Of a DNA stretch of 64,000 nt, positions 1 through 64,000 are shown piece after piece. The notes beneath the pieces were generated by a model. The model was not told the DNA's origin, ran no database searches, and worked only from the letters and a program-made list of their open reading frames with translations. This DNA comes from Hymenobacter caeli (GTDB lineage: Bacteria > Bacteroidota > Bacteroidia > Cytophagales > Hymenobacteraceae), in contig NZ_JABSNP010000005.1 of the NCBI RefSeq assembly GCF_013294115.1, positions 186,001-250,000 of the forward strand. Direction: 5' to 3'. How positions within the stretch are numbered: position 1 is the first letter of the stretch; each line of letters begins with the position of its first letter. Position numbers and translations under genes: made by a program.

Positions 1-2
1 CT

Positions 3-731
3 CACAACACGGATGGCACCGTCATCGTGACCAAAAATAATCGTAGCCCTGCGGCGGAAACGTTTCGCTTCATCCGGGCCAACCTAACGTTTGCGGCGGG
101 AGGCCGGGAAAACAAGGTGCTGCTGATAACGTCGGGCATGAGCGGCGAAGGAAAAACTTTTTTCAGTATCAACCTGGGGGCTAGTTTGGTGTTAGCGGGC
201 AAGCGGGTGCTATTGCTAGAACTAGACCTTCGCAAACCAGCGCTGTCGCAGGAACTGGATTTAACTGCTGGACCGGGCTTGACCGATTACTTAGTTTCGA
301 ACGACATGCTAATTCATGACCTTATCAAGGCCTCGAATAAGGTGCCCGGCTTGATGGTAATCAGTTCGGGGCCCACCCCGCCCAATCCGGCCGAGCTAAT
401 GATGTCGCCTAAAGTGGCCCACTTACTTTCTGAGTTGCGGCAGAGCTTCGACTACATTATTATTGATACGGCTCCCGTGGGCCTGGTTGCCGACGCTTTG
501 AGTCTAAGTCCGTTGGTAGATTCGTCTATTTACTTGATTCGCCGCAACTACACTTACAAAAAGCAAGTGGCCATCGTCGAGAACCTATATCGCAGCAGTA
601 CACTAAGCCACTGCATGATTGTGCTGAACGATGTAAATGGCAAAAACACATACGGCTACGGGTATGGGTACGACGACAAATCGGCCGATATTGTTAGCAA
701 TCAAAGCAACATGTCAAAAGTTAAGGCATAA
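3..731 (+). CDS. Tyrosine-protein kinase (BY-kinase, Wzc/CapB C-terminal domain), 5' truncated by the window
   Basis: The reading frame is open to the left edge, so only the C-terminal cytoplasmic kinase domain is seen; an internal GTG at 27 is not the true start. A Walker A motif (SGMSGEGKT), the Walker A' segment VLLLELDLRKP and the Walker B segment YIIIDTAPVG lie in the usual BY-kinase order. The tail carries a tyrosine cluster (YGYGYGYDD), the usual site of trans-autophosphorylation in this family. Such kinases control chain length and export of exopolysaccharide together with a Wza/Wzb system. The glycosyltransferases and polymerase downstream on the same strand fit that job. Not visible: the N-terminal Wzz membrane domain. 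Confidence 0.9.
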   Translation, partial: HNTDGTVIVTKNNRSPAAETFRFIRANLTFAAGGRENKVLLITSGMSGEGKTFFSINLGASLVLAGKRVLLLELDLRKPALSQELDLTAGPGLTDYLVSNDMLIHDLIKASNKVPGLMVISSGPTPPNPAELMMSPKVAHLLSELRQSFDYIIIDTAPVGLVADALSLSPLVDSSIYLIRRNYTYKKQVAIVENLYRSSTLSHCMIVLNDVNGKNTYGYGYGYDDKSADIVSNQSNMSKVKA

Positions 732-1363
732 ATACGTAGGACTTTGGGGCCCTTCTTATTGGGCGTTGGGTTTGCGCCCCCAGCCCTTACTTTGTCCCTA
801 TGTTCATTCCGGAAAGCTGTAAAACTTATCCAGCAAGGAGCATTTTTCAGCATATTATCACCCACCCTGTACTGGCCCCGGTATTGATATGGCTGACGCT
901 AGCTAGAATTACAGAGTCGGTCCAACTAACGTTACAAGCCTTCAGCTTTGCTGGCTGCATTCTCGTCATCCGGCTGCTTATTACTAAGGACTACGACCTA
1001 AATGCGCTGGCCAGCACCATGCTTGGCTGAAACATGGGTACCGGCACCCCGAGCCTCCTACCAATCGTCTTTTGTGCCCTGTACACTTTTCGTGACTGAG
1101 CATCGACACGTTACTTTTTATTCCGGCCGACATCTTTCTCATTATTTTGGGTAGCGATGCTTGACGTTTTCACGCTCAAGGAGATTACCGACCTAACTAT
1201 TTTTGTGGTTTCCAGCTAGTCCACCATACCGATTACTTACAGCATTATCAAAATACAGCAGGCGCAGTGGGCCTCGAAATTGGCGGAAGGGATAAGCACA
1301 GCCGCTGCTACCCGCGAAATAGTTGTGTAGCGATGTGATTATTCGGACAAGAACCGATGAGAT
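732..1363 (+). other. Gene-free gap, possibly a decayed small membrane protein
   Basis: About 630 bp between the kinase and the first glycosyltransferase without a convincing gene. Short hydrophobic stretches occur on the + strand (for example 800-1030, and around 740-890 in another frame), but they are broken by stops and shift frames. This is what a decayed membrane protein of the polysaccharide operon would look like. I do not recognise the family, and the region could be plain intergenic DNA. Confidence 0.3.
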
Positions 1364-2602
1364 ATGACCGGTAAATTCGTTTTTTCGCATCCCACGGGCA
1401 ACGCCAACGTGCGCGCTGCTGCTAACGGGCTTGCCCAAAGCGGTCAGTTGGCCGCGTTCCATACTGCCATTGCTGCCTTCCCGGGTAGCTGGCTCGATCG
1501 CCTGGGCGCGGTGGGCCCGCTGGCCGAACTGCGCCGCCGGAGCTTCGAGCCGGCGCTGGCACCCTTTACGCACACTTGGCCATGGCGCGAGGCCGGCCGT
1601 TTGCTGGCCGGGCGTACGGGTTGGGAAGCGTTAGTGCGCCCCGAAACCGGAGCATTCTCGGTTGATGCCGTGTACCAAAGCCTCGACCGACGGGTGGCTA
1701 CCGGACTGGGCCAGGCCGCCAAGGCGGGGGCCACGGGCGTGTACGCCTACGAAGACGGGGCTGCCGGTGCTTTCCGAGCGGCCAAAAACTTGGGCCTGAA
1801 ATGCTACTATGACTTGCCCATTGGGTATTGGCGGGCCGCGCAGCGCTTGTTGGCGCCCGAGCGCGAACGATGGCCCGCGTGGGCCCCCACGCTTGTGGGC
1901 TTCGGCGATTCGGCCGCCAAGTTGGGCCGAAAAGACGAAGAGCTACGCTTGGCCGACCGTATTTTCGTAGCTAGTCGCTTCACCGCCGACACCCTGCGCG
2001 ATTACCCCGGCCCGCTGGCACCGGTCGAAATCATTCCCTACGGTTTTCCGCCCGTAGGCGAAACGCGTATTTACACGGCACACCCGGGCCGGGTACTAAA
2101 ACTGCTCTTCGTAGGCGGCCTCTCGCAACGCAAGGGCGTCGCCAATCTGTTTGCGGCCGTCGCGGCACTGGCTCCGCACATCGAGCTGACGGTAGTGGGC
2201 CATAAGTCAAGCGATGCTTGCCCGGCCCTCGACGCGGCACTGGCCCGGCACCGCTGGATTCCCAGCTTGCCCCACGCCGACATCTTGCACTTGATGCGGG
2301 CGCATGACGTGCTTGCCTTCCCGTCGCTGTTCGAAGGCTTTGGACTCGTCATTACCGAAGCTATGTCGCAGGGCACGCCTGTAATAACCACCGACCGCAC
2401 GGCGGGCCCCGACCTCATCGAGCACGGTCACAACGGCTGGCTCGTGGAGGCCGGCTCGACCGAAGCCCTTCAGGCCGCGTTGGCCGAACTGCTGCACCGG
2501 CCCGAAGCCGTAGCCCGGGCCGGCCGGGCCGCTCAGGAGTCCGCCCGCCGCCGGCCGTGGGCAGTCTACGGCCACGAATTGGCCGTGGCCCTGGCTCAGT
2601 AG
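1364..2602 (+). CDS. Glycosyltransferase family 4 protein
   Basis: A 412-residue GT-B fold glycosyltransferase, a normal length for family GT4. It is predicted to transfer a sugar from a nucleotide-sugar donor onto a growing exopolysaccharide or lipid-linked intermediate at the cytoplasmic face. The C-terminal donor-binding half has LLFVGGLSQRKGVANL, then FPSLFEGFGLVITEAMSQGTPV, which contains the EX7E motif, followed by the usual glycine-rich closing segment. The start ATG at 1364 follows a long gene-free gap. The stop is 18 bp before the membrane protein at 2621, so the two are probably co-transcribed. Sugar specificity cannot be read from the sequence. Confidence 0.88.
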   Translation: MTGKFVFSHPTGNANVRAAANGLAQSGQLAAFHTAIAAFPGSWLDRLGAVGPLAELRRRSFEPALAPFTHTWPWREAGRLLAGRTGWEALVRPETGAFSVDAVYQSLDRRVATGLGQAAKAGATGVYAYEDGAAGAFRAAKNLGLKCYYDLPIGYWRAAQRLLAPERERWPAWAPTLVGFGDSAAKLGRKDEELRLADRIFVASRFTADTLRDYPGPLAPVEIIPYGFPPVGETRIYTAHPGRVLKLLFVGGLSQRKGVANLFAAVAALAPHIELTVVGHKSSDACPALDAALARHRWIPSLPHADILHLMRAHDVLAFPSLFEGFGLVITEAMSQGTPVITTDRTAGPDLIEHGHNGWLVEAGSTEALQAALAELLHRPEAVARAGRAAQESARRRPWAVYGHELAVALAQ

Positions 2603-2620
2603 GCCCAAATACATATCGCT

Positions 2621-3997
2621 ATGCTCCCTTCCCTCACCCGTTTTACCGCCGCGCCGGCCGCGCCCATTGCGCCGCGCCGCGCCGCAGCCGACCCCATACA
2701 GCGACTAAAGCAAGGCATTTGGGCGTACTTTTTATTACTGCTGTTCGAAGGCGCACTGCGTAAATGGGTGCTGCCCGGCCTGTCCACACCACTGCTCATC
2801 ATTCGCGACCCGCTGGCCCTGTGGCTCGTATTGGCCGCTTGGCGACAGGGTTTGCTACCTGCCAACGGTTACCTGGGGAGCATGACTGCAGTGGGGATTA
2901 TCGCCTTTTTCACCGCCTTGCTGTTCGGCCACGGCAGCATCCCAGTGGCCGTGTACGGGGCTCGCATTCTGCTACTGCACTTTCCACTCATCTTCGTCAT
3001 TGGGCGCGTGTTCGACCGCTCTGACGTGGAACGCATCGGCCGGGCCATGCTCTGGATTGCCATTCCCATGACCGTGCTCATCGGCCTACAGTTTTACAGC
3101 CCGCAGTCGGCCTGGGTGAACCGCGGCGTGGGCGGCGATATGGAGGGGGCCGGTTTCAGCGGTGCACTAGGTTTTTTTCGGCCGCCTGGCACGTTTTCGT
3201 TCGCCACCGGCAACACCGAGTTTTACAGCCTGCTGGCGTGCTTCGTGTTCTATTTCTGGCTGCAAGGCGGCCGCGCAAACCGACTGGTGCTGGCGGCGGC
3301 TACCGTTGGACTGCTGGCGGCCATTCCATTTTCCATTGCGCGGTCCTTGCTGTTCCAGACCATTATTTCGCTGCTATTCGCATTACTAGCGGCATCCCGC
3401 CAGCCCAAATACCTGGCCCGCATTGTACCGGCCCTAGTAGCAGGGGCCTTTCTACTGGTTCCCTTTAGCCAGACCAGCTTATTGAAAACACCGCTCGAGG
3501 CGTTTACCACCCGCATCGAATTGGCCAGCGACTATGAAGGCGGGGTGGTGAAAGGCACTTTCGGTGACCGTTACCTTGGCGGCATGGTAAGGGCCCTTAC
3601 CGGGACGGGTTCTACCCGGGAGCCATTTTTTGGCTATGGTATCGGCATGGGCACCAACGTGGGTAGCAACCTGCTTTCCGGCCGCAGCGAATTCTTAATT
3701 GCCGAGGATGAATGGGGCCGTCTCATCGGCGAGATGGGCATGGTGCTGGGACTCACAGCCATCTTCATTCGCCTGGGACTTGGACTGAAGATTGCTTGGG
3801 CCAGCTACCGCCAGCTGGCCCGGGGCCAGTTCCTGCCCTGGATGTTGGTCAGCTTTGGCATATTTGCGCTGACGCAGGGGCAGTGGGCGCAGCCCACGGC
3901 ACTGGGCTTTAGCATAATGGTGAGCGGATTAATGCTGGCCGCCTTGCGCCAGCCCCGGCCTGAGCCCATCGCAGCTCCTCGTTTGCAATCAGCTTAG
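2621..3997 (+). CDS. O-antigen polymerase/ligase-like membrane protein
   Basis: A 458-residue polytopic membrane protein with about ten hydrophobic helices. Near residues 175-200 there is a large loop (NRGVGGDMEGAGFSGALGFF then RPPGTFSFATGN) like the periplasmic loop of Wzy/WaaL-type proteins. This superfamily polymerises or ligates lipid-linked repeat units in the periplasm. Its place between two GT4 genes, with only 4 bp to the next start, supports a polysaccharide role. Polymerase and ligase cannot be told apart by sequence alone, so the role is given as Wzy/WaaL-like. Confidence 0.75.
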   Translation: MLPSLTRFTAAPAAPIAPRRAAADPIQRLKQGIWAYFLLLLFEGALRKWVLPGLSTPLLIIRDPLALWLVLAAWRQGLLPANGYLGSMTAVGIIAFFTALLFGHGSIPVAVYGARILLLHFPLIFVIGRVFDRSDVERIGRAMLWIAIPMTVLIGLQFYSPQSAWVNRGVGGDMEGAGFSGALGFFRPPGTFSFATGNTEFYSLLACFVFYFWLQGGRANRLVLAAATVGLLAAIPFSIARSLLFQTIISLLFALLAASRQPKYLARIVPALVAGAFLLVPFSQTSLLKTPLEAFTTRIELASDYEGGVVKGTFGDRYLGGMVRALTGTGSTREPFFGYGIGMGTNVGSNLLSGRSEFLIAEDEWGRLIGEMGMVLGLTAIFIRLGLGLKIAWASYRQLARGQFLPWMLVSFGIFALTQGQWAQPTALGFSIMVSGLMLAALRQPRPEPIAAPRLQSA

Positions 3998-4001
3998 TTG
4001 T

Positions 4002-5141
4002 ATGCGAATTATTCTGATCGGCAACTATCCTCCAGACGGCCAGGAAAGTATGGAGCGATTCGCGCAAATGCTGGACGCTGGCCTTCGCAACGCCGGGGCC
4101 GCCACCGAAATTTGGCGGCCGGTCCCGGTGTTTGGGGCGAGGGTGGGCGCAACGAATGCGGGCTACCGGAAGTGGCTGGGCTACCTCGACAAGTGGATGA
4201 TTTTTCCCCTCGTTCTGCGTTGGCGGCAGCGCCGGCCGGCGCTGCAAGAGTCCAACGTGCGATTTCACGTCTGCGACCATTCCAATGCGCCCTACTTGGC
4301 CCATCTGGATCCACAGCGTGCTAGCATTACTTGCCACGACGTGCTAGCCATCCGCGGGGGCCTGGGCTACGCCGACGCCCATGTGGTCGCCTCGCGCCTG
4401 GGACAAACGCTTCAAAAATGGATTTTTCGCCATTTGAGCCAAGCCAGGCGCTTGGCATCCGTTTCTCAGTTCACCCTACGGCAGTTGGTAGAACTGACGG
4501 GTGCCGGCCCACTTGCCGGGTGGCGGGTCATCCACAACGCGTTCAACGCCGATTTTGAGCCCCTGTCGCCCGTCGCCCGCGAAGCGGTGCTGCACCGGGC
4601 AGGCCTTTCATTTCCCGCGCCTTTTTTACTTCATGTGGGCTCGGGCCTGCCCCGCAAAAACCGGAGCTTACTGCTCGATATGGTGCACGCACTGGGCAAC
4701 CGCTGGGTGGGTACCATATGCTTTGCCGGAGAACCCTTAGACGAGGCGTTGCTTGCCCATGCCGGAGCCCTGGGCCTGCGTGGGCGGGTAGCGTCGGTAG
4801 TGAAGCCTGACCATACCACGCTCGTGGCTCTTTACAGTGCCTGCGAGGCTTTCGTGTTTCCTTCGCTTAGCGAGGGTTTTGGCTGGCCTATCATTGAGGC
4901 GCAGGCCTGTGGGGCCCCAGTAATTGCCAGTAACATAGAGCCCATGCCCGAAGTAAGCGGCGGCGCGGCCTTGCACGCCGACCCCACTGACGCGTCGGCC
5001 TTTGCGGCGGCCCTATTGGCTTTGCAGCAGCCCGGGGCCCGCGACGCACTGGTACAGCAGGGGTTCGCCAATTGCCGCCGCTTCGAGACTACCTACATGG
5101 TCCGAGCCTATCTCAATCTTTACGGCTTGGTGCCAGCATAG
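4002..5141 (+). CDS. Glycosyltransferase family 4 protein
   Basis: A 379-residue GT-B glycosyltransferase. It starts with MRIILIGNYPPDGQESMERF, the usual N-terminal Rossmann strand and loop. The C-terminal half has LLHVGSGLPRKNRSLLLD and FPSLSEGFGWPIIEAQACGAPVIASN with an intact EX7E motif. The start lies 4 bp after the previous stop and the stop is 4 bp before the next ATG, so the gene is tightly embedded in the exopolysaccharide operon and probably translationally coupled. The acceptor and donor sugar are unknown. Confidence 0.88.
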   Translation: MRIILIGNYPPDGQESMERFAQMLDAGLRNAGAATEIWRPVPVFGARVGATNAGYRKWLGYLDKWMIFPLVLRWRQRRPALQESNVRFHVCDHSNAPYLAHLDPQRASITCHDVLAIRGGLGYADAHVVASRLGQTLQKWIFRHLSQARRLASVSQFTLRQLVELTGAGPLAGWRVIHNAFNADFEPLSPVAREAVLHRAGLSFPAPFLLHVGSGLPRKNRSLLLDMVHALGNRWVGTICFAGEPLDEALLAHAGALGLRGRVASVVKPDHTTLVALYSACEAFVFPSLSEGFGWPIIEAQACGAPVIASNIEPMPEVSGGAALHADPTDASAFAAALLALQQPGARDALVQQGFANCRRFETTYMVRAYLNLYGLVPA

Positions 5142-5145
5142 CCTT

Positions 5146-5820
5146 ATGAAGTTGTTGCTCAAGATTATTTCTTGCCTACTGCCCTGGCCGCTACGCCGCC
5201 AGGCGCTGGGGAAGTGGTTCGGCTTCGAGTTGCACCCCACGGCCCGCATCGGCTGGGCCTGGGTGTTCCCCAACAAACTCAGCATGGCCGCCGGGGCCCG
5301 TATTGACCACTTCACTGTGGCCATCCACTTGGACGCCATTCGCATGGGGGCCAGGGCCACCATCGGTCGCGGTAACTGGATAACCGGTTTTCCGACCGAT
5401 GGCACCGGCTCAGCCCGGCATTTCGGGCACCAGCCCGAGCGGCGGGCCGTACTGGTGCTAGGCGAAGCGGCAGCAGTCACCAAAAACCATCACTTGGACT
5501 GCACGAACCAACTGACGATTGGTAATTTTTCGACGGTGGCGGGTTACCAGTCACAGTTTCTTACTCATTCCATCGACGTGATGGAAGGCCGTCAGGACAG
5601 CGCGCCCATCCATATCGGAGACTATACGTTTGTTGGGACGAACGTGGTGGTACTCGGCGGGGCAGTGCTGCCAGCATATTCGGTGCTCGGGGCCAAGTCC
5701 TTGCTCAATAAGCCTTACACCGCTGAGTGGATGCTCTACGGGGGCGTACCCGCCAAGCCGGTGCGCGAAATTTCGCGCACCGCCAAGTATTTCAGCCGCT
5801 CTGACGGTTTCGTGTACTAA
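5146..5820 (+). CDS. Hexapeptide-repeat (left-handed beta-helix) acyltransferase
   Basis: A 224-residue protein of the LbetaH acyltransferase superfamily. The hexapeptide rungs are imperfect but visible (IRMGARATIGRGNWI, LTIGNFSTVAGYQ, IHIGDYTFVGTNVVVLGGAVLPAYSVLGAKSLL), ending in the usual GVPAKPVREI cap. HHLDC near residue 115 may supply the catalytic histidine. These enzymes acetylate sugars from acetyl-CoA; here the substrate is probably an exopolysaccharide residue. I place the start at the ATG at 5146, just 4 bp after the upstream GT4 stop; a longer open frame upstream only overlaps that gene. Confidence 0.82.
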   Translation: MKLLLKIISCLLPWPLRRQALGKWFGFELHPTARIGWAWVFPNKLSMAAGARIDHFTVAIHLDAIRMGARATIGRGNWITGFPTDGTGSARHFGHQPERRAVLVLGEAAAVTKNHHLDCTNQLTIGNFSTVAGYQSQFLTHSIDVMEGRQDSAPIHIGDYTFVGTNVVVLGGAVLPAYSVLGAKSLLNKPYTAEWMLYGGVPAKPVREISRTAKYFSRSDGFVY

Positions 5821-5929
5821 GGGGTGTGCTCAGTTAATTAGGTTATATTTAAATTCGTGAATGCAGACCGCACTTTATTGCAGTGGCCTGGGAATGACGG
5901 ACAGAAGAAGGACGCACATTTCTTCTGTT

Positions 5930-6195
5930 ATGGTAACCAAATCCAGCGGGACGTCGCCCGGCAAATAGCGTAAATACGACAAGACCTTCAAGGCAGAGTC
6001 CCTGCGCTTAGCTAGCGAGAGCCGCAGCGCCCAAGCTGCGGCGCGGCAGTTGGGCGTCAGCCCCAAGCTGCTCTACCGCTGGCGGCAGGCCCAACTCGTG
6101 GCCGAAGTGGCCCGCGAAAATGTGACCCACGATCCGGGAGTGCGTACCCTGCTGGCCCGCCTAAAGCGAGCCGAGTAGGAGTTGGACATTTAAAA
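5930..6195 (+). pseudogene. IS3-family transposase OrfA remnant
   Basis: Conceptual translation gives an IS3 OrfA (Transposase_8 type): KYDKTFKAESLRLA, then an HTH segment AARQLGVSPKLLYRWR, and LLARLKRAE. The frame is closed by a TAG at codon 13 (5966), a TAG at 6176 and a TAA shortly after, where the family normally continues as EQELDILKKALAIF. The element is dead and breaks off near 6195. The matching OrfB remnant on the same strand begins at 9684. Confidence 0.75.
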
Positions 6196-6288
6196 AGCCT
6201 TAGAAGCTGTTTGAGTTAAATTTGGAGGGCCCCCACACGGTGTAGCGGCGCATCTTCGTTTTCGGATTGAACGGTTTCGGCCTAACCG

Positions 6289-6308
6289 GAGACGCAAAAA
6301 TGCGTCTC
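6289..6308. repeat. Small perfect hairpin between convergent genes
   Basis: An 8-bp perfect inverted repeat (GAGACGCA / TGCGTCTC) with an AAAA loop. It lies in the 550-bp gap that holds the IS3 OrfA remnant, before the convergent HAD gene. There is no clear T-run, so it is not called a terminator. The rest of 5821-6371 shows no gene apart from the OrfA remnant. Confidence 0.5.
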
Positions 6309-6371
6309 TACCCCCGTTCCAACAGCTTACAAACTAACGCAAACAGCTGCTAAACTAACTCCTCACACGCC

Positions 6372-8300
6372 CTATCCGCGCATAAGCAGTCGGAGCAGGC
6401 TCCGACTCACTGGATCGGCCAGCGCGAGGCTACCCGCCATCCAGGGGCCGTCCAGGATGAGTTGACCGGCATTGGGCTGAAAACGATATCGGGCGCTCTT
6501 GGCCAAGTCGCGCAGGCCGGGTCGCCGGGCCAGCTCGGTTTTGCCGCTCCAGTACTCAAAAGGCAGTTTTCGCAGTTCGTTTGCCTCGGCGCGGGTAGGA
6601 TTGCTGGCCAAAGAATTAAAGGCCGTGGTAGCGTATAGGTCCAGTATGGTCTTATCGGTTTCCCCCAGTAGTAAATGCTCGGCAGTGAGTTGCGCGAACG
6701 TGGTGCAGGCTTGGTGAACCAAGTCGCACCGTTGTCTTTTTTCCAGCGAAACCTCGGCTGGCCCAAATTCCAACGAAACGTCAGTCCCTGCGCAGCGGTA
6801 TGCTATCAAAGAGGGCTCGTTTGTAGCCAAGAGGGCTTCGGCCAACGCAATTTTAGAGAAAGGAAATTTTCCTTGGTCGGGCGGTAAGTATGAATTTGTT
6901 GGGTTCTGCCTTTCGGGGTTGAGAAATTTCAGGTATACCCAGACTGCCCGATTAACTGCGGGCGCCACGATGCCATCGTACAGAAATTCTATCGTGCCCC
7001 GCGAGAAGCCGTCAACTAACAGAAAGCCTCGGCCGGAATTCATTCCACATTGTGCAAAATACTGCCGACAGGTCCAACGGGTTTTTTCTTCCACCGCAGC
7101 TAATTGCTCGTGTAGCAACCCTGCGGCAAATCCTTGCAGCAACGCCTCCTTCTGCCTCTTCGAAAGCGGAGTGTCTGTGCCCATATTTCCGCCCACAAAG
7201 GCCTGTAGCACGGCTTGGTCTGCCTCGGCCAGGTCCAATCGTTCCCTGATTGCTCTGACGGTAAGGTTCTTGCTATTTTCTAGGGCAGCGGCGAGGCCTT
7301 GGGGATTGGGACCTGTCAAATTGGTTTTGCACCAGGCCGACCTGGAGCACCGGAAGTAGTGGATGTTGAGGCCGAATCCGTAGGCTTGGTTAATGATACG
7401 TGCCACCTGCATGGGCAAACTGCCGTCGCGAGAGCAAAAAAACAGGTCCGCGAGCCCTTGCTCCCTGGCCTGAAGCAGGCAGTGGAACGCGAAGGAGAAC
7501 ATGAGTGGCGCAAACCCAGTGACAACTGCATCCCAAAGGCCGCGCTGGCTATCAGGGCCGGTGAAGCTAACTCTCGTCAGACGGGAGAGGGCCGCTAGGC
7601 GGCTGCCCAGCGGTACGTTTCCAAGCGGCTGCAACGTTGCTCTTTCCCGCTCGTGGAGCAGTCCCGGGCGGAAATGCCGTCCGCGAAAGCCGCTTAGCCA
7701 AGCCATGACATAGTCTGACCGGTAGTTGTCCCCGGTGTGCTTGATGGCAAATGGCGGCCGAGCCAAGGCTCGCCGCACGTGCCGAAACAAACGGCCGTTG
7801 TGTTTTCCGCAGCCCGCCTCCGCTGATACGAACAACTGGTCCCCCGGTCGCCAAAACCCATTCTGGCGCAGCATCCGCAGGATTACTTCGTTCGGTAAGT
7901 ACATATCCGATATGAACACAACCGATTCTCCGGCGTCGTGGATACGCGTCACAAGAGCCAACATTTGGGGTACTGACTTTAACGTCTCCACCTCAAGTTC
8001 TTGCTCGGTTTCCAGCGCCCGGCCACTCTGCTCATCCGTCCACCCCAGATCCAGAGCTAAGTGCGCATAGATCTTCTGCATGGACGGCTGCTTTTTGTAC
8101 TGTCCTTGTTGCCAAGCGACAACTTCCGCTGCTTGCCGGCGCGTGGTGAAGTCAGCTATTTGCGGTCCAATGAGCGCAAGCGCTTGCAATTGCTGCCCTA
8201 GTAGCAGGAAAGAATCGCTAGGGTTAGCCCACAAACGCGTAAGGCACGTGTCGAAGACGTCGAAGCTATTTCGTATTTTAACGGGTGCTAGGTCCGCCAT
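6372..8300 (-). CDS. HAD-superfamily hydrolase-like protein (COG5610 type)
   Basis: A protein of about 642 residues. The N-terminal third is a HAD fold: motif I SFDVFDTCLTR near residue 15 (DxD), motif II VFISDMYLP with a serine, and motif IV HTGDNYRSDY. The remaining 400 residues are a conserved extension of unknown function, as in predicted HAD proteins found in polysaccharide loci. I choose the ATG at 8300, which puts the DVFDT motif at the usual N-terminal position and has AGAAAGGA just upstream; an in-frame ATG at 8363 is an alternative. It stands alone on the minus strand between mobile-element remnants. The substrate is unknown. Confidence 0.72.
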   Translation of the reverse strand: MADLAPVKIRNSFDVFDTCLTRLWANPSDSFLLLGQQLQALALIGPQIADFTTRRQAAEVVAWQQGQYKKQPSMQKIYAHLALDLGWTDEQSGRALETEQELEVETLKSVPQMLALVTRIHDAGESVVFISDMYLPNEVILRMLRQNGFWRPGDQLFVSAEAGCGKHNGRLFRHVRRALARPPFAIKHTGDNYRSDYVMAWLSGFRGRHFRPGLLHERERATLQPLGNVPLGSRLAALSRLTRVSFTGPDSQRGLWDAVVTGFAPLMFSFAFHCLLQAREQGLADLFFCSRDGSLPMQVARIINQAYGFGLNIHYFRCSRSAWCKTNLTGPNPQGLAAALENSKNLTVRAIRERLDLAEADQAVLQAFVGGNMGTDTPLSKRQKEALLQGFAAGLLHEQLAAVEEKTRWTCRQYFAQCGMNSGRGFLLVDGFSRGTIEFLYDGIVAPAVNRAVWVYLKFLNPERQNPTNSYLPPDQGKFPFSKIALAEALLATNEPSLIAYRCAGTDVSLEFGPAEVSLEKRQRCDLVHQACTTFAQLTAEHLLLGETDKTILDLYATTAFNSLASNPTRAEANELRKLPFEYWSGKTELARRPGLRDLAKSARYRFQPNAGQLILDGPWMAGSLALADPVSRSLLRLLMRG

Positions 8301-8647
8301 ATTCCTTTCTATGTAGATGAACGGGCTGCGTTGTAGCGCCTGCTGACACTGTTTTACGTGCACTGATATGGGGCACCAAACCTTGCCTTAGCCGCACGTC
8401 GCAGCACCGGCGCGAAGTACGAGGAAAAACTTGTTTCGCCCACTGAATACAAGTCGCGGGGGTGGGTAGGGGCAAAAAAGATCTGTCCCGCACGCAACAG
8501 AGTAAATATAGAGTATTCAACTCCTCCCAGCTACGCTGCCCACGGCGGAGCAGGCCCTGGTAATGCGCTGCTTTACCAATGTTTTACCGGCCGCAGCCCG
8601 TCCTGCTCGGGCTCCTGCCTCGGAACCGCGCCATTGCTTCCCCGATA

Positions 8648-9661
8648 CTTAGCTGTATAGTCCCAGCATGAGGTGGGTCGGGTCTCGGGTAAAAATGGCG
8701 GGGTTGCTTTGCCACTGGGCGCATACGAATTCGTGTGGGGTCAGCCCGCGCAGGGTCTTCAAGCGCTTGGCAGGGTTGTAGGCCAGCAAAAAGGCTTGCA
8801 GGTGCTCGTTGAGCTCGTCGGTGGTCTGGTAGTGGTAGCGCTGGACGGTAGCCTCTTTGATGGTGCGGTTCATGCGCTCGACCTGGCCGTTGGTCCACGG
8901 GTGCGCCGGTTTGGTCCGCCGGTGTTCCACGCCAAAGGCCCGGCAGATGCGGGCAAAGCTGTGCCCGCCCGGAAACCACTGGTGGGGTTGCAGCGTGAAT
9001 TGCACCCCGTTGTCCGTCAGCACGGTGTGGGCTTTGTAAGGCAGCTTTTCCAGCACCCGCCGCAGAAAGTCCGCCGCGACCATGCGCGTGGCCCGCGGGT
9101 GCAACTCGGCAAAAGCCACTTTGCTGGTGCGGTCAATGGCGACAAAAAGGTACTGGCGGCCTTCTTCGGTGCGCACTTCGGCGAAGTCGACGTGCAAGTA
9201 GCCGATGGGGTAGTCCTTGAATTTCTTTTTCGGCGGGCTCTGCCCGTCTTCGTTCAGGGGCAGGCGGCTGATGCCGTGGCGTTGAAAACAGCGGTGCAGC
9301 GCCGAGCGTGACAGGTGCGGAATCGTGGCTTGCAGCGCGTAGAGGCAATCGTCTAGCGCCAGCAGGGTGTGCCGGCGAAAGGCCACGGCGATGGCTTCCT
9401 GCTCGGCCGTGAGCATCGTTGAAACTGGCTCTGGGCCCATGCGCGCATCCCGCACGCCGGGGCGCTTGCGCCACTTGGCCACCGTTTTCGGGTTGATGCT
9501 GTAGCGCGTGGCTAAGCTTTGTAGGCTTTCCTGGCTGTGTTGGATAGCGCGCCGTATCGCCTGAGTTGTGCGGGCGCTGCCGTGGAGTACTTGTCCCATA
9601 GAGTAGTGCGAAATTCCAGCCCGGAAAATACACCATCACTCCCTGGGACTATACATCTAAG
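8648..9661 (-). mobile_element. IS481-family insertion sequence, apparently complete
   Basis: A single transposase gene is enclosed by a 19-bp terminal inverted repeat with one mismatch (8648-8666 against 9643-9661). Inside it the outer core reads TGTATAGTCCCAG / CTGGGACTATACA, the TGT...ACA ends typical of IS481. The transposase stop codon lies within the left terminal repeat. I see no clear target-site duplication outside the repeats. Length is about 1.0 kb, normal for the family. Confidence 0.8.
8649..9599 (-). CDS. IS481-family transposase
   Basis: A 316-residue DDE transposase. An N-terminal HTH (SLATRYSINPKTVAKWRKRPGV) is followed by an rve-type integrase core with the three acidic residues in HVDFAEV, LTDNGVQF and GQVERMNRTIKEA. 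There is no internal stop or frameshift and both element ends are present, so it may still be active. It cuts and moves its own element; the host regains no known function from it. Confidence 0.9.
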   Translation of the reverse strand: MGQVLHGSARTTQAIRRAIQHSQESLQSLATRYSINPKTVAKWRKRPGVRDARMGPEPVSTMLTAEQEAIAVAFRRHTLLALDDCLYALQATIPHLSRSALHRCFQRHGISRLPLNEDGQSPPKKKFKDYPIGYLHVDFAEVRTEEGRQYLFVAIDRTSKVAFAELHPRATRMVAADFLRRVLEKLPYKAHTVLTDNGVQFTLQPHQWFPGGHSFARICRAFGVEHRRTKPAHPWTNGQVERMNRTIKEATVQRYHYQTTDELNEHLQAFLLAYNPAKRLKTLRGLTPHEFVCAQWQSNPAIFTRDPTHLMLGLYS

Positions 9662-9683
9662 CCGCCTCCGGCCAGCCGACCCG

Positions 9684-10544
9684 GTGAGCACCTACCAGCA
9701 TATCGCCCAGCGGGCCGCCCGTGTGCCAGCTCTGCCAGGTGCTGTGTGTGTGGCCCCGGCGGCCTACTGCTCCTCGCGCCGCCGCCAGCAGGTGCCGCTG
9801 GGCGTGCCGGCCTAGCAAGTAACCGTGCGTGAAGCGTTTGCCCATCACGGCCAGCACGGCACGCGCCAGTGGCGCATCGAAGTACCCCCAGGGCCACGCG
9901 GTGGGCCGCTGACGCCTCCGCCGCGTGCCCCACGCCCACTGCCTGCGTGCCCAGCAGCCCCGTTCGTTCGTGCCGCGCACCGCCGACTCCGACCCGGCCG
10001 TGCGCGCCGCCCCCAACCGCTTGCTCGGCCAGCCGGCTTCCACCGCCCCGAACCGGGTGTGTGTGGGTGGGCAACAGCACCTACCTGCCGTGCCAGGGCG
10101 ACGGGCTCTACCTGGCTGGCTGGCTCGACCGCTGTTCGCGCAAGGCCGTGGGCTGGGACGTGTGCGAGACACTTGGTCGGCGAAGCGTTGCGCTACGCCT
10201 TGGCCGTGCGCCGGCCAGCGGCCGGGCTCGTCGTGCATTCCGACCAGGGCAGCCAGTACATGGCCACCCGCTCTAAAGAACTAATCGCGCGGCACGGGGC
10301 ACAACAAAGTATGAGCCGGCGCGGCAACTGCTACGACAACGCCCACGCCGAATCGTTTTGGAGCCGCCTCAAGGCCGAACTGCTCGACGGCGGCAGCTTT
10401 TCAGAACTGGAAGAGGCCAAGCTTGAAATAAGCCATCACATCGCCTATTACAACGCCGAATGCTGCCATTCAGCCATTGGCTACCGCTCGCCCAATTACT
10501 TCGAAACGCAACTCCAAACCACGTCCCAGTTCTGTCCGGCGTAG
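9684..10544 (+). pseudogene. IS3-family transposase OrfB, multiply frameshifted
   Basis: Fragments of an IS3 OrfB follow each other in three frames: MSTYQHIAQRAA at 9684 closed by a TAG at about 9813, VREAFAHHGQ, VWVGNSTYLP plus LYLAGWLDRCSRKAVGWDV, and GLVVHSDQGSQYMATRSKEL to NCYDNAHAESFWSRLKAEL at the end. The first catalytic aspartate, normally in V-D-I-T-Y, reads N-S-T-Y, so the active site is also lost. The integrase D and E of the later motifs remain. This is a decayed copy, probably the partner of the OrfA remnant at 5930. Confidence 0.85.
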
Positions 10545-10655
10545 CTAGACCACCTCAACGATGCACTCCACGGCCCAGCGCGTGGCCGCGGGCACGAAGC
10601 CCAGGGCAACAATTTGCCACTGCGGGTCAGTTAGGGGCTGATGTCTTTCAACCAT
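10545..10655 (-). pseudogene. Scrap of an IS5-type transposase N-terminus
   Basis: A 36-codon open frame from an ATG at 10655 reads MVERHQPLTDPQWQIVALGF and ends at 10545. LTDxQWQ is the signature start of IS5-family (DUF4096) transposases. The sequence then departs from the family, so only the 5' end has survived, with an internal deletion. A 7-bp unit (CATAAGG) is repeated three times just upstream at 10653-10673. Confidence 0.45.
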
Positions 10656-11078
10656 AAGGCATAAGGCATAAGGCGAGTGGGGGCCTAGGAACTCCGCCCA
10701 TCACCTGTGGGCTTGTTTTCTTTTGGATTAACTGCCATTCCATACACCCCCTCAATAAATTTTATGCCCGCTGGAATTATAACCCTCAATTATTGAATAA
10801 TAACCGCTCAATAATTTTATTTTTTTATGTGATTGAATAAAATAATTATATTTATCACATTTTGTCATTTGTATTTAATTTTTGATAAAACAAAAAAATT
10901 TAGTGGATGAATACGATAAAATTACAAATTTACAAAAGTTAATATTATCATTTTATTGAATAAATCATATTTTTTAATTCTGAATGTATACGAACAAAGG
11001 GGGATAAGTCACTGTCAAGTAATATATTTGCAAATACGAGGGGGAAATAATTTGAATTACCTAAACAGAACATACTGT
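10656..11078. other. AT-rich gap upstream of the giant secreted protein
   Basis: No gene is recognised. From about 10720 the base composition changes abruptly to very AT-rich DNA, which continues into the first 90-100 bp of the next coding sequence before GC-rich DNA resumes near 11180. The gap presumably holds the promoter for that gene, but no single TAnnTTTG box stands out among many AT-rich candidates. Confidence 0.4.
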
Positions 11079-14000
11079 ATGTCAAAATTATATTATTTGT
11101 CCAGCAGCTTATTCCTAGTAATGGCATTATTTACAGTATTACCAATATTTGGTCAAACTAAAATACAATTCATTCTCAAACAGGAGGCGACGACTAGCGC
11201 GGGAGCGTACACGTCCGATGGAACGCTGGTGCGTACGCTTTGGCGCGGAGTTTCTTACTCAGAAGGGCCACACACTGCCACCTGGGATGGCAAAGACGAC
11301 CAGGGCCAGGCCCTGCCGGCGGGGCCTTACGAAGTGCGGGTGCTGTCGCACAACATCAACTATGTTTGGGATGGGGCTATCGGCAACACTTCAGCGGCGC
11401 AGTCGGGCACCAGTGTTTTCCAGGGATTTTTACCCATTCGTGGCATGGTGGCCAACGACACGGCTATTTTCTATACACAGGGCTATAACGAAGGGCAACC
11501 CTACCTGCACCGCTTCAGGCATACCAACCCCCGCAGCAAAACGAACCTTGGCCGTGTCGATGCCTTCACGTCGGTGAGCCTGATAGCCAGCGACGGCACC
11601 AACCTGTACCTGGCCGACAACGAAGGCGGGGTGGGCGCGGGCAACAAAACCTCGTTTGTCTACGCCCGGCGCCTCAAAGACGACACCGAACTCACCTTCA
11701 CGGCGGGCCAGGAGGTGCGGCTTAATGGCAGCTGGCCCGGCCAGTACTACCCGAGCGTCATCGACCTCGACCAGACCAGCCCCCCTTCCCCGGGCCTCCT
11801 CCAGAACGGGGCCACCGGCCTGGCCGTGCAGCGCACCGGCCGCATCCTGGCCGTGGCTCACCGAGGGCAAAACGTCATCCGCCTCTTTGACAAAACCACC
11901 GGGCAACTGCTAGCGAACCTGCCGGCCGCCAGCCCCGGCTCGCTGAGCATGACGCCCGCCGGCGACCTGTGGGCCGTGGTGGCCAACGGCGTGGTGCGCT
12001 ATACCAACCTGAGCACCCTGCCCCTGGTGGCCGCCGTACTTCCCGGCCTCGCCCACCCCTTGGCCGTGGGCACTGACCCCGCCAACGAAGACTTGGTGCT
12101 GGTGGCCGACGGTGGCCCCAGCCAGCAGGTGAAAGCCTACTCGCGCATTGGGGTACCCCTGTGGACGTATGGCCAGGCGGGGGGCTACGTGGCCAACGGC
12201 AGCGCGGTGCGCAACGATAAGCTTTGGTTCGAGAACTCCGTCACGAGCGAAACCGCATTCATTACCGTTTTGCCTGATCATTCCTTTTGGGTGAGCGACA
12301 TCGGCAACAACCGTTGCCTGCACTTCTCAGCCACCCGGGCCTATTTGGAGCAGGTCATGTACCAACCCTTTTCCTACACCACCTCGGTCGACGCAAACGA
12401 TCCGACCCGTGTTTTCAGCGATTTCCTGGAGTTCAAGGTCGATTATACTAAGCCCATCGGCGATTCGTGGACCCTGGTCCGCAACTGGCGAGCGGGCCTG
12501 GACGCCCGTTACATCGGATTTACTCAAGGGCTGCACCAGGTAGCCACCCTGGCCAACGGGCGAACTTATGCCCTGCTCCGCAATTTCAGCGACTTCTACA
12601 CAGAGACGGCCGAACTTGGCGGCAACTATCTGCGGCCCACTGGTATTAGGCTGGCTACTGTTGAGGAAGAGCCTACCCTGATGCCCGACGGCACGGTGTA
12701 CTTGGCCCCCCATTCCGTAGGAACCAATACCGCGGTGGCATGGCACGTGCGGGCTCTAACCGGCTTTGATGGGAGCGGCAACCCGCAGTGGGCACTTCCC
12801 AAAACCTTGGCCAGCGTGCAAGCGGGCCCCCAGGACCCGGTTCCGCACCCCATCGGCGGAATTGATGCCACCAGAGCCCCTGTTACGTCTTCCGGCGTCA
12901 TGGTCTCTTTCGATAACTCGAAGAGTTCTGGCTGGCACTTAGGCGGCATACGGGTTGGGAGTACGAAGTGGCTGTGGAAAGCCAGCCCCACCGGGGCCCT
13001 AGACGGCAAAGGCAGCTTCGATATTGGGAACAGCGTGCAATACCCGGGCAACGCAGTAATGGCCTCGGGCCGCCACGTACTGTACGGTTACCACGGCGAG
13101 GGCTGGAACTACGCCGAGGCTTGCCAGCACATGCATTTTTACGACGACGGCCTGTTTATAGGACAGTTTGGGGAAAGTAACCTGGGCCACTTGGCCGCCG
13201 AGGGGGCCGTGGCGGGCTCGGCCGGCAACGGCCTGTCGCCGTGCCTGACCACGGTCAACGGCGAAATGTACCTGTGGGTGAACGACGAGGGCGGCCACGG
13301 GCCCCAGCGTTGGCACCTGGTGGGGGCAGGCACGGTGCAAGAAGCCACCGGTACTGGGGCCTTGGGCGCTACCATTACCTTGGTAGCTCCGGCGGCAGCG
13401 TTTCCACAACGGGTGATGGCCACGCCCGGTAACCAGCAAATCCAACTTACGTGGCAGGCCGCCGCGGGCGCAACGGGCTACACCATTCGCTATGCCTCGG
13501 CCCCGGGCGGGCCCTATATAACTACCGCCACCCACGACACAGCCACCACTTATACAGTGCCCAAGCTGGCCAACGACACCCGCTATTACTTATCGGTGGT
13601 GCCCCAGCTGGTCAGCGGCACGGGACCGGCCTCAGCCGAAGCAACGGCAGTGCCATACGCACTTTCATCGCTTGTACAACTAGCCGGCAATCAATCTACT
13701 AATTCCAACGTGTTCACCGTCAATTCCACGGCCCCTGGCAGCAACCAGCCGGCCGTGCAGCTCCAGCCCGTTTTGCATTACGAAGACGGTACCTCGGCAC
13801 TATCCCAGGTGGGCAGCCAAGGCTACGTGCTCTACAACTGGGGCGGGCCAAACATTGACAACGCCAACGTGCGCCCGCCGTTCACCGTGACCAAGGGCTC
13901 CGGCTGGCGAAACGACGATTTCCTGAGCTTTCAATTCAACGTAGACGCCCTGGCCGGCAACAACTTTGGCTTATACAGCAACCCTACCGGCCAAATCAAC

Positions 14001-15680
14001 ATCGGCGTCGCCGACGACAAATGGCACTACCTGACGGCGTGCTGCCCGTCCCGATTCGCCGACGCCCGCCGTTTTGTGGTGACGCTGGCTCCCCAGGGCC
14101 AGCCTGGCGCGGCGGTGCGCTACGCCGTTAGCGAAAGCTACGGGCGCAGCCACATCTTTCAGTTCCGCTTTAAAGGACCGGTTACGCTAACGGTTGACAG
14201 CCAAGGTGGCAGCGCGGGTACGCTCCAGGCCATTTTTCTGGACGGTGACCCCCTGGCTGTATCCGTGGCCCCGGTCGGACAGTTGGCCGGCTTCACCCTC
14301 GTGAACGCCGATAAGGGCCAGGAGATCAAAACCCTCCACGCGGGCGAAACCCTTAATTTGGCCATTTTGCCCACCCGCAACCTCAACATCCGCGCAAACA
14401 CTAGCCCCGCGGCAGTGGGGAGCGTAGCCCTGGAGCTGAGCGGCAAGCAAACCAAAGCCCTGATTGCCAACACTGCCCCCTACGCCCTATTCGGTACGGC
14501 CAACGGCAGGTACAACGCCTGGACGCCCGCGACGGGCTCCTACGCGCTCAAGGCCACGCCGTTTGCCGCCGGCAACGGCAGCGGCCCGGCGGGCACCGCC
14601 CTCACGGCCCCGTTTGCCATTATCGACCAAGCCGTGGCCAAAGCAGTTTACCGCATCAACGCCGGCGGGAGTAGGCTCATCACCGCTTTAGGGGTGTTCG
14701 CGGCGGATACCAGCTTTTGGCCGGCTCCGGGCATCGCCGCCCTCGTGGCCACCCCCATTGCCAACACTGGCAGCGGCGAGTTATACCAGAGCCAGCGGCA
14801 GGGCACCAACGGCGTGCTGAACTACAGCCTACCCGTACCCAACGGCAAGTATACCGTCATCCTCCATTTTGCCGAAAATACGTGGGCCGCCGCCGGCAAG
14901 CGCGTCTTCGACGTGGCGCTGGAGGACCATAAAATGCTGGCCGGCTACGACATCTACAAGAAGGTGGGGGCCGCTGCGGCCACCACCGAAACCCTGGACG
15001 TGGCCGTAGCCGACGGCACTTTGAACGTGAATTTTAGCGCATTGGCCAGCAGCGGCGGGGTGGACCAGCCCACCGTGGCGGCCATCGAGGTGCTGGCGGC
15101 GGCCGCGCCGCTGCCCGTTACGCTCGCCGCTTTCGGGGCCGAGCGCCGGGGGCCCGACGCGCTGCTGACGTGGGCCACGGCGTCGGAGCAAGCCAATGCC
15201 TACTTCGAGGTGGAAAGCAGCACCGATGGCACCACCTTCGACAGCCTGGGCAAGGTGGCCGGCTACGGCACCACCAGCCAGGCCCAGCACTACCAGTTCA
15301 CCGACCTGGCCCTGGCCCGCTACAAAGCCAACGTGGTGTATTACCGGCTGCGCCAGGTCGATACCGACGGCACCGAAACGCTCTCCCAGGTGCGGCCCGT
15401 GCAGGCCACCCAGCCGGTTGACTTCGAGGTGGCGGCCTGGCCCAACCCGCTGGCATCGGGCGAGCCGCTGAGCCTGCGCATCAGCACGACGGCGGGAGGG
15501 GCTGCCAGCTTATTGGTAACCGACGCCGTGGGGCGCACCCTCAGCCAGCAGCAAGTAGCATTGGGCCAGGGCAGTACTACTTTCGTGCTGGCCGAATCGG
15601 CGCAATGGCCCAAAGGGCTGTATGTGCTGCACGTGCAGCAGGCCGGCCGGGGGCAATCCGTGAAGGTGGTGCGCAAGTGA
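11079..15680 (+). CDS. Giant secreted protein: FlgD-like Ig, propeller-like region, FnIII, malectin domain, T9SS type A tail
   Basis: About 1533 residues. The N-terminus (MSKLYYLSSSLFLVMALF to FGQ) is a signal peptide. Next comes a FlgD-like Ig module (YTSDGTLVRTLWRGVSY ... WDGKDDQGQALPAG), a long region resembling an NHL or quinoprotein beta-propeller, a fibronectin type III module near residues 775-860, a malectin-like carbohydrate-binding domain near 1185-1345 (VYRINAGGS ... VILHFAENTW ... VFDVALE), and a C-terminal T9SS type A sorting domain (AWPNPLASGEPL ... GLYVLHV). It is therefore exported by the type IX system and anchored or released at the cell surface; the carbohydrate-binding module suggests contact with polysaccharide. 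The ATG at 11079 is chosen because it starts the signal peptide. The 5' end is AT-rich, unlike the rest. Confidence 0.82.
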   Translation: MSKLYYLSSSLFLVMALFTVLPIFGQTKIQFILKQEATTSAGAYTSDGTLVRTLWRGVSYSEGPHTATWDGKDDQGQALPAGPYEVRVLSHNINYVWDGAIGNTSAAQSGTSVFQGFLPIRGMVANDTAIFYTQGYNEGQPYLHRFRHTNPRSKTNLGRVDAFTSVSLIASDGTNLYLADNEGGVGAGNKTSFVYARRLKDDTELTFTAGQEVRLNGSWPGQYYPSVIDLDQTSPPSPGLLQNGATGLAVQRTGRILAVAHRGQNVIRLFDKTTGQLLANLPAASPGSLSMTPAGDLWAVVANGVVRYTNLSTLPLVAAVLPGLAHPLAVGTDPANEDLVLVADGGPSQQVKAYSRIGVPLWTYGQAGGYVANGSAVRNDKLWFENSVTSETAFITVLPDHSFWVSDIGNNRCLHFSATRAYLEQVMYQPFSYTTSVDANDPTRVFSDFLEFKVDYTKPIGDSWTLVRNWRAGLDARYIGFTQGLHQVATLANGRTYALLRNFSDFYTETAELGGNYLRPTGIRLATVEEEPTLMPDGTVYLAPHSVGTNTAVAWHVRALTGFDGSGNPQWALPKTLASVQAGPQDPVPHPIGGIDATRAPVTSSGVMVSFDNSKSSGWHLGGIRVGSTKWLWKASPTGALDGKGSFDIGNSVQYPGNAVMASGRHVLYGYHGEGWNYAEACQHMHFYDDGLFIGQFGESNLGHLAAEGAVAGSAGNGLSPCLTTVNGEMYLWVNDEGGHGPQRWHLVGAGTVQEATGTGALGATITLVAPAAAFPQRVMATPGNQQIQLTWQAAAGATGYTIRYASAPGGPYITTATHDTATTYTVPKLANDTRYYLSVVPQLVSGTGPASAEATAVPYALSSLVQLAGNQSTNSNVFTVNSTAPGSNQPAVQLQPVLHYEDGTSALSQVGSQGYVLYNWGGPNIDNANVRPPFTVTKGSGWRNDDFLSFQFNVDALAGNNFGLYSNPTGQINIGVADDKWHYLTACCPSRFADARRFVVTLAPQGQPGAAVRYAVSESYGRSHIFQFRFKGPVTLTVDSQGGSAGTLQAIFLDGDPLAVSVAPVGQLAGFTLVNADKGQEIKTLHAGETLNLAILPTRNLNIRANTSPAAVGSVALELSGKQTKALIANTAPYALFGTANGRYNAWTPATGSYALKATPFAAGNGSGPAGTALTAPFAIIDQAVAKAVYRINAGGSRLITALGVFAADTSFWPAPGIAALVATPIANTGSGELYQSQRQGTNGVLNYSLPVPNGKYTVILHFAENTWAAAGKRVFDVALEDHKMLAGYDIYKKVGAAAATTETLDVAVADGTLNVNFSALASSGGVDQPTVAAIEVLAAAAPLPVTLAAFGAERRGPDALLTWATASEQANAYFEVESSTDGTTFDSLGKVAGYGTTSQAQHYQFTDLALARYKANVVYYRLRQVDTDGTETLSQVRPVQATQPVDFEVAAWPNPLASGEPLSLRISTTAGGAASLLVTDAVGRTLSQQQVALGQGSTTFVLAESAQWPKGLYVLHVQQAGRGQSVKVVRK

Positions 15681-15866
15681 CGCACCAGCCCTGCTCGCGG
15701 TCCCCGGCAGCCCCCGGCCCCGCAAAGACCCGGCGCCGCGCCGCGGTCCGGCGTACGGCAAGCGTTTTTTCCTGAATAACTTGCTTCGGAAACGGGCCGG
15801 GGCGCTGCATTTAGCGCCCGGAAAGCGGTTCACTCACTTCTTAGCCGGCCATCGTTCTACCGTCGC

Positions 15867-17033
15867 ATGAACATCTTACACATCACCGCCGACATGGACC
15901 CGCGGGGGGGCGGCGTGTGTCAGGCCGTGCGCACCATGATAGCGGGCCTAACCGCTCGGGGCGTGGCCAGCGAGGTGGCCAGCCTCGACGACCCCACCGC
16001 GCCCTACGTGGCCGCCGAAGCCTTCCCGCTGCACGCGCTGGGGCCCGGCCGGCGGGGCTGGGCGTACAGCGCCCGCCTCGGCCCGTGGCTCGACGCCCAC
16101 TTGGCACGCTTCGATGCCGTTATCGTGCACGGCCTGTGGCTGTACCCCAGCTACGCCGCCCGGCGGGCCCGGCAGCGCCAGGGAGCGGGGGCCCCGCCCC
16201 TGTTCGTGATGCCCCACGGCATGCTCGACCCCTACTTCCAGCGGGCGCCAGGGCGGCGGCTCAAGGCCGTTCGTAACTGGGTTTACTGGAAGCTAATGGA
16301 AGGCGCCGTGGTGAACGATGCCGCGGGGGTACTCTTTACGTGCGAGGAGGAGCGGCGGCTGGCCCGCGAGCCGTTCCGTCCTTACCGCCCCAAGCGCGAG
16401 TTGGTGGTGGGCTTGGGCGTAGAAGAACCCCCGGTTTTTGTGCCCGCCATGCGCGCCGCCTTTGCCGAGAGAATGCCAAATGCCCAAGCGCAACCGTATT
16501 TACTGTTCCTCAGCCGCCTACACGAAAAAAAAGGCGCCGATATGCTCGTGCAGGCCTACGCCGGTGGCGCAGCAGGGGCACCCGCGCCGCACTTGGTGGT
16601 GGCCGGCCCGGGCCTCGACACGCCTTACGGCCAGCGGGTGCGGGCGTTGGCTGCGGGGGCCCCCGCAGGTACTGTGGCGTTTCCGGGCATGGTAGCCGGT
16701 GCCAGCAAGTGGGGCGCGTTCTACGGGGCCGCCGCGTTTGTACTGCCCAGCCACCAAGAAAACTTTGGCATCGCTGTGGTGGAGGCGCTGGCGTGCGGCA
16801 AGCCCGTGCTTATCTCCAACCAGATAAACATCTGGCGCGAAATTGAGGCCGCGGGCGCGGGCCTGGTGGCCGACGCCACCCCCGCCGGCACCCACGGCTT
16901 GCTGACGCGCTGGAGCGCCCTGACGCCCGCCGAGCAGCACGCCATGGGCCAACGCGCCCGCGCGGCGTTCGAGCACTACTTTGCCACCGGCCCCGCCACC
17001 GACCGCCTGTTGGCCGCCCTTATCGCTACCTGA
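15867..17033 (+). CDS. Glycosyltransferase family 4 protein
   Basis: A 388-residue GT-B enzyme. It opens with MNILHITADMDPRGGGVCQAV, has VMPHGMLDPYFQ near residue 115 and a donor-site half with LFLSRLHEKKGADMLVQAYA and PSHQENFGIAVVEALACGKPV, in which the EX7E motif is intact. The HGM(L)DP segment is common in GT4 enzymes of exopolysaccharide clusters. It begins a second + strand polysaccharide group that runs to 19485. The next gene starts immediately after its stop codon. Confidence 0.88.
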   Translation: MNILHITADMDPRGGGVCQAVRTMIAGLTARGVASEVASLDDPTAPYVAAEAFPLHALGPGRRGWAYSARLGPWLDAHLARFDAVIVHGLWLYPSYAARRARQRQGAGAPPLFVMPHGMLDPYFQRAPGRRLKAVRNWVYWKLMEGAVVNDAAGVLFTCEEERRLAREPFRPYRPKRELVVGLGVEEPPVFVPAMRAAFAERMPNAQAQPYLLFLSRLHEKKGADMLVQAYAGGAAGAPAPHLVVAGPGLDTPYGQRVRALAAGAPAGTVAFPGMVAGASKWGAFYGAAAFVLPSHQENFGIAVVEALACGKPVLISNQINIWREIEAAGAGLVADATPAGTHGLLTRWSALTPAEQHAMGQRARAAFEHYFATGPATDRLLAALIAT

Positions 17034-17573
17034 TTGGATCAGCCCCCGCCCCCCGCCGCGGCCCGCACCTGGCGCGACTCGCTGCGCGTCACCCCCCGCA
17101 GAACCCAGCCCCTTGTGAAAGCCGCCCTGTGGCTGGCCTTGCTGCTGTACGCGGCAGTGGTGGTGTACGTCGTTTTCCTGGCCCGCCGCCGCCAGGCACT
17201 GGTTTGGAACCCGGGGCTGGTGAACTTGGTGCCGCTCATTCATACCATCCGCGACCACGATTATATTGAGGGCATTGGGTGGTGGAACTACTGGAGCAAC
17301 ATCTTCGGCAATGTGGCCTTACTTATGCCGCTGCCCACACTGGTGGCAAGCACCACGGGCTTGCGCAGCCGACGATGGCTGTTTGCCATTGGGATGGCGG
17401 TGAGCGTGCTCATCGAAACCATTCAATACGTGTGGCACTTGGGCGTGCCCGACGTCGACGACGTCATTTTCAACAGCATGGGTGTATTATTGGGCGTGGT
17501 ACTGTGGGAATTGGTGTTCCGCAAACTTCACCGGCGCGTGGCTTACCAAGTCCTCGGCGCACGCCCCGCCTGA
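17034..17573 (+). CDS. VanZ-like membrane protein
   Basis: About 179 residues with four hydrophobic segments and the VanZ family pattern NLVPLIHTIRDH ... NIFGNVALLMPL ... IETIQYVWHLGVPDVDDVIFNSMG. The family is named after VanZ of teicoplanin resistance; most members have no known function and many occur in envelope polysaccharide loci. The start is uncertain: a TTG directly after the upstream stop at 17034 gives the longest product, while a GTG at 17115 would start at MKAALWLALLL just before the first membrane segment. Confidence 0.75.
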   Translation: MDQPPPPAAARTWRDSLRVTPRRTQPLVKAALWLALLLYAAVVVYVVFLARRRQALVWNPGLVNLVPLIHTIRDHDYIEGIGWWNYWSNIFGNVALLMPLPTLVASTTGLRSRRWLFAIGMAVSVLIETIQYVWHLGVPDVDDVIFNSMGVLLGVVLWELVFRKLHRRVAYQVLGARPA

Positions 17574-17627
17574 CCCCATTATTTATTCCACTGCTGCACT
17601 ACTTCTTGCTATCGACCTTTCACTTTG

Positions 17628-18179
17628 ATGCTCACCAACCTTTCGCAATTTGACCCAGGCGACTACCGCGCCGGCCCCCGAATGAAAGTGCTAATTTGGT
17701 ACTTCGTGAATTATTACGTGTTCAACAGCGCTTTTCCGTGGCCTTACGGCTTTAAAACTCGGCTGTTGCGCCTGTTCGGGGCGCGGGTAGGCATAGGATT
17801 GGTCATCAAGCCTAGGGTGCGCATCAAAAATCCCTGGCGGCTAACCATCGGCGACCACTGCTGGATCGGCGAGTCGGCCTGGATCGACAACTTGGCCGAC
17901 GTGGCCATTGGCAGCCACGTCAACATTTCGCAGGGGGCCCTGCTGCTCACCGGCAACCACGATTACACAGTACCGAATTTTCCCTACCGCCTGGGGCCCA
18001 TCCGCCTCGCTGACGGCGTGTGGGTAGGTGCCCAAGCCGTTGTGTGTCCGGGCGTGGCATGCGGCTCGCACGCCATCCTCACGGTGGGTTCGGTGGCTAC
18101 CAAGTCGCTCGACGCCTGGGGCATCTACACTGGCAACCCGGCCGCCTTCGTGCGGGCCCGCAAAATGCGGGTCGCTTAG
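17628..18179 (+). CDS. wcaF: WcaF-type exopolysaccharide O-acetyltransferase
   Basis: A 183-residue hexapeptide acetyltransferase. FNSAFPWPYGFKTRLLRLFGARVG near residue 35 and RIKNPWRLTIGDHCWIGESAWIDNL are characteristic of the WcaF (colanic acid) group. The catalytic His is in LLTGNHDYT, and the protein ends in the TGNPAAFVRAR cap. It is predicted to transfer acetyl from acetyl-CoA to a polysaccharide sugar. ATG at 17628 is preferred over the adjoining TTG at 17625. WcaI lies directly downstream, as in other Bacteroidota polysaccharide loci. Confidence 0.85.
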   Translation: MLTNLSQFDPGDYRAGPRMKVLIWYFVNYYVFNSAFPWPYGFKTRLLRLFGARVGIGLVIKPRVRIKNPWRLTIGDHCWIGESAWIDNLADVAIGSHVNISQGALLLTGNHDYTVPNFPYRLGPIRLADGVWVGAQAVVCPGVACGSHAILTVGSVATKSLDAWGIYTGNPAAFVRARKMRVA

Positions 18180-18210
18180 CAAACACCTTCTCATTTGAGC
18201 GAAACGTTTC

Positions 18211-19485
18211 ATGACAAAAAAACGCGTCCTGCTGATTGGCTACAACTATGCCCCGGAGCCCACCGGCATCGGCAAGTACAGCGGCGAGATGATGGCCTGG
18301 CTGGCCCGCAACGGCTACGACTGCACCGTCATCACCACCTACCCCTACTACCCGCACTGGGCGGTGCAGGAGCCCTACCGCAAGCGCCGCTTCTGGTACC
18401 AGAAGGAAACCGAGCAGCTCGCGCCCGGCGCGACGGTGACGGTGCACCGCTGCCCCATGTACGTGCCGGCCCAGCCCACGGGCCTTAAGCGCATGCTGCT
18501 CGACTTTTCGTTTTCGCTCTCGGCATTTTTCAAAGTACTGGCGCTGCTGCCGGGGCCCCGCTTCGACTACGTGGTGGCGGTGGCCCCGTCGTTCCAGTTC
18601 GGGCTGCTGGGCGTGCTCTACAAAAAGCTGCGCGGGGGCCGCCTGGCCTACCACATCCAGGACCTGCAAATTGAGGCCGCCCGCGACCTGGGCATGATCA
18701 AGTCGAAAAAAGCCATCGGGCTGCTGTTTGGCCTGGAGCGGTACATTTTCGACCGCAGCGACGTGGTGACCAGCGTGGGCGAGGGCATGGTGGCCAAAAT
18801 TCAGGAAAAAACGACGCGCCCCGTGGCGCTATTTCCGAACTGGACCGACGTGACGAAGTTTTACCCCGTGGCCGACCGGGCCCGGCTGAAGGAGGAGTTT
18901 GGCTTCCGGCCCACCGACTGGATCGCCCTGTACTCGGGGGCCATCGGCGAAAAACAGGGCCTGGAGGCCATTTTGCACGCCGCGGCCGCGTTTCGCGACC
19001 GGCCCGCCGTGAAGTTTGTCATCTGCGGCTCGGGGCCCTACAAGGAGAAGCTCGTGGCCCTGGCCCGCGCCCTGGACGTGCCCAACGTGGTATTCCTGCC
19101 CTTGCAGCCGTTCGAGAAATTCAACGATTTCCTCAACCTGGCCGACGTACACCTGGTCATCCAGAAGGCCAACGCCGGCGACCTGGTGATGCCCTCCAAG
19201 CTCACCACCGTGCTGGCCGTGGGGGGCGTGGCGCTCATCACGTCCAACCCCGGCTCGGGCATGCACGCGCTGGTGCAGCAGCACCGGATGGGCATTTTGG
19301 TGGAAGCCGAGAACCAGGCCGCTCTCAACGCGGGCCTGGCCGAGGCCTTCGGCCACGACCACGCCGCCACCGCCCGCAACGCCCGCCGCTACGCCGAAGA
19401 GCACCTTTCCATCGACGGCGTGATGCGGGACTTCGCAGGCCAGCTCCAAACGGGCGGCGGCCCACCCATCTGCGCGGCCAAATGA
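18211..19485 (+). CDS. wcaI: WcaI-type glycosyltransferase
   Basis: A 424-residue GT4-like enzyme matching the WcaI (colanic acid) pattern: LLIGYNYAPEPTGIGKYSGE at the N-terminus, YHIQDLQIEAARDLGMI in the middle, LFPNWTDVTKFYPV, and KANAGDLVMPSKLTTVLAVGG near the donor site. It lacks the classical EGFG form of EX7E, as expected for WcaI-type proteins. It follows WcaF by 31 bp and ends the second polysaccharide group. The sugar transferred is unknown here. Confidence 0.85.
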   Translation: MTKKRVLLIGYNYAPEPTGIGKYSGEMMAWLARNGYDCTVITTYPYYPHWAVQEPYRKRRFWYQKETEQLAPGATVTVHRCPMYVPAQPTGLKRMLLDFSFSLSAFFKVLALLPGPRFDYVVAVAPSFQFGLLGVLYKKLRGGRLAYHIQDLQIEAARDLGMIKSKKAIGLLFGLERYIFDRSDVVTSVGEGMVAKIQEKTTRPVALFPNWTDVTKFYPVADRARLKEEFGFRPTDWIALYSGAIGEKQGLEAILHAAAAFRDRPAVKFVICGSGPYKEKLVALARALDVPNVVFLPLQPFEKFNDFLNLADVHLVIQKANAGDLVMPSKLTTVLAVGGVALITSNPGSGMHALVQQHRMGILVEAENQAALNAGLAEAFGHDHAATARNARRYAEEHLSIDGVMRDFAGQLQTGGGPPICAAK

Positions 19486-19628
19486 GCCGGCGGATAGCAG
19501 CGGGCCGGTAACCGGCTTGTTTCGGGCGTCCAGCGCCGCGCAGCCGGGCGGGGGCTCCGGCCGGCGGCCCCCCGGGGCCAGCGCAACCCAAGGCGCTGAT
19601 AAAAAACACTCCTCCGCGCCCGGAACTG

Positions 19629-19659
19629 TTTGGGACGGCTGCCGCCGTGCGTAACTTGC
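19629..19659 (+). promoter_or_regulatory. Possible Bacteroidota-type promoter before the DUF5686 gene
   Basis: A TTTG at 19629-19632 is followed after exactly 19 bp by TAACTTGC (19652-19659), which resembles the -33 TTTG and -7 TAnnTTTG boxes of Bacteroidota sigma-70 promoters, with a weak match at the 3' end of the -7 box. It lies 45 bp upstream of the ATG at 19704. The rest of the 218-bp gap shows nothing else. Confidence 0.4.
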
Positions 19660-19703
19660 GTGACCATCGGCATGCCTTGTAGCTTGGCGCTATCCAACTT
19701 CAT

Positions 19704-22250
19704 ATGAAATTATTAGCTTCGCTGCTGCTGACGTGCCTTTTGGCACTGCCGGCCGTAGCCCAGCGAATTGTGTTGCGCGGGCAGGTGGTGGAAGCCGCCA
19801 CCGGCGAGCCGGTGCCGTTTGCGTCCGTGTTTGTGCCGCACACCAGCACCGGGGCCACGGCCGACGTCGAGGGCAAGTTCAAGCTGGCGCTGAGCGGGGC
19901 CCCCGATTCGGTGGCCGCCTCGGCGCTGGGCTTCCTCACGGCCCGGTACAAGCTGAGCAGTGCTTCCGAGCAAACCGTGCTGCTGCGCCTGAAAAAGGGC
20001 GGCGGCGTGGCCCTGGCCGAAGTGCTGGTGCGGCCCGGCGAAAACCCGGCCTTCCGCATCCTGCGCGAGGTGCAGAAGCACAAGCCCCAGAACGAGCGCG
20101 GGGCCCTGAGCGCCGCCGAGTACGACGCCTACAACCGCATCGAGGTGAGCCTGACGGACTTGCCGCCCGCCCTGGCCAAGCGCAAGGTGGTGCGCGACAT
20201 CCGGGCGCTGGCCGTGCGCCAGGGGGCCGCCGCCGCCGCCGACCCCGACGCGCCCCTGCCGCTGTTTGCCTCCGAGGTGGGCTCGCGGGTGTACCAGCGC
20301 TACGGGCCCCTGCGCCGCCGCGAAGACATCCAGCACAAGCAGATGCGCGGCGCGGGGCCCCGCGAGGGCTCCATTCTCTCGCAGATGCTGGGCGCGAACT
20401 TCCAGAACTTCGACTTCTACCCCAACTGGCAAAACATTCTGGGCAAAGACTTCATCTCGCCCATCGCCGAAGGCGGCCGCCTCACCTATAACTACGAGCT
20501 GGTCGATTCAGTGCTCGTGGGCCAGGACTTTTGCTACAAGCTGACGGTGGCCCCCAAGCGCAGCCACGACCTGGCCTTCCAGGGCACCATCTGGGTGACG
20601 CAGCAAGGCTACGCCCTGCGCCGCGTGGACCTGGCGGCCAACCCCAACGCCAACATCAACTTCGTGAGCGACCTGCGCATCTTCCAGGAGCTGACGCCGC
20701 CCGCCGCCGGGCCCGGGCTGCCCGTGCGCACCAAGTTGGTGGTGGGCCTGCGGCCCTACGACAAGCAGGCCGCCATGCGGGTGCGCTTCACCACCGTGAC
20801 CAGCAACGTGGTGCGCAACCAGCCGCACGAGGGCAGCTTCTACGACCAGCCCATCGTGTCCACCATCATGGAGCCGGCCGAGAACGGGCGCGGCAGCCTG
20901 GGCCTCATCAGCGGGCAGGCCAAGGCCGGCGACGGCTACTTCGACCAGCACCGGCCCGACACGCTGAGCCTGAGCGAGCGGCAAACCTTTGCCGTGCTCG
21001 ACTCGGCCCGCGAGCTGCCGTCGGTGCGCAGCACCCTGGACCTGATTGACCTGGTGGTGAACGGCTACAAGCACGTGGGCAACTTCGAGCTGGGCCCCAT
21101 CATCAACGCGTACTCGCACAACGACTACGAGGGCAGCCGCTTCCGGGTGGGCTTCCGCACCACGCCCGCCGTTAGCCGCAACACTGTGACGCAGGCTTAC
21201 GTGGCCTACGGCACCCGCGACGGGCGGGTGAAGTACGGCCTGAAGTCGGCTTACATCGCCGAGCGCCGCCACTGGACGGTGTTCACCGGCGAATTTCGGC
21301 ACGACGTGGAGCAAGCGGCCCTGCTCGACAACGACTTCCTGCCCGACAACAACCTGTTCGTGGCGGCTTCGCGTTGGGGAAAATTCAGCGAGGGCAAGCC
21401 TATTTTGCGCGACCTGATAGCCGGCTCGGTGCAGCGCGACTTGTTCCACGGCTTCACCGAAACGGTGACGGTGCGCGAGCAGAACATTCAGGTGCTGAAC
21501 GATTTCGTACTGCGGCGCGAAAACCGGGTAGTGCCCGACGTCACGCTCTCGGAAGTGGTGTTTGAGTCGCGCTACGCGCCCGACGAAAACCTGGTGCAGT
21601 CGGAAAATCGCCGCCGCGCCATCGGCCTGAAGAAATGGCCCGTGTTCACGTTTCGCTACACGATGGGGGCCCGCGACTTGTTCACCGAAGCCAGCAGCTC
21701 GTACCAGAAGTTCAACCTGCTCGTGAGCCACAGTGTGTCGGTGGGCCACCTGGGCCGCCTCGGCTACCGGGCCGAAGGCAGCTATGCCCCGAACCGTCTG
21801 CCGGCGCTGTTCCTCAAAATCCCCTTGGGCAACCAAACGCCGTTTTACAACGCCAACGCCTTCAACCTGATGAACTACTACGAGTTCATCACCGACCGCT
21901 CGGTGTCGCTGCGGCTCGACCACCACTTCGAGGGCATCATTTTGAACGCCATCCCGGGCATCCGGTCGTTGAACTGGCGCTTGGTGGCCACGGCCAACGC
22001 TTTATACGGCGGCCTCAGCGACCAGAACCAGCGCCAGCCGCTCGATGCCGAAGGCCGCCCGCAGCCGCCGCTACCCACCCTCGGCAAGCTGCCCTACATG
22101 GAAGTGGGCTACGGCATCGAGAACATCTTCAAGTTCGTGCGGGTCGATTTCATTCACCGCCTCACCTACCGCGACGCCATGAGCACGGGGGCCAACGAGC
22201 CCCGGCCCCGCAATTTCGGCATTCGCCTGGGGGCCCAGTTTAGGTTATGA
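19704..22250 (+). CDS. DUF5686 outer-membrane protein with carboxypeptidase-like regulatory domain
   Basis: About 848 residues. A signal peptide (MKLLASLLLTCLLALPAVAQ) is followed by a CarboxypepD_reg-like beta-sandwich (IVLRGQVVEAATGEPVPFASVF ... LGFLTARY) to about residue 110, then the long DUF5686 region, which ends in a beta-rich segment typical of outer-membrane barrels (ENIFKFVRVDFIHRL ... FGIRLGAQFRL). Proteins of this layout are common in Bacteroidota; their function is not established, and a role in the outer membrane is inferred. It is a single-gene unit facing a convergent MoeB-like gene. Confidence 0.82.
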   Translation: MKLLASLLLTCLLALPAVAQRIVLRGQVVEAATGEPVPFASVFVPHTSTGATADVEGKFKLALSGAPDSVAASALGFLTARYKLSSASEQTVLLRLKKGGGVALAEVLVRPGENPAFRILREVQKHKPQNERGALSAAEYDAYNRIEVSLTDLPPALAKRKVVRDIRALAVRQGAAAAADPDAPLPLFASEVGSRVYQRYGPLRRREDIQHKQMRGAGPREGSILSQMLGANFQNFDFYPNWQNILGKDFISPIAEGGRLTYNYELVDSVLVGQDFCYKLTVAPKRSHDLAFQGTIWVTQQGYALRRVDLAANPNANINFVSDLRIFQELTPPAAGPGLPVRTKLVVGLRPYDKQAAMRVRFTTVTSNVVRNQPHEGSFYDQPIVSTIMEPAENGRGSLGLISGQAKAGDGYFDQHRPDTLSLSERQTFAVLDSARELPSVRSTLDLIDLVVNGYKHVGNFELGPIINAYSHNDYEGSRFRVGFRTTPAVSRNTVTQAYVAYGTRDGRVKYGLKSAYIAERRHWTVFTGEFRHDVEQAALLDNDFLPDNNLFVAASRWGKFSEGKPILRDLIAGSVQRDLFHGFTETVTVREQNIQVLNDFVLRRENRVVPDVTLSEVVFESRYAPDENLVQSENRRRAIGLKKWPVFTFRYTMGARDLFTEASSSYQKFNLLVSHSVSVGHLGRLGYRAEGSYAPNRLPALFLKIPLGNQTPFYNANAFNLMNYYEFITDRSVSLRLDHHFEGIILNAIPGIRSLNWRLVATANALYGGLSDQNQRQPLDAEGRPQPPLPTLGKLPYMEVGYGIENIFKFVRVDFIHRLTYRDAMSTGANEPRPRNFGIRLGAQFRL

Positions 22251-22329
22251 GTTATGGGTTATGAGTTACGGGTTAGGAGTCTGTGCTTATCCATGCGAAG
22301 GCATTCAAAGGATGCTCATAACTCATAAC
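22244..22329. repeat. Inverted repeat carrying the stop codons of two convergent genes
   Basis: A 13-bp perfect inverted repeat (22244-22256 against 22317-22329) brackets the 72-bp gap between the DUF5686 and MoeB-like genes, with extra direct copies of GTTATGAGTTA on the left side. The TGA of each gene lies inside its arm. It could act as a two-way transcript end, but there is no T-run. Confidence 0.5.
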
Positions 22330-23420
22330 TCAAACCCCGCCAGCCCACCGCGCAGCGAGTACACCTCGCGGAAGCCGTGGGCCAGCAGCAGCTGGGCGGC
22401 CCGCTGGCTGCGCGCGCCGCTGGCGCAGTGCACCACGGTGGGCACGTCGGCGGGCAAGTCGGCCAGGGCCCCGGCCAGCTGGCCCAGCGGCACCAGCCGG
22501 CCGCCGAGGTGGCGCCGGGCGTGCTCGTGGGGCTCGCGCACGTCGAGCAGCTGCACGGGCCGCCCGCTGGCCTGCCAGGCCCGCAGGTCGGCGGCGCTGA
22601 TTTCGGGGGCGGGCGGCGCGGCGGGCGGCGCTTCGCCGCAGAAGGCGGCGTAGTCGGCCTCCAGCGCGGTGCGCTGCTGCTGGGCCGGCACGGCCCGGAA
22701 GCGCAGCGTCTGGAAGCGCATCCCCAGCGCGTCAATCACCAGCAGCCGGCCGCTGAGCACCTCCCCGATGCCGGCCAGGATTTTGAGCACTTCCGCGGCT
22801 TGCAGCGTGCCCACCAGGCCGGGCAGCACGCCCAGCACCCCGATTTCGGCGCAGCTGGGGGCCTCGCCGGGGGCCGGGGGCTCGGGGTAGAGGCAGCGGT
22901 AGGTGGGGCCATTTTGATAATTGAACACCGCCACCTGCCCGTCGAACTTGAAGATGGCCCCGTACACCAGCGGCTTGCCCAGCACCACGCAGGCGTCGTT
23001 GACGAGGTAGCGGGTGGCGAAATTGTCGGAGCAGTCCACCACCACGTCGTAGCCGGCCAGCAGGCCCAGGGCATTGGCGGTCGTGAGGGCCGTTTGGTGC
23101 GGCACGAGGGTGATGAACGGGTTTTGGGCCCCCAGGCGGGCGGCGGCGGCCAGGGCCTTGGGTCGGCCCACGTCGGCGGTGGCGTACAGCACCTGGCGCT
23201 GGAGGTTGCTCTCGGCCACGGTGTCGAAGTCGAGCAGGCCCAGCGTGCCCACGCCGGCGGCGGCCAGGTACAGCAGCACCGGGCAGCCCAGGCCCCCGCA
23301 CCCGATGACCAACACCTTGGCGGCCTTGAGCTTGAGCTGGCCGGCCGTCCCGATTTCGGGCAGCAGCAGGTGGCGGCTGTAGCGGTCGGTTTCGGCGGGG
23401 GTGAGCGGGGCGGTGGGCAT
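22323..23420 (-). CDS. moeB: MoeB/ThiF-type adenylyltransferase with C-terminal rhodanese domain
   Basis: 365 residues. The N-terminal ThiF fold (1-255) starts with the usual RYSRHLLLPEIGTAGQ, has the ATP loop VIGCGGLGCPVLLYLAAAGVG, DFDTVAESNLQRQ, and VVDCSDNFATRYLVND. YRCLYPEPP with PSCAEIGVLGVLPG is the usual region before the adenylation core. The C-terminal rhodanese domain (about 270-365) has LLDVREPHEHARRHLGG and the active cysteine in VVHCASGARS. Such fusions activate a ubiquitin-like sulfur carrier (MoaD or ThiS) by adenylation and then supply sulfur from the rhodanese persulfide. Which carrier is served here is not shown, so the symbol is tentative. Confidence 0.82.
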   Translation of the reverse strand: MPTAPLTPAETDRYSRHLLLPEIGTAGQLKLKAAKVLVIGCGGLGCPVLLYLAAAGVGTLGLLDFDTVAESNLQRQVLYATADVGRPKALAAAARLGAQNPFITLVPHQTALTTANALGLLAGYDVVVDCSDNFATRYLVNDACVVLGKPLVYGAIFKFDGQVAVFNYQNGPTYRCLYPEPPAPGEAPSCAEIGVLGVLPGLVGTLQAAEVLKILAGIGEVLSGRLLVIDALGMRFQTLRFRAVPAQQQRTALEADYAAFCGEAPPAAPPAPEISAADLRAWQASGRPVQLLDVREPHEHARRHLGGRLVPLGQLAGALADLPADVPTVVHCASGARSQRAAQLLLAHGFREVYSLRGGLAGFEL

Positions 23421-23481
23421 GGCGCGACAAAGGAAAGCAGCCGGGTAGAACCGCCGGGCCGGGCCCGGGGTTTCCCGGCGG

Positions 23482-24519
23482 CTACTTCGCGGCCTTTTCT
23501 TTCCCGAAAATGCTTTTGGGCAGCATGACGTGGGCCCCGCGGGTGCCGTCCACCACCTGGGTCACGTCGAGGTCGCCGGCCACGCTCACCAGCATGTAGG
23601 CGTCGTCGCGGCTCAGGCCCCGGGTGGCCACCAGGAAGTCAATCATCTCGCGCACCGCGTCTTTGGCGGCCAGGGTCAGGTCCTCGTTCAGGCCCATGCT
23701 GATGTAGGCGGTGGGCGTTTCGGCGCGGGGCAGCTTGAGGTGCAGGTCCTTGCGCACGATGAACTGGAGGTCGCCGACGAGCGACGTTTCCAGGGCCGTG
23801 ATGTCCACCTCGCCGTTGCCTTGCCCGGCGTGGCCGTCGCCCACGAAAAACAGGGCCCCGGGCACGTGCACCGGCAGGTACAGCGTGGTGCCCACCACCA
23901 GCTCCTTGTTGTCGAGGTTGCCGCCGTGGATGCCGGGCGGGGCGCTGTTGATGCGGCCCGCCGCCACCGGCGGGGCCACGCCCATGCTCCCAAAAAACGG
24001 CCGCAGCGGCACGTCGATGCCCGGCGCGAAGTGGGCCACGCCCTGCTTCTCGTCGAGCGGAATAATCCGCATCTTCGCGTAGGGAAAGTCCTCCGGGATG
24101 AAGCCGCTCTTGGGCCCAAACGCGTTGTAGGCGTAGGGAATGGCCAGCTTGATGCGCTGGATGCGCACCTCCAGCACGTCGCCCGGCTCGGCCCCTTCCA
24201 CAAAAATGGGCCCCGTGAGGATGTGCCCCCCCGGCCCCTTGTTGGTCACCTGCGTGGTGATGTCGCGCAAGGATTGCTCGACCTGCGCCGGGGCCACGCC
24301 CGCCCCCTCCAGCCGCGCCGGGTTGGAGGTGATGAGCGTGTGCACCCGCACCACATCGCCCGACTTGATGCGCAGCACCGGCGGCGCGGCCGCGTCGTAG
24401 TACCCCCAGGCGGCCGTGGCGGGCGTGATTTGCAGCTCGTGCTGGACTTTTTGGGCCCGGGCCGTCGGGGCCCCCAGCAGGCCGGCGGTTAGCAGTAATC
24501 CAAGGAAAAGTGTTTTCAT
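23482..24519 (-). CDS. Acetamidase/formamidase family protein, exported
   Basis: 345 residues with a clear signal peptide (MKTLFLGLLLTAGLLGAPTARAQ). The mature part matches the FmdA/AmdA family: GHILTGPIFVEGAEPGDVLEV, PPGIHGGNLDNKELVVGTTLYLPVHVPGALFFVGDGHAGQGNGEV and a late MLVSVAGDLDVTQVVDG. Family members hydrolyse formamide or acetamide to ammonia and acid; the DGHAGQGNGE segment holds conserved metal or catalytic residues. The signal peptide points to a periplasmic enzyme. It lies 61 bp upstream of the MoeB-like gene on the same strand. Confidence 0.85.
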   Translation of the reverse strand: MKTLFLGLLLTAGLLGAPTARAQKVQHELQITPATAAWGYYDAAAPPVLRIKSGDVVRVHTLITSNPARLEGAGVAPAQVEQSLRDITTQVTNKGPGGHILTGPIFVEGAEPGDVLEVRIQRIKLAIPYAYNAFGPKSGFIPEDFPYAKMRIIPLDEKQGVAHFAPGIDVPLRPFFGSMGVAPPVAAGRINSAPPGIHGGNLDNKELVVGTTLYLPVHVPGALFFVGDGHAGQGNGEVDITALETSLVGDLQFIVRKDLHLKLPRAETPTAYISMGLNEDLTLAAKDAVREMIDFLVATRGLSRDDAYMLVSVAGDLDVTQVVDGTRGAHVMLPKSIFGKEKAAK

Positions 24520-24851
24520 GGCCGGAAAGTACGCCGCGGAGGCGTCGGTTGGTGCGGCAGCTTGGTTGAGTTACTATTCAGCAGTGCTTTTACGTAGTAT
24601 ATTAAGTACTTCGCATAATATTGCTTGTAAACCCATTCTTGGAATAAGTACGGGTTTGAGTTCGCTTTCTCGAAGCGACCGGCGTAGCACTTTACTGGGG
24701 GCCAAGTTCCAGATTTGGGCGTTTACGAAACTCATTCCTGCGGACTATTTCGTAAACTTTGAATCGTAGACGGATTTCTTAAACTCTGCTGGCCCTGCAG
24801 CAGGCACCTGGCACCCGGTGCTTAGCTGTTAGTCGTTCAGGAAAAGGAGCG
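24520..24851. other. Gene-free gap with a 10-bp inverted repeat
   Basis: No gene recognised. The gap holds a perfect 10-bp inverted repeat, GTTTACGAAA at 24721-24730 and TTTCGTAAAC at 24748-24757, spaced by 17 bp. Short hydrophilic frames end near 24768 without family resemblance. It should contain the promoter of the acetamidase gene, and the 3' end of the convergent or co-directed TPR gene is at 24852. Confidence 0.35.
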
Positions 24852-25619
24852 TTATCTTTTTTGTCCCTTTCTGCCGCCTGCATTACAATACTTCGCGAGG
24901 TAGGCCTTCGCTTGTTGCTGATTATAGCGTGCAGCAGCAGCCCAACAAGTACAATAGCTTGTATCCTGTCGGTTAAATTTCAATAAGCCCAAGTAAAAAA
25001 AGTCGTCTGCGTAGTCTGGGAACTCCATACTATTCGGCCCTAGATTTCCAACTTCATAATCCGCCAGTGCTTGGTCGTATTCCCTGCGGATTACCGCCAA
25101 ACGGGCACGTTGGAAATGGGCTCTTGGGAACTTGGGATAGTAGTAAATCGCGCTATCTGTGTCCACCCGCGCTGCGGTCGTGTCCCCAGCCTTCAACCGC
25201 GCCCGTCCCCGATAGAAGTAAAAGTTCTCCATGGGTGTAGAGGGTAAACTTGGGGAGAGGGTTCGGCGGCAAACCGCCAAGGCAGTGGTGTAGTCCCGGA
25301 TGGCTTCGGGCAGGTGGTTTGTCGCCTCTAATACTTCGCCCCGGTCCCCAAAAAGATATCCGGCGTTGTAGGTTGGCTCCAAGGCAATGGCTTGGGTAAA
25401 ATCCGCAAGCGCCTTTTCCGGCTGGTCCGTTTTGGCGTATTCGTCGCCCCGTCGCCACAAGGCCCGCACGTTGGTGGGCTCATTGGCAAGCGCTTGGGTG
25501 TACAGCCGAATAGCTTTCTTTCCGGTGGCTTCCTCGCCTTCCTCAACCAGCTGGGCAACCGGTTTATGGGAGCAGCTCCCAGCAACAAATAGCAGAACAC
25601 AGCAGCGTAGACGAATCAT
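24852..25619 (-). CDS. Tetratricopeptide-repeat lipoprotein
   Basis: 255 residues from the ATG at 25619. The N-terminus MIRLRCCVLLFVAGSCSHKP is a lipoprotein signal with a lipobox ending in AGSC. Residues 35-190 contain TPR units (NVRALWRRGDEYAKTDQPEKALADFTQA, EPTYNAGYLFGDRGEVLEATNHLPEAIRDYTTAL, AHFQRARLAVIRREYDQALADYE). A protein-scaffold role in the periplasm or outer membrane is inferred; partner unknown. Longer in-frame starts upstream only add low-complexity sequence that overlaps the next gene. Confidence 0.75.
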   Translation of the reverse strand: MIRLRCCVLLFVAGSCSHKPVAQLVEEGEEATGKKAIRLYTQALANEPTNVRALWRRGDEYAKTDQPEKALADFTQAIALEPTYNAGYLFGDRGEVLEATNHLPEAIRDYTTALAVCRRTLSPSLPSTPMENFYFYRGRARLKAGDTTAARVDTDSAIYYYPKFPRAHFQRARLAVIRREYDQALADYEVGNLGPNSMEFPDYADDFFYLGLLKFNRQDTSYCTCWAAAARYNQQQAKAYLAKYCNAGGRKGQKR

Positions 25620-25723
25620 CAAGAGTATGAGGAAACGGTGGTTTAAACAAAGTAAATCTCCTTTTACGTTTTGTAAATGGTCATCCATAGCACGTAAATC
25701 TCCCGCACTCCCTCGCCCACCCC

Positions 25724-26329
25724 TCACTCCACCACCAGCCCATACTTCCCCAATAACCCCGGCAGGCTGGCCAGGGTGAAGCGGGCCCCCGCGAGGCCGT
25801 TGGCTTCGGGGTCGAGGGCGAGGCCGGTGGCGGTGCGGAAGTCGGCCCCGGCGAGCTGGGTGCCGTGGAACACGGTGCCGGCCAGGGTGCAATCGGCGAA
25901 CTGGGCCCCGGTGAGGTCGGCGTTGGTGAAATCGGCCTCGTCGAGGGTGCAGTGGGCGAAGCGGGTGGCGGGCATTTTGCGGCCCCCGAAGGTGGCGTAG
26001 CGCAGCTGGCAGTGGTCGAAGTGCACCGCGAAGAGCATGTCGCGGCAGGCCCCGAACGGGGCGCCCAGCAGCTTGCAGCCGTCGAAGGCCACGTTTTGCA
26101 GGGCGGTTTGGGTGAGCTGCACCGACGCCAGGTTGCAGCGCTCAAAACGGCAGTCGGTGAAGCGCAGGCGGCTGAAGTTTGCGCCCCCGAAGTCGCCGCC
26201 CACGAAGTGGTACTGCTCCAGCTCGGGGCCCTGGGCCAGGAGCTGGGCGGCGGTCCAGCGCTCCACAATCTGGTCGGCAGGGAAGCGGGCGGGCGGGCGC
26301 GGGGCCACGGGGGGGCGCGGGGGTTTCAT
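25724..26329 (-). CDS. Pentapeptide-repeat protein
   Basis: 201 residues. From about residue 45 to 180 the chain follows the A(D/N)LxX pattern of quadrilateral beta-helix pentapeptide proteins (FGGANFSRLRFTDCRFERCNL, DEADFTNADLTGAQFADCTL, GTQLAGADFRTATGL). Related proteins include Qnr/MfpA, which mimic DNA and protect gyrase, but most have no known role and there is no gyrase-protecting evidence here. It lies between the TPR gene and a divergent STAS-like gene. Confidence 0.82.
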   Translation of the reverse strand: MKPPRPPVAPRPPARFPADQIVERWTAAQLLAQGPELEQYHFVGGDFGGANFSRLRFTDCRFERCNLASVQLTQTALQNVAFDGCKLLGAPFGACRDMLFAVHFDHCQLRYATFGGRKMPATRFAHCTLDEADFTNADLTGAQFADCTLAGTVFHGTQLAGADFRTATGLALDPEANGLAGARFTLASLPGLLGKYGLVVE

Positions 26330-26450
26330 GGCGGGCGGGCGAAGGGGCGAAGCCCAAAAGTAGCCCGGCGGCCGCGGCGGCCGCGAACCCGCGCCCTGTC
26401 CTTGCAGTTAAACGCCCGCTGGCCCATCCCGGGCCGTGCTCACCGCTGCC

Positions 26451-26873
26451 ATGGCTTCACGCTCGCTTTATTTTGAAAACGCCGCCGGCCGCATTTGGGA
26501 GGAACCCTTAGACTACCTGCGGCTGGAATACGCCCCGGGCCCGCGCGAGGAAATAGTCTTCCGGGCCCTGCTCACCCACGCGCTGCGGGCCCTCACGCGC
26601 CGGGGTCGGGGCAAGCTGCTGATTGACCAGCGCAAGATGGCCCCGTACTCCGACGCCGAGCGGGCCTGGCTGGTGGGCGAATGGCTGCCCCGCGCCGTGC
26701 GCGAGGCCAACTACCGCTACGGGGCCGTGGTGCTGGCCGAAGACGTGTTTGCCCGCGTGAGCATGACGCGCCTCGCCCTGGCTGCCCGCGAACTGGGCAA
26801 CACCTACAAGACCTTCAGCACCGAAGCCGAAGCCGCCGAGTGGCTGCTGGCCGCTGGGGTGGCGCGTCCGTAG
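26451..26873 (+). CDS. STAS/SpoIIAA-like hypothetical protein
   Basis: 140 residues, cytoplasmic. LYFENAAGRIWEEPLDYLRLEYAPG at the start, LLIDQRKMAPYSDAERAWLVGEWLPRAV in the middle and YKTFSTEAEAAEWLLA at the end resemble the SpoIIAA/STAS-like single-domain proteins common in Hymenobacter-type genomes. A second protein with the same layout lies at 43612-44058. Function unknown. The ATG at 26451 is preferred to a GTG at 26436. Confidence 0.6.
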   Translation: MASRSLYFENAAGRIWEEPLDYLRLEYAPGPREEIVFRALLTHALRALTRRGRGKLLIDQRKMAPYSDAERAWLVGEWLPRAVREANYRYGAVVLAEDVFARVSMTRLALAARELGNTYKTFSTEAEAAEWLLAAGVARP

Positions 26874-26945
26874 CGCGGAGCCGCTCCTTCTCACCAAAAA
26901 GAAGCCCCAAACAATGCCGGAGCCCCTTTTGGTGGGAAAAAAGCC

Positions 26946-28022
26946 TTACACCTGATGCCGCGGCCTGGCCCGCTCGTACTGCACCGGCCAGGCCACGTCG
27001 GCCCCCAGGGCGTGGGCGGCGTGCAGCGGAAAGTAGGGGTCACGCAGCTCTTCGCGGGCCAACAGCACGAGGTCAGCGTGGCCCCGGGCGATGATTTCCT
27101 CGGCCTGGGCCGCGGTGGTGATGAGGCCCACGGCCCCGGTGGCCACGCCGGCCTCGCGGCGGATGCGCTCGGCAAACTCGACCTGGTAGCCGGGCGTGGC
27201 CGGGATGGTGGCGTGGGGCACGTTGCCGCCCGTGGACGTGTCGATGAGGTCGGCGCCTTCGGCTTTCAGCACCTTGGCCAGCGCCACCGAGTCCTCAATG
27301 GTCCAGCCGCCTGCGGTCCAGTCGGTGGCCGAGATGCGCACGAGCAGCGGCAAGTGGTTGGGCAGCAGGGCCCCCACGGCCCGCACCACTTCCACGGCCA
27401 GGCGGATGCGGTTCTCGAACGAGCCGCCGTATTCGTCGGTGCGCTGGTTGCTGAGGGGCGAGCAGAACTCGTGCAGCAGGTAGCCGTGGGCGGCGTGAAT
27501 CTCGATGACCTGGAAGCCCGCCGCCAGGGCCCGCACCGTGGCGGCGCGAAAATCGGCCAGTACTTTCTGGATGCCGGCCGCGTCGAGGGCCGCCGGCCGG
27601 GGGTAGTCGTCGGCGAAAGGCGCGTCGCCGGGGCCCACCGGCTGCCAGCCGCCGTCGAGCACGGACACGGCCCCGCTGCCTTTCCAACTGGTGTAGGTGC
27701 TGCCCTTGCGGCCGGCGTGGGCCAGCTGGATGCCGGGCACGCTGCCCTGGGCGCCGATGAAGTCGGTGATGCGCTTGAGGAAGCCGATGTGCTCGTCTTT
27801 CCAGAGGCCGAGGTCGTCGGGGGTGATGCGGCCCTCGGGCGACACGGCGGCCGCCTCGGTGATGACGAGGCCCGCGCCGCCCACGGCCCGGCTGCCCAGG
27901 TGCACCAGGTGCCAGTCGTTGGCGAAGCCGTCGATGCTGCTGTACTCGCACATGGGCGACACGACGAGGCGATTTTTGAGGGTAACGCCGCGCAGAGCGA
28001 AGGAATCAAAGAGGGAGGGCAT
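26946..28022 (-). CDS. NADH:flavin oxidoreductase (Old Yellow Enzyme, YqjM/NamA type)
   Basis: 358 residues, a full-length TIM-barrel FMN enzyme. VVSPMCEYSSIDGFANDWHLVHLGSRAVGG carries the Cys and Tyr residues that mark the YqjM (class III OYE) group. IQLAHAGRKG, EIHAAHGYLLHEFCSPLSNQRTDEYGGS and LVRISATDW are all present, followed by GLITTAAQAEEII and HADLVLLAREELRDPYFP. Such enzymes reduce electron-poor alkenes using NADPH; the physiological substrate is usually unknown. It is transcribed away from the Gfo/Idh/MocA gene at 28171. Confidence 0.9.
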   Translation of the reverse strand: MPSLFDSFALRGVTLKNRLVVSPMCEYSSIDGFANDWHLVHLGSRAVGGAGLVITEAAAVSPEGRITPDDLGLWKDEHIGFLKRITDFIGAQGSVPGIQLAHAGRKGSTYTSWKGSGAVSVLDGGWQPVGPGDAPFADDYPRPAALDAAGIQKVLADFRAATVRALAAGFQVIEIHAAHGYLLHEFCSPLSNQRTDEYGGSFENRIRLAVEVVRAVGALLPNHLPLLVRISATDWTAGGWTIEDSVALAKVLKAEGADLIDTSTGGNVPHATIPATPGYQVEFAERIRREAGVATGAVGLITTAAQAEEIIARGHADLVLLAREELRDPYFPLHAAHALGADVAWPVQYERARPRHQV

Positions 28023-28170
28023 AAGGAGGTATTCGGAGTGAGGAATCTACTACCCGCAACGGCCCAACCGGGCCCCGGGTTTTTTTGGCCCTCAAGCGCG
28101 GCCGTAGTAACGCAAAGGCCTGCCCGACTCGTACAGCCTAGCCGCAGCTTTCCGCCAATTTTTTCCCGCT

Positions 28171-29523
28171 ATGTTTCAAGTCACTCCTACCCCCGGTCTC
28201 AGCGCCGGGCTCGACCAGGCCGCCCTGGGGGCCGCCGATGCCTCGCGCCGCCAGTTCCTGCACAGCGCCGGGCGCGGCCTGCTGGCCACCGCCGTGGCCG
28301 GGGCCCTGCCCCTGGCCGCCCACGCCGCCGATGCCGCGGCTGATGCCACCTTCACGCCGCCCACGGGGCCCCTCGACATCAAGCTGCCGCCGCTCGAAGC
28401 GTCGACGGACCCCAAGGCCAGTCCCTTCCCCAACCCCGACGCGCCCGACCAGCGCGTGGGCTTCGCCCTTGTGGGCCTGGGCCACCTCACGCTGGGCGAA
28501 ATCCTGCCCGCCTTTGGGCAGTGCAAGCACGCCAAGCCGGTGGCCCTGGTGAGCGGCGACGCCGACAAAATGGCCAAAGCGGCCCAGCAGTACGGCATCA
28601 AGGCCAGCAGCTGCTACTCGTACCAGACCTACGACCAACTCAAGAATAACCCCGAGGTGCAGGTGATTTACATCGTGCTGCCCAACTCAATGCACCACGA
28701 GTTCACCATCCGGGGGGCCCAGGCGGGCAAGCACATCCTGTGCGAAAAACCGATGGCCGACTCCGCCAAACAGTGCGAGGAGATGATTGCCGCCTGCAAC
28801 AAGGCCGGCAAAAAGCTGATGATTGCCTACCGCATCCAGTACGAGCCCCTGAACCGCGCCGCCATGAAACTGGTGCGCGACAAAGCCTACGGCACCCCCA
28901 AGCTCATCCAGATGATGAACTGCCAGAACGAGGCCCACGACCAGCAGTGGCGCCACAAAAAAGCCCTGGCCGGCGGCGGCTCGCTGCCCGACGTGGGCCT
29001 GTACTGCCTCAACACCACCCGCTTTCTGCTGGGCGAGGAGCCCACCGAGGTTTCGGCCCAGCTTTACAGCACGCCGGGCGACGACCGGTTCCGGGAAATC
29101 GAGGAGAACGTGAGCTTTACGCTGCGCTTCCCGAGCGGCGTCATCTCGCAGTGCATGTGCGGCTACGGCTCGTTCAATGGCAAGAGCTACGCCGTGCACG
29201 CCGAAACCGGCACCATCAAAATGGACCCGGCCTTCACCTACCAAGGCCTCAAGCAGGAGCTGGTGCACGCCCCGGGCGGCAAGCAGGTCGTCGAGCAGCC
29301 CAGCAACCCCCACAAGCAGCAGTTTGCCCTCGAAATGGACCACATGGCCGAGTGCGTGCGGGGCAACAAGACGCCCTACACGCCCGGCGAGGAAGGCCTC
29401 CAGGACCAGCGCATCATGGAAGCCATCTACCAGTCGGCCAAGGAAAACCGGCCCGTGAAGCTGCCCGCCGTAAGCAAGTTGGACGCCTTCCGCGGCACCC
29501 CGCCCACCGAGGAAATGGCGTAG
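28171..29523 (+). CDS. Gfo/Idh/MocA-family oxidoreductase with Tat signal
   Basis: 450 residues. Near residue 25 a twin-arginine signal (SRRQFLHSAGRGLLATAVAGALPLAAHAAD) points to Tat export of a folded NAD(P)-containing enzyme. The Rossmann domain starts at VGFALVGLGHLTLGEILPAF; EKPMADSAKQCEEM carries the conserved EKP lysine, and GGGSLPDVGLYCLNTTRFLLG lies in the substrate domain. This resembles periplasmic glucose-fructose oxidoreductase-like proteins, but the substrate cannot be deduced. Confidence 0.87.
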   Translation: MFQVTPTPGLSAGLDQAALGAADASRRQFLHSAGRGLLATAVAGALPLAAHAADAAADATFTPPTGPLDIKLPPLEASTDPKASPFPNPDAPDQRVGFALVGLGHLTLGEILPAFGQCKHAKPVALVSGDADKMAKAAQQYGIKASSCYSYQTYDQLKNNPEVQVIYIVLPNSMHHEFTIRGAQAGKHILCEKPMADSAKQCEEMIAACNKAGKKLMIAYRIQYEPLNRAAMKLVRDKAYGTPKLIQMMNCQNEAHDQQWRHKKALAGGGSLPDVGLYCLNTTRFLLGEEPTEVSAQLYSTPGDDRFREIEENVSFTLRFPSGVISQCMCGYGSFNGKSYAVHAETGTIKMDPAFTYQGLKQELVHAPGGKQVVEQPSNPHKQQFALEMDHMAECVRGNKTPYTPGEEGLQDQRIMEAIYQSAKENRPVKLPAVSKLDAFRGTPPTEEMA

Positions 29524-29570
29524 GGCCGGGGCCCCACGGCCCTGGGTAAGACCTCGGTAAGACGAATAAC

Positions 29571-29596
29571 TTATAGTAAATTAAATATTACTATAA
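29571..29596. promoter_or_regulatory. AT-only inverted repeat upstream of the pirin gene
   Basis: TTATAGTAA (29571-29579) and TTACTATAA (29588-29596) form a perfect 9-bp inverted repeat with an 8-bp spacer. The surrounding DNA is unusually AT-rich for this genome. It lies about 80 bp before the pirin ATG and could be an operator or part of the promoter; no regulator is known. Confidence 0.35.
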
Positions 29597-29674
29597 ATTG
29601 TTATAACTTGCTGAGATTCTTCTTTTTGCCCGGGGGCCACCACCCACCGTCCGGGCTCTACCACCGCCCTGGCC

Positions 29675-30526
29675 ATGCGCACCGTTAAGCAACAGCACCA
29701 AGCGGCCAGCGTGCCCATCGCCGACCTGGTTACCTACCGGGCCCTGCCCACCGAATCGGTTCGGTACATCGACCCGTTTTTGTTCCTCAACCACCACGGG
29801 CCCCAGGTGTACCCGCCTGGCAACCGCGGTCTGCCCTTCGGCCCCCACCCCCACCGGGGCTTCGAAACGGTGACGTTTGTGCTCAAGGGCGACATTTTGC
29901 ACAAAGACAGCGGCGGCCACCAGGACGTGGTGGGGGCCGGCGGCGTGCAGTGGATGACGGCCGGCCGGGGCCTGATTCACACCAAGGTATCGTCGGACGA
30001 GTTCAAGGCCACCGGCGGCGACCTGGAGATTTTGCAGCTGTGGCTGAACCTGCCGGCCCGCTACAAGATGACCGAGCCGCGCTACCTGGGGCGGCAGGCC
30101 CACGAAATCCCGCTGGCCACGCCGACGGCGGGCGTCACCATCCACGCCGTGTCGGGCAGCTGGGCCGGTACCGCGGGGGCGGTGCAGCCGCTGGTGGACG
30201 TGCACCTGGCCTGGCTGGAATTTGCGGCCGGGGCCCGGGTCACGCTGTCCATCGCGGCCGCCCGCACCATTTTCTTCTACACCGTGGCCGGCCGGCTGCG
30301 GGTCAACGGCACCGAAACCGGAGCCCGGCAGCTGGTCGAATTCAACCACGACGGCGACAAATTAACCATCGAGGCCCTGGCCAATAGCGTGTTGCTATTA
30401 GGCCACGCTCTACCGCTCAAAGAGCCGATGGTGACGCGCGGCCCCTTCGTAATGAACACCGAAGCCGAGATTCGCGAGGCCTACGCCGATTACCAGGTAG
30501 GCAAGTTTGGCTCCTGGAACGGGTGA
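29675..30526 (+). CDS. Pirin-family protein
   Basis: 283 residues with the two cupin domains of pirins. The N-terminal cupin has the metal ligands in FGPHPHRGFETVTFVLKGDILHKDS and the conserved GAGGVQWMTAGRGLIHTK; DLEILQLWLNLPARYKM marks the linker. The C-terminal cupin holds AARTIFFYTVAGRLRVNG. Some bacterial pirins are quercetinases, others bind partner enzymes; the role here is unknown. A single-gene unit, followed by a palindromic repeat at 30581. Confidence 0.88.
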   Translation: MRTVKQQHQAASVPIADLVTYRALPTESVRYIDPFLFLNHHGPQVYPPGNRGLPFGPHPHRGFETVTFVLKGDILHKDSGGHQDVVGAGGVQWMTAGRGLIHTKVSSDEFKATGGDLEILQLWLNLPARYKMTEPRYLGRQAHEIPLATPTAGVTIHAVSGSWAGTAGAVQPLVDVHLAWLEFAAGARVTLSIAAARTIFFYTVAGRLRVNGTETGARQLVEFNHDGDKLTIEALANSVLLLGHALPLKEPMVTRGPFVMNTEAEIREAYADYQVGKFGSWNG

Positions 30527-30580
30527 GTTTTGGCGCAGGTAATCAATTAGTGTGGTCAATAAGTAGCTGTAACACATAAG

Positions 30581-30613
30581 GCCGTCATGCTGAGCTTATC
30601 GAAGCATGACGGC
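30581..30613. repeat. Short member of the GTCATGC...GCATGAC palindrome family
   Basis: An 11-bp perfect inverted repeat (30581-30591 and 30603-30613) beginning GCCGTCATGCT, with an inner TGAGCTTATCGA. It shares its core with the larger elements at 34077, 35544 and 38608. It lies between the convergent pirin and M13 genes. Confidence 0.65.
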
Positions 30614-30643
30614 ACTACCATTATAACTAGCAACCACGACCCA

Positions 30644-32749
30644 CTACCAAATCACGGCCCGGTCGGCTGTGGCCCGCGTCATTTTGCTGCCCTCCTGGCA
30701 GCCAAACGCGGCCTGGAACTGCGGCATGTTCATGATGGGGCCGATGGTGCGGTACTGGTCGGGCGAGTGCGGGTCGGTGAGGATTTGCTGGCGCAGGGCT
30801 TCGGGCCGGATGTTGGAGCGCCGCAGCTGGGCCCAGCTCAGAAAAAAGCGCTGCTCGGGCGTGAAGCCGTCGAAGTTGGGCCGGGGCCCCGCGCCGTAGC
30901 GCTGCTGCAATTGCTTCTCCAGGGCCCCGTACACCACGGTGAGGCCGGCGAAGTCGGCCAGGTTCTCGCCCATCGTCAGCTTGCCGTTCACGTGCACCGA
31001 GTCGAGGGGCGAAAACGCGTCGTACTGGCGCCCCACCAGGGCGGCGCGCTTCGTGAACTCGGCCGCGTCGGCGGGCGTCCACCAGTCGCGCAAGTTGCCC
31101 TGGGCGTCGTACTGGCGGCCCTGGTCGTCGAAGCCGTGGGTCATTTCGTGGCCCATCACCCCGCCGATGGCCCCGTAGTTCACCGCGTCGTCGGCCTGGG
31201 GGTCGAAGAACGGCGGCTGCAAGTAGCCGGCCGGGAACACGATTTCGTTCAGCGGCGGGTTGTAGTAGGCGTTGATGGTGGAGGGCGTCATGCCCCACTC
31301 GTTGCGGTCGATGGGGCCCCCGAACTTGGCCAGCTCCTGGCGGCTGTCCCAGGCGCGGGCGGCCAGCAGGTTCTGCACGTAGGAAGCGCGGCTGATGGTG
31401 AGTTGGGAATAGTCCTTCCACACGTCGGGGTAGCCGATTTTCACGTGCAGGGCCCCCAGCTTTTTCAGGGCTTCGGCCTTGGTGGGCGCGCTCATCCAGG
31501 TGTTGGTCTGGATGTGCTCGGCTAGGCTGGCCTTCACGTTGTTCACCATTTCCAGGGCCTTCTGCTTGGCCGCCGGGCTAAAGGCCTGGTCCACGTACAG
31601 CTGCCCGAAGGCCTCGCCCAGGTTCTGGTCGGTGGCGGTTTGCACGCGCTTCCAGCGGGCGGGCTGCTGCTTGGCCCCGGTCAGGGCCTGGCTGTAGGCG
31701 AAGGCCGCGTCGGCGTAGGCCGCCGGCAGCGCCGGGGCCACCGAGCGCACCAAGTGCCAGCGCAGGTAAGTCTTGAGGTCGGCCAGCGGCTCGGTTTTCA
31801 GCACGGTGTTCAGCGCGTCGAAAAACGCCGGCTGGCCCACAATCACCTCTTGCGCTTTGCCCAGCTGCTGGGCCGCCAGCAGGCGCGCGGGGTCGAGGGC
31901 CGGGTAGCGCTTTTGGGCGGCGGCCAGGGCCATTTGGTTGTAGTTGGCCTGCGGGTCGCGCAGCTCCACACGGGTGCGCGAGTCCTTGGCCAGGCGCGTT
32001 TCGATGCGCTCCACGGCCGCGGCGTTGCGGGCCGCTTCGGCGGGCGTATCACCCAGCAGGCCAAATACCTGCGCCATGTACGCACGGTACGCCGCCTTCA
32101 CCTTGGCCGTGCGCGCGTCGTCTTTAAAGTAGTAATCCCGGTCGGGCAGCGTGAGGCCGCCCTGGTCCATTTGCACCACGTAGCGGGTCGTATTCTTCTC
32201 GTCGACCTGCACCCCGCCGCGGAAGAATACGCCCGTCTGCAGCTCGTGCTCGTGGGCGATGAGGGCGGGCAATTGCATCCGGTCGCGCAGCCCAGCAATG
32301 CGGGCCAGCTCGGGCCGCAGGGGCCCCAGGCCGGCCCGCTCGATGGCCGCCGTGTCCATGGCCGCGGCGTAGAAGTCGCCCACTTTCTGGGCGTTCGAGC
32401 CGGGGGCGGCGCTACGGTTGGCCGCGGCGTCCTCCAATATCTGGCGCAGCAGTTTTTGGGTGCGTTCGCCGAGCAGGTTGCGGGGGCCCCAGCGCGAGGC
32501 GTAGTCGGGCAGCGGGTTGTTCTTGAGCCAATTGCCGCCCGAAAACTGGTAGAAGTTATCGCACGCGTCCACCGTGCGGTCAAGGTCGGCCACGTCGAGG
32601 CCCACGCCTTTCGGGGCGGGCGCGGCAGGTGGAGCGGCGGGGCTAGCGGCCGGCGGGGCCACCGCCGTGGTGGCCGGGGCGCTGCCGGCGCAGCCAGCCA
32701 GGGCCAGCGCCGTGGCTACCAAGCCAGCGCAAAGAGGTGCTTTTATCAT
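30644..32749 (-). CDS. M13-family (neprilysin-like) zinc metallopeptidase, lipoprotein
   Basis: 701 residues. The N-terminus (MIKAPLCAGLVATALALAGC) is a lipoprotein signal with lipobox LAGC, followed by an Ala/Pro-rich linker. The M13 N-domain spans about 50-440. The catalytic domain holds NAYYNPPLNEIVFPAGYLQPPFF, the zinc motif HEMTH near residue 533 and the third ligand in GENLADFAGL near 593. It ends in the family's conserved TRATADRAVIW. It should cleave oligopeptides outside the inner membrane. It is divergent from the aromatic leader region; the two share the 137-bp gap 32750-32886. Confidence 0.9.
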   Translation of the reverse strand: MIKAPLCAGLVATALALAGCAGSAPATTAVAPPAASPAAPPAAPAPKGVGLDVADLDRTVDACDNFYQFSGGNWLKNNPLPDYASRWGPRNLLGERTQKLLRQILEDAAANRSAAPGSNAQKVGDFYAAAMDTAAIERAGLGPLRPELARIAGLRDRMQLPALIAHEHELQTGVFFRGGVQVDEKNTTRYVVQMDQGGLTLPDRDYYFKDDARTAKVKAAYRAYMAQVFGLLGDTPAEAARNAAAVERIETRLAKDSRTRVELRDPQANYNQMALAAAQKRYPALDPARLLAAQQLGKAQEVIVGQPAFFDALNTVLKTEPLADLKTYLRWHLVRSVAPALPAAYADAAFAYSQALTGAKQQPARWKRVQTATDQNLGEAFGQLYVDQAFSPAAKQKALEMVNNVKASLAEHIQTNTWMSAPTKAEALKKLGALHVKIGYPDVWKDYSQLTISRASYVQNLLAARAWDSRQELAKFGGPIDRNEWGMTPSTINAYYNPPLNEIVFPAGYLQPPFFDPQADDAVNYGAIGGVMGHEMTHGFDDQGRQYDAQGNLRDWWTPADAAEFTKRAALVGRQYDAFSPLDSVHVNGKLTMGENLADFAGLTVVYGALEKQLQQRYGAGPRPNFDGFTPEQRFFLSWAQLRRSNIRPEALRQQILTDPHSPDQYRTIGPIMNMPQFQAAFGCQEGSKMTRATADRAVIW

Positions 32750-32886
32750 GCTGCGAAAGTAGAATCTTTGACGGAAAAAACTGTACTAACGCCAGTTAGT
32801 TATGGACCCTGGGGGCAATCTTTTTCTTCACTTGCTAGGATATTCCAGTATCCGCCCGCAACTTGCCGCCGCAAACACTCCCCCGC

Positions 32887-32940
32887 ATGCCCCGCACCAG
32901 CTACTTTTTTGGCTTTTATTACTTCTACGCCGCCGCGTAG
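32887..32940 (+). CDS. Leader peptide 1 of the aromatic amino acid operon (Phe/Tyr attenuation)
   Basis: A 17-residue open frame, MPRTSYFFGFYYFYAAA, ending in TAG at 32938. Eight of 17 residues are aromatic: Tyr at 6, 11, 12, 14 and Phe at 7, 8, 10, 13. It is followed at once by an antiterminator/terminator pair and lies about 250 bp before the prephenate dehydratase gene. The well-known precedent is the pheL leader of enteric bacteria, which is also short and Phe-rich. Stalling at these codons when charged tRNA-Phe or tRNA-Tyr is scarce would leave the segment just after the stop free to pair. Expression is inferred; no classical Shine-Dalgarno is seen, as is common in Bacteroidota. Confidence 0.8.
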   Translation: MPRTSYFFGFYYFYAAA

Positions 32941-32979
32941 AACGAGCCACCGTGTAGCCCACCGCTAGCGCCGCTCGTT
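32941..32979 (+). promoter_or_regulatory. Antiterminator hairpin of attenuator 1
   Basis: AACGAGC (32941-32947), which starts directly after the leader 1 stop codon, is perfectly complementary to GCTCGTT (32973-32979). A small 4-bp stem (32955-32958 with 32964-32967) can form inside the loop. The right arm overlaps the upper stem of the terminator at 32967-32998, so the two structures exclude each other. A ribosome resting at the leader stop would cover the left arm; one stalled on the Phe/Tyr codons would not. Confidence 0.65.
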
Positions 32980-32998
32980 CTTCGGGAGGCGCTTTTTT
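32967..32998 (+). terminator. Intrinsic terminator of attenuator 1
   Basis: AGCGCC (32967-32972) pairs with GGCGCT (32988-32993), extended by CTCG/CGGG (32974-32977 with 32983-32986) around a TTCTT loop, and is followed by six T. The lower stem is GC-rich, as for a rho-independent terminator. It lies between leader peptide 1 and leader peptide 2, so it would stop transcription before the operon. Confidence 0.75.
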
Positions 32999-33021
32999 AA
33001 TGCCTGCTTTTCTTTACGCCG

Positions 33022-33108
33022 ATGCTTACTGCCCCCGCTTTTTATTATTTCGGCTACCGCAGCTTCTTCTTTTTTAAGAAGAACCGGGCCTGCCGTTGCG
33101 GGTGCTAA
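33022..33108 (+). CDS. Leader peptide 2 of the aromatic amino acid operon (Phe/Tyr attenuation)
   Basis: A 28-residue open frame starting MLTAPAFYYFGYRSFFFFKK and ending in a short Cys/Arg tail. Phe is at 7, 10 and 15-18, Tyr at 8, 9 and 12. The four consecutive Phe codons (33064-33075) make a strong stalling point. It sits between terminator 1 and terminator 2. An overlapping frame from 33000 to 33077 is Leu-rich and less aromatic, so I prefer this one. As with leader 1, function is inferred from codon content and position. Confidence 0.75.
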   Translation: MLTAPAFYYFGYRSFFFFKKNRACRCGC

Positions 33109-33142
33109 TTAATCAGCACACTTCCTCAACCCAGCAAGGCCC
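33086..33142 (+). promoter_or_regulatory. Antiterminator pairing of attenuator 2
   Basis: Three helices line up: GGGCC (33086-33090) with GGCCC (33138-33142), TTGC (33096-33099) with GCAA (33134-33137), and GGGT (33100-33103) with ACCC (33129-33132). The pairing takes up the 5' strand of the terminator stem at 33138. The left strand lies in the last codons of leader 2, so a ribosome at the stop codon would mask it, while a ribosome stalled on the Phe run would leave most of it free. Confidence 0.6.
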
Positions 33143-33165
33143 CCGGACTTCCGGCGGCCTTTTTT
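33138..33165 (+). terminator. Intrinsic terminator of attenuator 2
   Basis: GGCC (33138-33141) pairs with GGCC (33156-33159) and CCGG (33143-33146) with CCGG (33151-33154) around a 4-base loop, with one C/C mismatch, followed by six T (33160-33165). It ends 26 bp before the prephenate dehydratase ATG, so read-through of this hairpin is needed for expression. Confidence 0.75.
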
Positions 33166-33191
33166 ATTGTCGTTTTTTACTCCCCACTGCC

Positions 33192-34061
33192 ATGCGCGTT
33201 GCCATCCAGGGTTTCCAGGGAAGTTTCCACCAAGTAGCCGCCGGCCAGTACTTCGGGACGGCCGCGGCGTTGAGTTTCTGCGCCACCTTCGGCGAAGTGG
33301 TGGCCCAGGCAGCCGACGGCCGCGCCGATGCCGCCCTCATGGCCATGGAAAACTCACTGGCCGGCAGCATTCTACCTAATTATTTACTGTTGGAGCGGGC
33401 CGACCTCACCATCACCGGCGAGGTGTACCTGCCCATTCACCAGCACTTGCTGGCGCTGCCCGGCACTACGCTGGCCGACGTACTAGCGGTGCACTCGCAC
33501 CCCATGGCCCTGCGCCAGTGCGGCGATTTCCTGGCCCAGTACCCCCACTGGCAGCTCGTTGAAACCGAAGACACCGGCCTCAGCGCCCAGCTGCTGGCCG
33601 AGCGCCAAACCCCAGGCGTGGCCGTGGTGGCGGGGGCCCAGGCGGCCGCGGCGTTCGGCTTGCAATTGCTGGCCCCCGCCATTCACGACGACCCGCACAA
33701 TTACACCCGGTTCCTGGTGCTGGAGCGGGCCCCGGAAGCCCAGCCCGTAGCCGCGCCCGACAAGGCTTCGCTGTATTTCTACACCTCGCACGCGCCGGGC
33801 TGCCTGGCCCAGGTGCTCACGCTGGTGGCCGCCCACGGCCTCAACCTGAGCAAGTTGCAGTCGTGCCCCCGCCCCCGCCAGCCCTGGCACTACGGCTTCC
33901 ACGCCGACGTAGAATTCGACAGCCCCGCCCAATTATCCACACTGCTGCAAGAGCTGCCCCGCGTGACGGAGGAGCTGCGCGTGCTGGGCGTGTACCAGCG
34001 CGGCAGCATGGAATTTGGGGAATTAGTGACGGACAGCAAGGCGCTGGCGGGTAATAGATAA
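33192..34061 (+). CDS. pheA: Prephenate dehydratase
   Basis: 289 residues; converts prephenate to phenylpyruvate, the committed step to phenylalanine. The catalytic domain (1-180) has VAIQGFQGSFHQVAA, MAMENSLAGSILPNYLLL and the TRF motif in DDPHNYTRFLVLE. The C-terminal ACT domain (about 195-275) includes SLYFYTSHAPGCLAQVLTLVAAHGLNLSKLQSCPRPRQPWHYGFHADVEF, the site where phenylalanine normally binds as feedback inhibitor. It has no chorismate mutase domain; that activity is fused to DAHP synthase at the end of the operon. The ATG at 33192 is chosen because the family motif VAIQG starts there and because it clears terminator 2. Confidence 0.92.
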   Translation: MRVAIQGFQGSFHQVAAGQYFGTAAALSFCATFGEVVAQAADGRADAALMAMENSLAGSILPNYLLLERADLTITGEVYLPIHQHLLALPGTTLADVLAVHSHPMALRQCGDFLAQYPHWQLVETEDTGLSAQLLAERQTPGVAVVAGAQAAAAFGLQLLAPAIHDDPHNYTRFLVLERAPEAQPVAAPDKASLYFYTSHAPGCLAQVLTLVAAHGLNLSKLQSCPRPRQPWHYGFHADVEFDSPAQLSTLLQELPRVTEELRVLGVYQRGSMEFGELVTDSKALAGNR

Positions 34062-34076
34062 GACTATCATAAAGCC

Positions 34077-34167
34077 GTCATGCTGAGCGCAGTCGAAGCA
34101 TCTCTCCCGCTGAATAAATGATTAATTACTGCTGCGGGAGAAATACTTCGACTGCGCTCAGCATGAC
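34077..34167. repeat. Palindromic repeat, GTCATGCTGAGC family
   Basis: Two 34-bp arms (34077-34110 and 34134-34167) are inverted copies with two mismatches, separated by 23 AT-rich bases. A further half-copy reads TGCTTCGCTGCGCTCTGCATGAC at 34201-34223. The element fills the gap between pheA and the aminotransferase gene and would form a long RNA hairpin within the operon transcript. Confidence 0.8.
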
Positions 34168-34290
34168 AACCTAATTAATTAATTAGTTAAGCAGAAAAAG
34201 TGCTTCGCTGCGCTCTGCATGACGTTCTAATTAATTACAAAGCCCAATTGATAACTGCCAACTGATAATTATTGACTGTCAACTGAATTT

Positions 34291-35493
34291 ATGAACGTCT
34301 CCGTAGCCAGCCGCCTCAGCCACACCGGCGAATACTATTTCTCGCGCAAGCTGCGCGAGCTGGCGGCCCTCAACGCGGCGGGGGCCAACATCATCAGCCT
34401 GGGCATCGGCAGTCCCGATTTGCCGCCCCACCCGAGCGTGACGGCGGCGCTGGCGGCCACGGCGGCGCTGCCCAACGCCCACGGCTACCAGAGCTACCAG
34501 GGCACGCCCGCCCTGCGCGGGGCCCTGGCCGAGTTCTACCAGCGCCACTACGGCGTGGCCCTCGACCCGGCCACCGAAATCCTGCCGCTGCTGGGCTCGA
34601 AAGAAGGCCTGATGCACATTGGGATGACGTTTTTGGAAGCCGGCGACGCGGTGCTCATCCCCAACCCCGGCTACCCGACCTACCGCGCCGTGGCCGAAAT
34701 CTGCGGGGCCGAGGTGCGCGCGTACGACTTGACCGCCGCTACCGGCTGGTTGCCCGACCTGGGGGCCTTGGCGGCCACCGACTTGTCGCGAGTGAAAATG
34801 ATGCTGGTGAACTACCCGCACATGCCCACCGGCACGCCGGCCGGCCGGCCATTCCTCACCGAGCTGGTGGAATTTGCTCGCGCCCACGACATCCTGCTGG
34901 TGCACGACAACCCTTATGGCTTCGTCTTGAACGAGACGCCACCCACCAGCTTGTTGTCCGTGCCCGGCGCCAAGGACGTGGCCCTGGAGCTGAACTCGCT
35001 GAGTAAGTCGCACAACCTGGCCGGCTGGCGCGTGGGGGCCCTGGTGGGCCGCGCCGATTGGCTGGCCGCCGTGCTCCGCTTCAAAAGCAACATGGATTCG
35101 GGCATGTTCCTGCCCGTGCAACAGGCCGCCGTGGCGGCCCTGGCGCTGGGCGACGACTGGTTTCAGGAGCTAAATGCCACTTACCGCGCCCGCCGCACGC
35201 TGGTCGTTGAGTTGCTGCAAGCGTTGGGCTGCGCACCGGCCCCGGGCCAGGTAGGCCTCTTCATCTGGGCCCCCGTGCCGCCGTCTTACGCCGACGGCTA
35301 CGCCCTGAGCGATGCCGTGCTGGCCGAAGCCCGGGTATTTTTGACGCCCGGCGGCATTTTTGGCAGCAACGGGCTGGGCTACATCCGGGCCAGCCTGTGC
35401 CAGCCAGAAGCCTTGCTGCGCGAGGCCCTGGCCCGGGTTGTGGCAATGCAAAAAGGCCAGCGCAGCGAAGTCGTTCTTCCACTGGTTAATTAA
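34291..35493 (+). CDS. Pyridoxal-phosphate aminotransferase, class I/II
   Basis: 400 residues, fold type I. IISLGIGSPDLPPHPSV at the N-terminus, GYQSYQGTPALRGALAEFYQRHYGV, PNPGYPTYRA, MLVNYPHMPTGTPA (with Asn), LLVHDNPYGF and the PLP lysine in LNSLSKSHNLAGWRVG near residue 239. Between prephenate dehydratase and prephenate dehydrogenase it most likely transaminates phenylpyruvate and 4-hydroxyphenylpyruvate (or prephenate), completing Phe and Tyr synthesis. The YPHMPTG segment replaces the more common YPxNPTG, a minor change. Confidence 0.88.
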   Translation: MNVSVASRLSHTGEYYFSRKLRELAALNAAGANIISLGIGSPDLPPHPSVTAALAATAALPNAHGYQSYQGTPALRGALAEFYQRHYGVALDPATEILPLLGSKEGLMHIGMTFLEAGDAVLIPNPGYPTYRAVAEICGAEVRAYDLTAATGWLPDLGALAATDLSRVKMMLVNYPHMPTGTPAGRPFLTELVEFARAHDILLVHDNPYGFVLNETPPTSLLSVPGAKDVALELNSLSKSHNLAGWRVGALVGRADWLAAVLRFKSNMDSGMFLPVQQAAVAALALGDDWFQELNATYRARRTLVVELLQALGCAPAPGQVGLFIWAPVPPSYADGYALSDAVLAEARVFLTPGGIFGSNGLGYIRASLCQPEALLREALARVVAMQKGQRSEVVLPLVN

Positions 35494-35543
35494 TTAGTTG
35501 CCGTGCCAAATAATTAGATACAAGCTGTTTAGGAAATCGTCAA

Positions 35544-35639
35544 AACGTCATATCGAGCGCAGCCGGGACATCTTGCGTGCGGCAGTAATCCAGCATTAGT
35601 GAGCGGGCGAGATGTCTCGGCTGCGCTCGACATGACGTT
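35544..35639. repeat. Palindromic repeat with TCGGCTGCGCTCG core
   Basis: Arms of 30 bp (35544-35573 and 35610-35639) are inverted with two mismatches, separated by 36 bp. The right arm ends GACATGACGTT and shares the CTGCGCTCG core with the other elements here. It fills the gap between the aminotransferase and prephenate dehydrogenase genes. Confidence 0.8.
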
Positions 35640-35716
35640 CTATTTTAAATTTTCAAATTTTCTAGGTAGATGCAAACCGTCTACCCGCCTACCCTCACAC
35701 CCTCCTGCCCTAAATC

Positions 35717-36562
35717 ATGACCGTTACCATCATCGGCTTGGGACTCATCGGCGGCTCGCTGGCGCTTAGTCTGCGGCAGCACGGGCTGGCGGCGCACCTC
35801 ATCGGGGTGGAGCAGAGCGCCGAGCACGCCCGCCGGGCCCTGGAGCTGGGTTTAGTGGACGAGGTAGAAACCGACTTGTCCGCCGCCGTGCGCCGCGCCG
35901 ACCTCGTGGTGGTGGCCGTGCCCATGGATGCCATGCTGACCGTGCTGCCCCAGGTGCTCGACGCCACGGGGCCCCAGCAGACGGTGATTGACGTGGGCTC
36001 GACCAAGGTGACGCTGCTAGCGGCCGTGGCCGGGCACCCGCGCCGCGGCCGCTTCGTGGCCACGCACCCCATGGCTGGCACCGAATATTCGGGCCCCGAG
36101 GCCGCCGTGCTGGGCCTTTACGAAGGCAAAACGGTGGTGCTCTGCGACACCGGCCACAGCGACGCCGACGCCTTGCAGCTGGTCGAGAAGCTGTTCCGGG
36201 CCCTGCCCATGCGGCTGCTCTACCTCGATGCGCAGGCCCACGACCTGCACACGGCCTACGTGTCGCACATCTCGCACATCACCTCGTTTGCCCTGGCCCT
36301 CACCGTGTTGGAGAAGGAGAAAGAGGAACAGCGCATTTTTGATCTGGCCGGCGGCGGCTTTGCTTCCACCGTGCGGCTGGCCAAAAGCTCGGCGGCCATG
36401 TGGGTGCCCATCTTCCGCCAGAACCGGCCCAACGTGCTCGACGTGCTCGACGAGCACCTGCACCAGCTCCAGCACCTGCGCGACTTACTGGCGCAGGAAG
36501 ACTACGCCGGGCTGACCGACCAAATCCACCAAGCCAACCACATCCGCAAGACCATTCCCTAA
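35717..36562 (+). CDS. tyrA: Prephenate dehydrogenase
   Basis: 281 residues; oxidatively decarboxylates prephenate to 4-hydroxyphenylpyruvate. The NAD-binding Rossmann start is VTIIGLGLIGGSLALSLRQ; VVVAVPMDAM, VIDVGSTKV and FVATHPMAGTEYSGPEAA with the conserved THPMAG(T) follow. SHISHITSFALAL holds substrate-site histidines. There is no ACT or chorismate mutase domain, so feedback control must come from elsewhere. It is the third gene of the operon and runs 79 bp before the DAHP synthase gene. Confidence 0.92.
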   Translation: MTVTIIGLGLIGGSLALSLRQHGLAAHLIGVEQSAEHARRALELGLVDEVETDLSAAVRRADLVVVAVPMDAMLTVLPQVLDATGPQQTVIDVGSTKVTLLAAVAGHPRRGRFVATHPMAGTEYSGPEAAVLGLYEGKTVVLCDTGHSDADALQLVEKLFRALPMRLLYLDAQAHDLHTAYVSHISHITSFALALTVLEKEKEEQRIFDLAGGGFASTVRLAKSSAAMWVPIFRQNRPNVLDVLDEHLHQLQHLRDLLAQEDYAGLTDQIHQANHIRKTIP

Positions 36563-36641
36563 GGATTCAGTAATAAAAAGTACAAGCCAGCACAAACTAT
36601 GGCTTGCTATTCTCTCCGCAAACAATAATTTCCCCAACCCC

Positions 36642-37712
36642 ATGTTCGACAAACTTTTCAACCGCCAACCCAACGACAAGCCGTTCCTCATCTCAGGGCC
36701 CTGCTCGGCCGAAACCGAAATCCAGGTACTAGAAACCTGCCAGCGTTTGGCCGCCACCGGCAAAGTGCAGGCCCTGCGCGCCGGCATCTGGAAGCCGCGC
36801 ACCAAGCCCGGCGGCTTCGAGGGCGTGGGGGCCAAGGGCCTGCCCTGGCTGAAAAAAGCCAGTGAGCTGACCGGCCTGCCCGTGGCCGTGGAAGTGGCCA
36901 CCGCCAAGCACGTCGAAGACTGCCTGGCCTTCGGCGTGGACCTGGTCTGGGTGGGCGCGCGCACCACCGGCAACCCGTTTTCGGTGCAGGAAATTGCCAA
37001 CGCGCTGCGCGGCGTGGACATTCCGGTGCTGGTAAAAAACCCCATTCATCCCGAGCTGGAGCTGTGGGTGGGGGCCATCGAGCGCCTGCAAAAAGCCGGC
37101 TTGAAGCAGGTAGGCATGATTCACCGCGGCTTTTCGAGCTACGGCAACACCGACTTCCGCAACGCGCCGATGTGGCACCTGCCCATCGAGATGAAGCGCC
37201 GCCTGCCCGAGCTGCCCATCCTCAACGACCCCAGCCACATCTGCGGCCGGCGCGACACGCTGTTTGCCGTGGCCCAGCAGGCCCTGGATTTGGACTTCGA
37301 CGGAACGATGATCGAGAGCCACATCGACCCCGACAAAGCCTGGAGCGACGCCAAGCAGCAAATCACGCCCGAGGTGCTGGGCCAGCTCATCACCGACCTG
37401 GTGTGGCGGCACGAAACCACCGACAAAGAGGAATTCCTGACGGCCCTGGCCGGCCTGCGCGAGCAAATCAACAACCTCGACGCCGAGGTGATGCAGCTGC
37501 TGGGCCGCCGCATGGCCGTGGCCGAGAAAATTGGCCAATACAAGAAGGACAACGACATCACCATCCTCCAAACCGCCCGCCTCAACGAAATCCTGGCCCG
37601 CAGCAAGCGCCAGGGGGCCCAGGTAGGCCTCACCGAAGACTTCGTGGAGCGCTACATGGAGGCCGTGCACCTGGAATCGGTGCTGCGCCAGGAAAAGGTA
37701 ATGAAGGGCTAG
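36642..37712 (+). CDS. Bifunctional DAHP synthase / chorismate mutase
   Basis: 356 residues. Residues 1-260 are a class I-beta DAHP synthase (ISGPCSAET, RAGIWKPRTKPGGFEGVG, VWVGARTTGNPFSVQEIA, VLVKNPIHPEL, ILNDPSHICGRRD, MIESHIDPDKAWSDAKQQITPE), joining phosphoenolpyruvate and erythrose-4-phosphate. Residues 265-356 are an AroQ-type chorismate mutase (LREQINNLDAEVMQLLGRRMAVAEKIGQYKKDNDITILQ). In related fused enzymes the mutase domain also serves as the regulatory site, inhibited by prephenate or chorismate. As last gene of the operon it both opens the pathway and makes prephenate for the genes upstream. Confidence 0.92.
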   Translation: MFDKLFNRQPNDKPFLISGPCSAETEIQVLETCQRLAATGKVQALRAGIWKPRTKPGGFEGVGAKGLPWLKKASELTGLPVAVEVATAKHVEDCLAFGVDLVWVGARTTGNPFSVQEIANALRGVDIPVLVKNPIHPELELWVGAIERLQKAGLKQVGMIHRGFSSYGNTDFRNAPMWHLPIEMKRRLPELPILNDPSHICGRRDTLFAVAQQALDLDFDGTMIESHIDPDKAWSDAKQQITPEVLGQLITDLVWRHETTDKEEFLTALAGLREQINNLDAEVMQLLGRRMAVAEKIGQYKKDNDITILQTARLNEILARSKRQGAQVGLTEDFVERYMEAVHLESVLRQEKVMKG

Positions 37713-37781
37713 GCCAGTGCCGCGGTTTCGGACGGCAGCTGGGTTGCCGCCCAGCACCGCGGCCAGCGAGGAAAAAAGTTG

Positions 37782-37821
37782 AAAAAAGTACCCTCGTAGC
37801 CTTATGAGGGTACTTTTTTTT
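37782..37821 (+). terminator. Strong intrinsic terminator ending the aromatic operon
   Basis: A perfect 14-bp stem (37782-37795 with 37806-37819) around a 10-base loop, GTACCCTC/GAGGGTAC at its top, ending in a run of eight T and with a matching A-run on the left. It lies 69 bp after the DAHP synthase stop. Confidence 0.9.
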
Positions 37822-37916
37822 GAAACCCAGAAAAAAACAGGTTCGTAAAAATCCTCAAGTCGGCAACGACTTTCATTCTTCTCAACCTTTTTTCTAACCC
37901 TCAATTTTTTCACGTC

Positions 37917-38531
37917 ATGGCCATTCAAACGTATCAGGATTCCTTCGGGGACCTCGTGCCGCAGACATTCTCCACCATGCTCGACCGCTTCTTTAATGAT
38001 TCGGTGGCAGGACGGGGCCGGGTGGCGGCGTTCTCGCCGCAGGTCGATGCCTACGAGACCGAAAAGGGCTACCAGCTGGAGGTGGCGCTGCCCGGCCTCA
38101 AGCAAGACAACATCAAAGTGGATTTCCACCAGGGCCGCCTCACCATTTCGGGCGAGCGCAGCTTCCGCAGCGACCGCAGCGACCGCCGCTACCACGTGGT
38201 GGAAAACGCCTACGGCTCGTTCCGGCGCTCGTTTCAGCTGCCCGACACCGTGAACCCGGGTCAGATCGAAGCCAGCTTCGAGGACGGCATCTTGCACGTA
38301 ACGGTGCCCAAGGACGAGCAGAAAACCATGCGCCACCAGATTCAGGTGAAGGGCAGCCAGCCCGCCCAGGGGCCCGCACCGGAGCGCATCGGCCAGCAAG
38401 CCGCTGACACGCAGCACACCAGCGCCCAGGTGGCCAACGCCCAGGCAGCCAGTGCCGCCAACAACGGCGGCTCCCAACTCGACGGCAGCGCCAACGGCAA
38501 GGCCCAGCCGGCCGCCAGCGCGGCCAATTAG
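37917..38531 (+). CDS. Hsp20/alpha-crystallin small heat-shock protein with a long Ala/Gln/Asn-rich tail
   Basis: 204 residues. The alpha-crystallin domain spans about 38-142 (VDAYETEKGYQLEVALPGLKQDNIKVDF, GRLTISGERSF, GSFRRSFQLPDTVNPGQIEASFEDGILHVTVPKDE). It is a cytoplasmic ATP-independent holdase. The usual short IxI tail is replaced after about residue 148 by some 55 residues rich in Ala, Gln, Asn and Ser, longer than the roughly 150-residue norm. It is transcribed alone, between the operon terminator at 37782 and the terminator at 38559. Confidence 0.9.
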   Translation: MAIQTYQDSFGDLVPQTFSTMLDRFFNDSVAGRGRVAAFSPQVDAYETEKGYQLEVALPGLKQDNIKVDFHQGRLTISGERSFRSDRSDRRYHVVENAYGSFRRSFQLPDTVNPGQIEASFEDGILHVTVPKDEQKTMRHQIQVKGSQPAQGPAPERIGQQAADTQHTSAQVANAQAASAANNGGSQLDGSANGKAQPAASAAN

Positions 38532-38558
38532 CCAGTTGCTTTCTGAGTAGTCAGACAC

Positions 38559-38593
38559 AAAAGGGGCGCTCCAGCTGGAGCGCCCCTTTTTGG
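38559..38593. terminator. Intrinsic terminator after the Hsp20 gene
   Basis: A perfect 16-bp palindrome (38559-38574 with 38575-38590) AAAAGGGGCGCTCCAG and its complement, followed by T. The same hairpin has A/T runs on both sides and could also end transcripts from the other strand. Confidence 0.88.
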
Positions 38594-38607
38594 TTTCAGC
38601 CAGCGTA

Positions 38608-38687
38608 TATCCCAATAGGTGCAAAAGGAAACGGTCATGCCTCGGCTGCGCTCGGCATGACCGTTTCCTTTTGCACCTATTGGGATA
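38608..38687. repeat. 80-bp palindrome with perfect 34-bp arms
   Basis: Left arm 38608-38641 and right arm 38654-38687 are exact inverted copies; the 12-base centre is TCGGCTGCGCTC. The inner arm ends in GGTCATGCC/GGCATGACC, linking it to the elements at 30581, 34077 and 35544. It sits between Hsp20 and lysA, which are convergent. Confidence 0.9.
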
Positions 38688-38780
38688 AACTCTTGGTCGG
38701 GGCCCTCCCTCCCCGTCTTGCTTCGACAACACATGCAGCCAACACACGCGGCGGAACCACAGGCGACCCGTGCGCCGCGG

Positions 38781-39986
38781 CTACTCCTGGCCGGCCAGCA
38801 GGTCCTCGAATGTTTGGCGGCGGCGAATCTGGCGCAGCGCCCCGTTTTCGAGCAGCACTTCGGCCGGGCGCGGGCGCGAGTTGAAGCTGCTGCTCATCTC
38901 GAAGCCGTAGGCCCCGGCGTTGTGGAAGGCCAGCAGGTCGCCTTCGCGCACTTCGGGCAGGCGGCGGTCCCAGGCGAAGGTGTCGGTTTCGCAGATGTTG
39001 CCCACCACGGTGTACACCCGCTCGGGGCCCTCGGGGTGGCTCAGGTTGCTGATGGTGTGGTAGCTGTCGTAGAACATGGGCCGGATGAGGTGGTTAAAGC
39101 CCGAATCGACGCCGGCGAACACCGTGGCTGGGGTTTGCTTCACCACGGCCACGCGCACCAGCAGGAAGCCGGCCTCGCTGACGAGGTACTTGCCGGGCTC
39201 GAACCAGGCTTGCAGCGGCCGGCCGTATTCGGCCTCAAACTCGGCGAAGGCAGCCGTCACGCGGCGGCCCAGCTCGGGCATGTCGGTGGCCACGTCGCCG
39301 GGTTTGTAGGGCACTTTGAAGCCCGAGCCCAAGTCTAAGAATTCCAAATCGGGGAAGCGGCGGGCGGCCTCGAACAGCACTTCCAGGGCCCGCAGGAACA
39401 CGTCCACGTCCTTGATTTCGGAACCCGTGTGCATGTGCAAGCCCTTCACGTTCAGTCCCGTGCCTTTCACCACACGCTCCAGGTGGCGCATCTGGTGGAT
39501 GCTGATGCCGAACTTGCTGTCGATGTGGCCGGTGGAAATCTTGTAGTTGCCGCCCGCCTCGATGTGCGGGTTCAGCCGAATGCACACCGGGTAGCTGCCG
39601 CCGAAGGTGGTGCCGAAGCGCTCCAGCATCGAAATGTTGTCGATGTTGAGGTGCACGCCCAGGTCTTTGGCGGCCACGATTTCCTCAAACGTGACGCTGT
39701 TGGGCGTGAAGAGGATGTTTTCGGGCGCAAACCCGGCGTGCAGGCCCAGCCGTACTTCGTTGATGCTCACGCAGTCGAGGCCCGCGCCCAGGCCCAGGAT
39801 GTAGCGCAGCACGGCCTGGTTGGTGAGCGACTTGCAGGCATAGAAAAACCGCGTGGGGTGGCCGGTGAAGGCCGTTTCGAGCTGGTGGTACTGCCGGGCG
39901 ATGGTTTCGGCCTGGTACACGTAGAGCGGGGTGCCAAACTGCTCGGCAGCGGCCAGCAGGGCCTCGGCGGGGATGGTAGCGGACAT
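38781..39986 (-). CDS. lysA: Diaminopimelate decarboxylase
   Basis: 401 residues; decarboxylates meso-diaminopimelate to lysine using PLP. The PLP lysine is in FFYACKSLTN (residue 52), followed by LDCVSINEVRLGLHAGF, NIDNISMLERF, IRLNPHIEAGGNYKISTGHIDSKFGI, GLHMHTGSEI, DLGSGF, WFEPGKYLVSEAGFLL, and the partner-subunit motif GNICETDTF with the catalytic cysteine. The ATG at 39986 is chosen as the conserved start; a longer upstream frame adds non-homologous sequence and runs into the divergent DinB-like gene. Confidence 0.93.
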   Translation of the reverse strand: MSATIPAEALLAAAEQFGTPLYVYQAETIARQYHQLETAFTGHPTRFFYACKSLTNQAVLRYILGLGAGLDCVSINEVRLGLHAGFAPENILFTPNSVTFEEIVAAKDLGVHLNIDNISMLERFGTTFGGSYPVCIRLNPHIEAGGNYKISTGHIDSKFGISIHQMRHLERVVKGTGLNVKGLHMHTGSEIKDVDVFLRALEVLFEAARRFPDLEFLDLGSGFKVPYKPGDVATDMPELGRRVTAAFAEFEAEYGRPLQAWFEPGKYLVSEAGFLLVRVAVVKQTPATVFAGVDSGFNHLIRPMFYDSYHTISNLSHPEGPERVYTVVGNICETDTFAWDRRLPEVREGDLLAFHNAGAYGFEMSSSFNSRPRPAEVLLENGALRQIRRRQTFEDLLAGQE

Positions 39987-40068
39987 AGGCCGTAAAAGTA
40001 CGGCCCGCCCGGGCCCCGACGGGAAGTTTTGGCGGCTGGCGGGTTGCGTAGGGGCGCTATTTTTACCC

Positions 40069-40587
40069 ATGCCCAACCAACCCGAAGTATGGCTCCGGGG
40101 GCCCCTGCCCCAGGTGCCGCCCCTGCTCCAGCCCGTGGCCCACGCCCTGCTGCAAGCCCAGGCCGACGTGGCCGTGGCCCTCGCCCGCTTTCCCGCCGCC
40201 CAGCTGTGGGAGCGCCCGGCCGGTGTGGCCTCGGTGGGCTTCCACCTTCAGCACCTGGCCGGCGTGCTAGACCGCATGCTCACCTACGCCCAAAACCAGC
40301 CCCTCAGCCCCGCCCAGCTCGCCTACCTCGCCGCCGAAGGCTACCCCGCACCCAGCGCCGGGGCCCCGGCAGCGCAAGTAGAAGCGCTGCAAAAAGCCTT
40401 CGGGGGTGCGGTGCAGCAGGCCCTGGCCCAGCTGCACCGCACCCCCGAAGCTGCGTTAACCGATTACCGTCCGGTGGGCCGGGCCGCGCTGCCCTCCACC
40501 GTCATCGGCCTGCTGGTGCACGCCGCCGAGCACACCCAGCGCCACGTGGGCCAGCTGCTCGTCACGGCCCGCATTTTGGCCGGCTAG
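40069..40587 (+). CDS. DinB-family protein
   Basis: 172 residues, a four-helix-bundle protein of the DinB/YfiT superfamily. Three histidines that bind a divalent metal in this family are in SVGFHLQHLAGVLDR near residue 60 and LLVHAAEHTQRHVGQLL near residue 155. Some members are thiol-dependent S-transferases; no substrate can be named. It is divergent from lysA and ends 6 bp before the convergent M56-tail paralog. Confidence 0.8.
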   Translation: MPNQPEVWLRGPLPQVPPLLQPVAHALLQAQADVAVALARFPAAQLWERPAGVASVGFHLQHLAGVLDRMLTYAQNQPLSPAQLAYLAAEGYPAPSAGAPAAQVEALQKAFGGAVQQALAQLHRTPEAALTDYRPVGRAALPSTVIGLLVHAAEHTQRHVGQLLVTARILAG

Positions 40588-40592
40588 GGGCC

Positions 40593-41159
40593 CTACTCGG
40601 CCACCGGCTGGCCCTGGCCGTCGAAGCGCAGCTCCTTGGTCTGGCCGCCTTCGGTGAACCGGGCCACGTAGCGGCCGGCTTTGTTCTTGTCTTCGTACAC
40701 CGACTTCAGCTTGGCGCTGGGGTAGGTTTTCTCGATGTAGGCCCGGGCGGCGGCCATCGCGGCGGTTTGCATCGGCGAGGGGGAGGAAAGCACCACGTTG
40801 TGCTGTTTGTTGAAGGCCAGCACTTCCGGCGAGTTTTCTTTGCCCTTGGTAGTCACCAAAATCACGCCGCTGCCCGTGGCCTTGCCGGTCAGCGCCTCGG
40901 CCTGCTTGCCCTTCAGCACGTTGATGTTACCAATGTCGCTCGGGTTCATGGCGCTGAGGACGTCGGGGGCGGCTAATTGGCCGTCCACGTAGTACACCAC
41001 GTCGGTGGGCAGCGCCTTAGGGGCTTCGGTGGCTACCACCTTGGGCGTCACGGTTTGGGCTTGGGCCCCGGCGGCACCCAAGGCCAGCGCCACGGCCAAG
41101 GGCCCCAGCAGAGCGCGGCGCAGGCCCAATAAACGAACGGAAGTGGGTTGGTTTTGCAT
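40593..41159 (-). CDS. Secreted TonB-plug-like protein, paralog of the M56 peptidase tail
   Basis: 188 residues. The start MQNQPTSVRLLGLRRALLGPLAVALALGAAGAQAQ matches, almost position by position, an internal segment of the neighbouring M56 protein that starts MNQPVSNRLQLLRYALAGPLVVAAALAYSAAHAQ. Both continue into a plug-like module (YYVDGQ ... INVLKGKQAEALTG ... GVILVTTKGKENSPEVLAFN). It appears to be a free copy of the peptidase's last membrane segment and periplasmic domain. It lies downstream of the M56 gene on the same strand, 95 bp away. Function unknown; binding or sensing of a periplasmic partner is possible. Confidence 0.65.
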   Translation of the reverse strand: MQNQPTSVRLLGLRRALLGPLAVALALGAAGAQAQTVTPKVVATEAPKALPTDVVYYVDGQLAAPDVLSAMNPSDIGNINVLKGKQAEALTGKATGSGVILVTTKGKENSPEVLAFNKQHNVVLSSPSPMQTAAMAAARAYIEKTYPSAKLKSVYEDKNKAGRYVARFTEGGQTKELRFDGQGQPVAE

Positions 41160-41254
41160 GGAAGTGAAGGGGTTGGAAAATGTGGGAGGGAAAATTCGCT
41201 AATGGAAATGGGCGCAGCACAAACTAGCTGTGCGCCAGGACCGGCCCGCAGTGG

Positions 41255-43027
41255 CTACTTGTTGTACGACTCTGAAATAAATTCTCCACGCTCGCCAAAC
41301 GTTATGTAACCCGGCCGGCGGCCGATAACGATGGTGGCACGGTAGCGCGGGGCACCCCCGCTAGCGGGCCGGATTTGATCAACGCCGACAAGGCGAGCGT
41401 CCGGGTAATGTTTAGTGATGTACGCCAGCCCAGCCGAGCCCAAGTACATGGGGCTAACGGCTTTTTCGGTGCTGTCGGCGGGAGCCATCGTTTTGGCAGG
41501 CGCGGCCTGAACCATACCCGTCAGCGGCACTTGGCGCTGCACTTTGGCATTGAACGCCATTACCTCCGGTGAATGCTCGCCGGTTTTGGTGGTAATGAGG
41601 ATCACGCCATCAGCCCCAGAACTACTACCGAGGAAATCGTTAGCCTGCGCCCCCTTCAGCACGTCGATACTGGCAATGTCCGTTGGCTTCACAGCGTTGT
41701 TCGGTTCACTGCCAACCAACTTACCATCAACATAGTAAATAGGTTTTTTAGGGCCCGCGGGCTTTGCTTGCAATGGTGCGGCAGGAGTCACCGCGGGACC
41801 TCCGTCGTGCGTCAGCGTGGCCTCGCCCTGCTTGTCAATACCCATGCGGTACAGGGCCACGCGCCGCACTTTCTCATTGAAGGCTACCACCGCGGGCTCA
41901 ACCTTTTTGGCTTCCGTAGTAATAACGTAAGCGGTTTGGTCGGTGCCCAGCAGCGGGCGGGCCTGCTCAGGTTTCACCACGCGCACGCTGGCCACGGCCG
42001 CCGGGTTCACCTTGGCCAGGTTGGCGTAGCTGCTGGGCTGGCCGTCAACATAGTACGCGGCGGGCCCGGCCAGCTTCATTACCGTGTGGCCGGCCTTGTT
42101 GGTGATGGCAAACAACTCATCGGCCGGTGTGGCCGGGTTGGCCACAGGTTGCGCGTGGGCGGCCGAGTAGGCCAGCGCGGCGGCCACCACCAGGGGCCCC
42201 GCCAGGGCGTAGCGCAGCAGCTGCAAACGATTGGAAACGGGTTGGTTCATCATCAGGATGCGGTTTTTGAGGGTGGAAAGGGAAAAGGGCGAGACCAGGG
42301 CCGGGCTGCCCCCGGCGGGCCCCAGCCGGAGCAGGCTGTACTGGTAGGCGCGGCGGTCGAGGCCGGTGCGCAGGGTGGCCGCGTCGGCCAGGTATTCGAG
42401 GTTGTCGAGCAGGGCGCGGCGCAGCAGCCACGCCGCCGGGTTCAGCCAGAACACGGCCGTGGCCACGTGGGCCAGCAGCACGTCGAGGGTGTGGGCCTGG
42501 CGCACGTGGGCCTGCTCGTGGGCCAGCACCGCGGCCAGCTCGGCGGGGGCCGGGTGCTGTGCCGGGTTGAGGTAGATGGTGCGGCCGAAGGAGAACGGGC
42601 CGCCCACGCCGGGCAACGCCCGGTAGGCCACGCCGCCCGGGCCCATCGCGGCCCGGGTGGTGCGCCGCAGCCGCGCCAGCGACAGCAGCTGCACCAGCAG
42701 GCGGCCCAGCAGCAGCGCCGCGCCGGCCGCGTAGGCCGCCAGCAGCCAGACAGGCCAGTCGGGCCCCGGGGCGGGCAGCGCCGCCGCGGGGGCCCCGGCG
42801 GGCAGCTCGGCCAGCACCCAGGCCACGGCGGGCGTGGGGGCGGCGGCCGGCCACAGCGCGGGCATGGGCAGGGCCGGGTAGGCGGCGGCAAACAGCAGCG
42901 CGAAGGCCAGGTACGCCCGGTTTAAAGTGAAGAAGGTGAGCGGGCGCAGCAGCCCGCAGTAGGCCGCCGCAAACAGCAGCAGCACCGCGTGGGCCTTGAG
43001 CAGGTAGAGCAACGGCGCGGACGGCAT
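41255..43027 (-). CDS. M56-family (BlaR1-like) membrane metallopeptidase with plug-like periplasmic domains
   Basis: 590 residues. The first 260 hold hydrophobic helices and the zinc motif HEQAH near residue 170 (AVLAHEQAHVRQAHTLDVLLAHVATAVFWLNP), typical of BlaR1/MecR1-type peptidases. After the last membrane segment (LKNRILMMNQPVSNRLQLL) there are two TonB-plug-like modules, around residues 325-370 and 430-500 (YYVDGKLVGSEPNNAVKPTDIASIDVLKGAQ, ILITTKTGEHSPEVMAFN). It overlaps nothing and starts 2 bp before the stop of the BlaI-like repressor gene upstream. In the beta-lactam systems such a peptidase senses an outside signal and triggers cleavage of its repressor; here the signal is unknown. 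Confidence 0.87.
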   Translation of the reverse strand: MPSAPLLYLLKAHAVLLLFAAAYCGLLRPLTFFTLNRAYLAFALLFAAAYPALPMPALWPAAAPTPAVAWVLAELPAGAPAAALPAPGPDWPVWLLAAYAAGAALLLGRLLVQLLSLARLRRTTRAAMGPGGVAYRALPGVGGPFSFGRTIYLNPAQHPAPAELAAVLAHEQAHVRQAHTLDVLLAHVATAVFWLNPAAWLLRRALLDNLEYLADAATLRTGLDRRAYQYSLLRLGPAGGSPALVSPFSLSTLKNRILMMNQPVSNRLQLLRYALAGPLVVAAALAYSAAHAQPVANPATPADELFAITNKAGHTVMKLAGPAAYYVDGQPSSYANLAKVNPAAVASVRVVKPEQARPLLGTDQTAYVITTEAKKVEPAVVAFNEKVRRVALYRMGIDKQGEATLTHDGGPAVTPAAPLQAKPAGPKKPIYYVDGKLVGSEPNNAVKPTDIASIDVLKGAQANDFLGSSSGADGVILITTKTGEHSPEVMAFNAKVQRQVPLTGMVQAAPAKTMAPADSTEKAVSPMYLGSAGLAYITKHYPDARLVGVDQIRPASGGAPRYRATIVIGRRPGYITFGERGEFISESYNK

Positions 43028-43029
43028 GG

Positions 43030-43404
43030 CTACTCGGCCTTTTTATCGCCGCCCTCGATGAGGCGGAGAATGTCCTGCAAATCGGCGGCGCTGATCTTTT
43101 CCTCCTTCGCAAAAAACGACACCAATTCCTTGTACGAATCGCGGAAGTGCTCCTTTACCAGGGCCCCCAGCGAGCTGCGCTGGTAATCGTCGGCCGATAC
43201 CAAGGGGCTGAAACGAAAGGAGTTGCCGAGCTTTTCGGCGTGCACGTAGCCCTTGCGCTCCAGGTTGCGCAGGGTGCTGGCCAGCGTGGTGTAGGGCGGG
43301 CGCGGGGCGGGCAGGCCGTCGAGCAATTCTTTCACGAAGGCCCCGCCGGGCAGCGGCCACAGGGCCCGCAGGGCGTCTTCTTCGGGTTGGGTGAGGCGGT
43401 CCAT
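43030..43404 (-). CDS. BlaI/MecI/CopY-family transcriptional repressor
   Basis: 124 residues. A winged-helix DNA-binding domain (LTQPEEDALRALWPLPGGAFVKELLDGLPAPRPPYTTLASTLRNLERKGYVHAEKLGN) precedes a dimerisation and cleavage region (FRFSPLVSADDYQ ... LVSFFAKEEKISAADLQDILRLIEG). It is the first gene of a two- or three-gene unit with the M56 peptidase, 2 bp apart. A large palindrome with two TACGA-N5-TCGTA boxes starts 6 bp upstream of the ATG, so autorepression is likely. Confidence 0.9.
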   Translation of the reverse strand: MDRLTQPEEDALRALWPLPGGAFVKELLDGLPAPRPPYTTLASTLRNLERKGYVHAEKLGNSFRFSPLVSADDYQRSSLGALVKEHFRDSYKELVSFFAKEEKISAADLQDILRLIEGGDKKAE

Positions 43405-43409
43405 AAATG

Positions 43410-43453
43410 CTTATTACGATTATTTCGTAAATCTACGAAATAATCGTAATAAG
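43410..43453. promoter_or_regulatory. Palindromic operator of the BlaI-like repressor
   Basis: Perfect 20-bp arms (43410-43429 and 43434-43453) separated by AATC. Each arm itself contains a dyad TACGA-N5-TCGTA (43415-43429 and 43434-43448). BlaI/MecI repressors bind similar TACxx-type dyads as dimers, so this is read as two adjacent operator sites overlapping the promoter of the repressor-peptidase unit. Confidence 0.75.
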
Positions 43454-43611
43454 TGTTCTTCCGCGCCCGGAATATTATTTACCGTTGGCTAAAAAGGGCG
43501 TTTGCAGGTACGGAAAGGCTATTTTATGGAAAGGCCCGCCCGCGTTATTTTTCAGATTGGCCCCGGCCCCAGTCTTTACCTGTACGCATTAGCGCTCCAA
43601 CGGTTCCTTTG

Positions 43612-44058
43612 TCAGGTTACGGGCCCGCCGGCCGCGTCCTGGCTTTGTTGCTGCGCGTGCAGCCAGGCAACGGCCGCGCCCTCGTCGCCGAAGAAGGCCA
43701 ACGCGAACGGCCGGCCTTCGTAGGTGTCCACGTCGGCAAACCCGGGCGACTCCCGGATGGCCTGGTGCAGGGCCGGGCTGGCGAGGTAGGCCACGCACAG
43801 CCGGGGCCCGAGCCGCACGGCCATGGCGGGGAAGTACTCGCCGAGCAGCCACGCGGTGGTGGCCGGGTCGTTGGCGGCGCGGCGGCGGATGTCTTGCAGC
43901 CAGTAGCGGCAGTTGGTGGCGTGGGCGTGGGCCGTCAGGCTTTCGTAGGCGGCGGGCAGGGCCGCCGGGTCGGGCTGGTAGCCCCAGCGGCCCACCAGAA
44001 TGCCGAGGTCGGCGCGGTGCACAACGTCGAGCAGGGGCAGCGCATCAGGTATAGGCAT
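43612..44058 (-). CDS. STAS/SpoIIAA-like hypothetical protein
   Basis: 148 residues from the ATG at 44058. Segments WLQDIRRRAANDPATTAWLLGEYFPAMAVRLGPRLCVAYLA and ALAFFGDEGAAVAWLHAQ line up with the protein at 26451-26873 (LLIDQRKMAPYSDAERAWLVGEWLPRAV ... FSTEAEAAEWLLA). It belongs to the same uncharacterised family. It is downstream of the MFS gene on the same strand, with a 44-bp gap. Function unknown. Confidence 0.6.
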   Translation of the reverse strand: MPIPDALPLLDVVHRADLGILVGRWGYQPDPAALPAAYESLTAHAHATNCRYWLQDIRRRAANDPATTAWLLGEYFPAMAVRLGPRLCVAYLASPALHQAIRESPGFADVDTYEGRPFALAFFGDEGAAVAWLHAQQQSQDAAGGPVT

Positions 44059-44102
44059 AAAAACGGATAAAATAAGATAACAAAACCGGGTCTTTTCCAA
44101 AG

Positions 44103-45350
44103 TTAGTGCAGGGCGGGGGCCCCCGCCGGGGCCGCCCCGGCCGGCGTGCGGCGCAGGGTGCGCACGGCCAGCGCGGCGCTGGCCAGCGTGAGCACCGCGC
44201 CCAGCGCAAACGGGGCCCCGGGAAACTCAAGCGGGGCCCCGGGCCCGGTGAAAAAGGCGAACAGGTGCGTCATGAACAGCGGCCCCACCACGCCGGTGAG
44301 GCTGATGAGGCTGGTGAGGGCCCCTTGCAGCTCGCCTTGTTCGGTGGGCGGCACCTGCCCCGAGATGGTGCCTTGCAGGGCCGGCCCCGCGATGCCGCCC
44401 AGGCAGTAGGGCACCAGGAAGGCAAACATCAGCCAGCCCCGCGCCGCGAAGGCGAACAGCACGAAGCCCACCGCGTAGCTCAGCAGCCCCGCCACGATGG
44501 CCCGCGGGGCCCCCAGCTTCGGGATGGCCACCCGCACCAGCCCGCCCTGCACCAGGGCCGTGAGCAAGCCCACGGCCCCCAGCGAGTAGCCCACCAGCTG
44601 GGTGCCCCAACCGAATTTGTAGATGGTGTAGAATGTCCAGATGGACTGCGTGGCCGAGCCGGCCAGGTAAATGAGCACCAGCGAGGCCACCAACCCCAGG
44701 ATGACCGGGTAGCGCCCCAGCCGCAGCAGCGAGGCCACGGGGTTGGCGCGGGCCCAGGCGAAGGGCCGCCGCCGCGCCACGGGCAGCGACTCGGGCAGGA
44801 TGGAAAAGCCGTAGAGGAAGTTGCACAGGCTCAGCGCCGCCGCCGCCATGAACGGCACCCGGGGCCCCCAGGTGGCCAGCAAACCGCCCAGCGCCGGCCC
44901 GATGATGAACCCGACCCCGAAGGCGGCCCCCACCAGCCCGAAGTTTTGGCTGCGCTTCTCGGGCGGGCTCACGTCGGCGATGTAGGCCGTGGCCGTGGTG
45001 AAGCTGGCCCCCGTGATGCCCGCCACCACCCGCCCCACGAACAGCCAGGCCAGCGTGGGCGCGAAGCTCAGGAACACGTAGTCGAGCCCCAAGCCCAGCA
45101 GCGAGGCCAGCAGCACCGGCCGCCGCCCCAGCCGGTCGCTGAGGCCGCCCACCACCGGCGCGCACAGAAACTGGGCCCCCGCGTAGGCAAACGACAGCCA
45201 CCCCGCGTACTCCGACACCCGGCTGAGGCCCTGCCCCGTGAGCTGCCCGAGCAGCTTGGGCAGCACCGGAATGATGATGCCCAGCCCAATCACGTCGATG
45301 AGCACGGTGATGAAAATGAAACTGAGCGCGGCCGGCCGGGATTGGGACAT
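44103..45350 (-). CDS. MFS transporter, TetA-like
   Basis: 415 residues with twelve predicted membrane helices. [21 protein letters not shown] at the N-terminus, the MFS signature [24 protein letters not shown] in loop 2-3, [36 protein letters not shown] (motif C), and [35 protein letters not shown] match the tetracycline-type drug:proton antiporters (DHA1). Export of tetracycline itself is not shown and many homologs have other or unknown substrates. The ATG at 45350 is chosen because it directly precedes the first helix; the tRNA gene lies upstream on the opposite strand. Confidence 0.88.
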
Positions 45351-45452
45351 AAGAAGGGAAAAGCCCGTAAAATTAGCCGCGCCCGGGCCCCCGCGCATTT
45401 TTTGGGCCTGATAATCACCGTTTCGCCCCGGCGGCGGCGCTAGTTTCAGTCG

Positions 45453-45487
45453 TTTGGTGGCATTTCCCAAATTTTTTCGTACTTTTG
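45453..45487 (+). promoter_or_regulatory. Promoter of the initiator tRNA
   Basis: TACTTTTG at 45480-45487 is an exact TAnnTTTG -7 box, ending 13 bp before the tRNA. A TTTG at 45453-45456 lies 23 bp upstream, a little farther than the usual 19-21 bp. Confidence 0.6.
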
Positions 45488-45500
45488 CATTACCAAACAG

Positions 45501-45573
<73 letters not shown>

Positions 45574-45576
45574 CCT

Positions 45577-45615
45577 AAAAAAAGGCCGTTTCCTTCCAGG
45601 GAACGGCCTTTTTCG
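45577..45615 (+). terminator. Terminator after the initiator tRNA
   Basis: A run of A is followed by GGCCGTTTCC pairing with GGGAACGGCC (one G-T pair) around a short TTCCA loop, then five T. Starts 3 bp after the tRNA. Confidence 0.85.
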
Positions 45616-45626
45616 TATCCGCTGCG

Positions 45627-45676
45627 GGCCGTTTTGCTCGCGGCGGCCGGCCTTTCGCGCGGCGAGCAAAACGGCC
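45627..45676. repeat. 15-bp perfect inverted repeat upstream of the type B T9SS gene
   Basis: GGCCGTTTTGCTCGC (45627-45641) and its exact complement at 45662-45676. The remaining part of 45616-45906 has no gene and no other motif I can name; the promoter of the following gene must lie there. Confidence 0.55.
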
Positions 45677-45906
45677 GGGCGGGCAGCAACGGTGAATTCA
45701 GCGGGCGCAACGGCAAGCGCCCCAACTTTGTGGCCCGGGGCGCGGCTTGCCCGGGAACACAAGCCGCGGAACCCGTGTTTTTGCGGGGTTGGGGGCGCAC
45801 TTTTAATTGGTAAGTGCCGCCCGCAACATAAGCAGTCACAAAAGCCGTTAGCTTAGCAGACGGGTTTACTTAAAGGCCCCGCGGGGGCTACTCACGGCAG
45901 AAGGCA

Positions 45907-48783
45907 ATGACGGCACTTTTCACGCTTTGGCATAACTGGCGGTCGGCTCCGCTCGGCATTTTACTGGCGCTGGGGCTACTACTGCCGGGCGCGGCGCGGG
46001 CCTCGCACATCCGCGCCGGCCAAATTGAGGCGAAAGTGGACACCACGGCCGCCCACAACCCGAACCGGATATTCTTCAAGCTCACCATCTATCAGAACCT
46101 GATAGGGACCAGCGCAGACCAGCCGCAGGCCACTTTATACTTTGGCGACGGCACTTCGCAGACGTCGGACCGTATTTCCGGCATTGGTCCCAAGCAGGTT
46201 ATTCCCATTCCCGGCAATCCGGCAACCGGCATCGATATTTTTTATTTCGACCACACGTACCCCGGGGCCAAAACGTACCCCGTGAGTTTTAACGGCGAGT
46301 TGCGCAACGCGGGCATTTTAAACTTCCCGCTTTCCGGCTCCCAATCTTTCTACATCGACGCTGCCGTCACGATTGACCCGGCCTTGGGCGTCAACCACAG
46401 TCCGGTGCTGCGCACGCCGCCCATCGACCAAGCCGGCCAAAACCAAGTGTATGTGCACAACCCCGGGGCCTACGACGCCGACGGCGATTCGTTAAGTTTC
46501 AGGTTGGTACCCTGCCAGCAAGCCGCTCCGGTGGGTACCGATAATACACCCGTCCCAGGCAATATTCCCGGTTACGTGTACCCCAACCAAACCCCGGGCA
46601 ACGCGGCGGCCAAGCAAGCCGCTTATAGCGGCGTACCGGCCGGTACGGCGGGGGCCACGCCAGCCATCTTCACGCAAGACCCGCGCACAGGTCAGATTAC
46701 GTGGAATACCCCACTACAAACGGGCTTGTATAACATTGCCTTTTATGTAGATGAATGGAGACGGGGCGAGTTTGGCAAGAAGCGGATTGGCTTTGTCCGC
46801 CGCGACATGCAGATTACCGTGGTGGCGACCACTAACCTGCGGCCGGTGCTCAAGATTCCCCGCGACACGTGCGTGGTGGCGGGCACCACCGTGACCGGGG
46901 CCGTGACGGCCACCGACGGTACGGCCCCCGGCGCGGCGGCCCAAACGCCCGTTACGCTGACGGCCTATTCGGGCGTAATTCCGCCGGCCCGCTTCATCCA
47001 AACCACCAAGGGGCCGCCCACGGCCAGCGGCACGTTTACCTGGGCTACGGATTGCAGCAACGTGGCCAAGGAGCCGTACTCGGTGGTGTTCAAGGCCCAG
47101 GATACGCCGGCCTCGCCCGCCGACGTGCCGCTGGTGGACGAGCAGGTGTGGCGCATCACCGTGGTGGGGCCCCCGCCCCAGAACCTGGTGGCCACGCCCA
47201 CCGCCAACCAGGTGTCGCTGACCTGGGACCGCTACACCTGCACCAACGCCAGCTTCATCCGCATCTACCGCCGCGAGGGCTGCCTGGCCTACACGCCGGG
47301 GCCCTGCGACACGGGCCTGCCCGCTTCGACGGGCTACGTGCTGATTGGTTCGGTGGCGGCCAACTTGTCGGCTTTTAAGGACGACAACAATGGCGCGGGC
47401 CTGGCCCGGGGCAAAACCTACAGCTACCGCATCTACGCCGATTTCCCGCTGCCGGGCCTGGGGGCCAGCCTGCCCTCGGCCGAAGCCTGCGTGACCCTGG
47501 TCGGGCCGGTGGCCCGCCTCAAGAACGTGGACGTGGACCGCACTGATGTGGCCGGCCAGATTACCGTGCGCTGGTCGCCGGCCAAGCTCGCCATTACGCA
47601 GCTGCTGGCCACGCCCTCGGGCTACCGCCTCTCGCGGGCCGTGGGCCTGAACCCGGCCGCCACCGCCTTCGCGCTGGTGCGGGCCGACCGGTTCGCCCTC
47701 ACCGATTCGGTGTTCGTGGACGCGGGCCTGAACACCACCGCCAACCAGTACACCTACCGGCTCGACTTGGTGTACGCCAACGCGGCGGGCACCGAAGTAG
47801 CCGAGTCGCAGGGCACGGCCAGCAGCGTGCGGGCCGCGGCCATCGCCAACGGCCTGACCAAAACGGTGGCCGTGAGCTGGACCTACCAAACGCCCTGGGA
47901 CAACTCACTCCAGCCGGCCCTGGTATTCCGCAGCGCCACCGGGCCCGCCGGGCCCTTTGCACAGGTGGGGGCCCCGGCCACCGCGGCCACCGGCGGCACC
48001 TTCACCGACAGCGACCCCGCCCTGGTGAAGGGCCAGAGCTACTGCTACTACGTGCAAACCAACGGCCGATACCCCGCGCCGCTGCCGCCCTACTTGAGCG
48101 GGCTGCTGAACAAAAGCCAAATTACCTGCGCCACGCTGGTGGACCAGCCCTGCGTACCGGTGCTCACGCTGGCCCCGGCCAACTGCGACAGCCTGGCCGC
48201 GCTGCCTTTCTTCCCGGCCAACAACCAGCGCTACAGCAATAGCCTGCGCTGGACGGTGGGCAGCCTGCCCGCCGGCTGCAACGCCGCCGCCAGCTACTAC
48301 CGCATCTTCTACCGGCCCGGTACCGACGGAGCCTTCACGCTGCTCGACTCGACCACCACCCTGGCCTACGTGCACCGCAACCTGCTGGCCCCCAACGGCT
48401 GCTACGCCGTGCAGGCCGTGGGTGCGGGCGGCGTGCGCTCGGCCCTGAGCAACGTGGCCTGCCAGACCGAGTGCGTGTTCTTCCTGCTCCCCAACATCTT
48501 CACCCCCAATGGCGACGGTGTGAACGACCTGTTCCAGCCCAAAACGGCCAGCCCGCTGCGCAGCGTGCACTTCCAGGCCTTCAACCGCTGGGGCGTGAAG
48601 GTTTTCGAGAACACCACCACCGCCAGCATCTTCATCCGCTGGGACGGCGGCGGGGCCCCGGGCGAGGCCGGCACCAGCGGCAAAGTGTCCGAAGGCCTGT
48701 ATTACTACCTGGCCGAGGTGCAATTCGCCGACGCCGCCAGCACCACCCGCACCTACAAGGGCTGGGTGCAGGTTATCCGGTAA
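45907..48783 (+). CDS. Secreted multidomain protein with T9SS type B (CHU_C) C-terminal domain
   Basis: 958 residues. A signal peptide (LGILLALGLLLPGAARA) is followed by a region of PKD/cadherin-like beta domains (ASHIRAGQIEAKVDTT; VYVHNPGAYDADGDSLSFRLVPC near residue 185), FnIII-like modules from about residue 430 (PQNLVATPTANQVSLTWDRYTC), and a C-terminal gliding-motility-type domain (FFLLPNIFTPNGDGVNDLFQP ... FNRWGVKVFE ... GLYYYLAEVQF). This tail directs secretion by the type IX system and surface display. The NIFTPNGDGVND motif is the diagnostic feature of type B. Function beyond adhesion or surface structure is not deducible. Confidence 0.87.
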   Translation: MTALFTLWHNWRSAPLGILLALGLLLPGAARASHIRAGQIEAKVDTTAAHNPNRIFFKLTIYQNLIGTSADQPQATLYFGDGTSQTSDRISGIGPKQVIPIPGNPATGIDIFYFDHTYPGAKTYPVSFNGELRNAGILNFPLSGSQSFYIDAAVTIDPALGVNHSPVLRTPPIDQAGQNQVYVHNPGAYDADGDSLSFRLVPCQQAAPVGTDNTPVPGNIPGYVYPNQTPGNAAAKQAAYSGVPAGTAGATPAIFTQDPRTGQITWNTPLQTGLYNIAFYVDEWRRGEFGKKRIGFVRRDMQITVVATTNLRPVLKIPRDTCVVAGTTVTGAVTATDGTAPGAAAQTPVTLTAYSGVIPPARFIQTTKGPPTASGTFTWATDCSNVAKEPYSVVFKAQDTPASPADVPLVDEQVWRITVVGPPPQNLVATPTANQVSLTWDRYTCTNASFIRIYRREGCLAYTPGPCDTGLPASTGYVLIGSVAANLSAFKDDNNGAGLARGKTYSYRIYADFPLPGLGASLPSAEACVTLVGPVARLKNVDVDRTDVAGQITVRWSPAKLAITQLLATPSGYRLSRAVGLNPAATAFALVRADRFALTDSVFVDAGLNTTANQYTYRLDLVYANAAGTEVAESQGTASSVRAAAIANGLTKTVAVSWTYQTPWDNSLQPALVFRSATGPAGPFAQVGAPATAATGGTFTDSDPALVKGQSYCYYVQTNGRYPAPLPPYLSGLLNKSQITCATLVDQPCVPVLTLAPANCDSLAALPFFPANNQRYSNSLRWTVGSLPAGCNAAASYYRIFYRPGTDGAFTLLDSTTTLAYVHRNLLAPNGCYAVQAVGAGGVRSALSNVACQTECVFFLLPNIFTPNGDGVNDLFQPKTASPLRSVHFQAFNRWGVKVFENTTTASIFIRWDGGGAPGEAGTSGKVSEGLYYYLAEVQFADAASTTRTYKGWVQVIR

Positions 48784-48801
48784 GTCGGCTTCGCGGCGGC
48801 C

Positions 48802-48855
48802 GCCAAAGCAAAGGCCGGGCAGCCCCTCGTGGGTTTGCCCGGCCTTTGCTTTGGC
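48802..48855. repeat. 20-bp perfect inverted repeat between convergent genes
   Basis: Arms 48802-48821 and 48836-48855 are exact inverted copies around a 14-base loop. Lacking a T-run, it may still stop or stabilise transcripts from both the T9SS gene and the SDR gene. Confidence 0.75.
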
Positions 48856-48892
48856 AGCCGGCCAATGGGGGCCGTGCCATACCCGACCCGAC

Positions 48893-49609
48893 TTACGGGT
48901 TGGTGCTCCACATCCCGGCTTCCTTGATGAACATGCGGCGGTTTAGCCTGAGTTGGGCCACCATGAACTCGGCCAGGTCTTCGGGCTGCATCACTTTGTC
49001 GGGGTTGCCGTCGGTGAGGCCGCTGCCGATGGCCAGCTCCGTGGCCACGGTGCTCGGCGTGAGGGCCGACACGCGAATGTTCTGCTTGCGCACTTCCTGC
49101 ATCAGCGACTCGGTGAGGCCCAGCAGGGCAAACTTGCTGGCGCTGTAGGCGCTGGTGCCCGCCGCCCCGCGCTGCCCCGCCGTGGAGGCCACGTTGATGA
49201 TGTCGCCCGTTTGCCGCTCCACCATGTTAGGCAGCACGGCGCGCGTCACGTAGTACACGCCCATCAGGTTCACCTGGATGATGTGCTCCCAGTCGGCCGG
49301 CTCCATGTCGAGGAACTTGGCGAAGGTGCCGATGCCGGCGTTGTTGATGAGGATGTCGATGGGCCCCAGGGCCTGCTGAATCTGGGCCACGGCGGCTTCC
49401 ACGGCGGTGCGGTCGGCCACGTCGGCGGCGGCCACGGCGGTTTTTACGCCCAGGGCTTGCAGCTCCTTGGCTACTTCTTGCAGCTGGCTTTCGGTACGGG
49501 CCAGCAGGCCCACGTGCACGCCTTCGTGGGCCAAGGCCACGGCCACAGCGCGGCCAATACCTTTGCCCGCGCCGGTGACCAGCGCGATTTTTCCTTTGAT
49601 GGATTCCAT
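48893..49609 (-). CDS. Short-chain dehydrogenase/reductase (FabG-like)
   Basis: 238 residues, classical SDR. Cofactor motif [20 protein letters not shown] in [11 protein letters not shown], catalytic Ser in [11 protein letters not shown], and YxxxK in [11 protein letters not shown]. Arg at LLARTES suggests NADP preference. The family includes 3-oxoacyl-ACP reductases, but substrate cannot be set. It is divergent from the HAD gene at 49731. Confidence 0.9.
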
Positions 49610-49730
49610 AGTTTACCTGGTTTAAAAAGGTCTGGTGTAACCGCCGGGGGCGGCCGGGGGTTTGTACGGCCGCTGCTTTCCAACTGCTGGGCCCACCGCG
49701 AAAAAGCCGGCCCGCTTCTATTTCGCCCCA

Positions 49731-50399
49731 ATGCCCTATTCCGTCCTGCTGTTCGACTACGACGGCACCCTCTGCGACACCCGCCAAGCCATTTACCACA
49801 GCCTGCGGCAGGTGTTCCGCCTCCACCACGCGCCCGTGCCCACCGCGGCCGCGCTCGACGCCATCGTGACCCTGGGCCTGCCCATGCTCGACACCCTGCA
49901 CGCCCTGCACCCCGCGGGCCCCGCCGCCGACGTAGCCCATTGGGTGGCCGAGTACCGCGCCATCTACGACGCCGAGGGCGAGCCGCTGGCCCAACCCTTC
50001 CCCGGAGCCCCCGAAGTGCTGGCCGAGCTGCAGGCCCGGGGCCACGGCCTGGCCGTGGTCAGCAACAAGAGCCTCCACACGCTGCACAAGTCCCTCGCCC
50101 GCCTCGACTTGGCCCGCTACGTGTCGCTGGTGGTGGGCGAGGGCAGCCTGCCCGGCAGCAGCCTTCCACTGAAGCCCAGCCCCGCGTTTTTTCTGGAAGC
50201 GGTGCAGCCCCACTTCGCCCCCACCCCCGCCGCCCACATGCTCATGGTTGGCGACACGCCCTCCGACCTGCTCTTCGCCCGCAACGCCGGCCTGCCCAGC
50301 TGCTGGGCCGCCTATGGCTTCGGCGACGCGGCCACGTGCCGGGCACTGGGGCCCCAGCACGAGATTAGCGACCTGCGCGAGGTGTTGGGGGTGGGGTGA
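49731..50399 (+). CDS. HAD-family phosphatase, phosphoglycolate phosphatase-like
   Basis: 222 residues. Motif I LLFDYDGTLCDTR at the N-terminus, motif II VVSNKS, motif III K in LKPSP and motif IV MVGDTPSDLLFA are all present, with an alpha-helical cap between motifs I and II, as in Gph/PgmB-type enzymes. The ATG at 49731 puts motif I at the expected place. Substrate unknown. Confidence 0.88.
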   Translation: MPYSVLLFDYDGTLCDTRQAIYHSLRQVFRLHHAPVPTAAALDAIVTLGLPMLDTLHALHPAGPAADVAHWVAEYRAIYDAEGEPLAQPFPGAPEVLAELQARGHGLAVVSNKSLHTLHKSLARLDLARYVSLVVGEGSLPGSSLPLKPSPAFFLEAVQPHFAPTPAAHMLMVGDTPSDLLFARNAGLPSCWAAYGFGDAATCRALGPQHEISDLREVLGVG

Positions 50400-51036
50400 T
50401 TTGCAAGCTGCTCAAATCGCGCCAGACTGATTTGATCATTCTGAACAGTGAGAGCCCATGCGGAAAATAATAAAGTTGTAGCCGGACGCGAGAATTTTGG
50501 GTTCACCACGCCTTGCAAACTTCTCTTTGCGCCCACCTATAACTGTACACGAAGCTATAATTCATGCTTTGCCACCCTGTGAGTAGTCGTGGAGTAGCTG
50601 CTATGGCCTACCAGTGGCCCCGGCAAACGGGGCAGCCTCCGGCTTACAACTACCAAACATTTTACGCCGTGCACTATACTTTGTGAGTTGGAATGCAATG
50701 TAAATCCCTGCCGCAATATTTGAAGACGGCTTTCGCAGTCTATGACCGGTTTCAGCAGCGGATCAGGGCCAACGTATTTAAAATCTGGACGATTAACTTG
50801 GTGCAGCCACAAGTCGCAGGCCGCTAGACTGGGACTACTAGACTTGGGAATAATAGTGCTCCGACGCCTGCCGGACCAAGGTCCCGTTTGGCGGCGAGGC
50901 GGTCGTTTCCGACCCACCAACTGGAGTAAGGGAGGCGTCAAGCGCTATAAGTTCACCGAGGCCTAGGACCTACCCATCGTCGCAGGCGCCATCGGCATTA
51001 ATATCAAAAAAATTAGCTAAACACAGGCTACACTAA
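50400..51036. other. Gene-free gap between HAD gene and IS5 element
   Basis: About 640 bp in which I recognise no gene, RNA or repeat. The open frames on both strands (50742-50966 on +, 50555-50941 on -) lack family resemblance and overlap each other. It may be decayed DNA next to the transposon cluster. Confidence 0.3.
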
Positions 51037-51811
51037 GGTGTAAGGACAATCAGCGCAGCCAATCAAGAGCGGCGGCGATGTGCCACAGGGCCAAGAAAGA
51101 AACGACGATTTTTTCGTAGCGTGTGGCCAGTCGCCGGTACTGCTTCAAACGGCCAAAAAAGCGTTCGATTTTGTTACGGTCGCGGTGGGTCTCCTCGTCT
51201 AATTCAGCTGGTTCCGGCCGGTTGGGGCGATTAGGAATAACAGCCTCGATACGATGCCGGGCACAATAAGCACGGGTTTCGTCACTGTCGTAGGCCGTGT
51301 CAGCCAGTACTTTGCCAGGCGTCAAGTCCAGTAGCAAGGGTAGGGCCTGTGGGCTGCCTCCGGCTTGGCCGCCGGTGGCCAGTAGGCGCACGGCATTGCC
51401 CAGGGCATCGGTGCAGGCGTGGATTTTGGTGCTTACTCCGCCGCGACTACGACCCAGGCATTCGGTGAAGGGGTCGCTTTTTTTTGGCCCGCCGCGTGTT
51501 GGTGGGCGCGCAGGATGGTCGAATCGAGCATGACCCTCTCCAGGTCCGGGGCTTTTAAGGCCTCAAACAATTTTTCCCACACCCCTTTTTGGGCCAGTCG
51601 CCGGAAGCGCCGGCACACCGAATTAGACTTGCCGAAGCGGGCCGGCAAATCGGCCCACGGCACGCCGGTGCGCATGAGCCAGACGATAGCATTGAAAAAC
51701 AAGCGGTTATCTTTTGCTGTGACGCCGCAATCCGTGGCCTTACCGGATAAGAGCGGCGCGACCACGGCCCATCGACGGTCTGTTACTTCATGTCGACGCA
51801 TCCTCCTACAC
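51037..51811 (-). mobile_element. IS5-family insertion sequence (IS427-like)
   Basis: A two-frame transposase is enclosed by short imperfect terminal repeats: GGTGTAAGGA at 51037-51046 and TCCTCCTACAC at 51801-51811 (GTGTA-GGA in common). Size about 775 bp is normal for the IS427 group. The element marks the left border of a zone of broken transposases and AT-rich glycosyltransferase genes. Confidence 0.72.
51050..51801 (-). CDS. IS5-family transposase made by frameshifting (OrfA 51433-51801, OrfB to 51050)
   Basis: OrfA begins MRRHEVTDRRWAVVAPLL and includes NAIVWLMRTGVPWADLPARFG and VMLDSTILRAH (first catalytic D). At eight consecutive A (in the reverse strand, near 51478-51485) the zero frame runs on to a stop at 51433, while the shifted frame continues as KSDPFTECLGRSRGGVSTKIH into LLATGGQAGGSPQALPLL, VLADTAYDSDETRAYC (second D) and KIERFFGRLKQYRRLATRYEK (E). 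The join at an A-run matches programmed frameshifting known for this group; both D and E are present, so it may be active. Confidence 0.8.
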
Positions 51812-51830
51812 TAGTTCTAACCGAAGATGA

Positions 51831-52079
51831 TTGCCCTCATGCTCTAGGCTCCTTGTCTGTGCTGCCCTGCCCACCGAATACGATTTTGCACCCGGCTTTA
51901 TAGTCAACAAGGGCCATGGTACCGTGGCCATCCACCGGCTGCTGGCAGCTACCGGGTGCATCCTGTGCCAGGGCGAGGAAACCGAGCGGTGCCGCAACCC
52001 TAACTATCGCGCCCGCCGCTGGGTCGTCGAACGCATCCATGCCCGGTTTCATTTCTTTCGTCGCCTGTTCCCTTACTAA
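51831..52079 (+). pseudogene. 3' remnant of a second IS5-type transposase
   Basis: An open frame ends in NPNYRARRWVVERIHARFHFFRRLFPY. RRWVVER(T/I)H is the glutamate-containing C-terminal signature of IS5-family DDE transposases; the middle part (DFAPGFIVNKGHGTVAIHRLL) is less clear. The N-terminal two thirds are missing, cut by the IS5 element to its left. Confidence 0.7.
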
Positions 52080-52341
52080 AAAAAAATGGCAGCAAATCAC
52101 GAATCGTTTTTGCAAATGACTTGCGCCAATACTACCTGGCAACTCTCAGTCCCATTTCTCAGCTAATTATAGCACTTCCCAAAAATTGCTCATTTGAGAC
52201 GGGCTATCCTATGTCAACGCCATAGTTCCAAATACACTTGCTATCGCTGCACCGCAGTGTTTAGAATCTGTTAAAACTCACAAGTAGCTGTTAGACAAAA
52301 AGAAACTAGCCATGCTACCACGTTTTTTTATTCGACCAAAG

Positions 52342-53091
52342 ATGTATAAGACAGACCTGACTGATTCCCAGTGGCAAGTTATTTAAGAAATAGTGCCCGA
52401 TACGCGCCGCCGCAAGCATTCGCTGCGCCTGATTATCAATGCATTGCTTTACTGGACTAAGAGCGGCTGTCAGTGGCGGCTTTCGCCACGCGATTTTTCG
52501 GCCTTCCCCTTTGTTTACTACTATTTACGGCGCTGGCGGGCGCTGGGCCCAACTCAACCAAGCCCTGGTGCGCTGCTACCGCCGGCACGCGGCCCCCTCG
52601 CGGCAGCCCAGCCCAAGCGTGGCCGTGCTCGACGCCCAATCTATCAAATACAGCGAGCGGGGCGTCTTGGACAAGGGCTTTGACGGTCACAAAAGATCTA
52701 GGGCCGCAAGCGCCAACTCGTCGTCGACATCAGCGGCCTGCTCCGGGCCGCTGATGTCGGGCCGGCCCACGAAAACGACCGGGTTGGCGGCAAGGCGGCC
52801 CTGCAAAAGCTGGCCCAGTGGGGTCTTGAGCGGCCTCACCTCGTCCTGGCCGATGCCGGCTACGTCGGCCAACTGGCCCAGTGGACCCGCGAACACTACG
52901 GCTGGCGACGGGAAACAGCCCCTGGGCTAACGGACGGCAGCTTTACCCCCGTGCCCGGCCGCCAGGTCGTGGAGCGCTCCATCAGCTGGTTGCAATGGGA
53001 TCGGCGCTTGAGCCGCGACTACGAATGCGAGACAGCCGCCGAAGCAACCATCTTCCTGTCCAGCATTCGACTCCTTATCCGTAAATTTTAA
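52342..53091 (+). pseudogene. IS5-family transposase with a stop codon and frameshifts
   Basis: Starts MYKTDLTDSQWQVI then a TAA (52384), continues EIVPDTRRRKHSLRLIINALLYWTKSGCQWRLSPRDF, shifts frame near 52530 to LNQALVRCYRRHAAPSRQPSPSVAVLDAQSIKYSERG, and shifts again near 52695 to QLVVDISGLLRAADVGPAHENDR ... LVLADAGYVGQLAQW and VVERSISWLQWDRRLSRDYE. All three catalytic motifs can be found, but only across frames, so the gene is dead. Confidence 0.85.
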
Positions 53092-53310
53092 TAAACTCTA
53101 AATCAAGCGCTTCAGTGGCTCGTTACGTTGCGAACTAATCGATGCCCATTTGTTTCGCTCGCTGGTGCGCGTGCGACAACCCGTGTAAAAATGAATTCAT
53201 AACTATGATACGCAACGGCTGTACTAAACCTTGAATTTAAGTTTATGATTCCTCTCGAATTTAAATGAACAGTTTAGTCTCTCTGCCAATCACCAGCTTA
53301 TCAATTTTAC

Positions 53311-54288
53311 TCACCGACCATTTTTACTCGACCACTTCAGGGAAGGAACAGCACTGCGTTGTTGAAACCCATGGCTTATCCCATCTTTAATACATCCCAT
53401 GTAATGCCAAGGTAGTTTTAATACACTAAAATGAAGTTTAGACAACAATAAAAAAGACCATAATATTCCTGGGTGAAGCCGTGAACCAATTAAGAAAGAA
53501 CGCAAGCAAAATGTAATGACTTCTAAAATAGGTCTAAATTTTGCTGTAACGAAAGCTTCATTGAATACACGGCGCGAATTAGCGTAAGTAAAGGAATCAT
53601 TCCGATTATCAAATGCCATACGGGGTGAAGCATAATGTAGTACATAATTATTGTTATCGTACACCACATCAAAACCGGCTAATCGAACGCGTTGACAAAT
53701 ATCAATTTCCCAACATGTTTCTGCGCCGGCACTTTCTAAGATTGTATCTATTTGCATTTCGACGAAGGCGGTACGTCGAAATGATAAATTACATCCTTTA
53801 GCTACATCTATTAGAGCAGGTGATTTATAAAGTCCACAGTGGTGATTGCCAACTAGACCTAAATTCCATTGATATGTTCCTATCAAATGAGATAATGGAG
53901 GATGCGATAGGGCTGGATTATCATGTTGCAGATGATCTCGCCCACCATATACTCCTATTGAAGGATTTTTTTCATAAGCTATTTTTATTCTACTAGACCA
54001 TCCGGAAGGCAACCAAACGTCGTCATCTAACAAGCAGATTACATCTCCTTTTACTTTTGTAAAAGAAAGATTTAGAGAGTGAATTACACTAGGTTTAAGC
54101 GCTAAATGAACTTGAATAATTGGCCAATTTGCTTTCCATTCTTTAGCAATACATAAGCCTTCATCGTCACCAGGCCCAACAATTATTAAAACTTCATAAG
54201 GCAATTCCGTTTGCTCGAATAATGAATCTAATAAACGAGATAAATCATCAGGTCGTTTATAAGTTGGTATTACAACACTCAAGCGCAT
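53311..54288 (-). CDS. Glycosyltransferase family 2 protein
   Basis: 325 residues with an N-terminal GT-A domain: MRLSVVIPTYKRPDDLSRLLDSL, VICLLDDDVWLPSGW (DxD), and a metal/acceptor part with KGCNLSFRRTAF and ETCWEIDICQRVRLAGF (ED-like). The C-terminal 70 residues are partly hydrophobic. It is strongly AT-rich compared with the genome, and lies in a minus-strand group with the GT4 and GT2 genes at 54629-56636, 340 bp apart. Sugar unknown. Confidence 0.87.
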   Translation of the reverse strand: MRLSVVIPTYKRPDDLSRLLDSLFEQTELPYEVLIIVGPGDDEGLCIAKEWKANWPIIQVHLALKPSVIHSLNLSFTKVKGDVICLLDDDVWLPSGWSSRIKIAYEKNPSIGVYGGRDHLQHDNPALSHPPLSHLIGTYQWNLGLVGNHHCGLYKSPALIDVAKGCNLSFRRTAFVEMQIDTILESAGAETCWEIDICQRVRLAGFDVVYDNNNYVLHYASPRMAFDNRNDSFTYANSRRVFNEAFVTAKFRPILEVITFCLRSFLIGSRLHPGILWSFLLLSKLHFSVLKLPWHYMGCIKDGISHGFQQRSAVPSLKWSSKNGR

Positions 54289-54628
54289 AACGAAGATTAA
54301 TAAAAAGATGGGATTTAATAAAAGCTTTAAGAGGGTACTATCTTAACAAACTATGACTTTTATTAATGCACACTTGGAGTAAACGCCACAATAATTAGTC
54401 AACATCATAACTAAACCAGAATTTGGGCTTTACAAGATGTATCTTAATATTCCAAAATACAATGGATACCTATTTGTCTAGCTATCTTTTTTGACAAACT
54501 GAAAAGACATTATCGTCTCTCTTGTTAATTAAAGCAATAACTATTTTTATCGGGCTAACCAATTACTAAAACTAGCTGATCCGTAGTTATTAGAAGTTGT
54601 AATACTTGATATATATAATATACATTTA
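54289..54628. other. AT-rich gap within the glycosyltransferase island
   Basis: 340 bp of AT-rich DNA with no gene, hairpin or repeat that I can support. It must contain the promoter of the GT2 gene at 54288 if that gene is transcribed alone. Confidence 0.35.
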
Positions 54629-55699
54629 CTATGATACTATATTTTCTGTTAAATATTGAACGACCTCATGTGATACTTTATCCCAAGAAAGATTATTAGT
54701 ATACTGCATTGCATTTTTTCCAATTTCATCTGTATTAATTAAATTATTATAGCACTTGGTAATTAAAAATGACAGCTCTAAATAATCGCCTGGATTAAAA
54801 AGTAATCCATTTACGCCATCAATTATAATATCTTTTTGCCCGCAACAGTTAGTTGTTAAACAGCATTTGCCATTAGCCATAGCTTGTAAGAGACTTAAAG
54901 GCTGGCCTTCATAAAAGCTTGGCAGCACGAATAACGAAGAAGATTGTAAAAAATAATTTTCATTCTCTTGACTAAATCGAGGTATAACGGTAACAACTGA
55001 TCTTAAATATTCGGGCCAGTCTAATATTACTGTTTTTTCATCTTTACCAGTTCCTATTAGCAAATAAGTAACATTTAAATTATTTTTATATAATATTTCA
55101 GCGGCTTTAACGAGTGTTCTAATTCCTTTTCTTTCCGTCCAACTACCATTAAATAAAATTGTAAAAGGGATTTTATTAGTATTTGAATAGATTTTTTGTA
55201 TATTATTAATTCCATTCTTAAATAGAAAAATATCTTTGTTATTTCGACCATACTTTGAATTCACGTAATCTTTATCTTCACTATTTATCAACAGTAGTTT
55301 ATCGGCATTATTCAATCCTTTGTCGCAGTTATATAGTCTCCATATGGGATATAATAGCCTTGTTTTAAGAGACATACTGCTTTTATCTGTGGATTCCCAG
55401 AATCTTCGTTCTACTCCATGGCTCTCTACAAAACATGGTATGCCCCTATTAGTGAAACATCCAGAAGCCGATTCATGCACAAGAAAGGCATCAGGATTAA
55501 TATTGAGACTTTTGAAATACCGGTATGCCTTGTAAGGAAATAAAAATTTATGGTATAATTTCCCAACCTGTTTGGGCCCAATATGCAAGAAAACAAATCC
55601 AGCTTTTATAAAGGCGTTTTGCCAATGATACTCAACTCGTGCCATACCCCCCTCTAAATTTATATCGACTTCTGAAATATGTACGATCAACTTTTTCAT
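54629..55699 (-). CDS. Glycosyltransferase family 4 protein with altered EX7E motif
   Basis: 356 residues, GT-B. IVHISEVDINLEGGMARVEYHW and VESHGVERRFW lie in the N-domain; ILFNGSWTERKGIRTLVKAAEIL and LFVLPSFYEGQPLSLLQAMANGKCCLTTN in the C-domain. The first glutamate of EX7E is present but the second position is Gln (E-G-Q-P-L-S-L-L-Q). AT-rich. Its gene follows the GT2 at 55734 by 34 bp on the same strand, so the two are probably one transcript. Donor and acceptor unknown. Confidence 0.86.
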   Translation of the reverse strand: MKKLIVHISEVDINLEGGMARVEYHWQNAFIKAGFVFLHIGPKQVGKLYHKFLFPYKAYRYFKSLNINPDAFLVHESASGCFTNRGIPCFVESHGVERRFWESTDKSSMSLKTRLLYPIWRLYNCDKGLNNADKLLLINSEDKDYVNSKYGRNNKDIFLFKNGINNIQKIYSNTNKIPFTILFNGSWTERKGIRTLVKAAEILYKNNLNVTYLLIGTGKDEKTVILDWPEYLRSVVTVIPRFSQENENYFLQSSSLFVLPSFYEGQPLSLLQAMANGKCCLTTNCCGQKDIIIDGVNGLLFNPGDYLELSFLITKCYNNLINTDEIGKNAMQYTNNLSWDKVSHEVVQYLTENIVS

Positions 55700-55733
55700 A
55701 TCAATGAATTTTTGCGCGGATAAATATCAGCAC

Positions 55734-56636
55734 TTATTTTTTGATAAATGAGTTTATAATGGTCAATTTTTTTTGATAAGATGTTGCTGATTCCTTCTTT
55801 TTAAAGAGAAGATATACCGAAAAATACAAATGCATGAAGTCAAACACTATTTTAGACGCAAAACCTCTGAATTTATATCTAAATGAATTTAATAAAGTGT
55901 TTTTTATAGAACTATGAATGAATATTTTCAAATAATACAAACTGTTTATAGAGTTATATTTTTCTGGGTGTTTTTCCAAAAAATACAATATTGATTTGAA
56001 TCTTTTCCAAGTAATTGAACGCATATGTTTCTGTATTCTCCAAGGGTGGATAACCAATGCATCTCTAATGAAAACAATACTGATATTCATTTTTTGCAAC
56101 CGATAATGCAATTCTACATCCTCTACTGCCGGGTTTGGAAAACGTTCATCAAATCCGCACAATGTATTTATGAATAATTTTCTCTCAATCATAAAATTAC
56201 AAGACCATAAGTATCCTCCTTTATCATTAATGGGTGATTCTTCATTAAATCTCTGTTGAGGTCTATCAGCATTTGTGCGGCCTTCAAAAACAGAAATACC
56301 AGGGTTTTTAATAATTGAATCATAATATACTTTTAGTAGAATTTCAACAGGAATACAATCATCATCAATAAACACTAGCCAATCGCCCTTCGCTTGGCTA
56401 GCTCCGTTATTCCGATTAGCTGAAGGTCCGACTTTAGGCCCCGCTATCCATCTAGCCCAAGGAAAATGGGAAATAATTAATTCTTCTGCTGTACTATTTA
56501 TACCATCATCACTAATAATCACCTCATAAAGAGAATGGTGTAAAGTTTGAAACGATGGAGCAAGATGTTCCAGACAAATACTTAATAATTCGTTTCGATT
56601 GCAGGTAGGCACAATTACTGATAACATGAATTTCAA
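55734..56636 (-). CDS. Glycosyltransferase family 2 protein
   Basis: 300 residues, GT-A. VIVPTCNRNELLSICLEHL, EVIISDDGINST, ANRNNGASQAKGDWLVFIDDDCIPV (DDD metal site), GGYLWSCNFMIERKLF and GFDERFPNPAVEDVELHYRLQKM (ED) are in the right order. Start is at ATG 56636 or the ATG three codons later (MLSVIV). It is AT-rich and is the first gene of the minus-strand pair 56636-54629. Confidence 0.88.
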   Translation of the reverse strand: MKFMLSVIVPTCNRNELLSICLEHLAPSFQTLHHSLYEVIISDDGINSTAEELIISHFPWARWIAGPKVGPSANRNNGASQAKGDWLVFIDDDCIPVEILLKVYYDSIIKNPGISVFEGRTNADRPQQRFNEESPINDKGGYLWSCNFMIERKLFINTLCGFDERFPNPAVEDVELHYRLQKMNISIVFIRDALVIHPWRIQKHMRSITWKRFKSILYFLEKHPEKYNSINSLYYLKIFIHSSIKNTLLNSFRYKFRGFASKIVFDFMHLYFSVYLLFKKKESATSYQKKLTIINSFIKK

Positions 56637-56765
56637 ATTTAGTGGTTTATTAGACTTAATTATTTTTACGGATTGTGCAGGATTTATGGATAGTGCAGAA
56701 TCACCACAAGTAATTTAGGTTGAAGCAACAATTTTCGTTAATAGAATGCCCAAGCTAGTAATATA

Positions 56766-56841
56766 ACTATGCGTCAATCTCAATTCCTAGTGACAGATGT
56801 GCGTTCATACGCATCTATTACTAGGAATTGAGATTGACGCA
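56766..56841. repeat. 76-bp palindrome with perfect 24-bp arms
   Basis: Left arm 56766-56789 and right arm 56818-56841 are exact inverted copies; the 28-base middle can form a smaller hairpin (AGATGTGCG / ACGCATCT). No sequence similarity to the palindromes at 34-39 kb, apart from architecture. Confidence 0.85.
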
Positions 56842-57282
56842 TAACCAAAAATTTAGAGCATTTATAATTCTTAGGGATACCACCATACTCTCAAAGAAAG
56901 CAATTATATAAATATATTGACAAATTATTTGGGATTAGGCAATTTTTTTTTACTCAAGTCTAAATCCAGTATCTATCCCCGCATTATATTCCTAAAGTCT
57001 TGATATACTTGTTTATAATTATATAATAGCGTATTTATATTTTTAACCCATAATAAGTTTCATTCTCAAAAATACGTCTTTTCGTTTTACAGCCATTCAT
57101 TTGAAATATTCTCATCAACAGAGTCAATGTATCTTTATAGCATTGAGGTGATCGGGGCTGACAAAATAGATTTGGAGTTCATCTTACTAAGGTAATGGCA
57201 AACCGGACTGGAGTTGTCCATTTCTTTGTTCAGTAAGCCATTGGCTAGTGAAGGTTAAGTTATTTATTTGAATTAGAGTGGG

Positions 57283-57319
57283 ATCACAAGGTTCAGTGCT
57301 TAGCACTGAACCTTGTGAT
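57283..57319. repeat. 37-bp palindrome
   Basis: Arms 57283-57300 and 57302-57319 are perfect inverted copies around a single T. No following T-run, so not a typical terminator. Confidence 0.8.
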
Positions 57320-57731
57320 TATAGCTAGCAGGCTAAATTGACGGCCGACCAGTGGTAGTGCACATGCATTGGCTACAGTTCAGCGTAGGCGCAAGTAGGC
57401 CAGCAACTACTTACAAATGAGACTACTAGCAGAAGACGATTGCAGTCTTTGAAAATTGTCGCTTATCATGTCCACGCGCTTGGGTTCGCGGGTTCGGTGC
57501 GTAACCGTTTGATTCCGGCGCGCCCTGCACTGCTAAGCATCACTTATTCCAACGCCTTGAGCGCGGGCTATCTCGATTTATCAAGCCAGCGGTTCCCCTG
57601 ACACTCGCACTCAGCTTTAAAAGCATGTGTGTATTTATAACGAGTGGTGTGAAGCCACCGGAGTTTTCTCTGTCATATGCGGTAGAATATAAGACTTATT
57701 ACTATACCGCCTTACACTTATCCACCATACT

Positions 57732-58778
57732 TTAATCCACCAATAAGTGCGATTTTTGTAATGCCTTCACCAAAGGCCATTGCCGTAATTTGGCTTTAAT
57801 ATGCGACCATTGCTGGCGCATTTGAATTGGGCGCAAACGTTCAAATTCATGAAGCCAACGTGAAAAATAGGGCGAGGTCTTTTGTTCCGCTTTCATGCGC
57901 ATACATTGATCTGCTATGTAATGAAATATTACTTCCGGCCCGAAGAACAACTCCCATTGTTGACGTGCCCGTTCTCCCATTTGTTTAGCTCGCCCCTCAT
58001 TCTCTTTTAAAAGAGAAATAATATTGGGAATGTCCTTTTCAGCTAGCCGCAGCGAAAAAGTATCCCAATCAGGGCCATTTGGCGCTACCCAATCATCTGA
58101 ACAGATTACGGGAACACGCCCCATTCGCATACTCTCAAACAAGCGAATGCTGCTTGCACCAACTCCGCGCGGACACAATACAAACTTGGTTTGTTCCATA
58201 ATGTCTGCGTATTCATGCCAGAAATTTTCACGTTCCTGCTGAGTCCCCGATGACGATATACGCGTACTATCCTTTGACACATCAATAAAAAGGCCGCGTG
58301 GGTCTTCACCGAGAACAGTTGATAAGGATTGGCGAACCGGGTGATTTTGAATTGCTCCTTTAAATGAAAACAAATATGGAGCATCCTCATTCAAGGGGCG
58401 GAAATCGATAAACGGATTGGGCATTACCGTAAGGTATGGACCACTACGAGCACGAGATGGATCATACCACCGGCGCTCGATCGAACAATATATACCTGGC
58501 AATAATGCAATAGGATGGTCTCCGGGCCAGTACAAGAAGCTTTTTTGCGGATAAAGCTTATACAATGGATGGCGAAGAACATTTTGCATGTACGGATGCG
58601 TCGCTGCCTCGTTTATTTCAGCAAAAAGGATCAAGTCCGCTTCAGCTGGGGTGAAGACTAATTGGTGTTGGCCCATCCGGTCTATTCTAGCACCATCCTT
58701 CAATACGGTCGCGGGGCCACGTGCCCAATCGTCAAAACGGGGAGCCTCCGCAACTGAGAGTACAAATATTTTTGCCAT
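57732..58778 (-). CDS. Exostosin-family (GT47-like) glycosyltransferase
   Basis: 348 residues. The family signature is FVLCPRGVGASSIRLFESMRMGRVPVICSDDWVAPNGP near residues 200-235, in which a Cys-Pro-Arg-Gly segment is followed by R-x-(F/Y)-E and a conserved aspartate-tryptophan pair. The N-half contains FLYWPGDHPIALLPGIYCSIERRWYDP. Exostosin-like enzymes of bacteria transfer sugars in surface glycans; the specific linkage is unknown. It is nearer average GC than the three neighbouring glycosyltransferase genes and lies 130 bp from the IS3 element. Confidence 0.8.
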   Translation of the reverse strand: MAKIFVLSVAEAPRFDDWARGPATVLKDGARIDRMGQHQLVFTPAEADLILFAEINEAATHPYMQNVLRHPLYKLYPQKSFLYWPGDHPIALLPGIYCSIERRWYDPSRARSGPYLTVMPNPFIDFRPLNEDAPYLFSFKGAIQNHPVRQSLSTVLGEDPRGLFIDVSKDSTRISSSGTQQERENFWHEYADIMEQTKFVLCPRGVGASSIRLFESMRMGRVPVICSDDWVAPNGPDWDTFSLRLAEKDIPNIISLLKENEGRAKQMGERARQQWELFFGPEVIFHYIADQCMRMKAEQKTSPYFSRWLHEFERLRPIQMRQQWSHIKAKLRQWPLVKALQKSHLLVD

Positions 58779-58947
58779 AAATCAAATAGAAATGCCGCTT
58801 TGATTAGAAATGGTTAGTTGTATGTAGAACATAATATTAATACTCTTTTTCGAAATAACTGCGGTAAAGTGGTCAGACTATATGATATACTATAGAACTA
58901 TTGACCTTGACCTCCTCCCATTTACTGAGCCGGTTGAAAGTAGAGCA

Positions 58948-59784
58948 TCAGGCGTTCTGAAGCTCGACCGTAGTGGCGGCAGCCACTACCTCATCGGGCG
59001 TTAAATTCTGTAACGAGCTGTGCGGCCGAAAGCCATTATATTCTTGGCGCCAGTGCTCGATTTTCTCCTGCGCATCAAGCAGCGATAGAAACCAGTGCAC
59101 GTTCAAGCACGCGTCGCGGAAGCTGCCGTTAAACGATTCAATGCACGGATTATCGGTCGGTTTGCCGGGCCGAGAGAAGTCCAACGTGACATGCCGATCG
59201 TAGGCCCAGCGGTCGAGTGCCTTGCTGACAAACTCACTGCCATTATCGACCTGGATGCGCTCAGGCACCACGCCTAACTGCTCGTGTAAGCGTTGCATGA
59301 CGGCCGCTACGTCTTCGCCTTTAAGCGACTGGCCCACGTGAATGGCCAGGCACTGGCGACTAAAATTATCGACTATGGTTAAGGCGCGGATTTTACGGCC
59401 ATCGAAGAGGTTAGCGGCGACAAAATCCATGCTCCAGCTCTGGTGCAGCCGACCCAGCGGCAGACGTTCTAGCCGGTGAGCAGCGGCGCGAGTACGTCGG
59501 GGACGCTTACTGCGTAAGTTCAAGCCTTCCAGGCAGTAAAGGCGATGCACGCGCTTATGATTATCTGGCCAGCCCTCGCGGCGTAGCAGGATATAGAGGC
59601 GCTGACTGCCGTAGCGCACCCGCACTTGCGCTAGTTCGCGCAGGCGCTGCCGCAGGACTGTATCATCTCGACGGCGTACCTGATGAGCGAAGCTGGCGCT
59701 TTGTAAGCGCAGGACTCGGCAGGCCCGGCGAGCCGAGACGCGGTAGGCGTCGACGAGGTGTTGAGCCGCGTGCCGACGCTGCAC
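58948..59784 (-). CDS. IS3-family transposase OrfB
   Basis: 278 residues with the rve integrase core. D in [29 protein letters not shown] in [20 protein letters not shown] in [17 protein letters not shown]. The normal product is probably an OrfAB fusion formed by -1 slippage on the eight A near 59797-59804, since the shifted frame runs [20 protein letters not shown] into OrfB; the GTG at 59784 is an alternative internal start. Confidence 0.88.
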
Positions 59785-59789
59785 GGGCT

Positions 59790-60056
59790 TCAGAACTTTT
59801 TTTTGAGCACGTCCTGCAACATCTGCTTGTCCCAGCTCAGGTCAGCCACGAGCTGTTTGAGGGGCTGATTTTCTTCCTCCAACTGCTTGAGCCGCCGCAG
59901 TTCAGGTACGCCCAAGCCGCCGTATTTTTTCTTCCAGTTGTAGCAGGTAGCCTCGCTTATACCCATCTTCCGGCATGCCTCCGCGACGGTCACGCCCGTG
60001 TCCGCTTGGCGCAGGGCAAACACGATTTGCGCCTCGGTAAATTTGGTCTTTTTCAT
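59790..60056 (-). CDS. IS3-family transposase OrfA
   Basis: 88 residues from the ATG at 60056. [47 protein letters not shown] is the HTH domain and [33 protein letters not shown] the leucine-zipper-like tail. The frame ends just after the A-run used for slippage. It provides DNA binding for the OrfAB transposase. Confidence 0.88.
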
Positions 60057-60191
60057 GGCATTGTCTAAGGTTTTAAAGTACGACAAGTGCCCGATTTTCT
60101 CTACTTTAGCTTGGCCTAGTTTACTGGGAGGAGGTCAGTAATCGGAGAAGCCGCTTAATTAGCCCAAGCAGAGGATTATCTTTTAATTACC

Positions 60192-60266
60192 ATGCGAGAA
60201 AGCCAGGGCTGGGTAGGCAATGGAGAACTTGATGAATTATTAACCGAAAGAAACTTGTCGTCATAA
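60192..60266 (+). other. Short residual open frame next to the IS3 element
   Basis: Twenty-four codons, MRESQGWVGNGELDELLTER and four more, open at the 5' side back to a stop at about 60163. It looks like the C-terminal leftover of a gene disrupted near the IS3 element. I do not recognise it. The gap 60138-60333 holds nothing else apart from the terminator at its end. Confidence 0.25.
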
Positions 60267-60307
60267 AATAGAAAGGGGCCCCGAAAGCAACTGCTCCCAG
60301 GGCCCCT
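60265..60307 (-). terminator. Terminator of the glutamate synthase genes
   Basis: AGGGGCCC (60274-60281) and GGGCCCCT (60300-60307) pair around an 18-base loop; read on the minus strand, the hairpin is followed by TTCTATTTTA. It lies 27 bp past the gltD stop. Confidence 0.65.
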
Positions 60308-60333
60308 CCCTTTCAAGGAATTTCTACCCAGCC

Positions 60334-61803
60334 TCACGCAAACATCCCCACCGCGTTCTTGCTCGGCAGCGCCGTTTGCCCCATCAGGAACAGGTCGATT
60401 TGGCGGGCGGCTTCGCGGCCTTCGGAGATGGCCCAGACGACCAGCGACTGGCCGCGGCGCATGTCGCCGGCCACGAACACGCCGGGCACGTTGGTTTGGT
60501 AGGTGGTTTCGGGGGCTTGCACGAGGCCGTTCTTTTCCACGGTTACGCCCAGCTGGGCCAGCACGCCCTCGTAGGGATTGGCGTGGAAGCCCATGGCCAG
60601 CAGCACCAGCTCGCAGGGAATTTCGCGGGTCGAGTTCGGCACTTCTTCCGAGGTGAGGCGGCGGCCCATGGCATCGGTTTCCCAGGTTACATCGCTCACT
60701 TGCAGGGCCCTAACGTGGCCGTTTTCGTCGCCCAGAAACGCCTTGGTGCTGATGCCCCAGTGGCGCTGGCAGCCCTCTTCGTGCGAGCTGCTGGTGCGGA
60801 ACACCGTGGGGTAGTGCGGCCAGGGCGTGTGGGCCGGCCGCTCGTTGGAGGGCTGGTTCATGAGGGCAAACTGGGCCACGGCGGTGGCCTGCTGGCGGTT
60901 GGCGGTGCCCACGCAGTCGGAGCCCGTGTCGCCGCTGCCAATCACCACCACGTGCTTGTCCGTGGCCAGGATGTCGGCGTCTTTCACCGGAATATTGCTC
61001 ACGCGGCGGTTTTGCTGGCCCAGGTAGTCCATGGCGTAGTGGATGCCGGCCAGCTCGCGGCCGGGCAGCGGCAGGTCGCGCGGGGCGATGGCGCCGCCGG
61101 CCAGCACCACGGCGTCGAAGGTGCGCTGGAGCTCGGCGGCGGGCAGGTCGCGGCCCACTTCCACGTTGCAGCGGAACGTGATGCCGTCCTTCTCCATCAG
61201 CTCGATGCGGCGGTCAATCACCCATTTCTCCAGCTTGAAATCGGGCACGCCGTAGCGCAGCAGGCCCCCGGGCTGCTCGTCGCGCTCGAACACCGTGACG
61301 GTGTGGCCGGCCTTGGCCAGCTGCGCGGCCACCGCCAGCCCGGCGGGCCCCGAGCCCACCACGGCCACCGTTTTGCCGGTTTTCAGCACCGGCGCGGTGG
61401 GGTGCACGTAACCTTTCTCGAAGGCAATTTCGATGATGTGCTTCTCGATTTCCTCGATGGCCACCGGCGTGCTGTGGATGCTCAGCACGCAGGCCGACTC
61501 GCAGGGGGCGGGGCAGATGCGGCCCGTGAACTCGGGGAAGTTATTGGTGGTGGTGAGGATTTGGTAGGCGTCCTCCCAGTCCTGCCGGTACACGGCCTCG
61601 TTGAACTCGGGGATGATGTTGCCCAGCGGGCAGCCCGAGTGGCAGAACGGGATGCCGCAGTTCATGCACCGGGCCGCCTGCTGGTGCAGCGCCTCGGGCG
61701 GGTACAGGCCAATGAACTCCTGGTAGTTGGTGGTGCGCACCTGCGGGGCCTCCTTGGCGGGCAGCGCGCGCTCGAATTGCTTAAAACCGGTGATGTTGCC
61801 CAT
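60334..61803 (-). CDS. gltD: Glutamate synthase [NADPH] small (beta) subunit
   Basis: 489 residues, normal length. It passes electrons from NADPH through FAD to the large subunit. N-terminal Fe-S cysteines in [23 protein letters not shown] and [13 protein letters not shown]; first dinucleotide fold [31 protein letters not shown]; second fold [20 protein letters not shown]; then AMGFHANP and [28 protein letters not shown] at 61803 is chosen because the family starts MGN-; longer upstream sequence runs into the inverted repeat. It follows gltB on the minus strand. Confidence 0.93.
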
Positions 61804-61835
61804 TGTGTGGTTTTGGAAATCTATTTTTAAATCGT

Positions 61836-61974
61836 CTTGGGGGAACCTCACCCCCTAGCCCCCTCTCCAAAAGAGAGGGGGGACTAGCTTCTAGTTCTAG
61901 ACTCTAAAAAACTATGCTAGAGCTAGTTCCCCCTCTCTTTTGGAGAGGGGGCTAGGGGGTGAGGTTCCCCCAAG
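61836..61974. repeat. 139-bp near-perfect inverted repeat between gltB and gltD
   Basis: Arms of 54 bp (61836-61889 and 61921-61974) are inverted copies with one mismatch, separated by 31 bp. Each arm starts CTTGGGGGAACCTCACCCCC and continues with CTAGCCCCCTCTCCAAAAG. It occupies almost the entire spacer between the two glutamate synthase genes. The size and symmetry fit a non-autonomous miniature element or a large REP-type hairpin. Confidence 0.9.
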
Positions 61975-61995
61975 GGCTCCCCCCCCCCGGGGCCC

Positions 61996-64000
61996 CTACC
62001 CCGCCGCTTGCAGCTGCGCCCGTTGCAGCACCTTCTTGTATTCCGAGGGGAAGACCTTCACGAAGCGGCCGGTTTCTTCGGGCCAGTTGGCGAGGAGGAA
62101 GGCGGCTTTGTCGCTGCCGGTCAGCTCGTGGTGGCGGCGGAGCAGGGCCTGGATCTGGTCTTCGTCGTCGGCGGTGAGGCCTTCGAGCTCCACCATTTCC
62201 AGGTTGCAGTTTTCGGGGAACGTGCCGTTGGGGTCGTAAATCCAGGCGATGCCGCCGCTCATGCCGGCGGCGAAGTTGCGCCCGGTCTGGCCCAGGATGA
62301 GGGCCCGGCCGCCGGTCATGTACTCGCAGCCGTGGTCGCCCACGCCTTCGACCACCGCCGTGGCGCCCGAGTTGCGCACCGCAAACCGCTCGCCGGCCTG
62401 CCCGCGGGCAAACAGGGCCCCGGAGGTGGCGCCGTACAGCGCCACGTTGCCGATGATGATGTTATTCTCCGGGACCAGCGTGCTTTCCGGGGCCGGGAAA
62501 ATGGCCAGCTGGGCCCCCGAGAGGCCCTTGCCCACGTAGTCGTTGGCCTCGCCGGCGAGGCTGAACGCCAGGCCTTTGGCCGCAAACGCGCCGAAGCTCT
62601 GGCCCGCCGAGCCCTTGAAGCTGAACTGGATGGTGCCGTCGGGCAGGCCGGCGGCGTGGTAGCGCTTCGTGATTTCGTTGGAGAGCAGCGTGCCCAGCGT
62701 GCGGTCGGTGTTGCGCACGTCGAACGCGCCCTTCACGGGCGTCTGATGCTCCAGCGCGGGCTGGGCGTGGGCCAGCAGCTCCCAGTCGAGGATGTCGGCC
62801 ATGCCGTGGTCCTGGTCTTCGCTCTTATATAAGGTAGCGCCGGTGGGGTTGGGGGCCGGGTAGAGCACCCCGCTTAGGTCCACCTGCTTGGCTTTCCAGT
62901 GGCCGATGCCGGCCTTGCGCTTGAGGAACTGCGAGCGGCCCACCATCTCGTTCACGGTGCGAAAGCCCAGCGAGGCCATGATTTCGCGCAGCTCTTCGGC
63001 CAGGAAGCGGAAGAGGTTGACGATGTGCTCGGGCTGGCCGGTGAAGAGCTTGCGCAGCTCGGGGTCTTGGGTGGCCACGCCCACGGGGCAGGTGTTGAGG
63101 TGGCACTTGCGCATCATCACGCAGCCCCCGGCGATGAGGGCGGCGGTGGCCACGCCCCACTCCTCGGCCCCCAGCAGGGCGGCCACGGCCAGGTCGCGGC
63201 CGGTTTTGAGCTGGCCATCGGCTTGCAGCACCACGCGGCTGCGCAGCTGGTTGCGCACCAGCGTCTGGTGGGCTTCGGCCAGGCCCAGCTCCCAGGGCAG
63301 GCCCGCGTGGCGGATGCTGCTGAGCGGCGAGGCCCCGGTGCCGCCGTCGTAGCCGGAGATGAGAATTACGTCGGCGTGGGCCTTGGCTACCCCGGCCGCG
63401 ATGGTGCCCACGCCGGCCTTGCTCACCAGCTTCACGTTGATGCGGGCGGCGCGGTTGGCGTTTTTCAGGTCGAAAATCAGCTGGGCCAGGTCCTCGATGG
63501 AGTAGATGTCGTGGTGGGGGGGCGGCGAAATCAGGCCCACGCCGGGGGTGGCGTGGCGCACCTTGGCAATCCACTCATCCACCTTGTGGCCAGGTAGTTG
63601 ACCGCCCTCGCCGGGCTTGGCCCCCTGGGCCATCTTGATTTGCAGCTCGTCGGCGTTGGTGAGGTAGTGGGCCGTGACGCCGAAGCGGGCGGAGGCAATT
63701 TGTTTGATGGCCGAGCGCATGGAGTCGCCGTTTTCCATCACCTCGAAGCGCATGGGGTCTTCGCCGCCCTCGCCGGTGTTGCTCTTGCCGCCGATGCGGT
63801 TCATGGCAATGGCGAGGGTGCTGTGGGCCTCGTGCGAGATGGAGCCAAACGACATGGCGCCGGTGGCGAAGCGCTTCAGAATCAGCTCCACCGGCTCCAC
63901 TTCTTCCAGGGCAATGGCCTCGCGGTGCTGGGCAAAGTCGAGCAGGCCGCGGATGCTGAACGCCTGGCTGGGGTGCTCGTTCAGCAGCTTGGCGTAGCGC
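61996..64000 (-). CDS. gltB: Glutamate synthase large (alpha) subunit, N-terminus beyond the window
   Basis: The C-terminal 668 residues are visible; the frame is open at the window's right edge. It includes the FMN/Glu-synthase domain ([38 protein letters not shown] ... [58 protein letters not shown]), the [3Fe-4S] cysteines in [19 protein letters not shown], and the C-terminal GXGXG domain ([37 protein letters not shown]). The N-terminal glutaminase domain lies beyond 64000. It transfers the glutamine amide to 2-oxoglutarate; partner is the gltD product. Confidence 0.94.

Follow-up and report, generated by a model that had tools for sequence, protein, structure and literature searches.

Leader-peptide attenuation is textbook biology, and it is nearly always built from a single unit. 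Vitreschak et al. reportedly predicted some leader-peptide attenuators in Bacteroidetes/Chlorobi in 2004. Among the closest described systems is enteric pheL-pheA (Rfam RF01859), which likewise places a Phe-rich leader ORF and a terminator/antiterminator upstream of prephenate dehydratase and works by ribosome stalling. However, the enteric leader has one unit with Phe only, whereas the Hymenobacter leader has two units with mixed Phe and Tyr codons, and its operon serves both amino acids. The two are also without sequence kinship, the match to the Phe_leader family RF01859 being 20.3 bits, below the curated cut-off of 55.

Tandem attenuators were described in the Salmonella mgtCBR leader, where mgtM and mgtP were called a singular example; its authors set it apart from the metE leader and that leader's two intrinsic terminators (PMC3641672). 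The mgtCBR leader resembles ours in having two short ORFs that both affect transcription, translated there and predicted to be translated here. In contrast, the two mgtCBR signals differ (ATP and proline) and their effects are additive (PMC3641672), whereas each Hymenobacter unit has a predicted intrinsic terminator of its own and both would sense the same amino acids. Tandem T-boxes and riboswitches also place repeated sensors of one signal in one leader, and the T-box signal is tRNA charging, but there the RNA itself binds the tRNA or ligand without a translated ORF (PMC12452182), whereas the ribosome is the proposed sensor here.

For the phylum, Naville and Gautheret stated in 2010 that they knew of no demonstrated case beyond Proteobacteria and Actinobacteria, to which they added Firmicutes (PMC2965389). 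Short leader ORFs have been noted in Bacteroides thetaiotaomicron (PMC7366714), and the amino acid operons of Flavobacterium psychrophilum carry strong clues to leader-peptide attenuation, with no tandem described in the available text of that paper (PMC9723704). The first-pass annotation of our locus knew of no tandem Phe/Tyr attenuator in Bacteroidota. None turned up in the papers that we searched either, although leader-peptide attenuation as such had already been inferred in the phylum (PMC9723704). No report of two complete serial attenuators for the same amino acids was found in the open-access literature. As far as could be searched, the novelty is two complete attenuators in series that are predicted to sense the same amino acids, with tandem Trp units in a sister genus as another case.

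Two leader and terminator units upstream of pheA

The window is the whole 64-kb stretch of Hymenobacter caeli DNA that was analyzed. On its plus strand, pheA (prephenate dehydratase, 33192..34061; Pfam PF00800, E 1.9e-51; closest named matches H. coccineus at 94% and H. nivis at 93% identity) is followed by a class I/II aminotransferase gene (34291..35493; Pfam PF00155, E 1.8e-58), tyrA for prephenate dehydrogenase (35717..36562; NCBIfam NF006307, 352.7 bits against a cut-off of 295), and a DAHP synthase-chorismate mutase fusion (36642..37712; Pfam PF00793 and PF01817). From strand and order, we assume that the four genes form a single transcript; the gaps on either side of the aminotransferase gene are about 230 and 220 bases. 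A REP-like palindromic repeat (tcatgctgagcgcagtcgaag ... cttcgactgcgctcagcatga, 34070-34170) between pheA and the aminotransferase gene could mark a transcript end or stabilize the transcript. The upstream neighbor of leader 1 is a divergent gene on the minus strand (30644-32749), so the two terminators described below are not the ends of that gene.

A probable promoter lies at 32836..32868 on the plus strand, with a TTG-type -33 element (cacTTGcta) and a -7-like element (CAACTTGCC) about 20 nt 5' of leader 1, and it resembles the Bacteroidota consensus TTTG/TAnnTTTG. When 23 relatives were compared by eye, the motif (c/t)(A)nCTTGCC stood about 25 nt 5' of the ATG of leader 1, and a TTG box lay about 20 nt upstream of this motif. 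A sigma-70 promoter scan gave no match, as is expected for the phylum, and its loop and stem rules passed over terminators 1 and 2 too. To our knowledge, no Shine-Dalgarno sequence is to be expected in Bacteroidota.

All parts of unit 1 proposed in the first-pass annotation were re-found in the raw sequence. Leader peptide 1 (MPRTSYFFGFYYFYAAA, then a stop codon; 32887..32940, plus strand) has 17 residues, including 4 Phe and 4 Tyr in conserved aromatic columns. The left strand of antiterminator 1 (GAACGAGC, 32940..32947, plus strand) begins with the final base of this stop codon, and the right strand (GCTCGTTC, 32973..32980, plus strand) lies within the 5' half of a predicted intrinsic terminator (AGCGCCGCTCGTTCTTCGGGAGGCGCT plus six T, 32967..32998, plus strand; predicted fold -16.6 kcal/mol). 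The pairing had been placed correctly but drawn slightly short (32941-32947 with 32973-32979); it comprises eight perfect pairs, 32940-32947 with 32973-32980.

Unit 2 follows on the plus strand. Its leader peptide (MLTAPAFYYFGYRSFFFFKKNRACRCGC, then a stop codon; 33022..33108) has 28 residues with 6 Phe, four of them consecutive (FFFF), and 3 Tyr, and its aromatic columns are likewise conserved. The left strand of antiterminator 2 (33086..33103) consists of GGGCC (33086-33090), TTGC (33096-33099), and GGGT (33100-33103), which pair at exactly the positions first given with ACCC, GCAA, and GGCCC of the right strand (33129..33142), which overlaps terminator 2 in its 5' half. This predicted intrinsic terminator (AGGCCCCCGGACTTCCGGCGGCCT plus six T; predicted fold -17.5 kcal/mol, z -3.2) spans 33137..33165, one base more than the earlier 33138-33165, and the pheA ATG stands behind it at 33192 as originally placed. 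Because the left strand of antiterminator 2 starts about 20 nt 5' of the leader 2 stop codon, a ribosome at that codon would cover the outer GGGCC helix partly and the inner helices fully. The earlier view that such a ribosome hides the left strand in both units therefore stands for unit 1 and for the inner helices of unit 2, but only in part for the outer one. Each unit has an aromatic short ORF, a predicted intrinsic terminator, and a mutually exclusive antiterminator, the last being weaker for unit 2 of the window.

We consider it very probable, from the sequence comparisons and folding models, that this leader holds two complete ribosome-mediated transcription attenuators in series upstream of a Phe/Tyr biosynthetic operon. 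In each unit, a ribosome would trail RNA polymerase along the short Phe/Tyr-rich ORF. With ample charged tRNA-Phe and tRNA-Tyr, it would reach the stop codon and cover the left antiterminator strand, the terminator would fold, and transcription would stop. When charged tRNA-Phe or tRNA-Tyr is scarce, it would stall on the aromatic codons and leave the left strand free, so that the antiterminator could form and the polymerase continue. Full expression would require antitermination twice because leader 2 exists only after read-through of terminator 1. We infer leader translation, real termination, and sensing of tRNA charging; the tandem would tighten repression or sharpen the response, and the two decisions, if independent, might multiply as first proposed.

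Occurrence in the window and conservation in Hymenobacter

We scanned both strands of the window for short ORFs with at least 5/10 Phe/Tyr that have a hairpin (-11 kcal/mol or lower) and five T no more than 75 nt downstream. Exactly two such units were found in the 64 kb, units 1 and 2, and their pairing upstream of pheA is far beyond chance. The aromatic codon run alone showed no enrichment over a reversed control pattern in a whole-genome search, and its six other exact matches in the genome all lie outside leader/terminator units. What is unusual is the combination and its conservation, not the aromatic codon run by itself.

The pheA gene was located in 107/120 genomes of the genus, and 106 upstream regions were compared. 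Under a strict call, 74/106 carry two complete units in one leader, conserved together, and 7/106 more (L051, L053, L054, L056, L082, L094, L101) carry both leaders with one unit altered or overlooked by the script. The remaining 25/106 have a single unit, with a leader ending in ...FTPPA or TPSA in 18 and in ...SSRAAVL or GSRAAVL in 7. Most of the genus has thus retained the doubled arrangement. On a pheA tree with 41 rows, 4 changes suffice to explain the tandem label, against 13 for shuffled labels. Terminator 1 is kept in nearly all relatives, and terminator 2 is conserved too. The original reading had been made to depend on conserved leader frames and stem pairing in close relatives; the leader frames are conserved, and changes occur on both antiterminator strands across the genus while their positions are retained.

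Two departures were observed. In L051, of the H. negativus group, the stop codon of leader 2 is gone, and the frame would cross terminator 2. In the single-unit SSRAAVL/GSRAAVL clade (L052, L055, L057, L059, L060, L062, L107), the leader 1 stop codon is shifted downstream past the left antiterminator strand, and a free search per sequence leaves about 3 antiterminator pairs, so that this attenuator may work differently or be in decay.

Aromatic codons are conserved as a class

The aromatic columns of both leaders are 80-100% Phe/Tyr over the 74 tandem genomes. In leader 1, the first base is T in 566/584 cases, the second A/T in 555/584, and the third T/C in 581/584; the leader 2 counts are 492/507, 484/507, and 506/507 (pooled, 97%, 95%, and over 99%). 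All four Phe/Tyr codons are used, and Phe versus Tyr is often not fixed. Since the variation in these columns is almost confined to the four Phe/Tyr codons, the alignment points to selection acting on the group of aromatic codons, not on DNA or peptide structure. In a synonymous-rate test by frame, the leader frame of leader 2 does not have the highest synonymous fraction because Phe/Tyr swaps change the second base.

The same columns bear on whether one unit is mainly a Phe sensor and the other mainly a Tyr sensor, which would make a two-amino-acid AND gate. Over the 74 genomes, leader 2 is slightly richer in Phe than leader 1 (means of 4.9 Phe and 4.2 Tyr against 3.6 Phe and 4.0 Tyr), and leader 2 of the window contains FFFF, as such a division would have it; but the ranges of Phe share overlap widely (0.20–0.63 in leader 1, 0.33–0.75 in leader 2), and Phe and Tyr codons replace one another freely in the conserved columns. 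The division is not supported because both leaders hold both residues and the residues interchange, and we consider it unlikely.

Antiterminator pairing and the predicted folding switch

Conservation of the antiterminators is in position more than in letters. The offset of antiterminator 1 to the stop codon is constant in most genomes while the sequence changes on both strands: as the best helix, the clade to which the window belongs has GAACGAGC/GCTCGTTC, a single-unit clade has GAACGAGT/ACTCGTTC, and others have GTCGAG/CTCGAC or GTCGGG/CCCGAC. A formal covariation count was made for this antiterminator. Pairing holds in 71% of cells across 28 distinct fragments and falls to 47% or 35% when the register slides by one column; the register was chosen per sequence between two options, which biases the figure towards pairing. 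Both-side changes amount to 39 cells, against 20.1 (sd 3.6) in shuffles, none of 500 of which reaches 39, in a test that kinship inflates. The free per-sequence helix search is independent of the register choice. For antiterminator 2, the outer helix lies 22-23 nt before the end of the stop codon in most genomes and varies as GGGCCT/AGGCCC, GGCCC/GGGCC, or GCGGGGCC/GGCCCCGC, and the inner helix as TTTGC/GCAAA, TGTTG/CAACA, or CGTTG/CAACG.

The proposed ribosome-stalling switch was reproduced by masked folding, in which the RNA is free from 13 nt onward, counted from the first base of the codon in the A site, an assumed 13-nt footprint. For unit 1 of the window, the modeled terminator probability is 0.00–0.02 at seven of the eight aromatic codons and 0.48 at the last, compared with 0.95 with the ribosome at the stop codon and 0.96 without a ribosome. 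For unit 2, it is 0.48–0.94 when stalled, 0.99 at the stop codon, and 0.94 without a ribosome. At equilibrium, unit 1 of the window is thus predicted to switch clearly and unit 2 weakly. Counting a drop in terminator probability of >0.5 at any aromatic codon as a switch, we found one for unit 1 in 61% and for unit 2 in 62% of the 74 tandem genomes, compared with 8% and 10% when the intervening region was shuffled; under this simple model, 38-39% of the tandem genomes lack it.

These results allow the weight of unit 2 to be judged. It could be a decaying duplicate, leaving only one working attenuator, probably unit 1 as the cleaner switch; the weakly switching unit 2 of the window, its absence from the 18 FTPPA-type and 7 SSRAAVL-type genomes, and the missing leader 2 stop codon of L051 are what one would then see. 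However, the 74 tandem genomes retain the aromatic codons, terminator, and antiterminator position of unit 2 despite sequence change, its switch score exceeds the shuffles as much as that of unit 1, and it is equally intact in another genus of the family (L137, L138). We therefore give this reading a small chance, somewhat below that of separate Phe and Tyr sensors, and prefer two working attenuators in series.

Attenuators elsewhere in the family and phylum

Phe/Tyr units also precede pheA in other genera of the family. A single unit is present in 8/8 g4 and 7/9 g3 genomes, and two units in 3/3 g5, 2/9 g3, and 0/8 g4 of the sampled genomes. The two tandem g3 loci (L137, L138) have sequences unlike the Hymenobacter units; they may have doubled independently or may go back to a shared doubling and have diverged greatly since.

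Other amino acid operons carry leaders of matching composition. Trp leaders stand at trpE in 28/30 family loci, the genome of the window included, and Ile/Leu/Val-rich leader ORFs with terminators at ilvD in 12/29 (L262-L276). The trpE locus of the window's genome (L255, G000:C15) has a single Trp leader (MTAQFTAKAWWWPLRTSGPDSQCAR, then a stop codon) followed by a terminator, with a promoter-like motif (TACCTTTG) upstream. At hisG, short ORFs with runs of five His codons occur about 300-350 nt upstream in L222, L225, and L230, with weak terminators. Attenuation by leader peptides thus seems to be a general feature of the family. In the sister genus g6, two Trp units stand in series before trpE in 5/5 genomes examined (L242, L243, L244, L251, L253), with antiterminators at the stop codon of 5-7 pairs in unit 1 and 7-9 pairs in unit 2; in one example, MNKTQFTHNAWWHTRQN and its stop codon with GGGTGAA/TTCACCC precede MKKVKESGMICWWHQSEDS and its stop codon with TGAACAGCA/TGCTGTTCA, and a separate terminator belongs to each unit. 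Stacking is thus not limited to one operon.

This recurrence also bears on the notion that the ORFs are functional hydrophobic micropeptides, or the hairpins tandem terminators for insulation or sRNA trimming, without ribosome switching. Single terminators are indeed common, but such roles would leave an antiterminator that changes on both sides while fixed relative to the stop codon without a reason, the matching-amino-acid design recurs at trpE and ilvD, and the neighboring gene is divergent; we judge this very improbable. A T-box or other riboswitch binding tRNA or amino acid directly, conceivable as such genes are T-box targets in Firmicutes, is next to negligible, since Rfam gave no T-box or riboswitch match at the 5' region with E up to 5 and nothing relevant above cut-off at a relaxed threshold, and since it leaves the aromatic ORFs unexplained.

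Outside the family, few Phe/Tyr units lie directly before pheA: one in the order (L172) and four in the phylum sample (L185, L199, L200, L202), while in Chitinophagales L329 and L331 have such units by count only. This scarcity is perhaps partly due to pheA often not being the first gene.

Significance of the proposed serial attenuation

The described leader-ORF tandem, mgtCBR, joins different signals, whereas the Hymenobacter series would read the same signal twice. Taking the pheA and trpE loci together, we lean towards the view that Hymenobacteraceae repeatedly stack complete ribosome-mediated attenuators for the same amino acids into a multi-stage gate, in which every later leader would be transcribed only once the preceding one had been read through, with a steeper response than one attenuator would give. 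As a natural experiment, the genus-wide series could show what the second stage brings: repression might be tighter, the response steeper, or noise filtered out; the one-unit genera and clades provide ready comparisons, and L051 is a natural mutant. The predicted attenuators would also lend comparative support to close transcription-translation coupling in Bacteroidota, despite Shine-Dalgarno-independent initiation.
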